The notes under the pieces: generated by a model
Told to the model about the DNA's origin: nothing
The model's input: only the letters and a program-made list of their open reading frames with translations
Database searches by the model: none
Assembly: GCF_010671595.1 (NCBI RefSeq)
Contig: NZ_JAABOP010000001.1
Span: 1,054,001-1,118,000, forward strand
Reading direction: 5' to 3'
From: Muriicola jejuensis
GTDB taxonomy: Bacteria > Bacteroidota > Bacteroidia > Flavobacteriales > Flavobacteriaceae
DNA length: 64,000 nucleotides
Made by a program: the position numbers and the translations under genes
Part shown: piece after piece, positions 1-64,000 of the stretch
Position numbering within the stretch: the first letter of the stretch is position 1
Layout of the letters: each line of letters starts with the position of its first letter

Positions 1-119
1 TACAACGCCTCTGGATAAGGGTCAGAGGTCTGTGCCTTTGAACGCCTTTGGGCTTCAATCGTGGTTGAGATCAGGAATAGGGGAAGGAAAAGAAAAAGCA
101 GACGGAAATTCAACTTCAT
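1..119 (-). CDS. N-terminus of a secreted protein (partial, runs off left edge)
   Basis: Only the first 39 codons are inside the window. The ATG is at 119-117. The visible part starts MKLNFRLLFLFLPLFLIS and is a clear signal peptide (basic start, hydrophobic core, likely cleavage after IEA before QRR). The mature start (QRRSKAQTSDPYPEAL) is compatible with the secreted BNR/sortilin-like propeller family also found at 52570, but this is a guess from very few residues. A promoter-like sequence lies upstream at 148-178. Function cannot be assigned from what is visible. Confidence 0.6.
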   Translation of the reverse strand, partial: MKLNFRLLFLFLPLFLISTTIEAQRRSKAQTSDPYPEAL

Positions 120-147
120 TTTGATTAGTGTTCAGGTTCGTAAGCGC

Positions 148-178
148 TAAATGTACCAAAAAAGAAGGAAACCCAAAA
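148..178 (-). promoter_or_regulatory. candidate promoter for the left-edge secreted protein gene
   Basis: On the minus strand a TTTTG (174-178) is followed after 18 bases by TACATTTA (148-155), one mismatch from the Bacteroidota -7 consensus TAnnTTTG. It lies about 30 bases upstream of the ATG at 119. Seen by eye only. Confidence 0.35.
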
Positions 179-254
179 CGCTTTCTTCTCGTAGGAAAGT
201 AACAGGAACCTGTCAGTTTTTAAGCTCTTCTATTTCCCCCTGTCCGGAAATAAA

Positions 255-278
255 AAACGGGAGCCTAAACCCCCGTTT
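255..278 (-). terminator. intrinsic terminator of the barrel gene at 301-852
   Basis: Read on the minus strand, a 7-bp stem AAACGGG / CCCGTTT closes a loop of about 10 bases and is followed by a T-rich tract (TTTTTTATTT). It begins about 20 bases past the stop codon of the barrel gene, the usual place for a Rho-independent terminator. Confidence 0.65.
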
Positions 279-300
279 GATTCTTATTTTTAGCCTGAGA

Positions 301-852
301 TCAGAAGCGGTAACCCACACCGAGTTGGAAGCCTTTGGTCCTCAGTTTGGAATCAGTAAATTCCGGGTCATAGTCGGCTATATTTGCGATTCCCAGGTTG
401 TATCTGGCATCTGCAAAAAATCCTCCGACGATCTCGAATGCCGCTCCGAAATTCAGGCCGAAGTTGATGCCTTTAAGCCTATCTGTCGCAACTGTACCTC
501 CTTCTGCATCTACCAGGATACCCAGCTGCGGACCTGCCTGGATGTTAAATCCTTCAATCAGGTAATATTTGAACATCAAGGGGACGTTTACAAAGCTGAT
601 TTCCGAGTTCTTAGCCCCTTCGATAGAGTAGAGCAATTCGGGTTGGATGTGTACGTTTTCCGAAATACCGATATCGACCAGACCCCCGATATACAGGCTG
701 GTAGCCCCGTCAGGGGATAGCCCTTGACCAAAGAAGGTTGTTTTCAGGTTGGAGAAGTTGGCCCCGGCCTTTATTCCAAAGGTGATATCCTGGGCGTTCA
801 CGTTCATTGCGTACACGCTAAGGGAAAGTAAAAGAATCAAAACTTTTTTCAT
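301..852 (-). CDS. outer membrane beta-barrel protein (PF13568-like porin family)
   Basis: 183 residues with a signal peptide (MKKVLILLLSLSVYAMNVNA, then QD). The mature chain opens with ITFGIKAGANFSNL, the typical first strand of the 'outer membrane beta-barrel' family of Bacteroidota. It then shows alternating hydrophobic strands (LYIGGLVDIGI, NIQAGPQLGILV, FGLNFGAAFEI) and ends in the aromatic C-terminus GVGYRF expected for insertion by the Bam machinery. Length matches the usual 170-220 residues. It is a single gene with its own terminator (255-278). Ligand or partner is unknown; the family includes structural and substrate-specific small barrels. Confidence 0.8.
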   Translation of the reverse strand: MKKVLILLLSLSVYAMNVNAQDITFGIKAGANFSNLKTTFFGQGLSPDGATSLYIGGLVDIGISENVHIQPELLYSIEGAKNSEISFVNVPLMFKYYLIEGFNIQAGPQLGILVDAEGGTVATDRLKGINFGLNFGAAFEIVGGFFADARYNLGIANIADYDPEFTDSKLRTKGFQLGVGYRF

Positions 853-934
853 GGTTTGTTGAGTTTTAGTAGTATAAAAGTAGGACTTTATTTGATCCCT
901 ATACAGAATTTTTGCCTATACCAGGAAAGGCCAG

Positions 935-2323
935 TCAGTCCACACTCCTTTGCAGGGAGGTCTGTACTTCCCTCCTGAGAAAGTAGCCCGTCACCAGGGT
1001 AGAAAGGACATCTGCGATGGGAAAGGAAAGCCATACCCCCAATTCGCCAAAATATTTGGGAAGGATCAAGATAAGGGGAATAAAAAAGAATCCCTGCCTC
1101 GTGAGGGTGAGCAATAAGGCCGGTATGGCCTTTCCGACGGCCTGGAAATATGCAGCTCCTATGAGCTGTATTGCAATGATAGGCGTTGCCGCAAATACCC
1201 ATCGCATGGCCGGGGGTGTATTTTCCAAAACAAACAGATTACCGGCAATCTCTTCAGCGCCCATATCCGCTCGGTGGCTGAGGAACATCCCTGTGATCTC
1301 AGCCGGGAAGACCATCAGGCCGATAAAAACCAATGTGGCCACAACTGAAGCGTAGGTAATGGCAGTATTGATGGATTCCCTGACCCGCGGATACTTCCTC
1401 GCCCCGTAGTTATACCCCGCAATGGGCAGGAATCCCTGTGTCACCCCGAAGACCGGGAAGAGGGCAAACATGAGCATTCGGCCGATAATGGCGTAGACAG
1501 CCACCATGGATTCACCCCCGAGGTCAAAAAGGATATTGTTCATCAGCAGGTAGGTGACACTGGTTACGGCCTGTCTTGACAGGGTAACGAAGCCGAGTGA
1601 ACCGATCTCGCTGAGGATTGGGAGGTCGAGTCCGAAATGAGTCACGTCGATCTTCAGCTCGGAATTTTTGGAGAGAAAGAAATACAGGATATATCCAAAA
1701 CAAAGAAGATAGCCCCCCGTAGTAGCCCAGGCTGCCCCTTCCATCCCCCAATCGAATATATAGATGAACACGTAGTCCATCACGAGGTTTCCCACGGAAG
1801 GGATGATCATGGCGATCATCGCGAATTTCGGCTTGCCTTCGGCTCGAATAACCGTATTCCCCATCATACACAAGGCCAGAAAGGGAACCCCGTAGAGGAC
1901 GATGGTGTAGTAGATCTTGGCTGGTTCGAAAATAGCGCCTTTTCCCCCGAATGCCGGGATCAGATCATTGGCAAAATACAGGCCAAAGCCCACCATGGTG
2001 ATCGTCACCAGGAGGGTAAGCGTGATCTGGTTTCCAAAGGTTTTCAGGGCCTTCTCCGTGTGATTGGCCCCCAGCGCACGTGAAATGATGCTGCTCCCGC
2101 CTATCCCTATGGCCATACCCAGGGCGGCGATAAAGAAAGAGACCGGTAAGACCACATTGATGGCGGCTATGGCGATGGAGCCGATCCAGTTTCCTACAAA
2201 AATGGTGTCGACCAGGATGTTCAGGGACATGACCAGGATCCCGATAGAAGCCGGCACTGCCTGCCTTATCAGGAGCCTTCCGATGGGTTCTGTACCCAGA
2301 TCATCCGCGGTGACCCTGGCCAT
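935..2323 (-). CDS. MATE family efflux transporter
   Basis: 462 residues with about twelve hydrophobic segments in two halves, as in MatE proteins (Na+ or H+ coupled exporters of cationic drugs and metabolites). The N-terminal region (PIGRLLIRQAVPASIGILVM, then FVGNWIG) matches the first MatE helices, and GIGGSSIISRALGA is the typical loop after helix 2. It resembles the MepA/DinF-like branch of Bacteroidota. The ATG overlaps the hemH stop by one base (TGATG), so the two genes are probably co-transcribed and translationally coupled. Whether it exports haem precursors or is only a neighbour of hemH cannot be read from the sequence. Confidence 0.85.
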   Translation of the reverse strand: MARVTADDLGTEPIGRLLIRQAVPASIGILVMSLNILVDTIFVGNWIGSIAIAAINVVLPVSFFIAALGMAIGIGGSSIISRALGANHTEKALKTFGNQITLTLLVTITMVGFGLYFANDLIPAFGGKGAIFEPAKIYYTIVLYGVPFLALCMMGNTVIRAEGKPKFAMIAMIIPSVGNLVMDYVFIYIFDWGMEGAAWATTGGYLLCFGYILYFFLSKNSELKIDVTHFGLDLPILSEIGSLGFVTLSRQAVTSVTYLLMNNILFDLGGESMVAVYAIIGRMLMFALFPVFGVTQGFLPIAGYNYGARKYPRVRESINTAITYASVVATLVFIGLMVFPAEITGMFLSHRADMGAEEIAGNLFVLENTPPAMRWVFAATPIIAIQLIGAAYFQAVGKAIPALLLTLTRQGFFFIPLILILPKYFGELGVWLSFPIADVLSTLVTGYFLRREVQTSLQRSVD

Positions 2324-3354
2324 CAGACGGGAAGGATGTGTTCAGTTTGCCAGTCGCGTATCCAGGAAGCCATAAGGGCGACCCAGTCGTCCCTTTCATT
2401 GAGACAGGGGATATGTTTGTAATGCTCTCCGCCTGCTTCCTCGAACTGTTCTTTTCCTTCCATCGCGATCTCCTCCAGTGTTTCCAGACAATCACTTACA
2501 AAGGCCGGAGTGACCACAATCAGCCTTTTTTTCCCTTCTTTTGCCAGCCTTTCAAACTCGTAGTCTGTGTAGGGCTTTAGCCATGGGTCACCGGCCAGAC
2601 GGGATTGGAAGGAAGTGCTCACCTTATCTTGGGGAAGACCGAGGGCTTCCACGACGAGGTCGGTGGTCTTGTAGCACTGGTGCCTGTAACAGGTATGATG
2701 GGCCACAGAATTCACCTTGCAGCAGCTCCCGTCTATCTTGCAGTGAAAGCGGGTTGGGTCTGATTTGCGGATATGGCGTTCCGGGATGCCGTGGTAGGAA
2801 AACAGCACATGGTCGTAATCAAAATCCTCCAGACCTTCTGCTATACTCCTGGACAGCACCCGGATGTAATCGGGGTTGTGGTAGAATGCAGGGAGCGTGG
2901 TGACCTTTATGGAAGGGAAGTGCTTCTGTTGCTCTTCCAGGGCCTTTACGACCACGGTCTCGTAGGAAGACATGGCGTAATGCGGATACAAAGGCACAAG
3001 TAATACCTCATCCACGCCTTGGTCTGCCAGTTCCTGAAATGCCTTTCTGATGCTCATGCTTCCATATCGCATCCCCAGGGCTATTGGGAGGTCTGTCTGA
3101 GCCCTCACCTTTACAGCAAAGTGTTCTGAGATCACGATCAGGGGAGAACCTTCCTCCCACCAAATTTTCTTGTAGGCCTTGGCCGATCTCTTGGGCCGGG
3201 TTTGCAGGATAATCCCCCGAACCAAAATATTGCGGAGGATCTTTGGCACATCGATGACGCGCTCATCCATGAGGAACTCGTCCAGATAGGGTTTGACGTC
3301 CTTGGCGGTAGGGCTGTCCGGGGAACCCAGATTCACTAATAAAACTCCTTTCAA
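2323..3354 (-). CDS. hemH: ferrochelatase
   Basis: 343 residues; inserts Fe2+ into protoporphyrin IX, the last step of protohaem synthesis. The N-terminus MKGVLLVNLGSPDSP and the signature SYHGIPERH (His188 as catalytic base) are diagnostic, and SRLAGDPWLKPYTD near 251-264 and FVSDCLETLEEI near 285-296 are the conserved C-terminal blocks. Directly after the signature five cysteines lie close together (205, 211, 212, 222, 227), a possible internal Fe-S site. The start is TTG at 3354: no in-frame ATG exists nearby and the homologous N-terminus begins exactly there. An out-of-frame ATG-CTT-TGA (3359-3351) overlaps this TTG. Confidence 0.95.
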   Translation of the reverse strand: MKGVLLVNLGSPDSPTAKDVKPYLDEFLMDERVIDVPKILRNILVRGIILQTRPKRSAKAYKKIWWEEGSPLIVISEHFAVKVRAQTDLPIALGMRYGSMSIRKAFQELADQGVDEVLLVPLYPHYAMSSYETVVVKALEEQQKHFPSIKVTTLPAFYHNPDYIRVLSRSIAEGLEDFDYDHVLFSYHGIPERHIRKSDPTRFHCKIDGSCCKVNSVAHHTCYRHQCYKTTDLVVEALGLPQDKVSTSFQSRLAGDPWLKPYTDYEFERLAKEGKKRLIVVTPAFVSDCLETLEEIAMEGKEQFEEAGGEHYKHIPCLNERDDWVALMASWIRDWQTEHILPV

Positions 3355-3376
3355 AGCATAATTTTTTTTACACGCT

Positions 3377-3384
3377 CAAAAATA
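3377..3384 (-). promoter_or_regulatory. -7 box in front of hemH
   Basis: TATTTTTG on the minus strand fits TAnnTTTG exactly and lies 22 bases before the hemH TTG start. No good TTG is found at the -33 spacing, so the box alone supports the call. Confidence 0.35.
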
Positions 3385-3518
3385 CTACTTGTACCTCAAC
3401 TGGCCAGCAGAGTCCTTCATTACTTTCTTTATTTTAAAATAGAGAATGCTGATTCCCCATGGTATTAAGGTGATTGTTCCGTAATTTCCAAACCTGTCAA
3501 CCGAAAACCATTTTCCCA

Positions 3519-4589
3519 ATGAGAGATGAAATCATGAAAATCCCTTCGAACACTTCTCTTTTCTATGTCTTTGGAGGGTTACTATTACTGGTGCTGACCT
3601 ATTTTGCCGCGGTCATCCTGCTCAGGCGGCTGGGCAAAGACCCTCAGAACCTATTGCCCCCGGACACGATGAAGAAGGTTTCCCTTCCCCTGATCTTTAT
3701 CCTTTTTTCCTTTCTTCTGAGGATGGGTTCTCTTCGGGAGTTACTGGGATTGGATGACTACGGTTATATCTTCCGCAAATCGAGCACCCTCCTCTTTATC
3801 TTTTCATTTACCTGGCTTCTGATCAAGGTGATCAAACTCGTCAAGCAACTGGTGATACAGAATTACGACGTGAGTTCCACTGACAATCTCAAGGCCCGCA
3901 AAGTGTACACCCAGTTCACCATCCTGGAGCGAATCTTCATCTTCATTATTACCATCATGGCCCTGGGTATCGCGTTGATGAGCTTCGAGGAGATCCGGGA
4001 AATAGGGATCAGCATTTTTGCCTCGGCGGGGGTTGCCGGGATCATTATCGGTTTTTCAGCCCAGAAGATGATAGGGGCTATTTTAGCGGGGATACAGATC
4101 GCCCTTGCCCAGCCGATCAAAATTGACGACGTTGTGGTCGTGGAAGGGGAATGGGGCCGGATCGAACAGATCACCCTGACGTATGTGGTGGTTGCGATCT
4201 GGGACAAAAGGCGACTGGTCTTACCGACGACCTATTTTATCGAAAAGCCCTTTCAGAACTGGACCAAAACTACGGCGGACATCCTGGGGACCGTCTTCCT
4301 GTATACGGATTATCGCCTCCCAATTGAACCCTTGAGGGAAGAACTCGGGCGAATTCTGAAAAATACCGACCTGTGGGATGGGCAGACTCAGAACATACAG
4401 GTGACCAATGCCACCGGAACACATGTTGAGATCAGGGCGCTGATGAGTGCAAAGGATTCCCCCACCGCCTGGGACCTGAGAGTACACGTACGTGAAAAAC
4501 TGATCGCCTTCTTACAGGAGAACTACCCCAATTGCCTGCCCCACACCAGGGTATTCATAAATGATGAATTTTCCAAACAAGAGAAATAA
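3519..4589 (+). CDS. mechanosensitive ion channel, MscS family
   Basis: Small-conductance mechanosensitive channel of the inner membrane, releasing solutes on hypo-osmotic shock. About five membrane segments precede the pore helix region (GISIFASAGVAGIIIGFSAQ, then MIGAILAGIQIALAQPI), followed by the MscS beta domain (IKIDDVVVVEGEWGRIEQI, then LPTTYFIEKPFQNWTK) and a C-terminal alpha/beta domain. Two starts are plausible: ATG 3519 (MRDEIMKIPSN) and ATG 3534 (MKIPSNTSLFYV); an earlier TTG at 3474 is less likely. The extra N-terminal helices make it larger than E. coli MscS (286 residues), as usual in Bacteroidota. Confidence 0.88.
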   Translation: MRDEIMKIPSNTSLFYVFGGLLLLVLTYFAAVILLRRLGKDPQNLLPPDTMKKVSLPLIFILFSFLLRMGSLRELLGLDDYGYIFRKSSTLLFIFSFTWLLIKVIKLVKQLVIQNYDVSSTDNLKARKVYTQFTILERIFIFIITIMALGIALMSFEEIREIGISIFASAGVAGIIIGFSAQKMIGAILAGIQIALAQPIKIDDVVVVEGEWGRIEQITLTYVVVAIWDKRRLVLPTTYFIEKPFQNWTKTTADILGTVFLYTDYRLPIEPLREELGRILKNTDLWDGQTQNIQVTNATGTHVEIRALMSAKDSPTAWDLRVHVREKLIAFLQENYPNCLPHTRVFINDEFSKQEK

Positions 4590-4630
4590 GCCTCCCGGCA
4601 CCTTTAACCGGAAACAATGAACTCCGGGTT

Positions 4631-4664
4631 TTGGGGTCCGAGGATCAAAGACTTTCTATCTTTG
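4631..4664 (+). promoter_or_regulatory. candidate promoter for the DUF1460 gene
   Basis: TTTTGG (TTG at 4631-4633) and TATCTTTG (4657-4664, exact TAnnTTTG) with a 23-base spacer. It lies downstream of the first possible start codon of the next gene, so the ATG at 4716 is the better start. Confidence 0.45.
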
Positions 4665-4715
4665 AAATCCATCCTCTCTGAATCCGTTCTTTTTAAATTA
4701 CATTTGTCTGTGAAT

Positions 4716-5558
4716 ATGAAGTCTATTATTCTCTCGAGCTTTGCGTTGATCTTTTCCTGGTGCTGCTCAGCCCAGGATTATAGCTGCTCCCCTGAGAACA
4801 GGGAGGCAGTCGCCTCCAAGATTGAAGAGATCCGGGGGATACGGGAATCTTCGGCAGGTGAGCAACTCATCACTATCGGCAAGGCTTTTTTGGGAACGCC
4901 CTATGTGGCAAAGACCCTGGAAGGGAACCCTTCTGAAACCCTGGTGATTGATCTTCAGGGGCTCGACTGTACCACTTTTGTCGAGAATGTGCTGGCTTTC
5001 GGACTGATCCGAAGAGAAGGTGACCTGACCTTCGATGCCTTCCTCAGGGCCCTCGAAAAAGTGAGATACCGGGAGGGAATATTACAGGGTTACAGCTCCC
5101 GGTTGCATTACTTTACCGAATGGCTCGATGACAACGAGGAGAAGGAACTTGTAATGAATATCACAAGTCGGCTTGGGGGCATCGAGGTTCCCAAAGAACT
5201 GCATTTCATGTCCCGCCATCGCGATCTCTATCCGGCTCTTTCCAAGGAAAATACCTATGAGGACATGATCCAAATAGAAAAAAAGATCAGCAAGAATCCT
5301 ATTTGTGTGCTCCCGCTCGATACGCTTGCAGAAAATGAGAACATGCTGGAGTCGGGAGATATCATTGCTTTGGCGACTTCCATAGAAGGTCTGGACGTTA
5401 CCCATACCGGCTTTGCCATCAGAATGCCCGACAACAGGATCCACCTCCTGCACGCCTCCGCAACAGGAAAGGTGGAGATCTCGGAACTGCCTTTGGTGGA
5501 TTACCTCAAGAAGATCAGAAATAACACCGGGATCATTGTGGCACGCCCGGTATTTTGA
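4716..5558 (+). CDS. secreted DUF1460 protein, N-acetylmuramoyl-L-alanine amidase-like
   Basis: 280 residues from ATG 4716, with a signal peptide (MKSIILSSFALIFSWCCSA, then QDYS). The core has the DUF1460 (PF07313) pattern: ITIGKAFLGTPYVAKTLEG, then LQGLDCTTFVENVLAF with the likely nucleophile Cys in the LDCTTFVE block, and a later DVTHTGFAIR block carrying the His. This is an NlpC/P60-like papain fold predicted to cut muropeptides in the periplasm. The ORF can be read open from 4617, but that region contains a promoter-like sequence (4631-4664), so the shorter start is chosen. Confidence 0.8.
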   Translation: MKSIILSSFALIFSWCCSAQDYSCSPENREAVASKIEEIRGIRESSAGEQLITIGKAFLGTPYVAKTLEGNPSETLVIDLQGLDCTTFVENVLAFGLIRREGDLTFDAFLRALEKVRYREGILQGYSSRLHYFTEWLDDNEEKELVMNITSRLGGIEVPKELHFMSRHRDLYPALSKENTYEDMIQIEKKISKNPICVLPLDTLAENENMLESGDIIALATSIEGLDVTHTGFAIRMPDNRIHLLHASATGKVEISELPLVDYLKKIRNNTGIIVARPVF

Positions 5559-5577
5559 CTTTTTGAGAAGGTCGGAC

Positions 5578-5955
5578 CTAAACGATCCGCCACGGTGGAT
5601 TTTTACGGTTCTTTCCCGCGTAATACAGGATGAGCTGGTTCAGATCGGGATCTTTCAAACGAGCCTCCCTCCAGATCCACCTCTTGTCATTGGGCATCTC
5701 CTCAAAACGAACCCCTTTCTCCACGAGTTCCTTTACGTATTCATCCAGATTCCGGCATTCGAAATACACCATGATACCATTGCCTTCGGGCAGTTCATCT
5801 ACCTGGTGAATGGAAAATGTGGCATCCCCTTCCGGGCATTCAAAGCGGGCGTAATTAGGCAGTGCCTTGACGATGAGTTTAAGTCCGAGTTTCTCGTAAA
5901 ATGCAACGGACTTGCCCAAGTCCAGCGAAGGCACCGTTACCTGGTTGAGGTTCAT
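5578..5955 (-). CDS. VOC family (glyoxalase/bleomycin-resistance fold) protein
   Basis: 125 residues with one vicinal-oxygen-chelate unit in beta-alpha-beta-beta-beta order: MNLNQVTVPSLDLGKSVAFY, then YEKLGLKLIV, FECPEGDATFSIHQV, GIMVYFECRNLDEYVKEL, and a final DPDLNQLILYY strand. His, Glu and Asp positions that may bind metal are partly present, but the substrate cannot be told. It converges with the DUF1460 gene (stop codons 20 bases apart) and stands alone on its strand. An antisense ORF in the same interval is a shadow. Confidence 0.8.
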   Translation of the reverse strand: MNLNQVTVPSLDLGKSVAFYEKLGLKLIVKALPNYARFECPEGDATFSIHQVDELPEGNGIMVYFECRNLDEYVKELVEKGVRFEEMPNDKRWIWREARLKDPDLNQLILYYAGKNRKNPPWRIV

Positions 5956-6052
5956 TACTTGTTTGTTTATTAAAGGTCGTGCCTAAAGATCGAACATTTA
6001 ACCCAATTTAAAAAATCGCGCGCCGCGTTCCGGGATCTTTTACCAGGGACAG

Positions 6053-6940
6053 TTACTGAGTCTGGGCCATCAGGTATTTCTTCGGGGTGGTACCGTATTT
6101 TTTCTTAAAAGCGGCAATAAAATGACTGGAGGTGCTATACCCCACGCGCAGCCCTACTTCGTTGACATTGTACTGATTGGATTCCAGCATTTTTCTCGCC
6201 GTTTCCATCTTGTAATCGAATAGGAAGCTGTAGACCGAGTCGCCATAGATCTGTTTAAAACCTTCCTTGAGTTTCTTCAGACTCAACCCGATCTCCTCTG
6301 AAAGGGCCTGTAAGGTAGGAGGTTCTGCCATGCGTTCCAGGATGATATCCTTGGCTTTGCGGATACGCTTTACATTTTCCTCATCCACCAGAAACGGACA
6401 CTGTTCCTCTACCCCGGGGTCGACGCGGTTGAAACTGAGCGCAATCAGTTCATAGACCTTTCCTTTTACGTACAGGTCGGTGATGTTTGGATGGAGGTTC
6501 TGGTTCATAAGTTGACTCAACACGACGGCAATGGCAGGGGTGATGGCTTCCTGGGTGTAGTATTTCTTGTCAGCGAATTCTTCACTTAAAAAAGGGATGT
6601 GCTCGGCCTGACGGGAGAACAAGGAATGGAATTTCTGTATGCTCATCACCAGGGAAAGCATCCATGAGCCCGGGTGCAGTTCACAGTTCAGGGGCAGGTC
6701 TATCTGGGTGTTGAAGAGCAGGAGGGATTGCTCCGCGGGCACATCCAGGGCGTAGTTTCCCTGATTGAAAATGAACTTTACTCCCCCTTTAATACAGAAA
6801 TGGAGTTGCAGGAAAGAGCGGTCAATCTTCTTTGTAAATACTTGTTTCTGAGAGGATTCATTCTGAAATTTCAGCATCCGTATCCCGGGTTCCACGAAGG
6901 TTTCCAGGATGGAACCTTCAGCGATGTTTTTCTGATCCAT
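6053..6940 (-). CDS. AraC family transcriptional regulator, PchR-like
   Basis: 295 residues. The N-terminal half is a sensor region without an obvious known ligand pocket; the C-terminal 100 residues hold two helix-turn-helix motifs (TLQALSEEIGLSLKKLKEGF and the NVNEVGLRVGYSTSSHFIAAF block) ending FKKKYGTTPKKYL. The LKEGFKQIYG pattern is that of the PchR branch, whose members often respond to siderophores or haem. It is divergent from the haem operon (hemA start 7137) with about 200 bases between them, so control of the operon and of itself is likely but inferred. A perfect inverted repeat (6962-6986) lies just upstream of its ATG. Confidence 0.88.
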   Translation of the reverse strand: MDQKNIAEGSILETFVEPGIRMLKFQNESSQKQVFTKKIDRSFLQLHFCIKGGVKFIFNQGNYALDVPAEQSLLLFNTQIDLPLNCELHPGSWMLSLVMSIQKFHSLFSRQAEHIPFLSEEFADKKYYTQEAITPAIAVVLSQLMNQNLHPNITDLYVKGKVYELIALSFNRVDPGVEEQCPFLVDEENVKRIRKAKDIILERMAEPPTLQALSEEIGLSLKKLKEGFKQIYGDSVYSFLFDYKMETARKMLESNQYNVNEVGLRVGYSTSSHFIAAFKKKYGTTPKKYLMAQTQ

Positions 6941-6961
6941 AGCGTTCGGTAGTTTGAGGTA

Positions 6962-6986
6962 TTTATTTAGATTCTTTCTAAATAAA
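6962..6986. promoter_or_regulatory. 10-bp perfect inverted repeat, candidate operator
   Basis: TTTATTTAGA, a 5-base spacer TTCTT, then TCTAAATAAA. It lies 21 bases upstream of the AraC gene ATG, between that gene and a TATTTTTG box (7013-7020, minus strand). A site for autoregulation by the AraC protein or another metal/haem regulator is the simplest reading. The octamer TCTAAATA also occurs in the sufA leader (45515-45522). Confidence 0.45.
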
Positions 6987-7115
6987 AAGAATAAGATAGT
7001 CGGATTTCAGGGCAAAAATAAAGGTAATATAGGATTTAGAGGGGCATAAATAAGAAAAAAACCCGAAACGACACTTAAAGTACCTGTAGCGTTATTTTCT
7101 ATATGTGTCAGGGTG

Positions 7116-7123
7116 TATTTTTG
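7116..7123 (+). promoter_or_regulatory. -7 box of the haem operon
   Basis: TATTTTTG, an exact TAnnTTTG match, 13 bases before the ATG at 7137. No clear TTG at -33. The box overlaps the earlier possible GTG start (7113), which favours the ATG at 7137 or 7140. Confidence 0.4.
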
Positions 7124-7136
7124 TGCCGGAATTGTT

Positions 7137-8396
7137 ATGATGAAGAATTACCATATTTCCAGGCACAGTTCATTCTACACCGTGGGCTTGAGTTACCTCA
7201 AGGCCGATGCGGATCTCAGAGGGAAATTCAGTCTGGACGAGACCGGGGAGGAAAAAATCCTCAAGGCTGCCGCTGAACTGGGGATAGACGGGCTATTGAT
7301 CACCGCTACCTGCAACCGGACCGAACTCCACGGGTTTGCCCAACATCCCTTTCAACTGATCAAACTTTTATGTGACCATTCCCTGGGCAGTGTGGAAGAG
7401 TTCCAGGAAGTAGGTTATGTCTACAAGAATTACGAGGCCATCGACCATTTGTTCCGGGTCGGCACCGGCCTGGACAGCCAGATCCTGGGAGATTTCGAGA
7501 TCATCAGCCAGATCAAAAAAGGATTCGCAAGGTCCAAAGAAAAGGGTTTGTCAAATCCTTTTCTGGAGCGACTTGTCAATTCCATCCTGCAGGCCAGTAA
7601 AAGGATCAAGAACGAGACTGAGATCTCCTCAGGAGCCACCTCAGTGGCCTTTGCCTCCGTACAATATATCCTGGAGACCGTCCCCGACATCTCCGAAAAG
7701 AACATCCTGCTTTTCGGGACCGGTAAGATCGGGAGGAACACCTGCGAGAACCTCATCAAACATACCGGGAACACCCATATCACCCTGATAAACCGTACGA
7801 GGAACAAGGCAGAACAGGTCGCGGGGAAATTTGATCTCCTGGTCAGGGATTACTCAGACCTTCAAGCCGAGATACGGCAGGCCGATATCCTCGTTGTGGC
7901 TACCGGGGCTCACAAACCGACGGTCTCACGTTCCCTCCTTCATCTCACCAAACCCCTCCTGATCCTGGATCTCTCCATTCCCAAGAACGTGGATGAGGAT
8001 GTGAGTGAACTGCCGGAAGTCAACCTGATACACCTCGACCACCTTTCCAGACGAACGGACAAGACGCTGGAAAAGCGGAGAAAATACATCCCCCAGGCAG
8101 AAGGGATCATAGAAGAAGTGAAGGTGGATTTTATCAAATGGCTGGAGACCCGGAAATTTGCCCCGGTAATAAAAGCCCTGAAGAAGAAACTGAAGACCAT
8201 GAAAGAACAGGAGATCGATTTTCAGTCCAAAAAACTACCCGGCTTCAACTCAGAGCAGGCGGATATCATCTCAGAAAGGATCATACAAAAGATCACTAAA
8301 CAGTTCGCCAACCACCTCAAGGATTCGGAAGTGGACGCCGATGACAGCCTGGAACTGATTCAGAGGGTCTTCCAACTCGAAGTGGAAAAACCATGA
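7137..8396 (+). CDS. hemA: glutamyl-tRNA reductase
   Basis: 419 residues from ATG 7137. Reduces glutamyl-tRNA(Glu) to glutamate-1-semialdehyde, the first committed step of the C5 route to 5-aminolevulinate. The catalytic cysteine is in LLITATCNRTEL (Cys59), the glutamate-binding block is FRVGTGLDSQILGD (106-119), and the NADPH site is ILLFGTGKIGRN (190-201). A C-terminal dimerisation helix region follows. The start at 7137 fits the -7 box at 7116-7123. First gene of the haem operon; its stop overlaps the hemC start by four bases (ATGA). Confidence 0.95.
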   Translation: MMKNYHISRHSSFYTVGLSYLKADADLRGKFSLDETGEEKILKAAAELGIDGLLITATCNRTELHGFAQHPFQLIKLLCDHSLGSVEEFQEVGYVYKNYEAIDHLFRVGTGLDSQILGDFEIISQIKKGFARSKEKGLSNPFLERLVNSILQASKRIKNETEISSGATSVAFASVQYILETVPDISEKNILLFGTGKIGRNTCENLIKHTGNTHITLINRTRNKAEQVAGKFDLLVRDYSDLQAEIRQADILVVATGAHKPTVSRSLLHLTKPLLILDLSIPKNVDEDVSELPEVNLIHLDHLSRRTDKTLEKRRKYIPQAEGIIEEVKVDFIKWLETRKFAPVIKALKKKLKTMKEQEIDFQSKKLPGFNSEQADIISERIIQKITKQFANHLKDSEVDADDSLELIQRVFQLEVEKP

Positions 8397-9307
8397 AAAG
8401 GGTCATCCGGATAGGAACCCGTGACAGCGAACTGGCCCTCTGGCAGGCAAATACCGTAAAAGACCAACTCGAGTCTGAAGGATTTTCCTGCGAACTTTTT
8501 CCTGTGAAGGCATCTGGAGATCTCCTTCTGGACCAGCCTTTATACGAACTGGGGATCACCGGGATCTTTACGAAGACCCTGGATGTGGCCCTCCTGAAAA
8601 AGGAGATAGATATTGCTGTGCACTCCATGAAAGATGTACCCACCAGCCTGCCAAAAGGAGTGGTTCAGGCGGCCGTGCTCAAAAGAGGGAACTCCCGGGA
8701 CATTCTCTTGCACAAAGGGCTGGATTTTCTCAATGATGAAGGCATTGTGGCCACGGGGAGCCTGAGAAGGCAGGCCCAGTGGCTGCACCGCTACCCCCTG
8801 CATGAGATCACAGATCTGAGGGGTAATGTCAATACACGCCTCCATAAATTCCGGACCCACCCCTGGGATGCGGCTATTTTCGCAGCTGCAGGCCTGGAGC
8901 GCATAGACCTTCTCCCGGAGCAATACAGCACGCTCGACTGGATGATCCCGGCCCCGGCCCAGGGAGCCATGATGGTCGTCTCCCTCGAAGAAAACGCGTA
9001 TTGCCGCAATGCCCTTAAGGCGTTACATGATCTGGAAACAGCGATCTGCACAGGGATAGAAAGGGAATTTCTAAAGACCCTCGAAGGGGGATGTACCGCC
9101 CCCATTGGTGCCCTGGCAGAAATCGAAGGAGAGGCCCTCCACTTCCAGGGGATCCTCCTTTCGCTTGATGGGCAACGGGTATTCCGCCTGAGAAAAGTTG
9201 CAAAGGCTAAGGATACTGCCGGCCTGGGTAAACGCTGGGCAGAAGAGATCCTGAAGCAGGGAGGGGACGAACTGATGAAAGAAATAAAGCAGCAACTGGG
9301 AAAATGA
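8393..9307 (+). CDS. hemC: porphobilinogen deaminase (hydroxymethylbilane synthase)
   Basis: 304 residues; joins four porphobilinogens into hydroxymethylbilane. N-terminal IRIGTRDSELALWQA, the catalytic aspartate in IAVHSMKDVPT (Asp81), arginine-rich GSLRRQAQW and DLRGNVNTRL, and the cysteine that carries the dipyrromethane cofactor in LEGGCTAPIGA (Cys234) are all present. Length is that of the family (about 310). It overlaps hemA and hemD by four bases each, so translation is probably coupled. Confidence 0.96.
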   Translation: MKRVIRIGTRDSELALWQANTVKDQLESEGFSCELFPVKASGDLLLDQPLYELGITGIFTKTLDVALLKKEIDIAVHSMKDVPTSLPKGVVQAAVLKRGNSRDILLHKGLDFLNDEGIVATGSLRRQAQWLHRYPLHEITDLRGNVNTRLHKFRTHPWDAAIFAAAGLERIDLLPEQYSTLDWMIPAPAQGAMMVVSLEENAYCRNALKALHDLETAICTGIEREFLKTLEGGCTAPIGALAEIEGEALHFQGILLSLDGQRVFRLRKVAKAKDTAGLGKRWAEEILKQGGDELMKEIKQQLGK

Positions 9308-9981
9308 ATGCCGTCCTTTCAACACGTAGCCTTGAAAAAGCACAGCAAACCCGTCTGGCCAAAGCAGGTATTGAAGTTGAATGTTACGATGCTATCCGTT
9401 TTGAATTCACTGAGGTCACCCTCCCTCAAGGCTTTGACCATTTGATCTTTACCTCCAAGAACGGGGTTAAGGGATTCCTCAACAATCTGAAGACAGAAAC
9501 CGGACTGAAAAAGAAACTTGCCTGTTATTGCGTGGGTGAAAAAACCAGAGCCTATTTGATTGAAAATGGCTTTTTTGTTGCTAAAATGAGTCAGAATTCA
9601 GCAGATTTAGGTGATTTTCTGGTAAATACTGGTGAAAAAGGACCTTTTTTGATTTTTACCGGGAACCGGAACAGGCCTGAATTGAAAGAGAAGTTCGAGG
9701 AAAACGGGATCCCTTTTAAGGAACTAATGGTCTACCAGACCCACAGTGTCCCTAAAAAGTTAGGGAAGAAATTCGATGGAATCCTCTTTTTTAGCCCGAG
9801 TGGCGTACAGAGTTTTATAGCGGCCAATGGCCCTCAGAATGCCACCGCTATCTGCATAGGGGAAACGACCGCAGAAGAGGCCCGCAAGCATTTTCAGCGG
9901 GTAGCTGTGGCGGATACGCCCACTACAGATCACGTTATTGACAAGCTCATTGAGATTAACCCAACCCTTGCAAACACATAG
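9304..9981 (+). CDS. hemD: uroporphyrinogen-III synthase
   Basis: 225 residues; closes hydroxymethylbilane to uroporphyrinogen III with inversion of ring D. The family is poorly conserved, but [55 protein letters not shown] and [14 protein letters not shown] show the two-domain HemD fold. The ATG overlaps the hemC stop (ATGA), and its place between hemC and hemE supports the call. Length is slightly short for the family (about 240-260). Confidence 0.9.
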
Positions 9982-9983
9982 TT

Positions 9984-11015
9984 ATGGCACTTAAAAACGA
10001 CCTCCTTTTAAAAGCCCTCAGGGGTGAAACCGTGGAAAGGCCCCCCGTCTGGATGATGCGGCAGGCCGGAAGGTACCTCCCGGAATTCATGGAGCTCAAA
10101 AAAAAGTACGATTTCTTTACGCGTTGTCAGACGCCAGAGCTGGCATCCGAGATAACAGTACAACCCATCCGTCGCTATGGGATGGATGCGGCCATCCTGT
10201 TCAGTGACATCCTTGTCATCCCACAGGCCATGGAGATCGAAGTGCAGATGAAACCCGATTTCGGGCCTTACCTGCCAGACCCCATACGTTCCCGGAAGGA
10301 TCTGGACCGGGTGGTGGTTCCCGATGTGGAGGATAGCCTGGGCTACGTGATGAAGGCGATCAGGATGACGAAGGAAAAGCTGGCGGATGAAGTACCCCTC
10401 CTGGGTTTTGCGGGTTCGCCCTGGACCATCCTTTGCTATTGTGTTCAGGGACAAGGCAGCAAAAGTTTTGACAAGGCCAAGGAATTTTGCTTTACACAAC
10501 CGGAAACGGCCCATGCCCTCCTGCAAAAAATAACGGATACCACTATTGCCTACCTGAAGGCAAAAGTAAGAGCAGGGGTAGACGCCGTTCAGGTCTTCGA
10601 TTCCTGGGGCGGGATGCTATCCCCCGAAGATTATGAAATATTTTCGTGGCCGTATATCCAGCAGATCGTGGATGCCCTAAAGGATGAGACCTACGTGATC
10701 GTCTTTGGGAAAGGTTGCTGGTTCGCCCTGAAGACCATGTCCCGATCAGGGGCCGCCGCCCTGGGGGTAGACTGGACGTGTTCCGCCCAGAATGCCCGTT
10801 ATCTCAGCGGGGGCAAGATCACCCTTCAGGGTAATTTTGATCCTTCCCGCCTGTTCTCCCCACCGGATGAGATCAGGAAGATGGTCACACAGATGATCCG
10901 AGATTTTGGAAAGGACAGGTACATTGTGAATTTGGGCCATGGCATCTTACCGACGGTCCCCCTGGAAAATGCTCAGGCATTCATAGAGGCGGTGAAATCC
11001 TATTCGGAGGGGTGA
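9984..11015 (+). CDS. hemE: uroporphyrinogen decarboxylase
   Basis: 343 residues; decarboxylates the four acetate side chains of uroporphyrinogen III to give coproporphyrinogen III. Signature blocks: [16 protein letters not shown] near residue 19, [11 protein letters not shown] (catalytic Asp) near 75-85, and [11 protein letters not shown] near 140. [13 protein letters not shown] and the C-terminal [11 protein letters not shown] are also present. Two bases separate it from hemD, and its TGA overlaps the GTG start of the next gene. Confidence 0.96.
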
Positions 11016-11515
11016 AAGAGATCTGGGGAGTCATAAGACGGGCCAGACCGGGTCAACTTTTGGAACTCCTGTTCCTCTGCCTTCAAAATATCCGCCTTAT
11101 CTGGCCCACCTACAAGGCAACCCGGATCACAGTCGAACAGGCCAACAGGCATTTCGGCCTGTCGCATCGCAGGAATACCCCGGCCAATGCCTTCAGGCAC
11201 GCCTTGTGGAATTGGCTTATTGCCTGCGAAAGTTCCAAGAAGGTCAAAAATGAGGAAAAGGTTCTGCGATGGACCCAAAAGATCACAGACATGCATGAAA
11301 AGATCCTACCCGGTAATGCGCTATCTAATGCGATGGACCTGCACAACAACGAAGTGGGGAGACAGTATTTCCGGAACGAGAAGCAGCGGGAAATGGAATT
11401 CGGTATTTCCCTGTTTCTGGACCTTTCGAAACACTCTCAACTCATTCAAAACCAGGATGAATTACAAAAGGTACCTCACACCCAATTCGTTCACCTCATA
11501 GACAAGGCATCATGA
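11012..11515 (+). CDS. unknown protein with NAFRHA...DMHE motifs (DUF6973-like) inside the haem operon
   Basis: 167 residues from a GTG start (11012) that overlaps the hemE stop (GTGA) and follows GGAGG directly. It has no membrane segment apart from a mildly hydrophobic stretch near 17-30. A conserved-looking core holds [12 protein letters not shown] (59-70), DMHEKI (93-98) and [10 protein letters not shown] (108-117). Such His/Asp/Asn blocks look like a metal site or a small hydrolase core and resemble DUF6973-type domains, as far as can be judged from memory. Its stop overlaps the hemF start (ATGA). Four-base overlaps on both sides indicate coupled expression with haem synthesis, but its function is unknown. 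Confidence 0.75.
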
Positions 11516-12423
11516 AAGATACATTCTACTCCTATATCCAATCACTTCAAAATACGATCTGCTCTACTCTGGAAACCCTGGACGGCAAGGCCGTTTTTCA
11601 GGAAGATCTCTGGGACCGCCCGGAAGGGGGTGGAGGCAGGACACGGGTCATACAGGACGGAGCCGTCTTCGAGAAAGGCGGTGTCAACATCTCCAAAGTA
11701 TACGGCCCACTCCCTAAAAGCATGCAAGCGTATTTCGGGGTGGGGGAATCCGATTTTTTTGCCTGTGGCCTGAGTCTGGTCCTGCATCCCGTGAACCCCA
11801 TGGTCCCCACAGTGCATGCCAACTGGAGGTATTTTGAGCTCTATGACAAGGATGGAAACACGGTAGACCAGTGGTTCGGGGGTGGTCAGGACCTCACCCC
11901 CTACTACCTGTTCGATGAGGATGCCGTCCACTTTCATACAGTTTGTAAAAAGGCTTGTGATACTCATAACCCTGATTTCTATCCCCGTTTCAAAGAAAAG
12001 TGTGATTCCTATTTCTGGAACACCCACAGGGGTGAGGCAAGAGGCGTGGGAGGTCTCTTTTTCGATTACTGCCGTCCCGGGGAAGAGCTATCCCTGGAAG
12101 AGTGGTATGAATTCGTTACAGGGATCGGAAATTCTTTTCTCCCCTCCTATATTCCGGTGGTAGAGAGAAGAAAAGACCTGCCTTATTCTGAAGCGCAGCG
12201 CGAATGGCAGGAAATAAGGCGGGGCCGATATGTGGAGTTTAATCTGGTCCATGATAAAGGCACCCTTTTTGGCCTGAGGACCAACGGCCGTATAGAGAGT
12301 ATCCTGATGAGCCTGCCCCCCAAGGTACAATGGAAGTATGACCACCATCCGGAAGAGGGGAGTGAGGAGGCCCGACTTTTGCAGGTGCTCAGGTCCCCCA
12401 GGAACTGGATGGAAAACCCGTAA
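11512..12423 (+). CDS. hemF: oxygen-dependent coproporphyrinogen-III oxidase
   Basis: 303 residues; O2-dependent oxidative decarboxylation of coproporphyrinogen III to protoporphyrinogen IX. Family blocks are complete: NPMVPTVHANWRYFEL near 92-107, FGGGQDLTPYYLF near 122-134, FWNTHRGEARGVGGLFFD near 166-183, GRYVEFNLVHDKGTLFGL near 237-254, and IESILMSLPPKVQW near 260-273. It starts inside the stop of the preceding unknown gene. Use of HemF points to aerobic growth; the O2-independent HemN/HemZ type is not seen in the window. Confidence 0.96.
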   Translation: MKDTFYSYIQSLQNTICSTLETLDGKAVFQEDLWDRPEGGGGRTRVIQDGAVFEKGGVNISKVYGPLPKSMQAYFGVGESDFFACGLSLVLHPVNPMVPTVHANWRYFELYDKDGNTVDQWFGGGQDLTPYYLFDEDAVHFHTVCKKACDTHNPDFYPRFKEKCDSYFWNTHRGEARGVGGLFFDYCRPGEELSLEEWYEFVTGIGNSFLPSYIPVVERRKDLPYSEAQREWQEIRRGRYVEFNLVHDKGTLFGLRTNGRIESILMSLPPKVQWKYDHHPEEGSEEARLLQVLRSPRNWMENP

Positions 12424-12432
12424 ATCACGTCT

Positions 12433-13224
12433 ATGAAAACTTTACAACTATTCCAGATCAACGCTTTTGCTTCTTCCCTTTTTAAAGGGAATCCGGCAGC
12501 TGTTTGTGTACTCGACTCCTGGTTGAATGAGCAGACCATGCAGGATATCGCCATGGAGAATAACCTCGCAGAAACCGCCTTTGTCGTAAAAAGAGAGGAG
12601 GACTACCACATCAGGTGGTTCACTCCGGAAGTGGAGGTCGACCTCTGTGGCCATGCCACCCTGGCCGCCGCCTGGGTCCTTTTCCACCGATACGGGCACG
12701 AGGCGGAAATCATCCACTTGCATTCGGACAGGAGTGGTCCGCTCAGCGTAAAAAAAGAAGATTCCGGAGAACTGACGCTCGATTTCCCCGTGGATACTCT
12801 GGAAGAAGTAGGCCCGGTCAGTGCTATTTCGGAAGCCCTGGGAAAGGAACCTCTCAAAGTGTTCAGGGGAAAAACGGATTATTTGCTGATCTACGAAAAC
12901 GAACAGGAGATCATTGAAATAGTACCCAACTTTTTCCTGCTCGACCGTGTGGATGCGCGGGGGGTCATCGTGACCGCTCCCGGGAAGGAGGTGGATTTCG
13001 TCTCCCGCTTCTTTGCACCCAAATGCGGGGTCCCGGAGGACCCTGTTACTGGCTCTGCCCATACGAGTCTGACACCTTATTGGGCGAAGGTCCTTGGCAA
13101 GGCAGATCTGAAAGCCAGACAACTCTCCAAAAGAGGCGGGAGCCTACGATGCAGGCTTCGGGGGGAACGAGTGTGGATCTCCGGGAGTGCAGTTCCCTAC
13201 CTGAAGGGGGAAATAACCCTGTAA
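12433..13224 (+). CDS. PhzF family epimerase/isomerase
   Basis: 263 residues with the PhzF two-domain fold: QINAFASSLFKGNPAAVCVL at the N-terminus, MENNLAETAFVV with the likely catalytic Glu, VDLCGHATLAAAWVL, and the C-terminal GVPEDPVTGSAHT block. Members act on varied substrates (PhzF isomerises an anthranilate derivative; YddE and others are uncharacterised), so the reaction is unknown. It lies nine bases after hemF and 43 bases before hemB on the same strand, so it is transcribed with the haem genes. No phenazine genes are present. Confidence 0.85.
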   Translation: MKTLQLFQINAFASSLFKGNPAAVCVLDSWLNEQTMQDIAMENNLAETAFVVKREEDYHIRWFTPEVEVDLCGHATLAAAWVLFHRYGHEAEIIHLHSDRSGPLSVKKEDSGELTLDFPVDTLEEVGPVSAISEALGKEPLKVFRGKTDYLLIYENEQEIIEIVPNFFLLDRVDARGVIVTAPGKEVDFVSRFFAPKCGVPEDPVTGSAHTSLTPYWAKVLGKADLKARQLSKRGGSLRCRLRGERVWISGSAVPYLKGEITL

Positions 13225-13267
13225 ATCTTGTACAATTCCCTTACCTTTAAGAAGAAATAGTACCGCC

Positions 13268-14257
13268 ATGTATCCATTGAGAAGAAACAGGATCTTACGC
13301 ACAAATCCCTCCATCCGCAAGATGGTCAGGGAGACCGTATTGCAACCGGCCGACTTTCTGGTCCCTCTATTTGTCGTGGAAGGCCACAATGTAAAAGAAG
13401 AGATCAAATCCATGCCCAATTACTACAGGCTTAGTCTGGACCTGCTTCAGAAAGAGGTAAAGGAATTATGGGAGATGGGACTCTGTGCCGTGTTGTTGTT
13501 TGTTAAAATACCGGATAACCTCAAGGATAATACGGGGGCTGAAGCTCTGAACCCCCATGGCCTGATGCAAAGGGCTATCAAGAGCGTAAAGGAAGCCTGC
13601 CCGGATATGCTGGTCATGACTGATGTGGCCCTGGATCCTTATTCCACCTTCGGACACGACGGTATTGTGGCCAAGGGGCAGATCCTCAACGACGCCACCA
13701 ATGAGGTACTGGCCCAGATGAGTATCACCCATGCCCAGGCCGGGGCTGATTTTGTGGCACCCAGCGACATGATGGACGGAAGAATCCGTATCATCAGGGA
13801 AGCCCTGGAAGACGAAGAACTTACCAGCACCGGGATCATGAGTTATGCCGCAAAATATGCAAGTGGATTTTACGGTCCGTTCAGGGATGCCCTCGAATCG
13901 GCCCCTGTAGCCTCCAAAGAGGCTCCGCCAGACAAGCAGACTTACCAAATGGACCCCGGAAACCGGCTGGAAGCGATCAAGGAGGCGGAGATGGACATCG
14001 AAGAAGGGGCAGATATCATCATGGTTAAACCGGGATTGTGTTATCTGGACATCGTCCGCGACCTGAGAGAAGTGGTTGAGGTCCCCCTTGCGGTTTACCA
14101 GGTTTCAGGAGAATACGCCATGCTGAAGGCCGCTGCAGAAAAAGGCTGGCTGGACCACGATACGGTGATGATGGAACAGCTTATCTCCATAAAGAGAGCA
14201 GGAGCCAATATCATTGCCTCCTACTTTGCCAAAGAGGCGGTCAGACTTTTGACGTAG
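13268..14257 (+). CDS. hemB: porphobilinogen synthase (delta-aminolevulinic acid dehydratase)
   Basis: 329 residues; condenses two 5-aminolevulinates to porphobilinogen. The two Schiff-base lysines are in SYAAKYASGFYGPFRDA (Lys196) and IIMVKPGLCYLD (Lys254). The metal-site segment reads TDVALDPYSTFGHDG (118-132) where zinc enzymes have three cysteines, so this is the Asp/Ala-rich, magnesium-type variant. KQTYQMDPGNRLEA and YQVSGEYAM are conserved. It closes the haem operon. Confidence 0.96.
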   Translation: MYPLRRNRILRTNPSIRKMVRETVLQPADFLVPLFVVEGHNVKEEIKSMPNYYRLSLDLLQKEVKELWEMGLCAVLLFVKIPDNLKDNTGAEALNPHGLMQRAIKSVKEACPDMLVMTDVALDPYSTFGHDGIVAKGQILNDATNEVLAQMSITHAQAGADFVAPSDMMDGRIRIIREALEDEELTSTGIMSYAAKYASGFYGPFRDALESAPVASKEAPPDKQTYQMDPGNRLEAIKEAEMDIEEGADIIMVKPGLCYLDIVRDLREVVEVPLAVYQVSGEYAMLKAAAEKGWLDHDTVMMEQLISIKRAGANIIASYFAKEAVRLLT

Positions 14258-14307
14258 GAGTGAAATCCTGATCTTATCCCGGTCTTCAGAATTGTAATCA
14301 AGACATC

Positions 14308-15582
14308 ATGAGCTTCAGGCACATTTCGATTTGTTTTTTTATACTTTTCGGTACATTTACTTTTTTGTATTGTCAACCTTCTGATATTCAAGATTTTGAT
14401 AAGCTTTCATTCAAAATCGATTCAATTATAACGAATGGTATTTCAAATGAAGCTTTTCCGGGAGCCCAGTTATTGGTCGCCTCAAAAGGCGAGGTAGTCT
14501 TTCACAAGACCTATGGTTTCCACACCTATGACAGCCTGCAGCCCGTTAGCAAAACCGATCTGTACGACCTGGCTTCGGTGACCAAGATCCTGGGGCCCTT
14601 ACCCCTATTGATGAAGTTGGTGGAAGAGGGTCAACTCGACCTGGATGAGCCGTTCAGCAAATTTTGGAAACCCTGGCGCAGTAATAAAGAAAAAAAAGAC
14701 CTGACCCTACGGGAAATACTGAGTCACCAGGCGGGTTTGATCCCTTATATCGTATTTCTCAAGGAGGTCGTTAAGCAGGGTAAACCCAAAAGGAGGTTTG
14801 TGCGCACGAGCCCCAATGGAAGGTTCGGAAGACAGGCCTATGAAGGTCTTTGGGTCAAAAACAACTTTGAAAAGAAGGTGTTCCGGCGGATCACCCGTTC
14901 CAAAGTGGATGCGGACAAGAAATATAATTACTCAGGGCTGGCCTTTCTCCTATTTCCGGCCCTGATCGAAAATATTACAGGGCATTCCTATCCCTATCTG
15001 CTGGCAAAGGAATTTACCCTGCCGTTGGAGACCCCATCCCTGGGGTACCTCCCATCCCGGAAAGGTTTCCCCAATGCCGTCATCCCGACCGAATACGACT
15101 CCCTTTTCAGAAAAGATCTGGTACAGGGATGGGTACACGATGAAAACGCATCACTTTTTGGAGGGATTTCCGGGAACGCAGGCCTTTTCGGAACTACCAG
15201 GGACCTTTTCCGGTTCATGCAAATGTACCAGAACTATGGGGTACTGGAAGGCCGGAGGTATCTGAAGGAAGAAACCCTGAAAGAGTTCACCCGTGTTCAG
15301 TATCCGGAGAATGACAACAGACGGGGCCTGGGCTTTGACAAACCCCTCCTGGACAATGCCAGCAGGGACGTCTCCGAAGCTTATCCCGCTCCTTCCTCTA
15401 GCCCTGAAAGCTTCGGACATAGTGGTTTTACGGGCACTTTCGTGTGGGCCGATCCTAAATACCAACTGGTATTTATTTTTCTTTCCAATAGGGTCTATCC
15501 CGACAGAACTCACAGGAACCTTTACAAATTAAACATCCGGGTATCCCTTCATCAACTCTTCTATGATCACTTAAAACCATAA
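14308..15582 (+). CDS. secreted serine hydrolase (beta-lactamase/CubicO family)
   Basis: 424 residues with a signal peptide (MSFRHISICFFILFGTFTFL). The penicillin-binding/class C fold shows the nucleophile motif SVTK (Ser90), preceded by FPGAQLLVASKGEVV, a tyrosine block KYNYSGLAFLLFP and a C-terminal GHSGFTGTFVW in place of KTG. Such proteins are esterases, D-aminopeptidases or unknown hydrolases, rarely true beta-lactamases. It lies 50 bases after hemB and nine bases before the methyltransferase gene. The first part of the gene is A+T-richer than the rest. Confidence 0.8.
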   Translation: MSFRHISICFFILFGTFTFLYCQPSDIQDFDKLSFKIDSIITNGISNEAFPGAQLLVASKGEVVFHKTYGFHTYDSLQPVSKTDLYDLASVTKILGPLPLLMKLVEEGQLDLDEPFSKFWKPWRSNKEKKDLTLREILSHQAGLIPYIVFLKEVVKQGKPKRRFVRTSPNGRFGRQAYEGLWVKNNFEKKVFRRITRSKVDADKKYNYSGLAFLLFPALIENITGHSYPYLLAKEFTLPLETPSLGYLPSRKGFPNAVIPTEYDSLFRKDLVQGWVHDENASLFGGISGNAGLFGTTRDLFRFMQMYQNYGVLEGRRYLKEETLKEFTRVQYPENDNRRGLGFDKPLLDNASRDVSEAYPAPSSSPESFGHSGFTGTFVWADPKYQLVFIFLSNRVYPDRTHRNLYKLNIRVSLHQLFYDHLKP

Positions 15583-15591
15583 TCTGGCCCT

Positions 15592-16068
15592 ATGTATACA
15601 GCCTATATGAAAACCCCCCTCGGTACCGCTCAAATCCAGGGTGATAAGGACGGCATATCTTCCATCTCGGTTCTTGACGCTGAAGATAATTCTGAAATGG
15701 AAATTCCCATCGAACTAAAGGAGGCGGTTATACAACTGAGGGAATATTTTGAAGGGACCCGAAAACGGTTCGACCTGAAACTGAATCCCTCCGGAACTGA
15801 ATTTCAGAAGAAGGTCTGGGAAGAGCTTAGGAATATTCCTTACGGAAAGAGGATCTCCTATCTGGATCTTTCCAAAAAACTAGGGGACGTTAAGGCCATT
15901 CGGGCGGTGGCTGCAGCAAACGGAAAGAACCCGATATGGATCATTATTCCATGCCACAGGGTGGTGGGAAGTCAGGGTGAAATGGTGGGCTATGCCGGGG
16001 GTATTCATCGAAAGAAATGGCTTTTGAACCATGAAAGCCCTTCCAGGCAGCAATCCCTGTTCTCCTAA
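15592..16068 (+). CDS. ogt: methylated-DNA-protein-cysteine methyltransferase
   Basis: 158 residues; suicide repair enzyme removing alkyl groups from O6-alkylguanine. The C-terminal domain is typical: GTEFQKKVWEELRNIPYGK, RAVAAANGKNP, and the acceptor cysteine in IPCHRVVG. The N-terminal Ada-like half is short. It ends with the WLLNHE block of the family. Nine bases separate it from the serine hydrolase, so the two may be co-transcribed. The ogt symbol is by family resemblance. Confidence 0.92.
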   Translation: MYTAYMKTPLGTAQIQGDKDGISSISVLDAEDNSEMEIPIELKEAVIQLREYFEGTRKRFDLKLNPSGTEFQKKVWEELRNIPYGKRISYLDLSKKLGDVKAIRAVAAANGKNPIWIIIPCHRVVGSQGEMVGYAGGIHRKKWLLNHESPSRQQSLFS

Positions 16069-16222
16069 AAAGAAACTACTCAGTTTGTACATCAAATAAT
16101 AAGTGTTCAAAATCTCGCGCAAATGATAGTTCATCAAGGTATTTCTGACGTTGGACCATATTTTTCTAAAGTCTTCCACCCGGAGGATACTGCAAACCGA
16201 CTACCGGGTCGGTTCGGGCTAT

Positions 16223-17344
16223 TCAGGGCCTGATAAAGAAAGTGGGTACAAATGGAAGGGCTATACGTTCCTGCAACAGACCCGTTTTCGAGATCACCAG
16301 GACGCCTCCTTCTACTTCTTCCCGCAGGTCAGCATGGGCATAACCTACCAGGAATGTTTCTGTTTCCTCATAGTAGCGGATCGCTGTGGGTTCCACCTCC
16401 GTTCCGGTTTCATCTTCTACCTGCCTTATGATCTCGATTATGTCGATCATAAAATTGGTGTTTGTTTCGAAATTAAAGTAGGCCGGGCCGAATGGCACTT
16501 CAGAGGGTTGAGCCAGGAAATTGGTGTAAAATAAGGTTGACCCAAAAACAGATCCCTGTAAAGGTCCCGGGGGCAGGAATACTTCCAGGGTAAATGGGGT
16601 TTCTGAGAGGAGGTCGAGTGTTTCTATATCCAGTACCTGGTAGACGAACTGGGAATTTCCCAAACCTATCATAATCCCGATATTCCCAAGGTCATCGATC
16701 AGGATATTCGGGATCCCGGAGTTGAAGTCGAGGGTCACCATCAAGGTCCTGCTTTCCGTATTGAATATTCCAATCTTATAGGCTCCCGATCCATCCCTGT
16801 AGGTGAACATAAGTCTCTGGCGATGATACAGGGGGGCATAGGCCTGCTGAATATTCAGGGCAATGGGCAGATCCGTGAAACTCCCATCCGTAGGATCGAG
16901 GGTTCGCAGGCCAAAATCCCGGCTGCCCTTTGGACTGTAATATCCCAGGAAGATAAGGTCTTCAGAATTGGCACCCCAGGTGATAGCCCTTTCATCAGAC
17001 ACCGTATAGAAATCCGGAAAGGCCGCAGATTGTCCGGTGAGGCTGTTTAACTGGATGAGGGAAAAACGATTCGATGCAAAACTGTAAAAGGAAACTACTT
17101 CCCCCACCTGTCTCAGGGTGAGATACAAGGGATCTACCCCCAGGTTTTGGGTAAGGTTTGCCTCCACCCCTGTTTGAGAGGAGCCGTCATAGGAATACTG
17201 GTACACGCTGGAAGCATCCTCGCCTATCAACCTGAAATCGGGAAGGATCACTTCTTCCTGCTCTATCCCCGGAGCACTGTCCTTAGAACAAGAGTTGAAG
17301 GCTAACAGGATCAGGCAAAATCCGAGAAAATGAGAAGGTCTCAT
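16223..17344 (-). CDS. lipoprotein of unknown function, propeller-like
   Basis: 373 residues with a lipoprotein signal (MRPSHFLGFCLILLAFNSC, lipid Cys at 19). The rest is rich in beta-strands with repeated patterns such as FSLIQLNSLTGQSAAF, FGLRTLDPTDGSFTDL, YKIGIFNTESRTLMVTLD and VYQVLDIETLDLLSET, spaced about 45-60 residues, as in beta-propellers. No catalytic motif is seen. It is divergent from the exonuclease gene across an intergenic region with several inverted repeats. Confidence 0.65.
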   Translation of the reverse strand: MRPSHFLGFCLILLAFNSCSKDSAPGIEQEEVILPDFRLIGEDASSVYQYSYDGSSQTGVEANLTQNLGVDPLYLTLRQVGEVVSFYSFASNRFSLIQLNSLTGQSAAFPDFYTVSDERAITWGANSEDLIFLGYYSPKGSRDFGLRTLDPTDGSFTDLPIALNIQQAYAPLYHRQRLMFTYRDGSGAYKIGIFNTESRTLMVTLDFNSGIPNILIDDLGNIGIMIGLGNSQFVYQVLDIETLDLLSETPFTLEVFLPPGPLQGSVFGSTLFYTNFLAQPSEVPFGPAYFNFETNTNFMIDIIEIIRQVEDETGTEVEPTAIRYYEETETFLVGYAHADLREEVEGGVLVISKTGLLQERIALPFVPTFFIRP

Positions 17345-17409
17345 GCAATTTTTTACTAAAAATACACATTCTAAAAAACTAGGGGCTTCCTGAAGGGTAC
17401 TTTCGGTGA

Positions 17410-17444
17410 AATACCGTCTCTTTGTATGGGAATACCGTATTCCC
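17410..17444. promoter_or_regulatory. direct repeat plus perfect inverted repeat between divergent genes
   Basis: AATACCGT occurs at 17410-17417 and again at 17431-17438, 21 bases apart (two helical turns). The second copy is part of a perfect palindrome GGGAATAC-C-GTATTCCC (17428-17444). A TATCTTG box follows at 17462-17468, so the palindrome is near the -33 position for the exonuclease gene. A candidate operator; the regulator is unknown. Confidence 0.45.
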
Positions 17445-17514
17445 GAAAGCCCAATTCTTAGTATCTTGAGAAGCCCGGGGCGACCTTAGAAGGTCCCTCT
17501 TTAGTATCAAAGCC

Positions 17515-18228
17515 ATGTTGAATAAAATAAACCTGGAAAACGTCCTTTTCCTCGACATAGAAACCGTTCCCGAAACCCCGACCTACGGAGAGTTAGACGA
17601 GGTCCGCCAAGATCTGTGGGAACAGAAAACGCAATACAGGAGAACCGAAGGGGTCACAGCCGAAGAATACTATGAAAATGCAGGGATCTGGGCCGAATTC
17701 GGGAAGATCATCTGCATTTCGGTGGGTTATTTCCACCAAAAAGGCAGTCAGAGACAATTTCGCGTAACCACATTCCACGGGGAAGAGGAAAAGATCCTGA
17801 AGGAATTCCGCCAATTGCTCGACACCCATTACGGCCATTCTAAATACCTGTTATGCGCCCATAACGGAAAGGAATTTGATTTTCCTTACATCGCCCGCAG
17901 GATGATCGTCCACGGTATTCCCCTGCCGGAAAAACTGAACCTCTTCGGCAAAAAACCCTGGGAAGTGCCCCACCTGGATACCATGGAACTCTGGAAATTT
18001 GGAGATTTCAAAAATTACACCTCATTAAAACTCCTGGCCCATGTGCTGGGTATCCCCTCTCCCAAGGAAGATATTGACGGCAGCATGGTGCGGGCCGTGT
18101 ATTACGAAGAAGGGGACCTCGACCGAATCATCGAATACTGCGTAAGGGATGTGATCACTGTGGCGCAGGTCTTTCTAAGGCTACGGAATGAGGAGCAGTT
18201 ATCAGAGGGAGAGATTGTTTATGTTTAG
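17515..18228 (+). CDS. predicted 3'-5' exonuclease related to PolB exonuclease domain
   Basis: 237 residues of the DEDD nuclease fold (PF10108-type). Exo I motif is NVLFLDIETVPE (Asp and Glu bind metal), Exo II is LCAHNGKEFDFPYIARRM, and Exo III is YCVRDVITVAQVFL with the final Asp. The segment LNLFGKKPWEVPHLDTMELW is typical of this stand-alone family. It probably acts in DNA repair or processing; substrate unknown. A pair of palindromes upstream (17428-17444, and GACCTT/AAGGTC at 17482-17495) may control it. Confidence 0.85.
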   Translation: MLNKINLENVLFLDIETVPETPTYGELDEVRQDLWEQKTQYRRTEGVTAEEYYENAGIWAEFGKIICISVGYFHQKGSQRQFRVTTFHGEEEKILKEFRQLLDTHYGHSKYLLCAHNGKEFDFPYIARRMIVHGIPLPEKLNLFGKKPWEVPHLDTMELWKFGDFKNYTSLKLLAHVLGIPSPKEDIDGSMVRAVYYEEGDLDRIIEYCVRDVITVAQVFLRLRNEEQLSEGEIVYV

Positions 18229-18321
18229 AACAATGAATCCCGTCAGTCATTCATTTACTTTTAAAACAATAAATAAGGTTAAAATCCACGCATAATTGTT
18301 GCTAAAAACTGAAAGTTCAAA

Positions 18322-18939
18322 ATGTCGGAAACAGCCATTTTACCTTTAGCCTTAACGGTGATGTTAGGCCCTCAGATTCTAGTAGGGATGTTGTTAATAA
18401 TGAGAAAAGACGCAATCAAATCTTCTTTAATTTATATTCTATCAATTGTATCGACCTTGATGTTGACCACTTTTTTGTATTATAAACTAATAGAAAATAC
18501 TGATTTACATAATGTTTCAATGGGAGGAAGACCCTTTTTGAAGTATGTTTTGATCCTATTTTTCATTATCCTGATTATTCGATCAGTAATCAATCGCAAT
18601 AAGATTACAAAACCACCTAAATGGATGAAAGGAATATCATCAGCTTCTTTGAGCGAGATCTTTTTTATTGGCTTCTTTTTAATAGCCTTTATGCCCACAG
18701 ATGTTATTGTTGCATTCTCCGTTGGAAATATTTTGAATGGTGAATCAGGGAACTTCTGGGATGCCTTGCCTTTTTTTGGGGCCGTCCTATTAGTATCACT
18801 GTTCCCTTTGACGATATATTTCTCTTTAGGAAGGTCAAAAAGGGCGAAGTACTTAGAAAATGTCAATAATTGGTTGAATACACATGGTTATCTGATCAAT
18901 GTGGTGGTTATGGTATTCTTTATAATTCTTATGCTCTAG
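18322..18939 (+). CDS. GAP (Sap-like) family integral membrane protein
   Basis: 205 residues with about six membrane segments (for example LALTVMLGPQILVGMLLIM, ALPFFGAVLLVSLFPLTIYF, and a C-terminal VVVMVFFIILML). The order of a first helix with a GP motif, then a charged loop (RKDAIKSS), fits the GAP/sulfolipid-1-addressing protein family of small exporters, though a LysE-like exporter is another possibility. Codon use is A+T-rich compared with the genes on either side, a feature shared with the next gene, 62 bases downstream. Confidence 0.55.
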   Translation: MSETAILPLALTVMLGPQILVGMLLIMRKDAIKSSLIYILSIVSTLMLTTFLYYKLIENTDLHNVSMGGRPFLKYVLILFFIILIIRSVINRNKITKPPKWMKGISSASLSEIFFIGFFLIAFMPTDVIVAFSVGNILNGESGNFWDALPFFGAVLLVSLFPLTIYFSLGRSKRAKYLENVNNWLNTHGYLINVVVMVFFIILML

Positions 18940-19001
18940 GAAAACTCATTCATCAGTAATGCTTATTTTTAAGAGCATGTTAAAGATTAAAAATGTTCTA
19001 A

Positions 19002-20894
19002 ATGAAAAATTTTCTCTTACTATTCGCCATAGCAACTATGCTTGGCTGTGCTCAAAATAACACTTTTGATAAAGCTTTACTCAAACCGGAAGTGATCGAT
19101 CACAATGTCCCTTTAGAAACGGAACCGTATGCAGATGAAGCAATTTTGAAAAACCTGGCGCCCATTCGTGCTCGGTTTGACAACTATGCCATTACTGAAG
19201 ACAGTGATTTCATAAACGACAGAATGACTTCTTTTGGGAAACAAATGCCCAAAACCATCTACGAACCAGTAAAGGATAAGGCCTTTTTAATGGCCGGGTG
19301 GCAATTGACATCCACCTTGATTGTAGTGGGAGATGATGGATTGATTGTGGTAGACCCAGGAGAAAGTGACGAGGCTTCAGAGCGAATACTAAGTGATTTT
19401 AGGAAAGAAACAAATATCCAACTACCTGTTAGGGCTGTCGTTTACACGCATAGACACCCTGATCACTCCTTTGGTTCTGCGGGAATGGGTATTTCGCAAG
19501 AACAAGTAGATAATGGCGAGGTAAAAATATTTGCGCACCATCAATTCATGGAATATCTGGCCAATGATGCCAGTGTCGTAGGTTCAATACTAACGCAACG
19601 CACAGCCTATGGAGGCGCAACTTATTTGGGTCAAAATGAAAAAGGACTTGTACACGCTGGATTAGGACCAACATTTGCTGGAGGAAAGATTTCTTTTTAT
19701 CGTCCTACTGATATTGTTAAAGGTGAATTAGAAACCGAAGTTGCTGGAATTAAAATGATATTATTTGAGGCTTATGGAGATGCAGAGGATGAAATAGATG
19801 TCTATTTTCCAGACTTAAAGCACGTACACGGATCTGAAACTATTCAGGGGGAATCCTATCCAAATCTTTACACCCTAAGAGGAACTAAATACAGAGACTT
19901 AGTGAAGTGGTATAAGGGAGTCGACAATCTCTTGGAATACGCCAAAAAGAGTGACAGCTACAGTCATTCTCATATGCGATCATGGGTTGGAAATGAGTTT
20001 ATCGTGGAACGCATTCAAAACTACAGAGATGCCATTCAATTCACTCACGACCAATCTATCTACCATATGAATCAAGGAGCTACACGTGAAGAATTGGTGG
20101 GATTAGTTTCTCTTCCAGAGCATCTTAAAAACGATCCATGGTTACAGGAATTCTATGGCACTGTGGAACACGTAGTCAGAAATGTTTACAATGGTTATTT
20201 GGGATGGTATTCCGGTGATGCTACCGAACTGGCAACCCCATCCTTTAAGCGAAAGGCAGAACTCTACGTTTCGGCGATGGGAGGACGTGATAATGTCCTT
20301 AAAATTGCCAACCAGGCCATTGATGCAGCAGACTATGGTTGGGCTATGGAAGTAACTACGCACCTGGTAAGGGCTAACCCTGACGATAAAGAGGCACGAG
20401 ATCTAAAAGCGAAAGCAATGCAGGCCTGGGGTTATGATCAGGCTAACATCTATTACAGGAATTTCGCCCTTTCGGGAGCCAAAGAACTCGATGGAACGCT
20501 GGACAAGTCTGGCGCCTTTGATTTTGCAAACCCTGTTATCATTCAACAATTCGGGATCGGAACAATCCTGGAAAACCTTCGAGTTAAAATTGATGCCTCC
20601 AAAGCAATAGACGCCGATTTCAAAATTGGATTTAATATTACAGACCGGAACGAAAAATATGGCTTTCATGTACGAAATGGCATAGCGGCCTTTTATGAGT
20701 ATATTCCTGATGATGCCAACCTCGTAGTTAATATTCCGAGTAAGGTGGTTTACGATTTCGTCCTGGGTAAAGGACGTGTGAAAGATGCTATTAACAATGG
20801 GAATGGTACTGCCAATGGTAACATTGATCAATTGGATACATTTGCGGGCTTCTTTGATTTTTCAAAATCTGACATTCACCTGTCCTCTCGATGA
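19002..20894 (+). CDS. alkyl-sulfatase-like metallo-beta-lactamase fold lipoprotein
   Basis: 630 residues with a lipoprotein signal (MKNFLLLFAIATMLGC). The MBL core has the metal motif VVYTHRHPDHSFGSAGM, preceded by LTSTLIVVGDDGLIVVDPG; a downstream block SYPNLYTLRGTKYRD and HSHMRSWVG match the SdsA1/YjcS alkyl sulfatase family. These are followed by the helical dimerisation domain (NGYLGWYSGD, near residue 405) and a C-terminal SCP2-like domain. The usual TPGTEAPAE loop is replaced by EAYGDAEDEIDVYFP, so the substrate may differ from alkyl sulfates. The first two thirds are A+T-rich, like the preceding membrane protein gene, suggesting transfer. Confidence 0.82.
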   Translation: MKNFLLLFAIATMLGCAQNNTFDKALLKPEVIDHNVPLETEPYADEAILKNLAPIRARFDNYAITEDSDFINDRMTSFGKQMPKTIYEPVKDKAFLMAGWQLTSTLIVVGDDGLIVVDPGESDEASERILSDFRKETNIQLPVRAVVYTHRHPDHSFGSAGMGISQEQVDNGEVKIFAHHQFMEYLANDASVVGSILTQRTAYGGATYLGQNEKGLVHAGLGPTFAGGKISFYRPTDIVKGELETEVAGIKMILFEAYGDAEDEIDVYFPDLKHVHGSETIQGESYPNLYTLRGTKYRDLVKWYKGVDNLLEYAKKSDSYSHSHMRSWVGNEFIVERIQNYRDAIQFTHDQSIYHMNQGATREELVGLVSLPEHLKNDPWLQEFYGTVEHVVRNVYNGYLGWYSGDATELATPSFKRKAELYVSAMGGRDNVLKIANQAIDAADYGWAMEVTTHLVRANPDDKEARDLKAKAMQAWGYDQANIYYRNFALSGAKELDGTLDKSGAFDFANPVIIQQFGIGTILENLRVKIDASKAIDADFKIGFNITDRNEKYGFHVRNGIAAFYEYIPDDANLVVNIPSKVVYDFVLGKGRVKDAINNGNGTANGNIDQLDTFAGFFDFSKSDIHLSSR

Positions 20895-21049
20895 ATCACT
20901 GTGACCCGGGTGCAGCTGATGAACAGGAATAAACCTATATTCAAGGAGAAAGAAGGATTAAAAGTGTAATCCGTCTGGTACAGGTAACCCCGGGTACCCC
21001 TGACATTGGACTAAAAGGAACGAGGCTCTGGCCCGAAAACGAAGTTGGG

Positions 21050-21793
21050 TCACCGCAAATAACGGTCGAGCTGTACAATGATTTCCCGGGATCCCTCCAG
21101 GGAGAGCTCGAGTTCTTTCCTGGTTTCCATAAACAGTATCCGCTTAAAATTACTGATCCCCTGGAAGGTGGCCGCCAGATGGGCGTAATCGACCTTATTC
21201 CAGACCAGGGAATCGATAAGGGGGCCCTGGTCGTGGATCTCGGTTGCACCGAAGGTGTAGGTATTCACGTAGGTGGTTACCTTCCCCTGATAGTCACCAG
21301 TGGTCTTTTCCACCCGGTCCATCCGTGTTGCCTTTTCATTGTAAAATTCCTTGATAGACCGCCCGAGCGAATCCGGTAAGTTCTCTATCAATCCCGTTTG
21401 GTTCAGGCTGTTATAGGCGTTGGTATTGTAGCGGAGCTGGACGATCCAGTTGGGGTTATACTCAAAGCGCATAATTTGTAAAAGGGTATCCACGGTCGCC
21501 CCTGGCCCCGCTACTCGCGACCTCAATGATTCGTTATAAAGGAATTGTTCCCTGATATAGGGAAGCCTTTCCGAGATTTGGAGGGTATCCTGTACCAGGT
21601 CATTCCTCAAGGCCACAAGGGAATCCCTGATCCTGATGTCGGTTTTTCGATCCTCATTCCAGGTATTGATGGAGAGGGCAATCAGGATGCCGATCACCAC
21701 CAGCACAATCTCCCCGATGGCATACATCAGGTACTTGCTGAATTTGTTTTCCTCGAGCAATTGCTGCCTGATTTTCCGAAAGAATTTGATCAT
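21050..21793 (-). CDS. DUF6090 family membrane protein
   Basis: 247 residues. The N-terminus KFFRKIRQQLLEENKFSKYL is followed by one membrane helix (YAIGEIVLVVIGILIALSI) and NTWNEDRK, the hallmark of DUF6090 proteins. The rest is a helical, charged domain facing one side of the membrane, probably coiled-coil-like. Function is unknown. A second member lies at 34468-35259; the two share the N-terminal hallmark but little else. Confidence 0.75.
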   Translation of the reverse strand: MIKFFRKIRQQLLEENKFSKYLMYAIGEIVLVVIGILIALSINTWNEDRKTDIRIRDSLVALRNDLVQDTLQISERLPYIREQFLYNESLRSRVAGPGATVDTLLQIMRFEYNPNWIVQLRYNTNAYNSLNQTGLIENLPDSLGRSIKEFYNEKATRMDRVEKTTGDYQGKVTTYVNTYTFGATEIHDQGPLIDSLVWNKVDYAHLAATFQGISNFKRILFMETRKELELSLEGSREIIVQLDRYLR

Positions 21794-21891
21794 AGGTTAA
21801 GCATCGGTTTAATAGGGAGAAAAGTACGCATCAGACAATATCCTGCCCGCATTCAACATTAATCACCGCATACCCGTCCCCTGGAAACAGG

Positions 21892-24800
21892 TTAATCATT
21901 TTTTAACCCAGAGGCGGTGCGATCCTCCTTGGCCGGGACCGGAGTGGTTTTCTTCGGTTTTACCTGCACCAATTTCATGACCTCTCCCACTACCCTTTCC
22001 ATTTGAGGATCACGATCCTGCATCAGAAGGTTGGGGTCATCCCATACCTTAATATCGGGCCTTACCCCTACCCCCTCATCAAACCATCTTCCGTCATTGT
22101 AGTACAAACGGGCACCAGGAACGGTGATCCCGCCCCCATCTATTAACTGGTGGCCCGTAGCCGGCCCCACCAGGATGCCTATGGTCCGTTCTCCCACAAT
22201 GGGGCCTGCGTTGAGTTCCCTGAACGCCCAGGGGAGCCCGTCACCGCCTGATCCTGCCCAGCCGTTGATCAGCATCCCCATGGGCCCGGTATTGGCCTTT
22301 ACAGGGAAGGGATGGGCTTTGCCATGGCGCCAGTAGAGGTTGTAGATCGTTGGCCGCGTCATCAGTTCCAGGAAACGGTCTGCAAGCTGTCCACCTCCGT
22401 TGAAGCGCTCGTCTATAATAAACCCTTCCTTATCGAGTTGCCCGTAATACATCTTGACGAGGTCTAACTGACCCCTTCCGCCTGTATTGGTCATGTATAC
22501 ATATCCCAGTTTGCCATCGGAAAGTGATTCCACCCTCAGGCGGTTTTGCTCGATCCAGTCGAGGTAACGGATATTTCCTTCCTCCCCTCCGGTCAGACAG
22601 GTTACCACCACGGTTTTCGCATCCTGGGGGTTTCCTGTCTTGCTCACTTTCAGCGCAACCGTCTGCCCGTCCAGGCCTTCAAAAGCCGCATAGGGTTCCT
22701 TGTTCATCGGCAGGGGCATCCCATTGACGGAATGTATATAATCCCCTTCAGACACATCCACCCCGGGGCGGTCAAAGGGAGAGCGGTTCTCTGCGTCCCA
22801 GGGCGCCGGTTTCACGATCCTTTTGATCCTGTACCCTTTTTCGTCCTTCTCCCAGTCGATCCCCAGGTAGCCCGTACTGACGTTCTCCACGTCCTGGTTG
22901 TCCCCCCCGAAAGTATAGGTATGTCCGGCACTCAGCTCGGCGGCCAGGTTAGACTGGAGATAGGTCACGTCCCATCGGCTCCTCGCATCCTCGATCAGGT
23001 CGCCATACCGCGTCCTGAGCGCCTGCCAGTCGACCTGCTGCATGGCCTCATCGTAAAAGAAATCCCTGTGCCGCCTCCAGGTGTCCTGGAAGATCTGCCG
23101 CCACTCCTCCCTGGGGTTGAGTTCCATGACCAGGCCCTTGGTGGGAATCGCATCCTTTATCTTCTGTTCTGCCTCCGGTTTGATAACGCCGAATTGGGAG
23201 CCACTCCTCACCAGGAGGGATTTTCCATCCGCAGACATGACCACCCCGTTGACCTTCGCCATAATGGACTTTTCCTCCCGTTCCTTCAGGTCGTAATAGA
23301 AAAGTTCGGGATCCCCTCCGGCAGAACCGGAATTGGGGAACCTCCTGTAGACCACCTTGCCTTCGAACGCCATAAGGTCTCCCAGGTTGCCAGGTTTGGG
23401 CGGGAGGATCACCAGCCTGCTTTCCATTTCGTTCCAATCCACCTTAACAGGCTCCGGGGAGGCTTTCTTCTCATCCTCCTTTTTTCCCTTTTTCTTGTCC
23501 TGTTCCGGTTCTTCCTTTTCCTCGGCTTTCATCTCATCATTCTTGGCGTTGAGCAGGAAAGGAGACCCTTTACTCAGGCTGATGGCAGCGAGTTGGGTGG
23601 TATTGGGATAGATCCAGGTGCCATCCCCCAGTCCGCTGTATACGGCGTCAAAGTTCCTGTCCGTCAGAAAGAAAAGGTACTTCCCATCCGCGCTGAAAAC
23701 AGGGTCGCTGTCATCGTAAAACCCGCTGGTGACCTGCCTTGCCCGCTTGCTGGAAAGGTCGTAGATAAAGATCGCCTCATTGGCATTCCCCATTCCTACG
23801 GTATAGGTGAGCATCTTTGAATCGGGTGACCAGCTCATGGGGTATCCGTACCTCGATCCGTGGCCGTAATTCCATTCGTAATTGTCGGCCACTTCAACGG
23901 TCCCGGAAGCCACGTCCAGGATGCTGATGTCGTTCTTCTCATCTATAAAGGCTAGTTTCTTGCTGTCTGGAGACCAGTGCAGGGTATACCCATATCCTTT
24001 ATTCCTGGAGGTGAGTTTTCTGGCCGACTCTTCTGTACGCATGGATTGCACATAGATCTCATACTCCCCGGAGGCATCGCTCCAGTACGCCACATGATCC
24101 CCGTTTGGAGACCAGGCAGGGCTGTGGTCAAAGGCCCCGGAGGAAGCTGTCATATTCTGTACAAACCCTTCTTTTACGGGCACATTGAACAATTCGCCCC
24201 GGGCTTCAAAGACGATCCTGCTGGCCCCGGGGGAGGCGGTCATATTCCGGATCTGTTTGTCTACTTCCACCCTCTTTGGCATTTCCAGGGTGAGATCGCT
24301 TACCACGGAAACTGCGACTTCCTGAGGGGTTTCGGTAGCCAGGTCCATCCGGTACAGGGTCCCCCCAACTTCAAAAACCAGGTCATTGGGTCCCGCAGAA
24401 AGGTAGGTGATATCGAAGTCCTTGAATTGGGTTACCCGGTTCAGGGATCCTGATCGCACATCATAGTTCCATATGTTCAGGCGCATATCCTCGGCCCGGT
24501 CAGAGAGGAAATAGATCTTGTCCTTTCCCCAGGCAGGTTTTCCGTCATTTGCTTCGTTATCCGTGATGTTTTTTGCTGTATTGGTTTCGAGGTCAAACAG
24601 GATCACATCCGAGGTGAGTCCGCCTCTGTATCTTTTAAAAGGATAGGTCTCCGTGATCTTGGTGATGTATGCCAGTTGCTTCCCATCCGGAGAATAGGTA
24701 GCAATTTCCCCATAGGGAATAGGTAGTTTTTCGGGCATCCCTCCGGTTTTCGGGATGAGGAAAAGCTGGTTGACCCGCCCTGAGGGGATCCCCGTTTCCC

Positions 24801-25173
24801 GCCTGGAAGCGAAGAGGATCTTTTCCCCGGAAGGATGCCATTCCACCATGCGATCGTCATGAGACCCGTAGGTGAGCCTGAGGGGCACGCCCCCGGTGGT
24901 GGGCATCACATACACGTCCGGGTTCCCCCTGTAGCTGGCCGTAAAGGCAATCTCCTTCCCGTCCGGGGAGAATTTTGGATAGGACTCTTCCCCCGGAGAA
25001 TTGGTGAGCTGGGTAGCCATGCCCCCATTTTTATCGACCACCCAGATATCGCCCCCATAGACAAAACAGATCTGGGTCGAAGACACATCCACATAGCGCA
25101 TCAGTTTGGCGTTGATCTGGCCGAAAGAAAGGAATCCGGAAATAAGGAAAAGGCAGGTGATTACGAGTCTCAT
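21892..25173 (-). CDS. secreted tricorn-like protease (propeller + PDZ + S41 peptidase)
   Basis: 1093 residues with a signal peptide (MRLVITCLFLISGFLSFG). Residues about 30-530 hold TolB/tricorn-type propeller repeats (PKFSPDGKEIAFTA, PAWSPNGDHVAYWS, LHWSPDSKKLAFID, PVFSADGKYLFFLT). A Lys/Glu-rich linker (about 545-580) follows, then a core domain with LSAGHTYTFGG (His of the catalytic set). A PDZ region (DYIHSVNGMPL) comes next, and a C-terminal S41 domain has the serine in GWAGSGGDGLP and VGERTIG. Tricorn cuts peptides in the cytosol of archaea; the signal here indicates a periplasmic or exported form. Confidence 0.9.
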   Translation of the reverse strand: MRLVITCLFLISGFLSFGQINAKLMRYVDVSSTQICFVYGGDIWVVDKNGGMATQLTNSPGEESYPKFSPDGKEIAFTASYRGNPDVYVMPTTGGVPLRLTYGSHDDRMVEWHPSGEKILFASRRETGIPSGRVNQLFLIPKTGGMPEKLPIPYGEIATYSPDGKQLAYITKITETYPFKRYRGGLTSDVILFDLETNTAKNITDNEANDGKPAWGKDKIYFLSDRAEDMRLNIWNYDVRSGSLNRVTQFKDFDITYLSAGPNDLVFEVGGTLYRMDLATETPQEVAVSVVSDLTLEMPKRVEVDKQIRNMTASPGASRIVFEARGELFNVPVKEGFVQNMTASSGAFDHSPAWSPNGDHVAYWSDASGEYEIYVQSMRTEESARKLTSRNKGYGYTLHWSPDSKKLAFIDEKNDISILDVASGTVEVADNYEWNYGHGSRYGYPMSWSPDSKMLTYTVGMGNANEAIFIYDLSSKRARQVTSGFYDDSDPVFSADGKYLFFLTDRNFDAVYSGLGDGTWIYPNTTQLAAISLSKGSPFLLNAKNDEMKAEEKEEPEQDKKKGKKEDEKKASPEPVKVDWNEMESRLVILPPKPGNLGDLMAFEGKVVYRRFPNSGSAGGDPELFYYDLKEREEKSIMAKVNGVVMSADGKSLLVRSGSQFGVIKPEAEQKIKDAIPTKGLVMELNPREEWRQIFQDTWRRHRDFFYDEAMQQVDWQALRTRYGDLIEDARSRWDVTYLQSNLAAELSAGHTYTFGGDNQDVENVSTGYLGIDWEKDEKGYRIKRIVKPAPWDAENRSPFDRPGVDVSEGDYIHSVNGMPLPMNKEPYAAFEGLDGQTVALKVSKTGNPQDAKTVVVTCLTGGEEGNIRYLDWIEQNRLRVESLSDGKLGYVYMTNTGGRGQLDLVKMYYGQLDKEGFIIDERFNGGGQLADRFLELMTRPTIYNLYWRHGKAHPFPVKANTGPMGMLINGWAGSGGDGLPWAFRELNAGPIVGERTIGILVGPATGHQLIDGGGITVPGARLYYNDGRWFDEGVGVRPDIKVWDDPNLLMQDRDPQMERVVGEVMKLVQVKPKKTTPVPAKEDRTASGLKND

Positions 25174-25302
25174 AGAGTTGGTTTTAGTGGAGGATTAAGA
25201 TAAGGAATTCACAGAATTATACTGGCAGGAAACGGTGGTTTTCCGCAGACGAAGGGATCGGTGTTGTTATGCCGGTGAGTTTTACAGCCACGTATCCGGC
25301 AG

Positions 25303-26130
25303 CTATTTCGTCACGAAATCTCCCGCCTTTAAACCTGGGCTTTGAATACCACCCACAAACTCGTAAGGAATGGATTTCAGACCCTCATTAGTATTTACAG
25401 GTACCAGACAGTTAAAATGAAGGTGCTCAACGTTGGTCTGTCCTGTCATACCGGACAAAGCTATGGGCTGTCCCCGTTCTACCTGATCGCCCACTTTCAC
25501 CAGGCTTCCGTCCTGTTTTAAATGTACATATTGGGTGAACAAACCGGAATCCGGCTCATACAGGGTCACAAAGTTGGCAAAGGGTTCCCACTCCTTTCCC
25601 TCCCCGCCGAATTTGTACTGATCGATGACCCCAACCACAAAACCCCCTGTGGCCGCACAAACCGTGTCCCCTACTTTCAGGCCTAAATCCAGGGCGTATC
25701 CAGACCAGCTGCCTTTGTGGGTGAAATTTGTGTTATTGCCCTGTATGACCCTGTACTTTTTCCCTTCCTTGAAAGGCAGGTCCAGAGCGATCTTTTTGAT
25801 CTCTTTGGATGTACTGCCCAATCGGGAACTGAAGCTGATCTGGCCTTGAGGAGGATTTGTGTTGAAAAGAGTAAGAACTGTATCGGTCTTGCTATCTAAC
25901 AAAACCGGATTTATCTCATTGAAGCGAGCCTGCAGGACCTGGTCTTCCGATGAAACCCATATTCTGAGGGGACAGTGTAAAGGGTTTTCAAGTTCGATCC
26001 TCAACTCATCATCCTGATAGGTATAGGATTTGTTGTACTGGTACTGTACATACCTTTCAGTCGGTAATTTAACGGACGCACATCCCAGCATGAAGGATAG
26101 TAAGAGTACACTGAACAGTGATCGCATCAT
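25303..26130 (-). CDS. M23 family metallopeptidase lipoprotein
   Basis: 275 residues with a lipoprotein signal (MMRSLFSVLLLSFMLGC). The N-terminal half is a beta-sandwich-like domain; the C-terminal half is a LytM/M23 domain with THKGSWSGYALDLGLKVGDT (His and Asp ligands), ATGGFVVGVID, TQYVHLKQDG and the third ligand in VEHLHFNCLV. M23 enzymes cut peptidoglycan cross-links. Spacing of the first His to Asp is one residue longer than usual, but all ligands are present. Start is ATG 26130 or 26127. Confidence 0.85.
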   Translation of the reverse strand: MMRSLFSVLLLSFMLGCASVKLPTERYVQYQYNKSYTYQDDELRIELENPLHCPLRIWVSSEDQVLQARFNEINPVLLDSKTDTVLTLFNTNPPQGQISFSSRLGSTSKEIKKIALDLPFKEGKKYRVIQGNNTNFTHKGSWSGYALDLGLKVGDTVCAATGGFVVGVIDQYKFGGEGKEWEPFANFVTLYEPDSGLFTQYVHLKQDGSLVKVGDQVERGQPIALSGMTGQTNVEHLHFNCLVPVNTNEGLKSIPYEFVGGIQSPGLKAGDFVTK

Positions 26131-26259
26131 GAGTCGGTTTTTTAGGCTTCTAAAAACGGAAAAAGATTTCCAGGGAAGCGGTGACCAACCCTAATTTAGG
26201 AAAATCCGCGAATCTGGTAACCAAAGAATACTCCTGTACCTGGTGCATGCTTCCAGGAC

Positions 26260-26703
26260 TCACGAAATTTCCCTGACAAAACACACCACCCGGTTCACTT
26301 CCCGGAATCCCATCCGTTTGTGAAAGGCAAGACTATCAAGATTTCCGACCTCCGTATCAGAGGCGATCTCGGTACACCCCATCTGTTTTCCCCATTCCTC
26401 AGCTCTTTTCACCAGCATTTGGGCATATCCCTTTTTGCGGAAGGCCGAAGCCACAAAGATCCCTTCGATATAACATACCGGTTTGGTAGACGACCCTTCC
26501 ACGTATTCGGTCCTGAGGGAGAGGGAAACGAAGCCGGCTAGTATGTTCTCCACCTTTAAAAGAAAAGCGTTTTGTGCGTGGTCTGGTATAGATTTCCTGA
26601 AGAATTTTTCCTCCTCTTCCAGGCTGCTGTCCGGCCATAGAATAATGGCCAATCCGGCGATCTCTTTGTAGTTGGCGGAAGAGAGTTCTTCTGTTGTGAC
26701 CAT
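26260..26703 (-). CDS. GNAT acetyltransferase, aminoglycoside 6'-N-acetyltransferase-like
   Basis: 147 residues. Blocks resemble AAC(6')-I enzymes: LWPDSSLEEEEKFF near residue 22, CYIEGIFVASAFRKKGYAQ near 77-95 (acetyl-CoA loop RKKGYA), EEWGKQMGCTEIASDTEVGN near 102-121, and AFHKRMGFREVNRVV near 126-140. The TEIASDTE and GF.EV.R.V pattern is typical of that subfamily, so a drug-modifying or related N-acetyl transfer is plausible. Chromosomal setting and standard base use point to an intrinsic gene, not a mobile one. Substrate not proven. Confidence 0.8.
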   Translation of the reverse strand: MVTTEELSSANYKEIAGLAIILWPDSSLEEEEKFFRKSIPDHAQNAFLLKVENILAGFVSLSLRTEYVEGSSTKPVCYIEGIFVASAFRKKGYAQMLVKRAEEWGKQMGCTEIASDTEVGNLDSLAFHKRMGFREVNRVVCFVREIS

Positions 26704-26729
26704 TTTTTAAACCGTGTTAGAAGTAATTT

Positions 26730-27359
26730 TCAGGGCTGTAATTCCTTTACGGCCCATCTGAAGACTGGATTCTTTTGTTTCAGATCTTCCACTTGTTGAG
26801 CTGAACAGAGCAAATGAATATCGGTCATTTTTCCCATGATTGAAAAATTACAGGTAAAGCATTTTTTTAAAGATACTGCGGCCTCCCAAAATTCTTCCAG
26901 ATCCATTGCATACCCCCTGTAGGGGTTATTGTACCCCTGGTCATCGACTTCCAGACGGGACGATTCAAAATGTTTGACCCGGTCTGTTTTTGAGAGGGTA
27001 GTAGCGTGCATATACACTTTGTCTTCGTGAACAGGCATTTCCCCTTCATTGCCCCCACCCATGGGATAGATGCGATCATTCATCCGTCTTAAAAAGAATA
27101 CCCCTTGCTGGCCTTTCTTATAAGGACCCCATCGTTTCCCACAGATCCAATCTTCAAATTTTTGTATGGTTATGGCGGATGCGCTGTAGTTGATGCTTTT
27201 CACGACCCTGACCTCAATGGTCCCTTCATCCACACTAATGATTTCTCCCAGAAGGATGATCTCCGATTTAAACGCCAAATCGTAGAGGGAAGGCGGATCA
27301 TATTTCAGGGGAAATAAGCTTACAAGGAATACGATAAAAAGGATCCCAACTCTTTCCAT
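26730..27359 (-). CDS. secreted protein of unknown function
   Basis: 209 residues with a signal peptide-like start (MERVGILFIVFLVSLFPL). The N-terminal half (AFKSEIILLGEIISVDEGTI, then IRVVKSINY-type strands and GKRWGPYKKGQQGVFFLRR) looks like a small beta-barrel or OB-like domain, as in secreted proteins that contain an SH3/OB segment. Four cysteines are present (CGKR, KKCFTCNF, LLCSAQ). No family could be assigned. It precedes the GNAT gene by 26 bases on the same strand. Confidence 0.6.
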   Translation of the reverse strand: MERVGILFIVFLVSLFPLKYDPPSLYDLAFKSEIILLGEIISVDEGTIEVRVVKSINYSASAITIQKFEDWICGKRWGPYKKGQQGVFFLRRMNDRIYPMGGGNEGEMPVHEDKVYMHATTLSKTDRVKHFESSRLEVDDQGYNNPYRGYAMDLEEFWEAAVSLKKCFTCNFSIMGKMTDIHLLCSAQQVEDLKQKNPVFRWAVKELQP

Positions 27360-27413
27360 AAATTTAATTGTACAGCCTTGGCAGGCGCATTATTTTGTCG
27401 CTTTAAATTTCTC

Positions 27414-28079
27414 TTACAGTCCTCCTCCGATGGGGGGAGGGGGTGGGGGAATGTCCATCATGCTATACCCCTCAAATAAAATATGGTACTTAAAAAAATC
27501 ACTCCCCATTTCTGAATTCACTTCTTCAAATTGGACGATGATCTCCCTGAGTATTTCTTTGGTAAGCTCGATGGGATATTGGTCTTCGATGTAAAAATGG
27601 ATCAATGCAGGTCCCAAAATTTCCCTATCATATAGAAAGCGGTAAGGAGAGGAGGCGATCTTTTGAATTTCTTTATTTAATTCTCTGAAATGCACTTTTC
27701 CATTCTCGTTAAAACCGAGATTCTTGAGAGAATCATTTCGGATGATGAAAATATTACGGTTGAAGCGACAGGAGATGATTCCGTCATTAGGACATTCAGC
27801 AAAACCAGTGAGATTGTAAATCGTATCCCGTAAACTGAACTGGATCCCCGCCCTTTTATTTTCACAGGAAAGCCGAAACATTTCCCCAAGGAAATCCGGA
27901 TAATCCTTTTTAGGGTCCAGATCCACGACCTCGAAATCTGCCCGCCAGCGCTGCTCTTCAAAGTCACGAGTATACAAGTGAATTCCAGGATCCGATGAAT
28001 CCGGAATCTCCAATTCCCAATCCTTCTCACAACTACTTATGAGGAGCGTTAGAATGAATATATAGAAACATCGTCCCAT
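27414..28079 (-). CDS. lipoprotein of unknown function with proline-rich C-terminus
   Basis: 221 residues with a lipoprotein signal (MGRCFYIFILTLLISSC, lipid Cys 17, then EKDWELE). The body has no recognised domain. The chain ends PPPPPPIGGGL, an unusual tail encoded by a run of three G blocks on the plus strand (27430-27450). Two further cysteines (LSCENK, AECPND, ISCRFN) may form disulfides. Same direction as the next secreted protein, 54 bases away. Confidence 0.6.
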   Translation of the reverse strand: MGRCFYIFILTLLISSCEKDWELEIPDSSDPGIHLYTRDFEEQRWRADFEVVDLDPKKDYPDFLGEMFRLSCENKRAGIQFSLRDTIYNLTGFAECPNDGIISCRFNRNIFIIRNDSLKNLGFNENGKVHFRELNKEIQKIASSPYRFLYDREILGPALIHFYIEDQYPIELTKEILREIIVQFEEVNSEMGSDFFKYHILFEGYSMMDIPPPPPPIGGGL

Positions 28080-28207
28080 AAGATCTTCCCTAAAGTAATC
28101 GAATATCCCGTATAGCGATGAAGTTTGAAGTCATGCCTTCCCCTCTCTCCAGGATAGTGAATCACGTTCAAGAATTGTGCCGTCGGGTTCTTTGGGCAAG
28201 GAAAATT

Positions 28208-28780
28208 TTAAAGTTCCCGGACCACCTTACACGGATTTCCATAGGCCAGGACGTTATTTGGGATATCTTTGGTCACCACACTCCCGGCTCCTATGGTGAC
28301 GTTATTCCCTATGCTCACCCCGGGGAATATCACCGAATTCCCCCCTATCCAGACATTGTCCCCTAGGGTCACCGGGCGGGAGGAGGTCAGGTAACCGGTG
28401 TCGGTTCCCTGGCCAATAATGCGTTCGGAGGCTTTAAGGGGGTGGGTGGCCGTGTAGATCTGCACATAGGGGGCGATCAGTCCGTTCTTTCCGATGCTTA
28501 TCTTGTTATTGTCCAGGAAGATACAATTGGTATTTACAAAGGTGTTGTCTCCAATAGAAATATGCTCCCCGTAATCGCAGAAAAAGGGGGCTTCTATCCA
28601 GACCCCCTGACCTTTGTGAGCAAAGAGTTTACCCAGAATACGGTCCCGCTCATCCAGGGCCTCAGAATCCAGGGTGTTATAAGCCTGCAGCAGCTTGCGC
28701 GCCCGGTGGTAGGCCCGGAGTAATTCAGGATCCCGGGAATCGTAGATTTGCCCGGCCAGCATTTTTTGTTTTTCTGTCAT
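28208..28780 (-). CDS. sugar O-acetyltransferase (maltose/galactoside acetyltransferase type)
   Basis: 190 residues from ATG 28780 (an upstream TTG would add four residues). The N-terminal Mac domain (MTEKQKMLAGQIYDSRDPEL) precedes a left-handed beta-helix with hexapeptide repeats and the catalytic histidine in YTATHPLKASER. Final repeats: NVWIGGNSVIFPGVSIGNN, then VTIGAGSVVTKDIP. Acetyl-CoA dependent transfer to a sugar hydroxyl; exact sugar unknown. Length matches LacA/Maa (about 185-200). Confidence 0.9.
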   Translation of the reverse strand: MTEKQKMLAGQIYDSRDPELLRAYHRARKLLQAYNTLDSEALDERDRILGKLFAHKGQGVWIEAPFFCDYGEHISIGDNTFVNTNCIFLDNNKISIGKNGLIAPYVQIYTATHPLKASERIIGQGTDTGYLTSSRPVTLGDNVWIGGNSVIFPGVSIGNNVTIGAGSVVTKDIPNNVLAYGNPCKVVREL

Positions 28781-28911
28781 GGAAAAGATCAACAGGCTGA
28801 ATACCTAAATATAGAAAGAAAAAGAGCATCCCCCTTCCCTGAGAAAAAGAGAAGCGGATCAAAAGTCCTTCCCTTTTAACCCGCTTCCTGCAAATTTTAT
28901 TTCTGTCGCCT

Positions 28912-29412
28912 TTATTTTGCCGGTTCCGTCTTGTTGAACATATAGCGGGCAATTTTCCAGTCGCCCTCCACTTTTTCAAAGACAAAAAGCTCCCGGTTGG
29001 CTTCGGGGACTTCCATCCCATTCGCGTGAATTTTGACCATCCCCTTTGAACTGGTCACCGCGAAGGCCATGTTGCCTTCCACAACGATTTCTTCAATCGT
29101 AAATGCAATGCTCAATTGAATTTGGGAGAACACATACTCATAAGACCTCAAAATCCCTTCTGAGCCGATTCCCGAGGGTGCTTCCGTAGGCATAAAAATG
29201 CCATCCTTCGTGTACAGGGATTGGGCCAGTTTGGCATCTGAGGTGTTGAGTGCCTTCTCGTAATTCATTAATAGTTCTTCGATCTTTAGTTTTTCTTGTT
29301 TTTGCATGATCTCTGTTTTTTTTGTGTGGATTTGATCTGTTTGCCGACTCGGGTCCTGACCGTTTAAAACCATCATTCCCAGAATCAGCACAGGTGCGAT
29401 TAGTTGTTTCAT
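28912..29412 (-). CDS. secreted NTF2-like (SnoaL/DUF4440) protein
   Basis: 166 residues from ATG 29412, with a signal peptide (MKQLIAPVLILGMMVLNG). The core is a cone-shaped NTF2-like fold: EELLMNYEKALNTSDAKLAQ, LYTKDGIFMPTEAPSGIG, and the C-terminal strand pair ANRELFVFEKVEGDWKIARY, as in the SgcJ/EcaC group. Function is unknown; such folds bind small hydrophobic ligands or serve as isomerases. The ORF can extend upstream to 29457 but the signal peptide fixes the start. It is just downstream of the Crp/Fnr gene (86 bases), on the same strand. Confidence 0.8.
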   Translation of the reverse strand: MKQLIAPVLILGMMVLNGQDPSRQTDQIHTKKTEIMQKQEKLKIEELLMNYEKALNTSDAKLAQSLYTKDGIFMPTEAPSGIGSEGILRSYEYVFSQIQLSIAFTIEEIVVEGNMAFAVTSSKGMVKIHANGMEVPEANRELFVFEKVEGDWKIARYMFNKTEPAK

Positions 29413-29498
29413 CACTTTTCTCTTTTGATATATACAAAGGTCCTGAAACCCGATCATGCGTACCTATAAGGTAGATTAAGAAAAAGGGATAAGGTAGA

Positions 29499-30101
29499 TT
29501 AAGGTTTTGCGAGCCGCTTCCGGATAGTGCTCAGGAATTCCGGGGTTACCCCCAGGTAGGAGGCGATCTGAACATTGGAGATACGGTTAAAGAAGTCGGG
29601 GTGCCGCTTTAGGAAGTCGAGGTAGCGCTCTTCAGCCGTGGAACTGATGTTCTGGAGGATCCTGCGCTGGGCACTGACCAGGGCGTTTTCTGTGAAAACA
29701 CGGAAGATCCGGTTGAATTTCGGGAAATCGACAAAAAGTCTGAGCTGGTCCTCTTTTTTGATCTGAATTACGACCGAATGCTCCAAGGCCTCTATGTAGA
29801 GTCTGCTCGGTTCTTCTGAATGGAAGCTGCCGATATCCCCTATCCACCAATTCTCCACCGCAAATTGCAGGTTGTGCTCCTTCCCTTTCTCATCCACCAG
29901 AAACATCCGGAAACAGCCTTCCACCACAAAGGTGTTGTGCGTACACACATCCCCTTCCTGCAAGAGGTATTGCCTCCTGCGGACGCGTTTTTCATGGAAA
30001 AGCTCTTCCAAAACCCCTTTTTCTTCCTCTTCTAAAGGAAGGTACTTTTCGAAATAATCTAAGAGCGGTTTTATATTTATGTCAGACCCGGAAGAGTTCA
30101 T
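29499..30101 (-). CDS. Crp/Fnr family transcriptional regulator
   Basis: 200 residues from ATG 30101. The N-terminal cyclic-nucleotide-binding fold spans about residues 15-120 (KRVRRRQYLLQEGDVCTHNT, VVEGCFRMFLVDEKGKEH). A long dimer helix (ALVSAQRRILQNISSTAEER) and a short HTH (ISNVQIASYLGVTPEFLSTI) follow. It lacks the conserved PRAxxR of cAMP-binding CRP, so cAMP is unlikely as effector. This short form (about 190-200 residues) is common and mostly uncharacterised in Bacteroidota. A 7-bp inverted repeat (ATGTAGG...CCTACAT, 25-base spacer) lies upstream, possibly for autoregulation. Confidence 0.88.
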   Translation of the reverse strand: MNSSGSDINIKPLLDYFEKYLPLEEEEKGVLEELFHEKRVRRRQYLLQEGDVCTHNTFVVEGCFRMFLVDEKGKEHNLQFAVENWWIGDIGSFHSEEPSRLYIEALEHSVVIQIKKEDQLRLFVDFPKFNRIFRVFTENALVSAQRRILQNISSTAEERYLDFLKRHPDFFNRISNVQIASYLGVTPEFLSTIRKRLAKP

Positions 30102-30176
30102 AACCCCCAATGTAGGAAAAATAATGAACGATTAGCCGATGCCTACATAAGGCTTTGACCAGGAAAATCGCAGCCT

Positions 30177-30923
30177 TTACTCTCTTATCGTCAGGTTGGT
30201 TGGGTCCTTGGAATTCCTGGGATCCTGTTTGAGAAGGCGGCAAAGCCTTTTGTAATGCTCAGGGTCATAAGAGAACAACTCGGAAGGTTTTTCAAAGAAG
30301 TACTCCAGGGAGGTCGCAAAGAGTTCCATCAGATTACTGCCTGCGTAGTCCCGGTATAATCCATTATCCCCCTTTCGGATCTTCTCGAGCAGTTTTAGGG
30401 AATAAGACTTCCAGCCCTTGAGTTCTTCCTCATTCAAATTTCTCACCAGATAATTCCTCCGGGCGTTTTCCAGAATGATGCAATGTGCAAATTCATGGAT
30501 AGCCAGGTTCATCCCGTCATCGTTGATCTCAAAGCCCTTTTTGACCACAGGCCAGGTCAGGTTCACGGTTTTCGTCATAGGGTTGACATCTCCGTGGAAC
30601 AATTGGGTGGAATTTCTGTAGGAATACGCCTTGGGGGTAATATGTATCTTATTGAAATACTCCAGGTCGTCCTGCCCGATCCCAAAGGTGATCTGTACAA
30701 AGGCACTGGAGATGAGGTGCTTCATCTCCGGGGAAACCGAATATCCAACCTCCGTGCTAAAGCGGGTGAACCTCTGAAAGTAAAGGGTCCTAAGGACAAA
30801 AATTCCTTTCTTATTCAGATGTAAACCCTGATAATAGGAGTTGAACTGCATCAGCACATGATGACACTCCCTTTTCTTTTTACGGTCAATAAATAAGCTG
30901 AAAATGCGGTATTTGAGTTTCAA
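30177..30923 (-). CDS. MtfA-type zinc-dependent peptidase
   Basis: 248 residues with the MtfA (Mlc titration factor A, PF06167-like) pattern: zinc motif MNLAIHEFAHCIILENA (HEFAH), a downstream NLMELFATSLEYFFEKP with the third glutamate ligand, and FGIGQDDLEYFNKIHITP in the N-terminal half. MtfA of E. coli binds the Mlc repressor and has aminopeptidase activity; the role here is unknown. The start is TTG at 30923; an ATG at 30851 is the alternative, giving a 224-residue protein. No membrane helix is seen. Confidence 0.75.
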   Translation of the reverse strand: MKLKYRIFSLFIDRKKKRECHHVLMQFNSYYQGLHLNKKGIFVLRTLYFQRFTRFSTEVGYSVSPEMKHLISSAFVQITFGIGQDDLEYFNKIHITPKAYSYRNSTQLFHGDVNPMTKTVNLTWPVVKKGFEINDDGMNLAIHEFAHCIILENARRNYLVRNLNEEELKGWKSYSLKLLEKIRKGDNGLYRDYAGSNLMELFATSLEYFFEKPSELFSYDPEHYKRLCRLLKQDPRNSKDPTNLTIRE

Positions 30924-30951
30924 AGGGTATAGAAGTTGGTGGGGGTGCTTA

Positions 30952-31092
30952 TCAAATCAGGCCAGATCCGGTTAACCGGTTTGGTGAAACATTGCCGATC
31001 ATGGTTCTTCCATTGCAGGAATATAGTACAGACTTTATAGAATCATAGGTAATCGCATACACATCAGGAAACAAAACGGTGTCCTGCCCTTT
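30952..31092 (-). other. 46-codon open extension in frame after the amidohydrolase stop
   Basis: Directly after the TAA of the amidohydrolase (31095-31093) the same frame stays open for 46 codons and ends in TGA at 30954-30952. The translation (KGQDTVLFPDVYAITYDSIK, continuing SVLYSCNGRTMIGNVSPN) looks protein-like. It may be chance, a C-terminal extension cut off by the stop, or the remains of a gene. Confidence 0.25.
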
Positions 31093-32442
31093 TTAGTCTT
31101 TTGCGATTCTCTTTTGAATACGACCATTTTTTATTACGGAATGAATGGCCATGGTATTGCGAATTTCGTCCAGGGGGTTTCTGTTAAGCAACACCAGATT
31201 TGCGATTTTCCCGACCTCTACAGACCCCAGACTATCCTGGGCCTGCATCATTACGGCGGCATTCAGGGTACCCATTATGAGGATCTCCATCCGGTCCATC
31301 CCTCCCAGTTCAAACAGCTGCATTTCTTCGTGCAGACTGTAGCCCGGAAGCACAAAGGTGCCCGTATCCGTGCCCAGGGCAAAACGGATCCCCTCCGCCT
31401 GCAGTCGCTGAATGTCTTCCACCTGGAAGGAGGCAATATCCCGTAACGCTACATCCTCTTTTTGGAAATAGTCTTTCCAAAAACCGATGTTGTCCTGAGA
31501 TCGGGCGATATAGCCGGGATCATTCGCTTTCTCAAGGACTTCTTCCCCGAATACATCCTCCTGCCGAATAGCCTCCACCCATTCTGGAAACAGGGGGTAT
31601 AAAAACCCCTTGTCGATCATAAGGGTAGTAATAAAGGAAGGCCTTACCTCCCGTATTTTCTGTACAAGAAGGGAGTCCCGCTCAAAATCGAGATCAATGC
31701 CCGTCCAGTGCACCATATTCTGTATCCCTGCATCCAGGGCCATCTCTAATTCTATGTTGTCTCCCACGTGGGCAAAGACCCGGGTTCCGTGCCGTGTCGC
31801 CTCTTTCTGAATTTTATTCAGGAAGGCTTGCGGGATGCGCTCTACCCAGGGGGGATGGGGACCGTCTTCAATGGTGACCTTTATTCCCACAATGGGATTT
31901 TGGCTTACTCGTTTTACCAGTTTTTCGATCTGCAGGGTGTCCTTCAGCAAGAATACGGATTGCCCATCGATCCAGTTTCCTCCATAGGTCTTCACCGGAT
32001 GCCTGCCCTCCATGGTAAAATGCTGACTCGTATGAAAGACCACAGGGGCCGGAATACTGTCCTGCTGCCCGCGCTCCCGCATGGAGGCGTAATACTCATT
32101 CGTGCACAGACTCCCACCTGTGATCAGGATGGAGGTAACCCCGTAGTGGATATACCTCGGGAAATCTGTATCGAAATCATTCGTATGCACATGGCAGTCG
32201 AACAGGCCCGGGATCAAATATTTACCCGAACCATTGAGGGTCTCTTTCCCCTCTGCTTCCAGAACGGAGTCGATTTGGACAATCCTGCCATCCCGGATAC
32301 CTACAGATATATCTTGCTGCATGGGCCTGCCCGTACCGTCAATGAGGTTGACGTTGGTGATGACCAGATCAAAAGGTTGGGGTTGCTCCTGCTCACAGGC
32401 GCACAAAAAGGACAAGACAAGTAGGAAAAAAAAGGTTCTCAT
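31093..32442 (-). CDS. amidohydrolase family lipoprotein (copy 1)
   Basis: 449 residues from ATG 32442 with a lipoprotein signal (MRTFFFLLVLSFLCAC). Metal-dependent hydrolase of the imidazolonepropionase/prolidase-like amidohydrolase group: YLIPGLFDCHVHTNDFD (HxH), VGIKVTIEDG (likely carboxylated Lys), GTRVFAHVGDN and IQNMVHWTGID (His ligands), and FALGTDTGTFVLPG (Asp). The C-terminus (IANLVLLNRNPLDEIRNTM, then SVIKNGRI) is typical. Substrate unknown. It is the second half of a duplicated two-gene module: a small secreted protein gene ends 24 bases upstream, and a related pair lies at 32869-34346. Confidence 0.88.
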   Translation of the reverse strand: MRTFFFLLVLSFLCACEQEQPQPFDLVITNVNLIDGTGRPMQQDISVGIRDGRIVQIDSVLEAEGKETLNGSGKYLIPGLFDCHVHTNDFDTDFPRYIHYGVTSILITGGSLCTNEYYASMRERGQQDSIPAPVVFHTSQHFTMEGRHPVKTYGGNWIDGQSVFLLKDTLQIEKLVKRVSQNPIVGIKVTIEDGPHPPWVERIPQAFLNKIQKEATRHGTRVFAHVGDNIELEMALDAGIQNMVHWTGIDLDFERDSLLVQKIREVRPSFITTLMIDKGFLYPLFPEWVEAIRQEDVFGEEVLEKANDPGYIARSQDNIGFWKDYFQKEDVALRDIASFQVEDIQRLQAEGIRFALGTDTGTFVLPGYSLHEEMQLFELGGMDRMEILIMGTLNAAVMMQAQDSLGSVEVGKIANLVLLNRNPLDEIRNTMAIHSVIKNGRIQKRIAKD

Positions 32443-32466
32443 CGCGTTGACTTTTTTCAATATCCC

Positions 32467-32832
32467 TTACTCCTGTTTTTTCTCAAATTCCACCCTGGCC
32501 ATGGCTTTGCCCCCGGGCTCCGCATCAAAATACATTTCTGATCCTGCCAGAAGGGTCACCTTTTTGATCTCTCCAGCTGCCATGGGGATAGACTCTATGA
32601 TTTCTCCTGCTTTTTGAATCCGGATAGAAAATGCAGTGTTCCCGATATTCTCAACAAGGGCAAAAGAGTCCTGGCCCAAAAAGGGGTTGATAGCCCCGTC
32701 CTGCCCCGGGCCCTTCCCGGCGATAGACATGCTCCTGCCGGGGTCGATTTCCAGGGTGTCCTGGGCTGAAGTGGTTTGATGTATCGAAAGGGTTGCCAGG
32801 AGGAAAAGGGTGCCGAGTAGTTGCGTTTTCAT
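32467..32832 (-). CDS. small secreted protein of unknown function (intact copy)
   Basis: 121 residues with a signal peptide (MKTQLLGTLFLLATLSIHQ, cleavage near TSA before QDTLEIDPG). The mature chain of about 98 residues is beta-rich (FALVENIGNTAFSIRIQKAG, KKVTLLAGSEMYFDAEPGG) and may be a small sandwich domain. No family recognised. It lies immediately upstream of amidohydrolase copy 1, and a truncated relative (34203-34346) lies immediately upstream of copy 2, so the small protein and the enzyme have been kept as a pair. Confidence 0.7.
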   Translation of the reverse strand: MKTQLLGTLFLLATLSIHQTTSAQDTLEIDPGRSMSIAGKGPGQDGAINPFLGQDSFALVENIGNTAFSIRIQKAGEIIESIPMAAGEIKKVTLLAGSEMYFDAEPGGKAMARVEFEKKQE

Positions 32833-32868
32833 AGATCAGAAAGTTACATAATTGTTTTTATTGACGAA

Positions 32869-34206
32869 TTAATTTTCACGTACCAGCCGACCGTTTTTAA
32901 TGACCGCCTTGATGGTTTGCGTATTTCTGATATTTTCCAGGGGATTGTGTGAGAGAAGGAGCAGGTTGGCATAATACGTCTCACGTACCTGTCCCTGTCT
33001 TCCCAACGCAAAATAAGCTGCGGGGTTCACTGTGGCCGTCCGAAGCGCTTCCAGGGGGGTAAGTCCGGCTCCTTCTACCATCAGAAAGAGTTCCTCATGC
33101 AGGGAGTATCCGGGGAGGCCCCCTTCACATGCGGCATCAGAACCGGCCAACATCCCTATGTTCACAGTACTGAAGCGTTTTACCAGCCTGGACAGGGCCA
33201 TCCACCACAGGGAATCTCCCTTTTGGTCCGGGGAGGCCATCCTGGCCCTCAGATGTGCCTGCATTCCTGCATTGACGGAAGGGGGCATTCGCTTGCGCAG
33301 GGGGTGATGGATCCATTGTTTATCCTCGTACCTCAAACGGGCATATTGCACGGCCATGGTGGGCGTAAACCAGGCCTTATTTAGTTGAAAAGCCCGTACC
33401 ACCTCCTCCGCATCCGCTATCCAGGGCTGTACAAATTCCCGATCTTCCTCTGTATATCCATCGGCCTCCATAAATTGCTCCAATTCCAGGGAATCCCCGG
33501 TGAAACTATACAATAGCGGTTCGCGCATATGCTCAATGCTCTTTTGCCCCAGGTCAAGAATGTCCGACAGCAGAAAGGGTTCGGACACATGACCCGCAAA
33601 ATCCAGGTGGTGTTGTTTGGCCAGGCGGGCTATTTCCTGATAGGATTCCCAGGGGATATCTTCATATACCTTGATGAAATCGACCTCATCCCTGAGGTTT
33701 TGCGCAAAGGCTTTCCCGACGTCCTCCTCAGTGGACACGGAATGGGCTGTGGGCCAGCCAGTTCTTGATAGTTGCCTGCCGGCAATCACTAGCTGAGGTC
33801 CTTCCAGGGTGCCTTCCTGTATGGCTTTCTTCCAGCAATTGAGGTGTGTGGGGCAAAGGGATTCGCACCCATCGGTCGGTCGTTGCACGCAGCCGCCCAT
33901 ATCCCGGACGCCGGTGATACCGTAATCCAGGAACATGGACAGGTAGGTGGAATCCTGTATATGCACATGCATGTCCCACAAACCAGGCATCAGATAATGG
34001 CCGGATCCCTCCAGGATTTTAGCAGCGGATCTGGAAGCCGAATGGGGGGCTGCGATCTCCACAATAAGGGAATCCCTGATCAGCACGTCTCTTCTTAAAA
34101 TCACACCCGACTCCATGTCAATGACGTTTACATCCCGGATAAGCAGATCGAACTCGGGGGTGCAGGAGAGCAGAAGCAGGATAAAAAAAAGGACTTTAAA
34201 TTTCAT
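32869..34206 (-). CDS. amidohydrolase family lipoprotein (copy 2)
   Basis: 445 residues from ATG 34206 with a lipoprotein signal (MKFKVLFFILLLLSC). Same family and domain order as copy 1: YLMPGLWDMHVHIQDSTYL (HxH), EVDFIKVYEDIPW (Lys), HHLDFAGHVSEPF and KSIEHMREPL (His), MLAGSDAACEGGLPGYSLHE (Asp), and the C-terminal YANLLLLSHNPLENIRNTQ, then KAVIKNGRLV. The copies are clearly diverged along their length, so the duplication is not recent. A GTG at 34221 in frame is a weaker start. The ATG overlaps the stop of the truncated small gene (ATGA). Confidence 0.88.
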   Translation of the reverse strand: MKFKVLFFILLLLSCTPEFDLLIRDVNVIDMESGVILRRDVLIRDSLIVEIAAPHSASRSAAKILEGSGHYLMPGLWDMHVHIQDSTYLSMFLDYGITGVRDMGGCVQRPTDGCESLCPTHLNCWKKAIQEGTLEGPQLVIAGRQLSRTGWPTAHSVSTEEDVGKAFAQNLRDEVDFIKVYEDIPWESYQEIARLAKQHHLDFAGHVSEPFLLSDILDLGQKSIEHMREPLLYSFTGDSLELEQFMEADGYTEEDREFVQPWIADAEEVVRAFQLNKAWFTPTMAVQYARLRYEDKQWIHHPLRKRMPPSVNAGMQAHLRARMASPDQKGDSLWWMALSRLVKRFSTVNIGMLAGSDAACEGGLPGYSLHEELFLMVEGAGLTPLEALRTATVNPAAYFALGRQGQVRETYYANLLLLSHNPLENIRNTQTIKAVIKNGRLVREN

Positions 34207-34346
34207 AGGCAACAGAAACACAACCGGAACGGGCCCTTTCCGGCTATAGACATGCTCCAGCCGGGGTCAATTTTCAGGGTGTCCTGGGCCAGGACGGCTT
34301 GTTGAATACAAACAGAGCAAAGGAGGAAAAAAATGACATGTTTCAT
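34203..34346 (-). pseudogene. truncated copy of the small secreted protein gene
   Basis: A 47-codon ORF: signal peptide MKHVIFFLLCSVCIQQAVLA, then QDTLKIDPGWSMSIAGKGP, matching QDTLEIDPGRSMSIAGKGP of the intact protein at 32467-32832. After GKGP the similarity stops and the frame ends after eight unrelated residues. Bases 34231-34290 match 32708-32767 at 54 of 60 positions (counted by eye). The remaining 80 or so codons are missing, as if deleted, so the TGA now overlaps the ATG of the amidohydrolase. It could still serve as a leader peptide coupling translation. Confidence 0.7.
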
Positions 34347-34467
34347 GTGCTATACTGTTTTTCCTAAGTTAGAAAATAAGAAGAATCTTGAACGCGAGAG
34401 GCGGATACCGCAGTTAACAACAAATTCACAGTCTTCCTTATGTCTGTTTGTGACGGCCAGGCCTTCG

Positions 34468-35259
34468 TTATCTCATTTCTTCCTGGCATTTTTTAGACAA
34501 TAAATTATGGGGTACTTCCATTAATTTGAGTATTTCCCCTAATACTTGCTTGTTTCTGTCGACCATAGTGGCGTTAAAAACCAGCATGAGTTGAAAGTCT
34601 TTGTAATACGGACTATTCGAATCATTCGTCCAATCTGTATCCGGCAAGGTCTTAACAATCTCTTCTCCTAGTAAGGTGTTCACATAATTAAAATCCGCCA
34701 AACCAAATTCAATGGACGAATTAACCAGTTCAAAAGCCTGCTTAGAGGCTTCCTGTCCATTTTGCTGAAGGTGGGTAACTTTGTTTTCCAATTCACTATA
34801 AAACTGAACCAGACTATTTTTGATTTCGGCATCCTTTAAAAGCCTTACGTTACCTGAAGAGACCAGATCTTTATAGGTAACGTTTCGCGGCACGAATGCT
34901 TCCCCCCGGAAAGCCTCCAGAAACTTATTCAGAAGATATCTCTTGTCCTGTTCTCCAGCATCCAGTTCTAGCAATATTTCTTTTGATACCTTGATCCTTT
35001 GGTCTGAGGCTGCCATGAGTTCCTTAATCTTGGTATAGTCCAGATTTAGATCATCCAATACCAGACAATAATATTGGTTCTCTGATGTACTGTTTTTTCT
35101 TTCTTCATTCCAGTTATTGATCCCCAAGGCGATCAGGATCCCAATGACCACCAGGAATATTTCTCCCAATGCATACAACAGATATTTAGTGACTTTATTT
35201 TCAGTCCCGATAGCTACCTGGAGTAACTGTTGACGAATCTGTCTGAAAAATGGTATCAT
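34468..35259 (-). CDS. DUF6090 family membrane protein (second member)
   Basis: 263 residues. It has the N-terminal hallmark IPFFRQIRQQLLQ, one membrane helix (YALGEIFLVVIGILIALGI) and NNWNEERK, then a charged helical domain (YYCLVLDDLNLDYTKIKELM and so on). Function is unknown. It is divergent from hflX with about 110 bases between starts. G+C is lower than in the neighbouring hflX and similar to the 18300-20000 stretch. Confidence 0.75.
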   Translation of the reverse strand: MIPFFRQIRQQLLQVAIGTENKVTKYLLYALGEIFLVVIGILIALGINNWNEERKNSTSENQYYCLVLDDLNLDYTKIKELMAASDQRIKVSKEILLELDAGEQDKRYLLNKFLEAFRGEAFVPRNVTYKDLVSSGNVRLLKDAEIKNSLVQFYSELENKVTHLQQNGQEASKQAFELVNSSIEFGLADFNYVNTLLGEEIVKTLPDTDWTNDSNSPYYKDFQLMLVFNATMVDRNKQVLGEILKLMEVPHNLLSKKCQEEMR

Positions 35260-35355
35260 CGATGGTTGGTTATTTCAAATAGGCCTACTAATATAATTCC
35301 AAAATACTACTTTGTCCCGTGAAAAATGCTTCGCAATTACCATCTCTAGTTTTCG

Positions 35356-35363
35356 TAATTTTG
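35356..35363 (+). promoter_or_regulatory. -7 box immediately before the hflX ATG
   Basis: TAATTTTG matches TAnnTTTG and is followed by CCCC and the ATG at 35368. With the transcription start expected 5-7 bases after the box, the mRNA would have almost no leader. No good TTG at -33. Confidence 0.45.
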
Positions 35364-35367
35364 CCCC

Positions 35368-36579
35368 ATGCTGGAAAAGAAGACCATAGACCATGAAAAG
35401 GCGGTCCTGATCGGGATCATCAACAAAGAACAGGACGAGGAGACCGTTACCGAATACCTGGACGAGCTGGAGTTCCTCACCTACACGGCCGGGGGAGAGG
35501 TGATCAAACGCTTTGTTCAAAAGGTGGATATCCCCAACCCCAAGACCTTTATCGGCAGCGGAAAGATGGACGAGGTGGAGGCTTTTGTCAAGGAACACGA
35601 GGTGGGCTCCGTCATCTTTGACGACGAGCTTACCCCCGTACAGCAGCGCAATATAGAAAAGCAGCTCCGCTGCAAGATCCTGGACCGCACCGGACTTATC
35701 CTCGACATCTTTGCCCAGCGGGCCCAGACCAGCTACGCCCGCACCCAGGTGGAACTCGCCCAGTACGAATACCTCCTGCCCCGCCTTACCGGGCTGTGGA
35801 CCCACCTCGAACGCCAGCGCGGGGGGATCGGGATGAGAGGCCCCGGGGAGACGGAAATAGAAACGGACAGGCGGATCGTGAGGGACCGTATCGCCCTTCT
35901 TAAAAAGAAACTCACCAAGATAGACCGGCAAATGGAGACCCAGCGGGGGAACCGGGGTTCCCTGGTACGGGTGGCCTTAGTGGGGTATACCAACGTGGGG
36001 AAGTCGACCCTCATGAACGTGATCAGCAAGAGCAACGTCTTTGCCGAGAACAAGCTCTTTGCCACCTTGGACACGACCGTACGCAAGGTGGTGATTGGCA
36101 ACCTCCCCTTTTTGCTGAGCGATACCGTGGGGTTTATCCGCAAGCTGCCCACCCAGCTGGTGGAAAGCTTTAAGGGCACCCTGGACGAGGTGCGGGAAGC
36201 AGACCTCCTACTCCACGTGGTGGATATCTCCCACCCCAATTTTGAGGACCATATCGATTCGGTCAACCAGGTGCTGAGCGAGATCGGCTGTGCCAATAAA
36301 GAGACCATGATGGTCTTTAACAAGATCGACCTCTACCGGCCGGAAGTGATCGCCGAGGATGACCTTACCACCGAGCGGACAGAGAAACACATGACCCTGG
36401 AGGAATGGGAGAATACCTGGATGAGACGGATGGGAGGCAATGCCCTCTTTATCTCTGCCCTGAACAAGGAGAACCTGGACGAATTCAAACAACGGGTCTA
36501 CAGGGCCGTCAGGGAGATCCATGTCACCCGTTTCCCTTACAACAACTTTTTGTACCCGGAAAACCTGGATGCCTATTAG
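35368..36579 (+). CDS. hflX: GTPase HflX
   Basis: 403 residues; ribosome-associated GTPase that splits stalled or heat-damaged 70S ribosomes. The N-terminal HflX domain has TFIGSGKMDEVEAFV and FDDELTPVQQRNIEK; the linker has RGGIGMRGPGETEIETDRR; the G domain (from about 200) has G1 GYTNVGKSTLMN, G3 DTVGFIRKLP, and G4 FNKIDLY. It is near the usual length (about 400-430). It stands alone, with a -7 box four bases before the ATG. A 218-codon ORF on the opposite strand is a shadow of this gene. Confidence 0.95.
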   Translation: MLEKKTIDHEKAVLIGIINKEQDEETVTEYLDELEFLTYTAGGEVIKRFVQKVDIPNPKTFIGSGKMDEVEAFVKEHEVGSVIFDDELTPVQQRNIEKQLRCKILDRTGLILDIFAQRAQTSYARTQVELAQYEYLLPRLTGLWTHLERQRGGIGMRGPGETEIETDRRIVRDRIALLKKKLTKIDRQMETQRGNRGSLVRVALVGYTNVGKSTLMNVISKSNVFAENKLFATLDTTVRKVVIGNLPFLLSDTVGFIRKLPTQLVESFKGTLDEVREADLLLHVVDISHPNFEDHIDSVNQVLSEIGCANKETMMVFNKIDLYRPEVIAEDDLTTERTEKHMTLEEWENTWMRRMGGNALFISALNKENLDEFKQRVYRAVREIHVTRFPYNNFLYPENLDAY

Positions 36580-36823
36580 GTATTTCCGGATTTCAGGGTG
36601 TTGTTCATCGGAGATATTGACCCTTCATAAGACACACCACAAATTCCCCGCAGTTTACAACATGAATTTGGCATAAAGGATCTCTGTATTTACTTTTACA
36701 GTGTAGTTAAGTGTAAGTGTTTATCCCCAAATCCTACCCTGAACTATTTCTTAGTGTTCATTTCCCCAAATCGACACCAGGAACCAGAGAGTGAACATTT
36801 GAAAATTTCGAATGTAGACCTGC

Positions 36824-36853
36824 AAAAATCCCGGCCAATTGGCCGGGATTTTT
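36824..36853 (-). terminator. strong intrinsic terminator after the DUF2480 gene
   Basis: A perfect 30-bp palindrome whose arms are AAAAATCCCGGCC and GGCCGGGATTTTT around AATT. On the minus strand it starts at the TAA of the DUF2480 gene and ends in a T run; on the plus strand it could also stop hflX transcripts, as the T run continues on both sides. Confidence 0.85.
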
Positions 36854-37362
36854 TATTTCTTCTTCTTATAAAGGGGGACGGAGGAACAGGCTTCCCCGTA
36901 CATCACGCTTTTGGCTACCCCCTGTAGTTTCTGAGTAGCCCAGATATAGGCGTTGGGAGGTACCGGCTTGTCTGAGCAGCCTTTGATGATCACCGGTTTG
37001 TCCTTCAGGCCAGACACGTCCAGCCTGTCCAGCACCTGCTGGTACAAAATGGTCTCTAAAAGTTCCAGATCGCCTTGCACCACCTGGGCCGCATAGGGTT
37101 GCAGATACGTAGTTACCAGCATAAATGCCCAACCGGGCACAATGGCCTCTGTAGAACAGTGAAGGGCCACAAAAGCGTCCTGGTACTGCTGCCAGTCGTG
37201 CTCCGCGACATAGGTCCTGAATTCCTTTTCCCTGAGGATGATCCCTTCCATCAGCCAGGGGCTGATATCGAGGCCCATGCGTTTCCCTTTTGGATAGAAG
37301 TCCTCCAGGTTAAAAGTGACCAGGGCACTCGAACTCACACGGTTTACGATCTCTTCAGACAT
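36853..37362 (-). CDS. DUF2480 family protein
   Basis: 169 residues of the DUF2480 family, found mainly in Bacteroidota and usually at the end of suf clusters. Visible landmarks are NRVSSSALVTFNLEDFYPKG, GWAFMLVTTYLQPYA and VIIKGCSDKPVPPNAYIW with a conserved-looking Cys, then a Lys-rich tail. No catalytic motif is known. It follows sufT by 24 bases and ends directly at the strong terminator, so it is the last gene of the suf unit. Confidence 0.88.
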   Translation of the reverse strand: MSEEIVNRVSSSALVTFNLEDFYPKGKRMGLDISPWLMEGIILREKEFRTYVAEHDWQQYQDAFVALHCSTEAIVPGWAFMLVTTYLQPYAAQVVQGDLELLETILYQQVLDRLDVSGLKDKPVIIKGCSDKPVPPNAYIWATQKLQGVAKSVMYGEACSSVPLYKKKK

Positions 37363-37386
37363 AGGGTGAAAATTCCGGGGCCATGC

Positions 37387-37713
37387 TTACAGCAGGCCCA
37401 GTTCCAGCTTGGCTTCTTCGCTCATCAGGTCCTGACTCCAGGGCGGATCAAAGGTGATCTCCACCTCCGCGTCCCTGACCACGTCCAGGGACCTCACCTT
37501 TTCTTCCACCTCCACGGGGAGGGTCTCTGCCACTGGGCAGTTCGGGGAGGTAAGGGTCATCAGGATCTTGACCTCCTGGTCCTCGTTCACGAAGACGTCA
37601 TAGATCAGACCCAGTTCGTAAATATCCACAGGGATCTCGGGATCGTAAATGGTCTTCAGCACCCTTACGATCTTCTCTCCCAGTTCCTGTGTATCTATTG
37701 CGGTATCGCTCAT
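37387..37713 (-). CDS. sufT: SUF system Fe-S assembly protein SufT (MIP18/DUF59)
   Basis: 108 residues, one DUF59 domain: KIVRVLKTIYDPEIPVDIYE, LGLIYDVFVNED, and the cysteine block TLTSPNCPVAETLP, then EITFDPPWSQDLMSEEAK. SufT/MIP18 proteins help deliver or mature Fe-S clusters, mainly under high demand. It lies seven bases after sufE and is co-transcribed with it and DUF2480. Confidence 0.9.
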   Translation of the reverse strand: MSDTAIDTQELGEKIVRVLKTIYDPEIPVDIYELGLIYDVFVNEDQEVKILMTLTSPNCPVAETLPVEVEEKVRSLDVVRDAEVEITFDPPWSQDLMSEEAKLELGLL

Positions 37714-37720
37714 CTTTGGT

Positions 37721-38143
37721 TCAATTTAATTGGGTTTGGTAGGCCACGGCATACAGTTTTAACTGCTTGATCATGCTTACGAGTCCGTTGGCACGGGTGG
37801 GCGAAAGGTGTTCCTTTAACCCGATCTCATCGATGAATTTCGTGTCGGCCTCAATGATATCCCTGGGTTTCTGGTGGCTGAACGCCCGTATCAATATGGC
37901 TATGATCCCCTTGGTGATGATGGCATCGCTGTCTGCGGTAAATACCAGCTCATCCCCTTCCAGTTCGGCATGCACCCAGACCTTGCTCTGGCAGCCTTTG
38001 ATAATATGGTCCTCAGTCTTGTATTCTTCTTTGATCAGAGGCAGGGATTTCCCCAGTTCGATCATATACTCATACCGCTGCATCCAGTCGTCGAACATGG
38101 AAAACTCTTCTACGATCTCCTTTTGTATCTCTGGTATGCTCAT
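37721..38143 (-). CDS. sufE: cysteine desulfuration protein SufE
   Basis: 140 residues from ATG 38143; takes persulfide sulfur from SufS and passes it to SufB. The acceptor cysteine is in EDHIIKGCQSKVWVHAEL (Cys51), and the family end SPTRANGLVSMIKQLKLYA is present. The frame is open further upstream (to 38224), but a full promoter (38160-38190) lies in that region, so the shorter start is preferred. Its own promoter separates it from sufS. Confidence 0.93.
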   Translation of the reverse strand: MSIPEIQKEIVEEFSMFDDWMQRYEYMIELGKSLPLIKEEYKTEDHIIKGCQSKVWVHAELEGDELVFTADSDAIITKGIIAILIRAFSHQKPRDIIEADTKFIDEIGLKEHLSPTRANGLVSMIKQLKLYAVAYQTQLN

Positions 38144-38159
38144 GCTTTCTCTTTTGTCG

Positions 38160-38190
38160 CAAAAATACGATAAGTAATCCTGTCTTTCAA
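38160..38190 (-). promoter_or_regulatory. promoter of sufE-sufT-DUF2480
   Basis: TTG (38188-38190), a 20-base spacer, then TATTTTTG (38160-38167) on the minus strand, a full match to the Bacteroidota promoter pattern, 16 bases before the sufE ATG. Confidence 0.6.
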
Positions 38191-38260
38191 CCGTTCCGGT
38201 CAATAGTGCCTGTTCCCGATCCACGGTCCTGCATCTGGTTGACCAATATCAGACCTGTGC

Positions 38261-39487
38261 TCAGACGAGCATTTGCCTGGCCCGTTCCAGGGCTTCCGCA
38301 AAGCGGTCTATTTCTTCTTTGGTATTGTAAAAACTGAAGCTCGCCCTGATGGTACCCGGGATCTGGAAGAAATCCATCACGGGCTGAGCACAATGGTGGC
38401 CGGTACGCACGGCGATCCCCATTTTATCCAGCAGGGTACCCATGTCATAGGGGTGTACCCCCCGGATGTTAAAGGAAATGACGGCCGTCTTCTGTTTTGC
38501 TTTCCCATAGAACTGCATCCCTTCTATTCGGGACAGTTTTTCGGTAGCATAGGCCAGGAGTTCATGCTCGTACCGGTCAATGGCCTCCAGCCCTATGGAA
38601 TTGAGGTAGTCTATGGCCGCCCCAAAAGCGATCCCTCCACAAATGTTGGGGGTACCCGCTTCAAATTTATAGGGCAGGTCTGCATAGGTGGTCTTCGCAA
38701 AGGTCACCTCGGCGATCATCTCGCCCCCACCCTGGTAGGGTGGCAATTTCTTCAGCCATTCTTGTTTCCCGTACAACATCCCTATCCCGGTTGGACCGTA
38801 CAGTTTGTGAGCCGATGCCGTGTAGAAATCCACATCCAGCCTTTGTACATCCACCTTCAGGTGGGGGGATGACTGGGCCCCGTCTACCAGAACCGCTGCT
38901 CCGACCTCATGGGCCATGGGGATGATCTCTTCTATAGGGTTGATGGTGCCCAGGGCATTGGAGACGTGGTTGCAGACCACCAGTTTGGTCTTGTCAGACA
39001 ACAGGTTTTCATACTCCTCCATGACTAATACGCCATCCTGATCCATGGGGATCACCTTCAATACGGCCCCGGTGCGCTCACAGAGCATCTGCCAGGGCAC
39101 GATGTTGGAGTGGTGCTCCATGGCCGAAACCAGGATCTCATCCCCTTTTCCGACAAAGGCGGTAAAACCATTGGCTACCAAATTGATGCTGTGGGTGGTC
39201 CCGGAGGTAAAGATGATCTCGTGGGCGTGGGCAGCGTTGAAGAACTGCTGTATCTTCTTTCTGCCTCCTTCGTAGGCTTCCGTGGCCTCCTGGGCCAGGG
39301 CGTGAACCCCCCGGTGGATGTTCGCGTTATACCGGCTGTAGTAATCCACGATGGTGTCGATCACCTGTTTGGGCGTCTGGGAGGTGGCTGCATTGTCAAA
39401 ATAGACCAGTGGATTTCCATTCACCTTCCTGTTGAGGATGGGGAAGTCCTTTCTTATTGTGGCTATATCGAGCATTGTTTTTTCCAT
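38261..39487 (-). CDS. sufS: cysteine desulfurase SufS
   Basis: 408 residues from ATG 39487; PLP enzyme that takes sulfur from cysteine for Fe-S clusters. PLP lysine in YTASAHKLYGPTGIGMLYGK, catalytic cysteine in AVRTGHHCAQPVMDFF, and the N-terminal VYFDNAATSQTPKQV are all typical of the SufS (group II) type. A later ATG (39475, MLDIATIRKDF) is also possible. It is the only suf gene separated from sufD by unrelated genes (three barrel paralogues) and has its own -7 box six bases upstream. Confidence 0.95.
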   Translation of the reverse strand: MEKTMLDIATIRKDFPILNRKVNGNPLVYFDNAATSQTPKQVIDTIVDYYSRYNANIHRGVHALAQEATEAYEGGRKKIQQFFNAAHAHEIIFTSGTTHSINLVANGFTAFVGKGDEILVSAMEHHSNIVPWQMLCERTGAVLKVIPMDQDGVLVMEEYENLLSDKTKLVVCNHVSNALGTINPIEEIIPMAHEVGAAVLVDGAQSSPHLKVDVQRLDVDFYTASAHKLYGPTGIGMLYGKQEWLKKLPPYQGGGEMIAEVTFAKTTYADLPYKFEAGTPNICGGIAFGAAIDYLNSIGLEAIDRYEHELLAYATEKLSRIEGMQFYGKAKQKTAVISFNIRGVHPYDMGTLLDKMGIAVRTGHHCAQPVMDFFQIPGTIRASFSFYNTKEEIDRFAEALERARQMLV

Positions 39488-39493
39488 GACACA

Positions 39494-39501
39494 CAAAGAT
39501 A
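39494..39501 (-). promoter_or_regulatory. -7 box immediately before the sufS ATG
   Basis: TATCTTTG, exact TAnnTTTG, six bases upstream of ATG 39487 on the minus strand. No good -33 element. It suggests a short-leader transcript for sufS in addition to read-through from upstream. Confidence 0.45.
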
Positions 39502-39582
39502 CCGAAGCCTGTTGTATTTACTAGGCCGGAAACATAATATTTAGCAGTCGGGCCATAACTATTATGAATATCTGGCGGGTGA

Positions 39583-40158
39583 TCAAAACCGCACCCCGAT
39601 CCCCATTTTTAGTAAACTGGCATTGCCGTAAAAGTCTCCAGGTATTGCGATATGGTCGAACTGTACTTTGAGGAACCAGTCCCTGAAGACGTCCATGCTG
39701 GCCCCAACATTTAGGTTGAATCCCCCTCGCGTATCAGATCCATCCAAGGGTTCAGACATGAACGTTCCTTTTGCCTTGTATCTTTGCCAGGAATATCCAA
39801 CTCCAAGAGACCATCTCAATTTTTCGATTCCCGGAGTTTCCGTCTCGAGGAAGAAGCGGGGCTGAATGAAAAGATCGCTTTGGCGGAAATCGTATTCCAT
39901 TTCCCCGTTTGCACTTCCGGTCGTAAATTGCGTTCGGGAAGCAAAAAGGGAGGTGTTAAACGATCCCCCAAGTTTTAATCTTCCGACCTCAGCGAACCTG
40001 TATTGGACCCCGAGATCGAGAATTCCCCTGCCGTCGTTCGCAAATTCATTGCCCACAGAGACCGGATAACTAGTTTCGATGCTCCAGGCCTCGTCCTGGG
40101 CACTCAGGGTGTAGCCAAACAATACAAAAAGGAAGGGAAAGAGTAGTTGTTTTCTCAT
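39583..40158 (-). CDS. outer membrane beta-barrel protein, tandem paralogue A
   Basis: 191 residues with a signal peptide (MRKQLLFPFLFVLFGYTLSA, then QDEAWSIE). Strand pattern: YPVSVGNEFANDGRGILDLG, VQYRFAEVGRLKLGGSF, FIQPRFFLETETPG, LRWSLGVGYSWQRY, GFNLNVGASMDV and the C-terminal LKMGIGVRF. Aromatic end and length indicate a small eight-stranded outer-membrane barrel. It is the third of three tandem relatives (with 40264-40824 and 40884-41453) and the most diverged. It lies between sufD and sufS, reading in the same direction. Confidence 0.8.
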   Translation of the reverse strand: MRKQLLFPFLFVLFGYTLSAQDEAWSIETSYPVSVGNEFANDGRGILDLGVQYRFAEVGRLKLGGSFNTSLFASRTQFTTGSANGEMEYDFRQSDLFIQPRFFLETETPGIEKLRWSLGVGYSWQRYKAKGTFMSEPLDGSDTRGGFNLNVGASMDVFRDWFLKVQFDHIAIPGDFYGNASLLKMGIGVRF

Positions 40159-40263
40159 GATGGTGTTGTTTTTGGAGTTTATTAAGGGTTATGTTTAAAG
40201 TTGAAAAATAAATACATGGCCGAGGGCTGGGTGATTTGGGTTTTCCGTTGGGCCATAGACCGG

Positions 40264-40824
40264 CTAAAATCGGAATCCCCCACGCAGTTTAAGGAAGCCG
40301 GAATTCCCATCTACTGCCTCCCCGGATAAAAAGGGTTGGTCGAATGAAGACTGTATGCGGAGATTGGGGGTAACGTCATAGATCAGCCCGGCATCCAGAT
40401 TCAGCCCGTCTGCCCAGGCATCCCCACCCTGCAGGCGCCCGTTCTCATCAAAGAAAGTCGGTTTCCCTCTGGAATATAGCCAGGCCCATCCCACACCTCC
40501 GGTGAATGATAAATTCCCGTTCCGGGTAAGTGGAACTTCAGCAAAAAGCCTGGGCTTAAAAAAGTATTCCTGGTATTCGCCCTCCTGGTCTGGTCTGAGG
40601 GTTGTGGCAAAGCGGGAGCCATCCGCCGACAGTCCGAAAGTGACCTTTCCCACCTGTACAAACCGGTAATTAACCCGCAATCCTAGCGTCCCCTCATTGG
40701 ATAAGGCAAAAGGATGGTTGAAGGAAATGGGATCAATCACTTCAATGCTCCATGTATTTTCCTGGGCCCTTTGCGTTAAGCTCATAAACATAGCGAGAAT
40801 TGGAATAAGTAGTTGTTTTCTCAT
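40264..40824 (-). CDS. outer membrane beta-barrel protein, tandem paralogue B
   Basis: 186 residues with a signal peptide (MRKQLLIPILAMFMSLTQRA, then QENTWSIE). It shares with paralogue C the blocks NEGTLGLRVNYRFVQVGKVT, DGSRFATT, FFKPRLFAEVPLTRNGNL, GGVGWAWLYSRG and ADGLNLDAGLIYDVTP, and ends LKLRGGFRF. By eye it is closer to C than to A, although its signal peptide start (MRKQLL) is shared with A, which hints at mosaic exchange among the copies. Ligand unknown. Confidence 0.8.
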   Translation of the reverse strand: MRKQLLIPILAMFMSLTQRAQENTWSIEVIDPISFNHPFALSNEGTLGLRVNYRFVQVGKVTFGLSADGSRFATTLRPDQEGEYQEYFFKPRLFAEVPLTRNGNLSFTGGVGWAWLYSRGKPTFFDENGRLQGGDAWADGLNLDAGLIYDVTPNLRIQSSFDQPFLSGEAVDGNSGFLKLRGGFRF

Positions 40825-40883
40825 GGTCAGGGTGTTTTATGTTAGAGGTTGCTAATGCCTTTAGGAAGAGATTCTCCGGAAGG

Positions 40884-41453
40884 TCAGAATCGGAATCCTC
40901 CTCCCACCTTGATCAGGCCGATATTCCTGTCTGAGGCAACCCCTGATAAAAACATGAGATCGTATTGAGTTTGTACAAAGATACTCGGGGTGATATCGTA
41001 CGTCAGCCCGACATTCAGGTTCAGGCCATCTGCCCATTCTTCCCCTCCCTCAACTCGTCCGAACTCATTTAAGAAAGCCACTCCTCCTTTGGAATACAAC
41101 CAGGTCCACCCTATACCTCCGGATAAACGGAACTTTCCGTTTTGCGACAACGGTACTTCTGCAAAAAGCCTGGGCTGGAAAAAGAAATCCCGGTATTTTA
41201 ATTCCTGAACCGGGTCGGAATCATTGATTACGGTGGTGGCAAAGCGGGTCCCATCCAATGAAACTCCCAAAGTAAACTTTCCCTCCTGTACAAAGCGATA
41301 TTTGACCCCAACTCCTATCGTCCCCTCGTTCGAGGAGGGAAAGGCATCGTTGACGGAAACGGGGTAGCTGACTTCAATGCTCCATTTTTTGTCCTGTGCA
41401 CTGGTAGAAAGCACACATACAAGTAGTAGTACGCAAGTTATGGATCGAATCAT
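40884..41453 (-). CDS. outer membrane beta-barrel protein, tandem paralogue C
   Basis: 189 residues from ATG 41453, with a signal peptide (MIRSITCVLLLVCVLSTSA, then QDKKWSIE). Shared blocks: NEGTIGVGVKYRFVQEGKFT, DGTRFATT, FFQPRLFAEVPLSQNGKF, GGIGWTWLYSKG, ADGLNLNVGLTYDITP, C-terminus KVGGGFRF. It is the first of the three after sufD, about 100 bases downstream of its stop. A hairpin GCTTAG/CTAAGC (41468-41488) lies in its leader. The frame is open to 41495 but the signal peptide fixes the start. Confidence 0.8.
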   Translation of the reverse strand: MIRSITCVLLLVCVLSTSAQDKKWSIEVSYPVSVNDAFPSSNEGTIGVGVKYRFVQEGKFTLGVSLDGTRFATTVINDSDPVQELKYRDFFFQPRLFAEVPLSQNGKFRLSGGIGWTWLYSKGGVAFLNEFGRVEGGEEWADGLNLNVGLTYDITPSIFVQTQYDLMFLSGVASDRNIGLIKVGGGFRF

Positions 41454-41553
41454 GGCTGAGTTTTTTGGCTTAGTTTGATTTCCTAAGCTAATCAACCATT
41501 CTATCCACCTCTTTTAAAAGAAAGTTAATTAAGAATGTTTTAGCAGAATTCCC

Positions 41554-42870
41554 TTACAGGTCGAACCCAAGCCTTACGCCCAGCTTGTTGGCGATGAGCT
41601 TGTTGATCCGTTTTTTCAATTCGGGCAGGCGCACACTCTCCAGTACGTTGTTCGCAAAGGCGTACATAAGAAGTGCGGTAGCCTCTTTGCGGGGGATGCC
41701 CCTCGACTGGAGGTAGAACAAAGCGTCCTCATCCAGCTGGCCTATGGTACAGCCGTGGGAACACTTCACATCATCCGCAAAAATCTCCAGCTGGGGCTTT
41801 GTATTGATGGTAGCCTGGTCGCTGATCAGCACATTGTTGTTCTGCTGAAAGGCGTTGGTCTTCTGGGCGATCTTATCTACGATGATCTTCCCGTTGAACA
41901 CTCCTGTAGAACGTTCCCCGAATATACCTTTGTAATCCTGATGGCTTTCGCAATTAGGCTGGGTGTGGTGCACCAGGGTATGGTGGTCTACGTGCTGTTT
42001 TTCTCCCAGGATGGTCACCCCTTTGAGGGTCGATTCAATATGTTCCCCGTGCTGGTAGAAGTTGAGGTTGTTTCGCGTGAGTTTACCCCCGAAGGAAAAG
42101 GTGTGTACGTTCACCGAACTCTTGTCTTTCTGGGCGATATAGGTATTGTCGATCAGTGTGGCATCCTCGCTGTCATTCTGTACCTTGTAATAATCCACGA
42201 TAGCGCTTTGTGCGGCGAAGATCTCGGTGACACAATTGGTCAGGACCGGATTATGGGTTAGGCTCTGATGCCTTTCGATGACCTGGAGTTCAGCATTCTC
42301 CTCGACAATGATGAGGTTCCTGGGCTGCAGCATGAGAGAGGCCTCGTTCCCGGTGGCGAAATGTATGATCTCAACCGGTTTTTTAGGGGCTTTGTTCTTT
42401 GGAATATAGATGTAAGCGCCCTCCCGGCTAAAGGCCGTGTTCAGGGTAGTGAGTGACTCCTCCCTGGAAGCCGCCTTATTGAAATATACGTCTATGACCT
42501 GTTTGTACATCGGCTTGGTAAGGGCAGAGCTCATCAGGCAGATATCGACCCCGTCATGGGTGGTCTCCGAGAGATAGGAGCTATAGATCCCGTCGATGAA
42601 CACGATCTTGTAGGTGTCGATCTCATGGAGGAAATACTTCTTTACCTGATGGTACTCCAGGGCATTCTCCTCCTTGGGGAAGATGCTGAAGTCGGTTTTC
42701 AGGATACTGTTCAGAGAAGTGTATTTCCAGGCTTCTTCCTTTTTGGAAGGGAATCCTTTGGCCTCAAAATTCTTGATCGCCTCGGTCCGAATATCGTGAA
42801 TGGGGTGTTCCACATCCACGTAGTTCTCGAAAGCCATGAAGGACGATACCAGTTTTTCCTTTAGATCCAT
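41554..42870 (-). CDS. sufD: Fe-S cluster assembly protein SufD
   Basis: 438 residues; scaffold partner of SufB in the SufBC2D complex. N-terminal helical part, then the parallel beta-helix (EENAELQVIERHQSLTHNP, RNNLNFYQHGEHIESTLKGV) and the C-terminal block DDVKCSHGCTIGQLDEDALF, YLQSRGIPRKEATALLMYAF, which is diagnostic. It lies 48 bases after sufC. The nearest downstream genes are the three barrel paralogues rather than sufS. Confidence 0.95.
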   Translation of the reverse strand: MDLKEKLVSSFMAFENYVDVEHPIHDIRTEAIKNFEAKGFPSKKEEAWKYTSLNSILKTDFSIFPKEENALEYHQVKKYFLHEIDTYKIVFIDGIYSSYLSETTHDGVDICLMSSALTKPMYKQVIDVYFNKAASREESLTTLNTAFSREGAYIYIPKNKAPKKPVEIIHFATGNEASLMLQPRNLIIVEENAELQVIERHQSLTHNPVLTNCVTEIFAAQSAIVDYYKVQNDSEDATLIDNTYIAQKDKSSVNVHTFSFGGKLTRNNLNFYQHGEHIESTLKGVTILGEKQHVDHHTLVHHTQPNCESHQDYKGIFGERSTGVFNGKIIVDKIAQKTNAFQQNNNVLISDQATINTKPQLEIFADDVKCSHGCTIGQLDEDALFYLQSRGIPRKEATALLMYAFANNVLESVRLPELKKRINKLIANKLGVRLGFDL

Positions 42871-42918
42871 TGTGATTTTCTCTCGTTTAGGACAGGCAAA
42901 GCCCGTCTTTACCTTAAT

Positions 42919-43671
42919 TTATGCTACCGTTTCTTTCTTCAGCCAGTCGTATCCCTTGTCTTCCAGCTCCAGGGCCAGTTCTTTGGTGCCCGACTTAACG
43001 ATCTTCCCGTCGTGGATCACGTGCACAAAATCGGGGATGATGTATTCCAGGAGACGCTGATAGTGGGTGATCACGATCACTGCGTTGTCCTTGCTCTTTA
43101 ATTTGTTGACCCCGTTGGCCACGATTCGGAGCGCATCGATATCGAGGCCGGAATCCGTCTCGTCAAGGATGGCGAGCTTGGGCTCGAGCATAGCCATCTG
43201 GAAGATCTCATTCCTCTTCTTTTCTCCTCCCGAAAAACCCTCATTCAGAGAACGGGACAGGAACTTCCTGTCTATGTCCAGCAATTCGGATTTCTCCCGG
43301 ATCAACTTCAGCATCTCGTTGGCAGGCATATCGTCCATACCCCTTGCCTTTCGGGATTCGTTGATGGCTGTTTTCATGAAATTGGTCACGGAGACGCCGG
43401 GTATTTCCACCGGGTACTGGAAAGAGAGAAAGATCCCCTTGTGGGCGCGTTCTTCCGGAGACACCTCTTCCAGGTCTTCTCCTTCAAAGTTGATAGAGCC
43501 TTTGGTAATCTCGAAGTCTTCCTTCCCTGCAATAACCGATGCAAGGGTACTTTTTCCGGAACCGTTAGGTCCCATTATGGCGTGCACTTCCCCGGGTTTT
43601 ACCTCCAGGTTGATCCCTTTCAGGATTTCCTTATCCTCTACTCCGGCATGCAGATCCTTAATTGTCAACAT
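42919..43671 (-). CDS. sufC: Fe-S cluster assembly ATPase SufC
   Basis: 250 residues; ABC-type ATPase that drives the SufBCD scaffold. Walker [10 protein letters not shown] (34-42), signature [10 protein letters not shown], Walker [17 protein letters not shown]. The ETDSGLD block is typical of SufC. 35 bases downstream of sufB. Confidence 0.97.
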
Positions 43672-43706
43672 AATATGATCGTTTTTCTTCTGTTCTTGTT
43701 TTGTAT

Positions 43707-45152
43707 TTATCCTACTGAGCCCTCCAGGCTGATCTCCAGTAATTTCTGAGCTTCCACGGCAAATTCCATGGGAAGTTTATTCAGTACTTCCTTGCTGAAC
43801 CCATTGACGATCAGGGCGATGGCCTTTTCGGTATCGATCCCCCTCTGGTTGCAGTAGAAGATCTGATCTTCCCCGATCTTGCTGGTGGTCGCCTCGTGTT
43901 CTACCTGTGCTGTTTTGTTCTTCGCCTCTATGTAGGGAAAGGTATGTGCCCCGCACTCGTTCCCCATCAGGAGGGAATCGCACTGGGAAAAGTTCCGGGC
44001 GTTCTCGGCCCTGCTGTTGATCTGTACAAGACCCCTGTAGCTGTTCTGGGATTTTCCGGCGGAGATCCCTTTTGAAATGATCGTACTCCTGGTGTTCTTT
44101 CCGAGATGGATCATCTTGGTACCCGTATCGGCCTGCTGAAAGTTGTTCGTGACCGCGATGGAGTAGAATTCCCCAATGGAATTATCCCCTTTCAGAATAC
44201 ATGAAGGATATTTCCAGGTGATAGCAGATCCGGTCTCCACCTGTGTCCATGAGATCTTTGCATTGCGCTCGCAAATGCCCCTCTTGGTCACAAAGTTGTA
44301 AACCCCGCCTTTTCCTTCCTTGTCTCCCGGGAACCAGTTCTGAACGGTGGAGTACTTGATCTCGGCATCGTCCAGGGCGATGAGTTCCACCACGGCAGCG
44401 TGCAATTGGTTCTCGTCCCTGGAGGGGGCTGTACATCCTTCGAGATAGCTCACATAGCTTCCCTTATCTGCTATGACCAGGGTCCGTTCGAACTGCCCGG
44501 TCCCAGCTTGATTGATTCTGAAATAGGTCGAGAGTTCCATGGGGCACCTCACCCCTTTCGGGATATAACAGAAAGATCCGTCTGAAAAGACCGCAGAATT
44601 CAGGGCCGCGTAAAAATTGTCCTTGGGAGGTACCACAGAACCGATGTATTTCCTGACCAGCTCAGGGTGTTCTTTGATAGCCTCAGAGATGGAACAAAAG
44701 ATGATCCCTTTCTCGGCTAGCGTCTTTTTGAAGGTAGTAGCTACGGAGACTGAATCCATAACGATATCCACCGCCACTCCAGCGAGTTTTTTCTGCTCGT
44801 CCAGGGAGATCCCCAGTCTTTTGAAGGTGTCGAGCAATTGCGGGTCTACTTCGTCCAGGCTGTTGTACTTGGGCTTTTTGTTTGGTGCCGAATAATAACT
44901 GATGTCCTGAAAATCTGGTTTCTTGTAGTGGATATTGGCCCACTCAGGCTCCACCATTTCCTTCCAGCCTTTGTAGGCTTCGAGTCTCCACAGGGTCATC
45001 CATTCGGGCTCTTCCTTCTTTTTGGAAAGGGCTATCACCACCTCCTCACTCAGTCCCTTGGGAAATGTGTCCGACTCTATGTCCGTATAGAAACCATATT
45101 CGTATTCTTTGGTCTCCAGTTCTTTCTTTAATTCTTCCTCAGTATATGCCAT
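43707..45152 (-). CDS. sufB: Fe-S cluster assembly protein SufB
   Basis: 481 residues from ATG 45152 ([10 protein letters not shown]); main scaffold on which the cluster is built. Blocks: [16 protein letters not shown] near the N-terminus, [53 protein letters not shown] and [21 protein letters not shown] near the C-terminus. The upstream open frame to 45194 overlaps the spacer to sufA and is not preferred. It is 17 bases downstream of the sufA stop. Confidence 0.96.
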
Positions 45153-45169
45153 ATGCTGTGTTCTTCTGA

Positions 45170-45499
45170 TTAAAGGGAGAAACTCTCTCCGCAACCGCAG
45201 GTACGCTGGGCGTTCGGATTGTTGAATACAAATCCCTTCCCGTTGAGTCCGCCCGAATATTCCAAGGTGGTTCCCACCAGGTAGAGAAAACTCTTTTTAT
45301 CGACGAGGATGCGCACGTCATTGTCCTCGAAGATCTTGTCGGTATCGTTGATCTGGTTGTCGAACCTGAGCTCATAGGACAGGCCGCTGCAACCTCCGCT
45401 CTTGACACCCACCCGCACGTAGTCTTTGGAGAGGTCGAATCCCTCCTCTGTCATAAGGGCGGTCACCTTTTTTTTAGCCGTTTCTGATACTTTGATCAT
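45170..45499 (-). CDS. sufA: SufA/HesB-type Fe-S carrier protein
   Basis: 109 residues from ATG 45499; A-type carrier that receives clusters and passes them on. The three conserved cysteines are in [15 protein letters not shown] (Cys37) and RTCGCGESF (Cys101 and Cys103). The frame is open to 45616, but the promoter (45528-45557) lies within that part, so the short form is right. First gene of the suf cluster. Confidence 0.95.
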
Positions 45500-45527
45500 C
45501 TTAATTGGACTTATTCTAAATAGTTTA

Positions 45528-45557
45528 CAAATATACACTAAATGCGGGGGATTCAAA
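45528..45557 (-). promoter_or_regulatory. promoter of the suf operon
   Basis: TTTG (45554-45557), 18-base spacer, TATATTTG (45528-45535) on the minus strand: both elements exact. The leader to the sufA ATG is about 22 bases and contains the octamer TCTAAATA (plus strand 45515-45522), shared with the inverted repeat near the AraC gene. Confidence 0.65.
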
Positions 45558-45661
45558 CAGATCCTAACATTATAATAACATATATGAGGATCAGTCTTTT
45601 CTATGTTCCAGATCAAGAAAAACTAGAAGGAAGTAGAGGGTGTTTGGATGATAGGAAAAAG

Positions 45662-47005
45662 TTATTCTATCCGGATCATGATGAGATCGGTGCCGCCCCG
45701 GTTTTGAAGAGGAAACAGATCGGAACTTTTAGACTCTCCGACCACAAGGATGGCACCATCGGAGGTTTCCATGGTATCAAAGCCAAAATCGAGGTCCGTA
45801 CCCCCGAATGCCTGTGCCCATACCAGCGCTCCCCTGCTGTCGACCTTCAGGATCCAGAGGTCGTTCTCCCCCGCATTGGTATTGAGGTCCTGGTCACTGC
45901 TCCTAGAATTTCCCGCGATCACAAACCCTCCATCCCGGGTAGGGCGGATGGACTCCGCTGCGTCAAATCCCGAACCCCCATAGGTCCTTTCCCACAGCAA
46001 TTCTCCCTGTGCGTTGATCCGGATCACCCAGATATCGGATTCTCCGTGCGAGGCAGATACGTCTCCATCGCTGCTGATCGTACTGCCGGTGATCACATAT
46101 CCCCCGTCTTCGGTTTGGGCAATATCCTGGGCGATGTCTATGCCGGTTCCGCCATAGGAGTGTTCCCAGATCAATTCCCCGGCCTCGCTTACTTTCACCA
46201 CCCAGAAATCGTAGGATCCCCTGGGATCGGAGATATCGAAGTCATCGCTTTCGGAAAACCCGGCCATCACATATCCGCCGTCATGGGCCCTGGTTACGGC
46301 ATGGGCGCGGTCGTTGTTGGTCCCCCCGAAATAGGTCCTCCATTCAATCTCTCCCTGGGAGTTGAGTTTGGTCCCCCAGAATTCACCCACCCCGTGTCTG
46401 GTCAGGGAATAGGCCTTTTCCGTATACCCATCGGCCCGGGCTGAGGTTATATCCAGAAAACCTGCAAAGAAGAGTCCGCCTGTTTCAGTTTCCACCAGGT
46501 CATAGCTGTGGTCATGGCCCGAAAAGCCAAAACTCTTTTCCCAAAGAAGTGTACCCTGACGGTCGACCTTCAACACCCAATTGTCATGGAAGCCTTCGTT
46601 ATTGCTCGCATCCCCGTCATCACTCATGGCATAGCCCGTGATCGCGAAGCCCCCGTCAGAGGTCTGGATGACTGCCTGCCCCTGGTCGTCCTTAGAGCCT
46701 CCGTAGGTCCTGGACCACTCTACATTGCCATTCCGGTCGGTCTTGAGGAGCCAGTAGTCGTTGACATTGGCCGACTTATGTTGGAGGTCTCCATCTGTAC
46801 TATTGGAAAAACCGAGCACGGCAAATCCCCCATCATCTGTTTGGACCACAGAGCGTGGCGTATCGTCCCCTGAGCCTCCGAAAGAACGGATCCAGGCTAC
46901 CTCCCCTTTGAATTCGGGAAATTCCTCGACGGGATCAGACATCTGGTCATAGGAGCATCCCGAAAGGGCCAGGATCAAGCTGAGGTATCCTATATTTTTG
47001 CGCAT
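45662..47005 (-). CDS. lipoprotein with seven 57-residue propeller repeats
   Basis: 447 residues with a lipoprotein signal (MRKNIGYLSLILALSGC). Seven repeats of about 57 residues follow, each with the pattern W-x3-(Y/F)GG-x3-D, then a DGG(F/Y)x(I/V)xG strand, (S/T)xDxD, and (D/N)xWxxK. Examples are WSRTYGGSKDDQGQAVIQTS and TEDGGYVITGSTISSDGDVS. The third repeat has a ten-residue insertion. Seven repeats fit a closed seven-bladed beta-propeller on the outer surface or periplasm. Ligand unknown. It is eight bases downstream of the choice-of-anchor B gene. Confidence 0.8.
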   Translation of the reverse strand: MRKNIGYLSLILALSGCSYDQMSDPVEEFPEFKGEVAWIRSFGGSGDDTPRSVVQTDDGGFAVLGFSNSTDGDLQHKSANVNDYWLLKTDRNGNVEWSRTYGGSKDDQGQAVIQTSDGGFAITGYAMSDDGDASNNEGFHDNWVLKVDRQGTLLWEKSFGFSGHDHSYDLVETETGGLFFAGFLDITSARADGYTEKAYSLTRHGVGEFWGTKLNSQGEIEWRTYFGGTNNDRAHAVTRAHDGGYVMAGFSESDDFDISDPRGSYDFWVVKVSEAGELIWEHSYGGTGIDIAQDIAQTEDGGYVITGSTISSDGDVSASHGESDIWVIRINAQGELLWERTYGGSGFDAAESIRPTRDGGFVIAGNSRSSDQDLNTNAGENDLWILKVDSRGALVWAQAFGGTDLDFGFDTMETSDGAILVVGESKSSDLFPLQNRGGTDLIMIRIE

Positions 47006-47013
47006 GATGCTCG

Positions 47014-48270
47014 TTAGTTGGATGGGGCAATCACAAAGAAACCGGAATTGATGTCATTCAGGATGATCTTGCCACTCTGAAAGTAGGGATATACGCTCCA
47101 GACACCGTTGAAAGAGGCACTGTTGCCAGAGGGGAAACTGTCAAAATACCCCGTCTCGGTGATCGTCCCACCGGGGAGGTTGGTAATGTCGAGCATACGT
47201 ACCCCCGCCGTGTAGTTGGCGAGGTAATAGGTGTTCCCCTTCACATACCCATTGTGATCAATAGCCGATGTGGTCCCTGTATAAGTAGTGAGAAGTACCG
47301 GCGCATCCAGATCGAGCAGGTCAAAGACCAGGGTCCTGGAATTAAAGCCGAAATTGATCTCATCCAGTTCGTCCCCGAGGATAAAATACCGCTGGTCTTC
47401 CGTGAACCACCCCTGGTGGGTATAACCAATATTGGAATACTGTATGGTAGAAATCCCTGCAGGATTCTGCTTGTCTGTCACGTCCACGACCACTACTGCG
47501 TTCTCATTGGCCCCGATAAAGATCTCTCTCCCTGTATAATCAGGATCAGGACCTTGGTAGAGCACTACCTGGGCGTCATGGGAGTATCCGTTGTCGCCGT
47601 AACCCCCGGCAGCCGTCGGGTTCATGGGATCCTGTATGTCGATAAAATGTGCTCCTCCATTGTAAAGGTCTCCCCTGTCTGTCCCCACGGCATAGGCGTA
47701 GCCCGTTTCTTCGTTGATGACGAGATTATGAGAGTTTCCAAAACCTGTGTAGCGTGTATCTGCAGAGAAGGTAGCGGGGGTGTTGCTCACGGACAAGAGC
47801 TTGCGAAGGTCAAATACCTGCATGCCATGGCCCGCAGCTTCGGAACCGATAAACGCGTAGTCACCATATACCTTGATATCCCTCCAGGCACTGGAGGTGG
47901 TAGCTGTAAGCAGTTTACCCAGATAGACCAGGTTTTCCGTATCCGTGATCTCCACAAAGGCCGTACCGTTGTTCAGGCCAATCAGGGCGAATTCCCGGGA
48001 AGAGGCAGTGTCTGTCCACCCCCAGATATCATTCCCTGCGGTAGCGCCAAGGCTGCTCAGACTCAACCGTCCCAGCAGGTCGTATCCCTGGCAGGGATAA
48101 GCGCCGGCAAAGCCATTCTCACAGGGAATAAAATTGGTCCCCGGATCAACGGGGTCTTCCACTGGGGGATCATCAACGGGATCGATAACAACGAGGTCTG
48201 GTCCTGTATCATCATTTTTTGAACAGGCCAGAAAGATGAGTAAAATGAAAAAAGGGAGGGATCTTTTCAT
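47014..48270 (-). CDS. choice-of-anchor B family lipoprotein
   Basis: 418 residues from ATG 48270 with a lipoprotein signal (MKRSLPFFILLIFLAC) and an acidic linker rich in Asp/Pro. The body is an LVIVD-type propeller: EFALIGLNNGTAFVEITDTE, WRDIKVYGDYAFIGSEAAGH, GMQVFDLRKLL, YSHDAQVVLYQGPDPDYTGR and YYLANYTAGVRMLDITNLPG. Such proteins bind partners at the cell surface; the role is not known. The frame continues upstream to 48570, but that part is antisense to thiL. Forms a unit with the seven-repeat lipoprotein. Confidence 0.82.
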   Translation of the reverse strand: MKRSLPFFILLIFLACSKNDDTGPDLVVIDPVDDPPVEDPVDPGTNFIPCENGFAGAYPCQGYDLLGRLSLSSLGATAGNDIWGWTDTASSREFALIGLNNGTAFVEITDTENLVYLGKLLTATTSSAWRDIKVYGDYAFIGSEAAGHGMQVFDLRKLLSVSNTPATFSADTRYTGFGNSHNLVINEETGYAYAVGTDRGDLYNGGAHFIDIQDPMNPTAAGGYGDNGYSHDAQVVLYQGPDPDYTGREIFIGANENAVVVVDVTDKQNPAGISTIQYSNIGYTHQGWFTEDQRYFILGDELDEINFGFNSRTLVFDLLDLDAPVLLTTYTGTTSAIDHNGYVKGNTYYLANYTAGVRMLDITNLPGGTITETGYFDSFPSGNSASFNGVWSVYPYFQSGKIILNDINSGFFVIAPSN

Positions 48271-48333
48271 AGCAGTCTGATTTGGGAAGGTGTACTTTTT
48301 ATGGTAAAGATACGATTTCTGTAAGATCCTCCT

Positions 48334-48341
48334 TAATTTTG
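48334..48341 (+). promoter_or_regulatory. -7 box immediately before the thiL ATG
   Basis: TAATTTTG, exact TAnnTTTG, followed by CAGG and the ATG at 48346. The layout is the same as at hflX (35356). The transcript would have almost no leader. Confidence 0.45.
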
Positions 48342-48345
48342 CAGG

Positions 48346-49395
48346 ATGCTGGAAGACAAAGAACCTGAAAGAACATCCCTTGAAAAACTGGGCGAATTTG
48401 GCCTGATCGACCATCTCACCCGTACCTTTTCCCCAAAACAACCCTCCACGCTTCGTGCCGTGGGGGATGATGCAGCCGTTGTGAAATTCGGAGACAGGGC
48501 ATTGCTGGTGAGCACAGACCAGTTGGTAGAAGGCATCCACTTCGACCTCAGTTATATGCCCCTGAAACACCTTGGGTACAAATCGGTCGTGGTAAACCTC
48601 AGCGACATCTGCGCCATGAATGGTGTCCCTACCCAGATCACGGTGTCCATAGCGGTATCCAACCGCTTTCCCCTGGAAGCCCTGGAAGAACTCTATACCG
48701 GGATCAAACTGGCCTGTGATATCTACCAGGTGGACCTTGTGGGGGGCGACACCACCTCTTCCGACCGGGGGCTGTATCTCTCAGTCACGGCCATAGGGCA
48801 TGCGGCAGAAGAGGAGGTCACCTACCGAAGCGGGGCCAGACCCAATGACCTGCTGGTCGTTTCAGGCGACCTGGGCGGTGCCTTTATGGGGCTCAAAGTT
48901 CTACAGAGGGAAAAGGAGGTTTTCAAAGTGAATCCCAACAACCAACCCGATCTGGAACCCTACTCTTATATCATAGAAAGACAACTCAAGCCCGAAGCCC
49001 GGAAAGACATCGTCTCCCTGTTAAAGGAACTCGGGGTGAGACCCACTTCCATGATCGATATCAGTGACGGATTGTCTTCTGAGATCCTCCACCTGTGCGA
49101 TAAGAGCAAGGTAGGATGCAACGTCTATGAGGAGAAGATCCCGCTGGACCCTACCGTGATCTCCGCGTGTGAGGAATTTGTATTAGACAGTACGATGATC
49201 GCCCTGAGCGGTGGGGAAGATTACGAATTGCTCTTTACGATAGACCAGGACGACTACCCTAAAATAAAGGGCAACCCCAACCTTACTGTCGTGGGGCATA
49301 TGACAGAAGCAGATCGGGGCGCACACTTAATTACCAGGAATGAGGAAAGCATACCCTTGAAAGCCCAGGGTTGGAATTCCTTTGGGCAAGGATAG
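48346..49395 (+). CDS. thiL: thiamine-monophosphate kinase
   Basis: 349 residues; phosphorylates thiamine monophosphate to the diphosphate cofactor. LGEFGLIDHL at the N-terminus, AVGDDAAVVKFGDRALLVST (ATP/Mg), NLSDICAMNG, VDLVGGDTT, MIDISDGLSSEILHLC, and ALSGGEDYELLF are the conserved blocks in order. Length is slightly above the usual 320-350. It is divergent from the choice-of-anchor gene with 75 bases between starts. No thiamine riboswitch is seen. Confidence 0.95.
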   Translation: MLEDKEPERTSLEKLGEFGLIDHLTRTFSPKQPSTLRAVGDDAAVVKFGDRALLVSTDQLVEGIHFDLSYMPLKHLGYKSVVVNLSDICAMNGVPTQITVSIAVSNRFPLEALEELYTGIKLACDIYQVDLVGGDTTSSDRGLYLSVTAIGHAAEEEVTYRSGARPNDLLVVSGDLGGAFMGLKVLQREKEVFKVNPNNQPDLEPYSYIIERQLKPEARKDIVSLLKELGVRPTSMIDISDGLSSEILHLCDKSKVGCNVYEEKIPLDPTVISACEEFVLDSTMIALSGGEDYELLFTIDQDDYPKIKGNPNLTVVGHMTEADRGAHLITRNEESIPLKAQGWNSFGQG

Positions 49396-49396
49396 T

Positions 49397-49615
49397 TCAG
49401 GCTACTTGTTGTTCGCCTGCGTGTCTTTTTCGGTAAATGATCTCGAGGGTGTGGTTGATATCCTGTAACTCAGGGGTAAGTACGGATAAATTGCCACTGA
49501 CGTCCGTGGTCACTTCTTTACCACAGTGAACGCATTTGTATTCCTTGATGTGCTGGGTAACTTTCTTGGACACGGAGTAGTGGTGTCCAAAGATCTGGCA
49601 GAATATTTTTTTCAT
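49397..49615 (-). CDS. small zinc-ribbon protein, DUF1660-like
   Basis: 72 residues from ATG 49615 (MKKIFCQIFGHHYSVSKKV), then EYKCVHCGKEVTTDVSGN. One Cys-x5-His-like pair near the start and a CVHCGKE knuckle suggest a single zinc site, as in the short DUF1660 family. The stop is one base from the thiL stop, so the genes converge. Longer starts (49636, 49666) would add residues unlike the family. Confidence 0.65.
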   Translation of the reverse strand: MKKIFCQIFGHHYSVSKKVTQHIKEYKCVHCGKEVTTDVSGNLSVLTPELQDINHTLEIIYRKRHAGEQQVA

Positions 49616-49872
49616 GAAGTAGGTTATTAGTCGCATGGTCCGGTCGGGGGAACCTTCACCGTGCATTGTTACATTTCAGGTTTCAGCATTCATCACAAGG
49701 TTTCTCGTTAACATTTTAAAAAGGAACGCTTGCTGAGGAACATTTATTGAGTGACCCCCTGTTTTTTTCTCATTTTTTCGATGAACGTATTCCTTTCACC
49801 TATAAGTATTACGAGTTTTCTGTTTTTTCGGATCTCGTTTTTTCCAGTATCTTTCAACAATAACTCAATAGT

Positions 49873-51144
49873 ATGCGACAATTCCGGGAACTCCTGGTCA
49901 CGGCCTTTGCCCTATTCTCACTCTTCTTCGGGGCCGGGAACCTCATCCTGCCCCCCCTGCTGGGATTTAAGGCAGGTCCCGACTGGTGGCTGGTGGCCCT
50001 GGGGTTTGCCATTTCCGGCGTTTTAATAGCCATTTTAGGGATAAGGGCCCATGCGAGATTACAGGGCACTATCTTTGATTTTGGCTCAAAGGTTTCCCCC
50101 TTGTTCAGCCTGGTCTACTGCTATCTGGTCTACGCCATCGCCATCGGCCTGCCCTCCCCGAGGACCGCATCGGTCACACACGAAATGGCCATAGCCCCCT
50201 TCTTTGAGGTAGGCCCTCTGACCACCAGTTTTATCTATTTCGGGCTCGTCCTTATCTTCGCCCTCAACCGGAACAAGATCCTGGATATTATCGGGAAACT
50301 GATGACCCCTGCCATCCTGTTGATCCTGCTTTGCATTATGGGGGTGATCATCTTCACCAGTCCGTTCGAATTCGGGGAGCCCCTCATAATGTATCCCTTC
50401 AGCTATTCCATTTTAGAAGGGTACCAGACGTTCGATGCCATAGGGGCCGTAGTTGTAGGAGGGGTGATCATCGTCTCCATCAACCTGAAAAACAACAAGA
50501 CCTATGAGGAGAAACGCAAACTGATCGCCAATGCAGGGTGGCTGGCCGGCCTCACACTTTTACTGGTGTATGCCGGACTGATGTTATCGGCCGCGCTCAT
50601 GCAGTCGGATTTCGAAACGGATATCAGCAGGACCGCTCTCCTTCAGGGGATGAGCTACCTTGCCCTGGGCCCGACGGGAAGGGGCATCTTCTCCGTGCTG
50701 GTAGCCCTGGCCTGTTTCACCACTGCTGTGGGGATCGTGACCGGAACAGCAGATTTTGTGAAGTCGCGTTTCTCAAATTCACAGAGGGCCTACGTGCTCA
50801 CAGCAGCGATCGGCAGCCTGCTGGGAGTGCTCATGGGGCAACTGGAAGTGGGCTATATCATCGATGTGGCATTGCCCGCCCTGATGTTCATCTATCCCAT
50901 CACCATCGTCCTGATCATCCTCAACGTCCTTCCGGAACGCTGGGCCTCTGCAGGGGTATTTAAAAGCGTGGTCTGGGTGACCATACTTTTCAGCGTACCC
51001 GACTTCCTGCAGAGCCTGGATTTGGGGACGTACCTGAAAGCGGTCAATGCCCTAATTCCGCTAAGCGGAGTACAACTGGGCTGGGTGATCCCTGCCACAC
51101 TTACCTTTCTTGTTTTAAATGCCAGGAAGTTCTACTTCAAATAG
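49873..51144 (+). CDS. brnQ: branched-chain amino acid carrier protein (BrnQ/LivJ type)
   Basis: 423 residues, about twelve membrane segments, with the family signature at the N-terminus: LVTAFALFSLFFGAGNLILP, then LGFAISGVLIAILGIRA. Na+-coupled uptake of leucine, isoleucine and valine is the known role of BrnQ. Other blocks: SYLALGPTGRGIFSVLVALA and TTAVGIVTGTADFV. It stands alone and converges with the aminopeptidase gene. Confidence 0.92.
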   Translation: MRQFRELLVTAFALFSLFFGAGNLILPPLLGFKAGPDWWLVALGFAISGVLIAILGIRAHARLQGTIFDFGSKVSPLFSLVYCYLVYAIAIGLPSPRTASVTHEMAIAPFFEVGPLTTSFIYFGLVLIFALNRNKILDIIGKLMTPAILLILLCIMGVIIFTSPFEFGEPLIMYPFSYSILEGYQTFDAIGAVVVGGVIIVSINLKNNKTYEEKRKLIANAGWLAGLTLLLVYAGLMLSAALMQSDFETDISRTALLQGMSYLALGPTGRGIFSVLVALACFTTAVGIVTGTADFVKSRFSNSQRAYVLTAAIGSLLGVLMGQLEVGYIIDVALPALMFIYPITIVLIILNVLPERWASAGVFKSVVWVTILFSVPDFLQSLDLGTYLKAVNALIPLSGVQLGWVIPATLTFLVLNARKFYFK

Positions 51145-51168
51145 AGTTTTGCGAGAGTTTATGTGCTC

Positions 51169-52461
51169 CTAAGACCGCATGATATCTTCGATCTCCTCAG
51201 CCTCGATCGGGATATTTTTCATCAGGTTCACAGGCTCGCCTTTTTCCTGAATGACCACATCGTCCTCCAGCCGGATGCCGAATCCCTCGTCAGGGATGTA
51301 GATGCCCGGTTCAACCGTAAAGACCATATTTGCCTTCATCGGGGTTTTTATCGGCCCGTAATCATGAGTGTCCAGGCCTATATGGTGACTGGTCCCGTGC
51401 ATGAAGTATTTCTTGTAGGCGGGCCAGTTCTTGTTCTCGTTCTGCACATCGGCCTTGCTGAGTAAACCCAGACCGAGGAGTTCCGAGGTCATGATCTTCC
51501 CCACCTCTTTGTGGTATTCGGCCCACATCGTCCCGGGAACCAGCATCTTGGTAGCTTCATTTTTAACGCGGAGGACGGCTTCATACACTTCCCTTTGCCT
51601 TTTGGTGAATTTGCCGTTCACGGGAATGGTACGGGTCATGTCACTGGAGTAATTCGCGTATTCCGCACCTACATCGAGAAGAATAAGGTCACCGGTCTTG
51701 CATTGCTGATTGTTGACCACATAGTGCAACACGTTGGCATTGTTCCCGGAGGCAATGATGGGGGTATACGCAAACCCCCTGGAACGATTCCTTATAAATT
51801 CGTGGAGGAATTCCGCTTCGATCTCGTATTCCCAGACTCCAGGTTCAGTGAATTTGAGGACACGCCTGAATCCTTTTTCTGTGATATCGCAAGCCCTTTG
51901 CATGAGGTCTATTTCCTGTTTTTCCTTGACCCCCCTTATTTCCTGTAAAATGGGATTGCTCTTGGCCCAGCTGTGGGCGGGGAATTTTTCTTTGCACCTG
52001 CGGATAAAACGGTCCTCCCGTGTCTGGGTCTCCACGGATTGGCGGTAGTGCTCATTGGTGTTGAAATACACCGTATCGGCCTCCGTCATCAGATCGAAGA
52101 ATACCTTGTCAAAATCACTGAGCCACTGAACATTCTGGATCCCGCTAACGCCCGTGGCCTGTTCCTTTGAGAGCTTCTCCCCCTCCCAGACCGCTATGTG
52201 GTCATTGGTCTCTCTTACAAAGAGGATCTCCCTCTGTTCCTTGTTCAAGGCATCCGGGAATAACAAAAGGATGGTCTCTTCCTGGTCTGCACCACTCAGG
52301 TAGAAGATATCCCTGTGCTGCTGAAATGGCATGGTACTGTCTGCGCTAATGGGATAGATGTCATTGGAATTGAATATTGCCAGGCTCTTCGGTTTCATTT
52401 TTGCCATGAATTTCTCACGGCTCCGCACAAAGAGTTTTGGGTCTATAGGGTGATATTTCAT
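51169..52461 (-). CDS. pepP: aminopeptidase P family protein (Xaa-Pro aminopeptidase)
   Basis: 430 residues from ATG 52461. N-terminal AMP_N domain (FVRSREKFMAKMKPKSLAIF), then the creatinase/pita-bread fold with metal ligands in LLDVGAEYANYSSDMTRT (two Asp), HGTSHHIGLDTHDYG (His), VFTVEPGIYIP (Glu) and GIRLEDDVVIQ (Glu). It releases the first residue from peptides with proline in position two. The frame begins at TTG 52482, but that codon is inside the -7 box, so ATG 52461 is chosen. Confidence 0.93.
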   Translation of the reverse strand: MKYHPIDPKLFVRSREKFMAKMKPKSLAIFNSNDIYPISADSTMPFQQHRDIFYLSGADQEETILLLFPDALNKEQREILFVRETNDHIAVWEGEKLSKEQATGVSGIQNVQWLSDFDKVFFDLMTEADTVYFNTNEHYRQSVETQTREDRFIRRCKEKFPAHSWAKSNPILQEIRGVKEKQEIDLMQRACDITEKGFRRVLKFTEPGVWEYEIEAEFLHEFIRNRSRGFAYTPIIASGNNANVLHYVVNNQQCKTGDLILLDVGAEYANYSSDMTRTIPVNGKFTKRQREVYEAVLRVKNEATKMLVPGTMWAEYHKEVGKIMTSELLGLGLLSKADVQNENKNWPAYKKYFMHGTSHHIGLDTHDYGPIKTPMKANMVFTVEPGIYIPDEGFGIRLEDDVVIQEKGEPVNLMKNIPIEAEEIEDIMRS

Positions 52462-52479
52462 AGGGGTCTCATGTTTTTT

Positions 52480-52487
52480 CAAATGTA
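52480..52487 (-). promoter_or_regulatory. -7 box of pepP
   Basis: TACATTTG, exact TAnnTTTG, 18 bases before the pepP ATG (52461). A mini-ORF ATG-AGA-CCC-CTA-TGA (52473-52459) lies between and its stop overlaps the pepP start (ATGA). Confidence 0.45.
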
Positions 52488-52569
52488 GGTATTTACGAGG
52501 AATTCTTTTGAAGGTCGCTTGTCATAAGTCGGCCAAATTCATACCTTCCAAAAATCAAAGTTGACATCT

Positions 52570-55416
52570 ATGAGAATCCTAGTTTTCCTGTGCGCTTTCT
52601 GCGGTGTATTAATGCTTCACGGCCAGCCTGAGGCAACCTCTTCAAAAGAGGTAATGGAAGGCATTGCCCGGAAAGAAAAAATGGCGGCAACCTCCCTTGT
52701 GAAGAACATTTCGTTTAAGAATATCGGGCCCACCGTGATGAGCGGCCGGGTGGTAGACCTTGATGTGAACCCGAACGACCCCACGGAATTCTATGTGGGC
52801 TATGCCTCCGGAGGTCTCTGGTATACGGCGAACAACGGCACTTCCTTTACCCCTGTAATGGATGGGTCTTCGACCCAGAACATAGGGGATATCGCAGTCG
52901 ACTGGAAAAACGGGACGCTATGGGTAGGCACGGGAGAGAACAACAGTTCCCGTTCTTCCTATGCAGGGATCGGCCTGCTGAAATCGACCGATGGGGGTAA
53001 GACCTGGCAAAACATGGGGCTGCCGGATTCCCACCATATCGGGCGTATCCTGATCAATCCCGAAAATGCAAATGAAGTTGTAGTGGCGGCTACAGGGCAC
53101 CTGTACTCGAAAAACAATGAGCGCGGGGTGTACAAGACCACCGATGGCGGAAAGACCTGGAAAAGGACCCTTTTTGTGAATGATGAGACCGGGATCATTG
53201 ACCTGGCCGTATCCCCTGTCGACTTCAATATTCAATATGCTGCCGCCTGGGAAAAGGACCGGAAGGCCTGGAATTTCGAGGGCAACGGACCTGGATCGGG
53301 CATCTATAAAAGTTCAGACGGGGGGGCTACCTGGAAGCTTGTCTCAGGTCCCACCAGTGGTTTCCCGACGGGAGACGGGGTTGGGCGAATAGGCCTGGCT
53401 GTCTTTGATAACAATATCGTCTATGCCGTGCACGACAACCAGTACCGAAGGGAAAAAACCGAGGAAGAGGAAAAAGAGGAGGGCCTTACCAAGGAAGATT
53501 TCAAGACCATGAGTGTGAAAGCTTTTCTTGACCTGGATGATAAAAAACTTAATGACTTCCTAAAGGACAACGACTTTCAGGAAAAATACAGGGCCGAGAA
53601 TGTCAAGGAAATGGTCAGAAGCGGGGCTGTAAAACCCGCTGACCTTGCCGAGTACCTGGAGGATGCGAATTCCCTCCTTTTCGACACCCCGGTCATAGGG
53701 GCCGAGGTCTACCGCAGCGATGACGGGGGTAAGACCTGGAAAAAACAAAATGAAAAATACATAGACGATCTGTTTTACAGCTATGGGTATTACTTTGCCC
53801 AGATCCGGGTAGACCGGAACAATCCGGAAAAGATCTATCTGGCCGGGGTCCCACTGATCGCCTCGGGGGACGGGGGTAAGACCTATAAGGCTATTGATGG
53901 AGACAATGTGCATTCTGACCATCATGCCCTGTGGATCAACCCGGTGAAACCGGGCCACCTGATCAACGGGAACGACGGGGGCGTAAACATTTCCTATGAT
54001 GACGGGGCTCACTGGATCAAGAACAATTCCCCGGAAGTAGGCCAGTTCTATGCTATCAATATCGACCACCAGAAACCCTACAACGTCTACGGCGGACTTC
54101 AGGACAACGGAGTGTGGATGGGACCTCACAATGCCGAAGAAAACAGCCGCTGGCACCAGACCGGGGAGTATCCCTGGAAGTCCATCCTGGGTGGTGACGG
54201 GATGCAGGTGCAGATAGACAACAGGGATCCGAACATCGTGTACACCGGGTTCCAGTTCGGAAATTACTACCGGCTCGACCTCTCCTCAGGGAAAAGAAAG
54301 AACATTCAACCCAAGCACGAACTGGGGGAAAAACCCTATCGTTTCAACTGGCAAACTCCTATTTTACTTTCACCCCATAATCAGGATATCGTCTATTTCG
54401 GGGGGAACAAACTGCATCGATCCCTGAATAAAGGGGACGATTGGGAGGCTATTTCGGGCGACCTGACCCGGGGTGGAAAACAGGGAAATGTGGCCTATGG
54501 GACATTGACGACGATCTCGGAATCCCCACTGAAATTCGGGCTCCTGTATACCGGAAGTGACGATGGACTCATCTACAGGAGCGATAACGGCGGGAGTAGC
54601 TGGGAACTGGTCTCCGGCTCTTTACCAAAAGATCTTTGGGTCAGCCGTGTGGCGGCCTCCAAACACAAAAAGGAACGTGTCTATGCTTCTCTAAACGGAT
54701 ATCGTTGGGACGACTTTACCCCCTATGTCTTTCTGAGCGAGGACCTGGGCAAGACCTGGAAGAATATCGGATCCGGACTGCCCGCATCCGCTGTGAACGC
54801 GGTCCTGGAGGACCCGGTAAACGAAAACCTTTTGTTTGTCGGCACAGATAATGGCCTGTACGTTTCCTTTGACAGGGGTAGCTCCTGGGAGTTGTTCCAG
54901 AATGGCATGCCGAATGTGGCAGTACACGATCTGGTGATACAACCGGAAGAAAAACACCTGCTTGCGGGTACCCATGGCAGGAGTATTTATAAGGCCGACA
55001 TCACTCATTTACAAGGAATGACACAGGAGAAACTAGATGAAGATCTCGTGGTTTTTGACATCCCTGCGATCAAGCATTCCAGCCGATGGGGGAATTCCTG
55101 GAGCAGCTGGTCCGAACCCAATACGCCGGGAATAGACCTTGTATTCTATTCCAAGAAGAAAGGGAAGTATTCTGCCAGTATCAGAACTTTGGACGGGATT
55201 GAGGTTAGCGGTTTTGAGATGGAAGCAGACAAGGGCTTCAACATCCTTTCTTATGACGTCGCCTTTTCCAAACCGGGGAAACTGGCCTACCTTTCAAAGA
55301 ACAAGGTGGAACTCAAAACAGCAGATGACGGAAAGACCTACCTGCCCAAAGGTTCCTATGAACTGGTCCTGAGCGGTAACGGACAGGAAGTAAAAACACC
55401 GGTCACGATAGAGTAA
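52570..55416 (+). CDS. secreted BNR/sortilin-type propeller protein
   Basis: 948 residues from ATG 52570 with a signal peptide (MRILVFLCAFCGVLMLHG). It opens KNISFKNIGPTVMSGRVVDL, the standard start of these 'glycosyl hydrolase'/VPS10-like proteins. Many Asp-box repeats follow (STDGGKTWQNMG, TTDGGKTWKRT, SSDGGATWKLV, SDDGGKTWKKQ, SDNGGSSWELV, SEDLGKTWKNIG). A charged helical insertion of about 60 residues (near 300-360) interrupts the first propeller. A C-terminal beta-sandwich of about 120 residues ends in a strand GQEVKTPVTIE. Enzyme activity is not proven for the family. Confidence 0.85.
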   Translation: MRILVFLCAFCGVLMLHGQPEATSSKEVMEGIARKEKMAATSLVKNISFKNIGPTVMSGRVVDLDVNPNDPTEFYVGYASGGLWYTANNGTSFTPVMDGSSTQNIGDIAVDWKNGTLWVGTGENNSSRSSYAGIGLLKSTDGGKTWQNMGLPDSHHIGRILINPENANEVVVAATGHLYSKNNERGVYKTTDGGKTWKRTLFVNDETGIIDLAVSPVDFNIQYAAAWEKDRKAWNFEGNGPGSGIYKSSDGGATWKLVSGPTSGFPTGDGVGRIGLAVFDNNIVYAVHDNQYRREKTEEEEKEEGLTKEDFKTMSVKAFLDLDDKKLNDFLKDNDFQEKYRAENVKEMVRSGAVKPADLAEYLEDANSLLFDTPVIGAEVYRSDDGGKTWKKQNEKYIDDLFYSYGYYFAQIRVDRNNPEKIYLAGVPLIASGDGGKTYKAIDGDNVHSDHHALWINPVKPGHLINGNDGGVNISYDDGAHWIKNNSPEVGQFYAINIDHQKPYNVYGGLQDNGVWMGPHNAEENSRWHQTGEYPWKSILGGDGMQVQIDNRDPNIVYTGFQFGNYYRLDLSSGKRKNIQPKHELGEKPYRFNWQTPILLSPHNQDIVYFGGNKLHRSLNKGDDWEAISGDLTRGGKQGNVAYGTLTTISESPLKFGLLYTGSDDGLIYRSDNGGSSWELVSGSLPKDLWVSRVAASKHKKERVYASLNGYRWDDFTPYVFLSEDLGKTWKNIGSGLPASAVNAVLEDPVNENLLFVGTDNGLYVSFDRGSSWELFQNGMPNVAVHDLVIQPEEKHLLAGTHGRSIYKADITHLQGMTQEKLDEDLVVFDIPAIKHSSRWGNSWSSWSEPNTPGIDLVFYSKKKGKYSASIRTLDGIEVSGFEMEADKGFNILSYDVAFSKPGKLAYLSKNKVELKTADDGKTYLPKGSYELVLSGNGQEVKTPVTIE

Positions 55417-55427
55417 CTCTTTAATAA

Positions 55428-55456
55428 CCCTTAAATTCTTCTTAAGAAGATCAGGG
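55428..55456 (+). terminator. candidate terminator after the BNR protein gene
   Basis: CCCT...AGGG enclosing the palindrome TCTTCTTAAGAAGA, then ATTTTG. The stem is interrupted and the T run short, so termination is only moderately supported. Confidence 0.35.
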
Positions 55457-55505
55457 ATTTTGTTGAATTTTAGAAGCTGAAAACCGCCTCTTTCTGGCTA
55501 TAGGA

Positions 55506-55520
55506 TTGAACACAGTTCAA
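55506..55520. repeat. inverted repeat upstream of the sdh promoter
   Basis: TTGAAC-ACA-GTTCAA, perfect 6-bp arms with a 3-base centre, 47 bases before the sdh -33 element. Possible regulator site; chance occurrence is also plausible. Confidence 0.35.
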
Positions 55521-55567
55521 CGACTGTGAAAATTAGGCCAAAGCCCGCTAAGTAAAGGCCGTTTTCG

Positions 55568-55599
55568 TTTGCTATTGCGGGGCTTCTGCCGTAAATTTG
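55568..55599 (+). promoter_or_regulatory. promoter of the sdhCAB operon
   Basis: TTTG (55568-55571), 20-base spacer, TAAATTTG (55592-55599): both elements match the Bacteroidota consensus. The sdhC ATG (55621) follows after 21 bases. Confidence 0.65.
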
Positions 55600-55620
55600 T
55601 GACCCTAAACCGTAACTGTA

Positions 55621-56289
55621 ATGAGTAAAATCATACAATCCTCCATCGCCAGAAAAGTGGTCATGGCCCTTTCTGGCATTTTTTTGGTCTTATTCCTGGC
55701 ATTGCACTTCACGATCAATTTTACCTCGGTGGTCTCCCCGGATACTTTCAATGAACTGTCCCACTTCATGGGGTACAACTTTATTGTTCAGTTCATCATG
55801 CAACCCATCCTGATCGCCGGTGTGGTCATCCATTTTGTAATGGGCTTTGTCCTTGAGATTCAAAACAACAGGGCAAGGGGGGTAAAATACGTACAGTACA
55901 AAGGAAGTGCCAACGCTCCGTGGGTTTCCCGGAACATGATAATTTCCGGAGCCGTTATCCTGGCATTCCTGGGCTTGCATTTCTACGATTTCTGGATTCA
56001 CGAAATGGCCTATAAGTACATCGAGGCAAATCCCGAAGACCCAACGAGGTACTATGCGGAGACCGTGGAGAAATTCGCTCCTTTCTGGAGGACCCTGCTC
56101 TATGTTCTCTCCTTTGGCCTTCTCTCCCTTCACTTATGGCACGGGTTTGCATCTTCCTTCCAGACCATGGGGGTGAACAACAAATACACCCCTTCCATTG
56201 TTAATTTCACCAAGATCTATGCCGTGGCAATCCCTCTGGGTTTTGCCTTTATCGCCATATATCATCATTTTAATCCGATAATACACTAA
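55621..56289 (+). CDS. sdhC: succinate dehydrogenase cytochrome b subunit
   Basis: 222 residues with five membrane segments, of the single-subunit b558 anchor type found with Bacteroidota complex II (no separate SdhD). It starts SSIARKVVMALSGIFLVLFL; histidines suited to two b haems are in FLALHFTINF, VIHFVMGFVLEI, FLGLHFYDFW and LLSLHLWHGFASSFQTMG. It carries electrons from the Fe-S subunit to menaquinone in the inner membrane. Three bases before sdhA. Confidence 0.94.
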   Translation: MSKIIQSSIARKVVMALSGIFLVLFLALHFTINFTSVVSPDTFNELSHFMGYNFIVQFIMQPILIAGVVIHFVMGFVLEIQNNRARGVKYVQYKGSANAPWVSRNMIISGAVILAFLGLHFYDFWIHEMAYKYIEANPEDPTRYYAETVEKFAPFWRTLLYVLSFGLLSLHLWHGFASSFQTMGVNNKYTPSIVNFTKIYAVAIPLGFAFIAIYHHFNPIIH

Positions 56290-56292
56290 GAT

Positions 56293-58296
56293 ATGGGCAT
56301 TCTAGACTCCAAAGTTCCCAAAGGGCCCCTGGCCGAAAAGTGGACCAAACATAAGAACGAGATCAACCTCGTCAATCCCGCCAACAAGCGGAACATAGAC
56401 GTGATCGTCGTAGGAACTGGCCTTGCCGGAGGCTCTGCCGCTGCAACCCTGGCTGAGCTGGGATATAATGTCAAGACCTTCTGCTACCAGGATTCTCCCA
56501 GGAGGGCCCATTCCATTGCCGCACAGGGTGGCGTGAATGCCTCCAAGAATTACCAGGGTGACGGAGACAGCGATTACCGTCTCTTCTACGATACGATCAA
56601 GGGAGGGGATTACCGGTCGAGAGAAGCCAATGTTTACAGGCTTGCAGAGGTCTCAGGAAATATCATCGACCAGTGTGTGGCACAGGGAGTGCCGTTTGCA
56701 AGGGAATACGGCGGACTTCTGGATAACCGTTCTTTCGGAGGAGTACTGGTCTCCCGGACCTTTTACGCAAAAGGGCAGACCGGGCAACAGCTTCTGTTGG
56801 GTGCCTATGCAGCCATGAACCGTCAGATCCACAGGGGTAAGATCAAGTCTTTTACCAGGCATGAAATGCTGGACCTGGTGGTCATTGACGGCAAGGCAAG
56901 AGGGATCATTGCGCGAGACCTGGTGACAGGGGAGATAGAAAGGCATTCGGCCCATGCTGTGGTCATCGCCTCAGGAGGATACGGAAACTTATTTTTCCTC
57001 TCAACCTATTGCATGGGAGCCAATGTGATGGCGGCCTGGAGGACCCATCGAAGAGGGGCTTTCTTCGCCAATCCGTGCTTCACCCAGATCCACCCAACCT
57101 GCATCCCCGTCTCAGGAGAACACCAGTCAAAGCTTACGCTTATGTCTGAATCCCTAAGAAACGACGGACGCATCTGGGTGCCTAAAAAACTGGAGGACGC
57201 CAAGGCGATCCGCGAGGGGAAACTGAAACCTACAGAACTCGCAGAAGAAGACAGGGATTACTATCTTGAAAGAAGGTATCCCGCCTTCGGGAACCTTGTC
57301 CCCAGGGATGTGGCATCCCGTGCGGCCAAAGAAAGGTGTGATGCGGGATATGGAGTGAACAAGACCGGTGAGGCAGTCTACCTGGATTTCGCATCGGCAA
57401 TCAAACGATACGGTACCGAAAAGGCTTATACCTCAGGTATCCAGGATCCGGACGAAGATACGGTCAGGAGATTAGGGGAAGAAGTGATTGAGGCAAAATA
57501 CGGGAACCTCTTCCAGATGTATGAGAAGATCGTAGACCAGAATCCATATAAAACCCCTATGATGATCTACCCCGCTGTCCACTATACCATGGGCGGACTT
57601 TGGGTGGATTACAATCTGATGACAACGATTCCAGGGTGCTACTCCATAGGAGAATCCAATTTTAGTGATCACGGAGCCAACCGCCTTGGGGCCTCTGCCC
57701 TCATGCAGGGCCTGGCAGATGGTTATTTTGTACTGCCCTACACCATAGGAGATTACCTGTCCAAAGATATCCGTACCGGGAAGATCCCAACGGACAGTCC
57801 GGAATTCGACAAGGCCGAGAAGGATGTCCGTGACAGGCTCGAGAAACTGATGTCCGGAAAAGGCAAGCACTCCGTTGATTACTACCACAAGAAACTTGGG
57901 AAGATCATGTGGGACAAATGCGGGATGAGCCGGAACGAAAAAGGGCTCAAAGAGGCTATGAAGGAAATCGCAGAATTGCGCAAGGATTTCTGGGAAAACG
58001 TAAAGGTTCCCGGTAGTGCAGATTCCAAGAACCAGGAGCTGGAGAAAGCAGGTCGCGTAGCCGATTTCCTGGAGATCGGGGAGCTTTTTGCCAAGGATGC
58101 GCTAGACCGGAACGAATCCTGTGGCGGTCACTTCAGGGAAGAATACCAGACGCCGGAAGGTGAAGCACTGAGGGACGACAAGAACTACAAATACGTGGCT
58201 GCCTGGGAGTACAAAGGAGAGCCCAAAGATGCTAAACTCCACAAAGAGGAATTGGTATATGAAAATATTGAACTTAAGACACGATCGTACAAATAA
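56293..58296 (+). CDS. sdhA: succinate dehydrogenase/fumarate reductase flavoprotein subunit
   Basis: 667 residues; oxidises succinate to fumarate on covalent FAD. The FAD-binding start is [20 protein letters not shown], the FAD-linking histidine is in [20 protein letters not shown], and [14 protein letters not shown] and [14 protein letters not shown] are active-site blocks. The long form of about 650-670 residues is the type paired with a five-helix b558 anchor. Between sdhC and sdhB with spacers of three and six bases. Confidence 0.97.
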
Positions 58297-58302
58297 ATTG
58301 CT

Positions 58303-59049
58303 ATGAAAATATATTTGAAGATTTGGCGGCAGAAAGACGCCTCCTCCAAAGGAAAAATGGTCGATTACACGGTGGAAGGCATTGAAGGCGATATGTCCTT
58401 CCTGGAAATGCTGGACATTCTCAATGAAGAGCTGATCTCTCAAGGGGAAGAGCCCATTGAGTTCGACCATGATTGCAGGGAAGGGATCTGCGGAACCTGT
58501 TCCCTCCAGATAAACGGCAGGCCCCATGGCCCGGATACCCGAATCACCGCCTGCCAGTTGCATATGCGGAGCTTTAAGGACGGGGATACCATTACCATAG
58601 AACCCTTCAGGGCCAAGGCATTTCCTGTGGTAAAAGACCTGATCATCGACCGTTCGGCCTTCGACAGGATTCAGCAGGCCGGAGGTTATATCTCCGTGAA
58701 CACCTCAGGGAACACCGTAGATGCCAATGCAATCCCTATCGAGAAAGACAAGGCAGATCATTCCTTCAACGCCGCGACCTGCATAGGATGCGGAGCCTGC
58801 GTAGCCGCCTGTAAGAATGCCAGTGCCATGCTGTTCACCTCCGCCAAGGTATCCCAGTTTGCACTCCTGCCACAAGGGCGTGTGGAAGCTGCAGACCGGG
58901 TACTCAATATGGTAAGGCAGATGGATATTGAAGGCTTTGGAAATTGCACAAACACGGGTGCCTGTGAAGTGGAATGCCCTAAAGGTATATCCCTTGAAAA
59001 CATCGCCAGGATGAACCGGGAATATCTGAGTGCTTCCATCAAAGGATAA
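58303..59049 (+). CDS. sdhB: succinate dehydrogenase/fumarate reductase iron-sulfur subunit
   Basis: 248 residues. The plant-type [2Fe-2S] site is in [18 protein letters not shown] plus TRITACQLH; the [4Fe-4S] and [3Fe-4S] sites are in [17 protein letters not shown] and [16 protein letters not shown]. It passes electrons from SdhA to SdhC. The operon ends at a terminator 22 bases after the stop. Confidence 0.97.
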
Positions 59050-59070
59050 CCCTGATTACAAAATAATTTC

Positions 59071-59100
59071 ACCCCTGTCCTCAATGGCGGGGGTTTTTTG
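59071..59100 (+). terminator. intrinsic terminator of the sdh operon
   Basis: Stem ACCCCTGTC / GGCGGGGGT (nine pairs including two G-T), loop CTCAAT, then TTTTTT. It begins 22 bases after the sdhB stop. Confidence 0.75.
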
Positions 59101-59156
59101 TTTAATCCTGCCACGACCAATTTTACTACCTTTAAAAGCACGTAAATACAACTCAC

Positions 59157-60305
59157 TTGATAGAATCCCTTCCATCCAAGCTTCCGGATATACAGTCGTC
59201 CATCTTTACCGTGATCGGGAAATGGGCCAATGAGCACAAGGCTCTGAACCTTTCCCAGGGGTTCCCTAATTTCGGGGCCGACCCAAAACTCCTGGAACTG
59301 GTTGCCGAGGCCATGAAGGCCGGGTATAACCAATACGCTCCCATGGAGGGCATTTATTCCCTGAGGGAGGTGATCAGTGAAAAGATCCATGCGCTTTACG
59401 GGAAGTCATATGATCCGGATAAGGAGATCACCCTGGTAGCCGGGGCCACACAAGGTATTTTTACGGCCATCACGGCCGTAGTTCACAAGGGGGACGAGGT
59501 GATCGTTTTTAAACCTGCATACGACTGCTATGAGCCCGCTATCACACTCAATGGAGGGATTACAGTCCCCCTTCAGATGAAAGGGAGGGAATACCGTATT
59601 GACTGGGAGGAATTCCGGTCGGCTATTACGGAGAAAACTCGACTGGTCATCATCAATTCTCCCCACAATCCTACCGGTACCGTTTTATCAGATAATGATA
59701 TGAAGGAACTGTCGGCTGCATTGAGCGGTACGGACGTTTTGGTGTTGAGTGATGAGGTCTATGAACATATGGTATTTGATGGGGAGGGGCAGCGGAGTGT
59801 TTCTAAATACCCCGGACTGGCAGAACGCAGTTTTGCCATGGCCTCCTTTGGGAAGACCTTTCACGTAACGGGTTGGAAAATGGGATACTGTGTTGCGCCT
59901 GCCTACCTGATGAAGGAGTTCAGGAAGGTACATGAGTTCAATGTGTATGCCATCAATCACCCCATTCAGAGGGCCCTTGCTCAATATCTGTCCGAGCCAA
60001 AGCATTACCTCAACCTGTCGGATTTCTTCCAGAGGAAACGCGACCTCTTCCTGGAGGCTATTGCGCCTTCCCGCTTTTCTTTTACCCCAAGTAAAGGGAC
60101 CTACTTTCAATTGCTCGATTACTCAGGTATCACGGATGAGGGGGATGTGGAGTTCGCAAGGCGACTCATACAGGAGAAAGGGATTGCGAGTATTCCGATC
60201 TCCGTCTTCAACCTCGGGAACCTCGACCAAAACCAACTTCGCTTCTGTTTCGCTAAAACGGATGACACCCTTTACAAGGCCGCCGAGATCCTCAATGCCA
60301 TTTGA
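59157..60305 (+). CDS. methionine aminotransferase-like PLP enzyme (class I/II)
   Basis: 382 residues of the aminotransferase class I/II fold. N-terminal SLPSKLPDIQSSIFTVIGKW, then ALNLSQGFPNFGADPKL; PLP lysine in FASFGKTFHVTGWKMGYCVA; NSPHNPTGTVLSDNDM is the conserved Asn/Pro block. This pattern matches YbdL/MtnE-type methionine aminotransferases of the methionine salvage pathway. The start is TTG at 59157: no ATG is near, and the family N-terminus begins here. Its TGA is directly next to the stop of the convergent hydrolase gene. Confidence 0.88.
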   Translation: MIESLPSKLPDIQSSIFTVIGKWANEHKALNLSQGFPNFGADPKLLELVAEAMKAGYNQYAPMEGIYSLREVISEKIHALYGKSYDPDKEITLVAGATQGIFTAITAVVHKGDEVIVFKPAYDCYEPAITLNGGITVPLQMKGREYRIDWEEFRSAITEKTRLVIINSPHNPTGTVLSDNDMKELSAALSGTDVLVLSDEVYEHMVFDGEGQRSVSKYPGLAERSFAMASFGKTFHVTGWKMGYCVAPAYLMKEFRKVHEFNVYAINHPIQRALAQYLSEPKHYLNLSDFFQRKRDLFLEAIAPSRFSFTPSKGTYFQLLDYSGITDEGDVEFARRLIQEKGIASIPISVFNLGNLDQNQLRFCFAKTDDTLYKAAEILNAI

Positions 60306-61457
60306 TCAGAATGCCTTTCGTAGAATCTTCATGAATTCTTCTATTTGGGAGGGTTCCAGCCACCTCGTCACGACTACCAGGTCGTGCTCCCTGTCAACGA
60401 TTATGAAGTTCCCCCCAAAACCAGCGGCATAAAACAAGCTTTCTGACCATCCTTCCCAATGTCTTTCGCCTTTCGTATTCAGCCACCATAAATAACCGTA
60501 GTTAGGATTGGGAATAGAAGGTGTCGTGGCTTTCTGGATCCAGGCACTGCTGATAAATTGCTTTCCTTCCCATTTACCTTCATTGAGGAAAAGCAATCCA
60601 AAGCGGGCCATATCCAGTGTATTAATAAATATCCCTCCTCCGCTGTGACCCCCACCGGTCACAGATTTCAACTCCACACCGTCTACTTCCGTCCAGGCAT
60701 TTTCATATCCGAACCATCTCCAGGTAGTACTTGCCCCTATGGGATCCATCAGCTCTGTCCTGAGCACAGCAGGCAGGGCTTTACCCCACACATGCGTAAG
60801 AGAGTACGCCAGCAGGTTCACCCTCACATCATTGTATTCCATGACGGTACCGGGCTCATTCTGTTTTCGGAATTTCCAGTCGTCCAGGTCTCCTTCCCTT
60901 GGGGGTCGGTCAGCCCAATCCTTTCCGCCCCAAAGTTCGCCTGACCAGTCTGAGGTCTGCTGAAGCAAATGTTCCCAGGTGATTTTCGCATTGTGTTCCC
61001 CTGAAAAAGTGCCGTCCCAGATATAGGAATCGACCTTGTCCGAGGTTGATTCGATCAACTTTCTGTCAGCGGCCAGGCCGGCAACCGTTGAGAGGAAACT
61101 CTTGGTGACACTAAAGGTCATGTCTACTCTTTGGATATCTCCCCATGATGCGATCAAGTATCCGTTTTTCAGTATCATCCCGGCCGGACCTCCCCTTTTC
61201 TTGGTGGGTCCGAGTATCTCGTGAAAAGGCTCTCGCTCAAATCCTTTCAGGATGGCAATCCTGAGATCGCGTGAACCCGAGTATTCATTCTGCAAGGCAA
61301 AAGCAAGCGCCTGATTGACTGCTGTTGCCTCCATTTTGACTTCCTCGGGGGACCTGGTAACCCAATCTGCGTTGCGAGCAGGGAAATAATTAACTCCTTG
61401 GGCCTTCACCGTCAGGGCAAGGAAAAGGCCTATTAAAATCAGGAATGGTGTTCTCAT
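60306..61457 (-). CDS. secreted serine hydrolase (beta-lactamase/CubicO family)
   Basis: 383 residues with a signal peptide (MRTPFLILIGLFLALTVKA). SxxK motif in DMTFSVTKSFLSTVAGL (Ser116), a tyrosine block MEYNDVRVNLLAY, and a GGGHSGGGIFI block in place of KTG. This is the 6-aminohexanoate-dimer hydrolase-like branch, with WARFGLLFLNEG-type helix and a long WWLNTKGERHWEGW segment. Substrate unknown. It shares only the fold with the hydrolase at 14308. 308 residues of the domain are well conserved, so it is probably active. Confidence 0.85.
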   Translation of the reverse strand: MRTPFLILIGLFLALTVKAQGVNYFPARNADWVTRSPEEVKMEATAVNQALAFALQNEYSGSRDLRIAILKGFEREPFHEILGPTKKRGGPAGMILKNGYLIASWGDIQRVDMTFSVTKSFLSTVAGLAADRKLIESTSDKVDSYIWDGTFSGEHNAKITWEHLLQQTSDWSGELWGGKDWADRPPREGDLDDWKFRKQNEPGTVMEYNDVRVNLLAYSLTHVWGKALPAVLRTELMDPIGASTTWRWFGYENAWTEVDGVELKSVTGGGHSGGGIFINTLDMARFGLLFLNEGKWEGKQFISSAWIQKATTPSIPNPNYGYLWWLNTKGERHWEGWSESLFYAAGFGGNFIIVDREHDLVVVTRWLEPSQIEEFMKILRKAF

Positions 61458-61472
61458 GGATTGATATTAAAG

Positions 61473-61997
61473 TTACAAGGTAGTTAAATGGAGTTTCATT
61501 AGCCAGTCCATCTGCTTGTCTTTCCCAATAAAGTAAGGGTGTTTTCCGAATTTAATAAAGCCCAGGCCCTCGTAAAAGGATAGTGCCTTTAAGTTTTCTT
61601 CCCAGACCCCTAACCAGATATAGTCTTTCCCAAGTTCGATCGCTTTTTGTACCACTTCCTTTATGATACCCTTGCCGATTCCCATTTTTTGGTATTCCGG
61701 TAACACATAAATACGTTCCAGTTCAATGGCCCTGGCATCCTTCAGGTCTGTTTGTGCCTCTCCTTCATTGTACTTAAAAAACCCGACCAGGTCGTTCCTC
61801 AGGTATACAAAATAAAAGTGTGAAAGAGGGTCTTTCAATTCGGATAACAACCTCTCACCAGAAAGTGCAGTATCGAGGTAGAGCTGAAAATCGACAGGGT
61901 CATTCTGCGCCTCGAAAGCAGCTGAGAAGGTCTGCCTGGATATACGAACCAGGACTTCCAAATCCTCGGGAGTACAATGCTTTAAAACCAGTTTCAC
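61473..61997 (-). CDS. GNAT family N-acetyltransferase
   Basis: 174 residues with the GNAT core: RAIELERIYVLPEYQKMGIG then KGIIKEVVQ (acetyl-CoA loop QKMGIG), a DYIWLGVWEENLKALSFYEG block and LGFIKFGKHPYFIG at the C-terminus. Similar proteins are related to PaiA/spermidine acetyltransferases; the substrate is unknown. The start is GTG at 61997 with no ATG nearby. It lies 15 bases upstream of the serine hydrolase on the same strand. Confidence 0.82.
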   Translation of the reverse strand: MKLVLKHCTPEDLEVLVRISRQTFSAAFEAQNDPVDFQLYLDTALSGERLLSELKDPLSHFYFVYLRNDLVGFFKYNEGEAQTDLKDARAIELERIYVLPEYQKMGIGKGIIKEVVQKAIELGKDYIWLGVWEENLKALSFYEGLGFIKFGKHPYFIGKDKQMDWLMKLHLTTL

Positions 61998-62021
61998 AAG
62001 ATGGGCTAACGACCCGAAAAC

Positions 62022-62060
62022 TAATAAAAAAAGGAGTAAAACCTGAGATTTTACTCCTTT
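62022..62060 (-). terminator. intrinsic terminator of the 35-codon small ORF
   Basis: Perfect 12-bp stem (AAAGGAGTAAAA / TTTTACTCCTTT) with a 7-base loop; on the minus strand it is followed by a T-rich tract (TTTTTTTATTAG). It begins 20 bases past the stop of the small ORF. Confidence 0.8.
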
Positions 62061-62079
62061 CTTCCTTCATGTCCTTTTC

Positions 62080-62187
62080 TCAGAACATAAAGAGTTTCTT
62101 TGCTAATTGCAAAATGCCGTGGTAAAAATCGTTTCTGTAGACTTGTACCTTTTCATCAGAGGGCGTCTGATTAGTTTGAGTGTCCAT
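62080..62187 (-). CDS. small ORF of 35 codons with its own terminator
   Basis: ATG 62187 to TGA 62080. The peptide has an acidic, polar N-terminal half (MDTQTNQTPSDEKVQVYRN) and an amphipathic C-terminal half (DFYHGILQLAKKLFMF). A TTG (62269-62271, minus strand) and TATTTTG (62240-62246) 22 bases apart look like a promoter, and a strong terminator follows. The transcript unit is therefore well supported; the coding part is less so. An overlapping 40-codon ORF starting at ATG 62223 in another frame is the alternative, and a non-coding RNA is the third possibility. This fills the longest gap (61998-62323); the rest of that gap holds nothing else recognisable. Confidence 0.4.
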   Translation of the reverse strand: MDTQTNQTPSDEKVQVYRNDFYHGILQLAKKLFMF

Positions 62188-62239
62188 AGCTTCTTGGGGT
62201 TAAGATTAGGTTTAAGTTCTTTCATTTTCAAAGGGCCCT

Positions 62240-62271
62240 CAAAATACTAATAGAACGAAAAAAAAGCACAA
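62240..62271 (-). promoter_or_regulatory. candidate promoter of the small ORF
   Basis: TTG (62269-62271), 22-base spacer, TATTTTG (62240-62246), one base short of the TAnnTTTG box. Confidence 0.3.
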
Positions 62272-62323
62272 TAATTGTTGTTAAAATAAAGACAAAAGTT
62301 GTGAACAAAGAAAAATGAGAAGT

Positions 62324-62977
62324 CTATAAAATCATTTCGGGGATCTCACCCTCCACGATAAGGTTTCCTTCGGTGGCTTTCACTATATCCTCTACCGAGA
62401 TCCCTGGAGCCCTTTCCATCAATTTAAAACCTTTGGGGACTATTTCCAGGACTGCCAGGTTGGTGACGATCTTTTTTACACAACCCACCCCGGTCAGAGG
62501 CAGTGTACAACGCTTTAGCAACTTGGATTCTCCCGCCTTGTTCGTGTGCATCATGGCGACGATAATGTTCTCCGCAGAAGCCACCAGGTCCATGGCTCCT
62601 CCCATTCCCTTGACCATTTTCCCGGGTATCTTCCAGTTGGCGATGTCCCCGTTCTCTGCGACTTCCATGGCCCCGAGGATGGTGAGGTCTACGTGTTTCC
62701 CCCTGATCATGGAGAAACTGAGTGCAGAGTCAAAAAAGGATGCCCCTGGAAGGGTGGTAATGGTCTGTTTTCCGGCGTTGATGATATCAGCATCTTCTTC
62801 TCCTTCAAAGGGGAAAGGCCCCATGCCCAGAACGCCGTTCTCACTCTGAAATTCAACGTGTATATCGCTGCGGACAAAGTTGGCCACCAGCGTCGGTATC
62901 CCGATACCCAGGTTGACGTAATAGCCGTCCCTGACTTCCTTGGCGATCCTTTTTGCTATTCCATTCTTATCGAGCAT
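62324..62977 (-). CDS. scoB: 3-oxoacid CoA-transferase subunit B
   Basis: 217 residues from ATG 62977 ([15 protein letters not shown]). Class I CoA-transferase beta subunit; the catalytic glutamate is in [14 protein letters not shown], and [18 protein letters not shown] and [12 protein letters not shown] are conserved. With ScoA it moves CoA between succinyl-CoA and acetoacetate (ketone-body use). It overlaps scoA by 11 bases; the longer frame up to 63049 lies inside scoA. Confidence 0.94.
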
Positions 62978-63677
62978 CTTCGCGGGTTCTAACGGTTCGT
63001 TGTTCAATTCTTTTCTCGTATTTCTCGCCCTGGAAGATCCTTTGTACAAAGATCCCCGGGATATGGATCTCGTTCGGGTCGAGAGAGCCGGCAGGTAGCA
63101 GCTCCTCTACCTCAGCCACAGTGATCCCGGCCGCTCCGCACATGCAGGGGTTAAAATTCCTGGCGGTTCCTTTAAAAATAAGGTTGCCTGCTTCATCCCC
63201 TTTCCATGCTTTCACAAAGGAAAAATCGGCCTTGTAGGCGTATTCGAGCACGTACATCTTCCCATTGAATTCCCTCGTTTCTTTTCCCTCAGCCACCTCG
63301 GTCCCATAGCCCGCCGGTGTGTAAAATGCAGGGAATCCGGCCTGGGCTGCCCGGCATTTCTCTGCCAGGGTTCCCTGAGGGGTCAGTTCCACCTCCAATT
63401 CTCCACTGAGCATTTGGCGCTCAAATTCGTCATTCTCACCCACGTAAGAGGAGATCATTTTACGGATCTGGTGTTTTTGCAATAACAACCCAAGGCCAAA
63501 GTCGTCCACCCCGGCATTGTTGCTGATGCAGGTGAGGTCCTTCACGCCCCGCCTTACCAGTTCGGCTATGGCGTTCTCCGGGATGCCGCAAAGTCCGAAT
63601 CCTCCCAGCATCAAGGTCATACCGTCCTTAACTCCTTCCAGTGCTTCTTTTGGCCCTTTGACCGTTTTTGGGATCAT
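62967..63677 (-). CDS. scoA: 3-oxoacid CoA-transferase subunit A
   Basis: 236 residues from ATG 63677 ([19 protein letters not shown]). Alpha subunit with [19 protein letters not shown] (oxyanion/CoA loop) and [39 protein letters not shown] and [18 protein letters not shown]. It lies 16 bases after the penicillin-binding protein gene and overlaps scoB, so the three are probably one transcript. Confidence 0.94.
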
Positions 63678-63693
63678 AACGAGTGTACTTGTA

Positions 63694-64000
63694 TTAAAAA
63701 TCGAGATCGTCCAGGTCGTCCTCCAGGTCGTCTTCTTCGCCAACGTTTTGCGTTGCCCTGGAACAATCCAGGTTTATGGTCATATTCTCCGGTTTGGGGA
63801 ACTCTTCCTTTGACACTCCGAGTTCCTCCTCTTCGTAATTCTTTTTCATATAGAGAGCCCAGATAGGCAAGGCCATAGATGCCCCCTGTCCGTAATTGAT
63901 CGTCTTGAAATGGGTAGCTCGGTCCTCCCCGCCTACCCATACACCGGTGACCAGGTTGGGAACCATACCCATGAACCAGCCGTCACTCTGGTTTTGTGTC
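63694..64000 (-). CDS. C-terminal end of a class A penicillin-binding protein (partial)
   Basis: The last 101 codons are in the window; the gene continues beyond the right edge. [20 protein letters not shown], then WVGGEDR and [18 protein letters not shown] are the end of the transpeptidase domain of PBP1A-type enzymes, which make and cross-link peptidoglycan. The tail ends in an acidic run ([15 protein letters not shown]), as common in Bacteroidota homologues. The glycosyltransferase domain and the serine motif lie outside. Confidence 0.9.

Follow-up and report, generated by a model that had tools for sequence, protein, structure and literature searches.

Small outer-membrane barrel genes at a probable turnover slot between sufD and sufS in Flavobacteriaceae

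Introduction

For genomic hotspots without mobile elements, homologous recombination has been proposed as the route of exchange (2017; PMC5635113, in the portion of that paper available to us). Insofar as that portion describes them, these hotspots resemble the sufD–sufS junction analyzed herein (hereafter, the slot) in having variable cargo between conserved core genes, in that no integrase-like gene was noticed, and in the recombination-like tract found in a flanking core gene. The slot is unlike them in that one to three cargo genes lie inside the gene cluster of a single core pathway, in that the cargo is coupled to the promoter of the next gene, and in that the pattern is one seen across genera. 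Cargo turnover between conserved flanks, a criterion by which hotspots are recognized, was observed at sufD–sufS.

As for gene expression, F. johnsoniae promoters are described in the available portion of PMC6847099 as having a -7 box, TAHHTTTG, a transcription start 4–5 nt downstream and a weak -33 element. In the accessible parts of the literature on suf in Bacteroidetes and Flavobacteriaceae, on Muriicola suf and on barrel hotspots, nothing was found on this slot, and the word suf was not found in the accessible part of the F. psychrophilum transcription map (PMC9723704).

The closest described counterparts of B1, the first slot protein of the DNA studied here, are the OmpA transmembrane domain, OmpW, NspA and OmpX/Ail, which have in common with it the eight strands, the leader peptide and the terminal Phe, whereas the identity between these chains and B1 is 10–19%. 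At the family level, B1, like slot ORFs from L018, L022 and other loci, passes a cut-off for Pfam PF13505 (OMP_b-brl) and PF13568 (OMP_b-brl_2), which are broad superfamilies with no stated function, and the other two slot proteins, B2 and B3, score below the PF13505 cut-off.

Here we describe the suf locus in a window of 64,000 nucleotides (the whole stretch of DNA that was analyzed) from Muriicola jejuensis, together with the corresponding loci of its relatives. We propose, with a probability of roughly 0.7, that the sufD–sufS junction is a turnover slot for small surface-barrel genes at a transcription-unit boundary, and that these genes are exchanged partly by recombination.

Results and Discussion

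Organization of the suf cluster in the window

On the minus strand, the genes run in the order sufA, sufB, sufC, sufD, B1, B2, B3, sufS, sufE, a DUF59-type (FeS_assembly_P) gene and a DUF2480 gene. As the preliminary description of this DNA had claimed, three paralogous ORFs of the same strand fill positions 39583–41453 between sufD and sufS, which was confirmed by the ORF list, Pfam and an own-genome search. The features are as follows.

45528–45535, minus strand: sufA -7 box, TATATTTG; a TTTG lies 22 nt upstream of it, starting at 45557
45170–45499, minus strand: sufA-like A-type carrier gene (PF01521)
43707–45152, minus strand: sufB (ORF and SUFBD_core match in the own-genome search; start at the ATG of MAYTEEE)
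42919–43671, minus strand: sufC (Pfam ABC_tran)
41554–42870, minus strand: sufD, upstream flank of the slot (Pfam SufBD_core, 295 bits)
41483–41490, minus strand: TAGCTTAG, degenerate -7-like box and candidate promoter, 37 nt before B1
40884–41453, minus strand: B1, type I barrel with signal peptide, 189 aa (Pfam, model, structure comparison)
40264–40824, minus strand: B2, paralogue of B1, 186 aa (body B1-like, signal-peptide end B3-like)
39583–40158, minus strand: B3, more diverged paralogue, 191 aa (ORF, own-genome search, tree)
39494–39501, minus strand: sufS -7 box, TATCTTTG, without TTTG in the 30 nt upstream
38261–39475, minus strand: sufS, downstream flank of the slot (Pfam Aminotran_5, 519 bits; proposed start at the ATG 18 nt past the box)
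37721–38143, minus strand: sufE, directly after sufS (PF02657; start at the ATG of MSIPEIQ)

The own-genome search with B1 matched B1, B2 and B3 at 100, 55 and 37% identity, respectively, and found no further copy in this genome. Just past the DUF2480 gene, a GC-rich, perfectly palindromic sequence flanked by A/T (36824–36853) could be a two-way terminator of the suf cluster. Far from suf, a weak type II (PorT-like) barrel match was noted on the minus strand at 607–852 (G000:C11:1054607-1054852).

B1–B3 resemble eight-stranded outer-membrane barrels

A hydrophobic N-terminal leader ending in AQ and a final RF were read by eye from the translations of all three proteins; the signal peptide and the C-terminal aromatic residue expected of eight-stranded outer-membrane barrels were present in each. 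Against PF13505, B1 scored 36.5 bits, above the curated cut-off of 28.7, and B2 and B3 scored 18.7 and 26.6 bits, both below it. The barrel type assigned in the preliminary description, eight-stranded, holds for B1, the one protein modeled: its AlphaFold model, built from 12 sequences, had eight strands (mean pLDDT 84.6, pTM 0.74). The best structural neighbors of this model were the OmpA transmembrane domain, OmpW and NspA (Z 16.8–17.5), with 1bxw at the top (Z 17.5, 152 aligned, rmsd 2.7), and Foldseek placed Ail first with OmpX and OmpA close behind. A profile search against solved structures gave two chains at E ≤1, namely 2i52 (E 0.0021) and the designed barrel 9fdg (E 0.91). B1 was rejected as OmpA proper, as the model ends at strand 8 without the C-terminal peptidoglycan-binding domain; no Pfam match to a peptidoglycan-binding domain was found in B1, B2 or B3, and no TonB-receptor or other uptake domain scored above its cut-off in the three proteins.

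Across 24 slot rows, the per-zone variability, calculated with gaps treated as one letter, was 2.6–2.9 bits in the four presumed outer loops, 1.1–2.1 in the strands and 1.7–2.3 in the inner turns. The dN/dS ratio between B1 and its G002 orthologue was 0.13–0.15, and B1 is under purifying selection. B1–B3 look like functional, surface-type barrels, and the slot proteins are most likely surface-exposed eight-stranded barrels with diversifying loops, which would act in adhesion, envelope integrity or contact with phages or predators rather than as Fe-S factors.

The preliminary description had also suspected exchange of signal peptides among the copies, and the informative sites bear this out for B2 and B3. 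In the first 60 nt of B2, 21 sites are common with B3 and 2 with B1, whereas the rest of the gene has 46 in common with B3 and 149 with B1; the excess in the prefix (Fisher 2e-10) was reached in none of 20,000 permutations. In the tree, B2 was joined to B1 (96/57, not starred), then to the G002 barrel (99/90) and then to the G008 barrel (100/100), with B3 beside these four (100/96). The prefix sites and the tree placement thus indicate that B2 is a copy in which a body resembling that of B1 is joined to a signal-peptide end resembling that of B3, and that B3 is the older branch.

Patchy occupancy of the slot among relatives

From the longer list given by a SufD search, the best 80 named Flavobacteriaceae loci were taken, of which 79 had sufS in reach. 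These 79 are the nearest SufD relatives and no random draw, and the incidence figures refer to them alone; 12 further loci, G002 and G008 joined the set because they hold barrels. The junction was filled (gap >300 bp) in 23 of the 79 named loci and empty in 56. All 23 filled slots held at least one small outer-membrane barrel: type I (the B1 family) occurred in 10, one of them a fragment (L041), type II (PF13568, PorT-like) in 17, and both in 4. No opposite-strand ORF >150 aa was found in the filled named slots, and inspection by eye of filled sufD–sufS slots revealed no integrase-like gene.

Empty and filled loci lie side by side within the window's own genus, in which the junction was readable in 8 of 9 genomes and empty in 4 of these 8. 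Over the whole set, L045 and G007 were left out, as their junctions were not readable. The slot was empty, with a gap of 12–25 bp, in G006, G004, G003 and G001; G002 and G008 carried one type I barrel each, G005 one type II barrel, and the window three of type I. The nearest relative by SufD (95%) is G006, one of the empty ones, and the near sisters G002 and G005 hold different barrel families.

A 92-row tree was built from SufB, SufC and SufD, whose genes may themselves recombine; on it, parsimony required 17 changes for occupancy, 13 for type I and 14 for type II, with gain not told from loss and with 11 rows besides the window included because they hold barrels. Three record labels disagreed with this tree: taking L075, L086 and L065 in the order in which they are listed, 'Algicola' fell with Allomuricauda/Muricauda, 'Cytophaga sp. 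FL35' with Euzebyella, and 'Flavobacterium sp. ASW18X' with Croceivirga.

A predicted sufS promoter that accompanies filled slots

The motif TAnnTTTG was counted from -120 to +15 of each suf gene after removal of the duplicates L113 and L149. It was found before sufA in all 87 loci, before sufB in 0/89, sufC in 3/93, sufD in 1/94, sufE in 3/92 and the DUF59 gene in 1/92, and before sufS in 35/94. The upstream hits of the DUF2480 gene (30/88, within 120 nt) lay at scattered positions, some of them probably inside the preceding gene.

The sufS box occurred in 31 of 36 filled but in 4 of 58 empty loci (Fisher 2e-15), and in 18/23 versus 4/56 when the named loci alone were counted; in the genus, as read by eye, it was present in all four filled and in none of the four empty loci. 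Counted per hit, 34 of 36 boxes lay at one place (the -10 bin). The bases searched amounted to 3353 in empty and 5220 in filled loci. With 10% per 145 bp as the background rate, chance hardly accounts for a box at the fixed position in 30/36 versus 4/58 loci. The four empty loci with a box were L026, L032 and L039, which have gaps of 133–202 bp, and L046 (56 bp). Among the five filled loci lacking an exact box, L031 and L041 were one base off, and in L075, L077 and L091 the barrel abuts sufS.

An in-frame ATG followed the box at a single spacing (18 nt) in 31 of 34 loci, a count that includes three empty loci and the duplicate pair L113/L114, which suggests that sufS of the window starts at 39475. 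The window's box has no -33 TTTG, an element that is weak in F. johnsoniae anyway (PMC6847099, in the portion available). The -7 box that the preliminary description had assigned to sufS stands, at 39501–39494, with the boxes of relatives at that place far above chance, and its remark that transcription seemed to need restoring there agrees with the concentration of the box in filled loci.

Slot barrels mostly fall in one clade per family

A type I match at E ≤1e-10 was obtained in 52 of 397 Flavobacteriaceae genomes. Among the ORFs examined, 11 of the 12 that scored >190 bits sit between sufD and sufS, and below 190 bits L126, L128, a fragment in L115 and a broken copy in L149 were in the slot and the others elsewhere; as slot members supplied most or all of the sequences behind profiles A3 and A4, these high slot scores are partly circular, and the tree is the better test. 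In the type I tree (61 rows, after ORFs ≤150 aa or ≤60 bits and one duplicate, L024 = L108, had been dropped), the 24 slot rows and two others formed one starred clade (98/91), and the slot label needed 3 changes versus 19 in shuffles. Random positions in relatives, which the preliminary description had named as evidence to the contrary, were not what we observed, as the type I slot barrels fall in one clade. Its two non-slot members were L129, in an unrelated neighborhood, and L111, whose barrel lies near relaxase- or mobilization-looking ORFs and a serine recombinase (1419–4090 and 9692–10555, by eye), which suggests carriage by a mobile element.

For type II, a 95/97 branch set off 21 of 22 slot rows plus a single outsider on a long branch; the non-slot rows come from eight genomes only, and the slot barrel of Bizionia L091 was separate from the other slot rows. 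As to a distant kinship of type I and type II barrels, a comparison of their profiles gave a probability of 88 over only 58 columns.

Probable exchange of the slot and adjoining sufS sequence

In sufB, sufC, sufD, the 3' end of sufS and sufE, G008, which has a filled slot, falls with G003 and G004, whose slots are empty. The first ~690 nt of its sufS, however, contain a stretch siding with the filled-slot G005 (54 excess sites) and a shorter one siding with the filled-slot G002 (42 excess sites), each reached in none of 5000 permutations, as against 1242/5000 for the control G003. A test of the window against G006 gave a weak signal (136/5000). The tract is patchy: per 200 columns, the sites that G008 shares with G003 and G005 were 12:24, 19:9, 6:45, 16:15, 35:7 and 25:11, and sufS1 of G008 is equally close to both (0.83 each). 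In the 150 bp before sufS, G008 and G005 are 89% identical, compared with 45–53% in the other pairs. G005 has a block of its own towards G008 (21 excess sites, 0/5000), and thus either direction of exchange fits. Both assemblies are fragmented: that of G008 has 340 contigs, 74% completeness and 2% contamination, and that of G005 has 400 contigs, 93% completeness and 9% contamination. The simplest reading of these sequence patterns is that the slot content, the sufS promoter and part of sufS were swapped by homologous recombination.

The same data bear on vertical inheritance, according to which the slot was filled once in the ancestor of the clade and emptied by many later deletions, the barrels merely adjoining a core operon and exchange not being needed. 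One main clade per barrel family would fit such a history, as would the patchiness of the G008 tract and the sufS box retained in the four empty loci L026, L032, L039 and L046, as deletions would leave it. We nevertheless consider it unlikely in view of the foreign-looking sufS tract beside the filled slot of G008 with its 89% upstream identity to G005, the different families in the near sisters G002 and G005, and the slot-clade barrel of L111 near mobilization-looking genes and a serine recombinase. The turnover of surface genes at the slot probably proceeds in part by DNA exchange between species.

Inserts at other suf junctions and in the wider order

The preliminary description had assumed that suf genes run without unrelated inserts, which proved wrong for this clade, in which gaps >300 bp occur at several junctions. 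Counted over the 79–80 named loci, the window and two further loci of its genus that had come to light through their barrels, such gaps were found at sufA–sufB in 5/80, sufB–sufC in 33/81, sufC–sufD in 7/83, sufD–sufS in 26/82, sufS–sufE in 14/80, sufE–DUF59 in 0/80 and DUF59–DUF2480 in 4/76 loci.

In many loci, a lipoprotein-like gene of ~290 aa lies at the sufB–sufC junction (Pfam assigns the copy at L022:5295-6167 a metallo-beta-lactamase fold), in place of which Lacinutrix, Algibacter and kin have a ~139-aa lipoprotein-like ORF. In several loci, sufS and sufE are split by an M43-type metalloprotease gene (Pfam, L094:9605-11156 = G002) and a small lipoprotein-like gene, and ORFs similar to these two were seen in the wider family too. 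Genes of the 23S_rRNA_IVP type occur at three suf junctions in several genera, including sufA–sufB and DUF59–DUF2480 (L061:6590-6952 by Pfam, others by eye). The notion that only envelope genes enter suf operons was rejected, given these four-helix-bundle genes in suf loci and the GNAT- and methyltransferase-looking ORFs seen by eye in suf loci of the wider order.

For the order as a whole, 40 stretches were taken from 72 sufD places outside the window's own genome, and sufS was in reach in 23 of them. Among these 23, 17 were compact (gap <300 bp) and 6 had gaps >700 bp, which hold opposite-strand ORFs (L159, L161, L163, L164) or same-strand ORFs that look by eye like methyltransferases (L173, L176); no ORF in these 6 filled junctions was recognized by eye as a barrel. 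Independent insertions into a permissive gap, with no barrel-specific cause and with other genes able to land there too, would account for these 6 stretches and for the separate barrel of Bizionia L091. Since the clade structure leaves only about three entries to explain among the surveyed loci, each of them by a barrel, we judge this explanation to be quite improbable.

Predicted transcription of the barrels and the question of an iron link

The exact motif TAnnTTTG was rare before the first slot ORF (3/35 loci; 35 of the 36 filled loci were scanned, L091 being left out because no slot ORF of 100 aa was found). Within -60 to -20 of the first type I barrel, a relaxed motif, TAnnTTnG, was present in 12 of 16 loci, its position ranging from -30 to -43, although it had been picked after the alignment was viewed and the count is not independent; the controls were sufB 0/93, sufC 4/96, sufD 2/97, sufE 13/94 and shuffles 11%. 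No such box precedes B2 or B3.

In 8/35 loci, the window not among them, a terminator-like site was found in the stretch that separates sufD from the first slot ORF. Between the slot barrel and sufS, the scan scored a terminator in 1/35 filled loci (L112), and L109 and L117 were recognized by eye; in the window, the scan found none after B3, so that read-through into sufS is possible there. Counts of sigma-70-type promoters (7 found versus 9.1 expected) and of terminators (8 versus 11.0) were uninformative. Judged from these predictions, the barrels may form their own transcription unit with a box unlike that of suf, with read-through possible, and the sufD–sufS junction looks like a transcription-unit boundary. 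The promoter prediction argues against co-regulation of the barrels with suf.

The link to Fe-S demand or uptake raised in the preliminary description was not supported, as 56 of the 79 named slots are empty and two barrel families alternate, the degenerate box of the first type I barrel differs from the exact sufA and sufS boxes, and two members of the clade live elsewhere, one of them beside mobilization-looking genes; no positive evidence for an Fe-S or iron role of the barrels was obtained. That the barrels are an envelope arm of SUF, induced with it under iron or oxidative stress for compound uptake or envelope protection, is consistent with the attachment of the slot-type clade to one locus over many genera, with the lack of any slot ORF >150 aa against the direction of suf in the filled named loci, with purifying selection on B1 and with possible read-through from sufA in the window, but is highly improbable considering the barrel-free majority of the named loci, the second family that takes the place, the -7-like box unlike the exact suf boxes, the two clade members located elsewhere and the lack of a TonB-receptor or uptake domain above its cut-off in B1–B3.

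Proposed model and its implications

The data show the gene content of the slot, the clade of its barrels, its patchy occupancy, the tie between the sufS box and filled slots, a mosaic sufS in one relative, purifying selection on B1 and the B2/B3 mosaic; transcript boundaries, the direction of gain and loss, the joint movement of cargo and promoter, and protein function are what we infer. The slot would operate in Muriicola, Maribacter, Euzebyella, Cellulophaga and kin as follows. The sufABCD genes would be transcribed from the sufA promoter, and the barrel or barrels would constitute a cargo distinct from them, transcribed from a weak promoter, through read-through from the suf genes, or both. 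Transcription of sufS, sufE and the later genes would come from another promoter, of sigma-A type, located 18 nt upstream of the sufS start. Because sufS would have its own promoter, it would not be silenced whether cargo is gained, is duplicated (the case of the window), gives way to the other family or is lost. Homologous recombination, in which the conserved suf genes serve as arms, could carry cargo and sufS promoter from one species to another.

A turnover slot as such is of a known kind; the unusual part is that the promoter of the downstream gene comes and goes with the cargo. It is conceivable, and we offer it tentatively, that the slot acts as a portable unit, consisting of a surface barrel and a promoter that keeps sufS expressed, whose gain splits suf into sufABCD and sufSE, each under independent control, and whose loss fuses them again. 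If this is true, a recombining surface-gene cassette would repeatedly rewire the control of Fe-S cluster assembly across genera. The turnover slot would illustrate how the gene cluster of a core pathway can acquire and shed surface genes and still stay intact, and would link cargo turnover to regulatory change of a core operon; a single genus contains both filled and empty loci.
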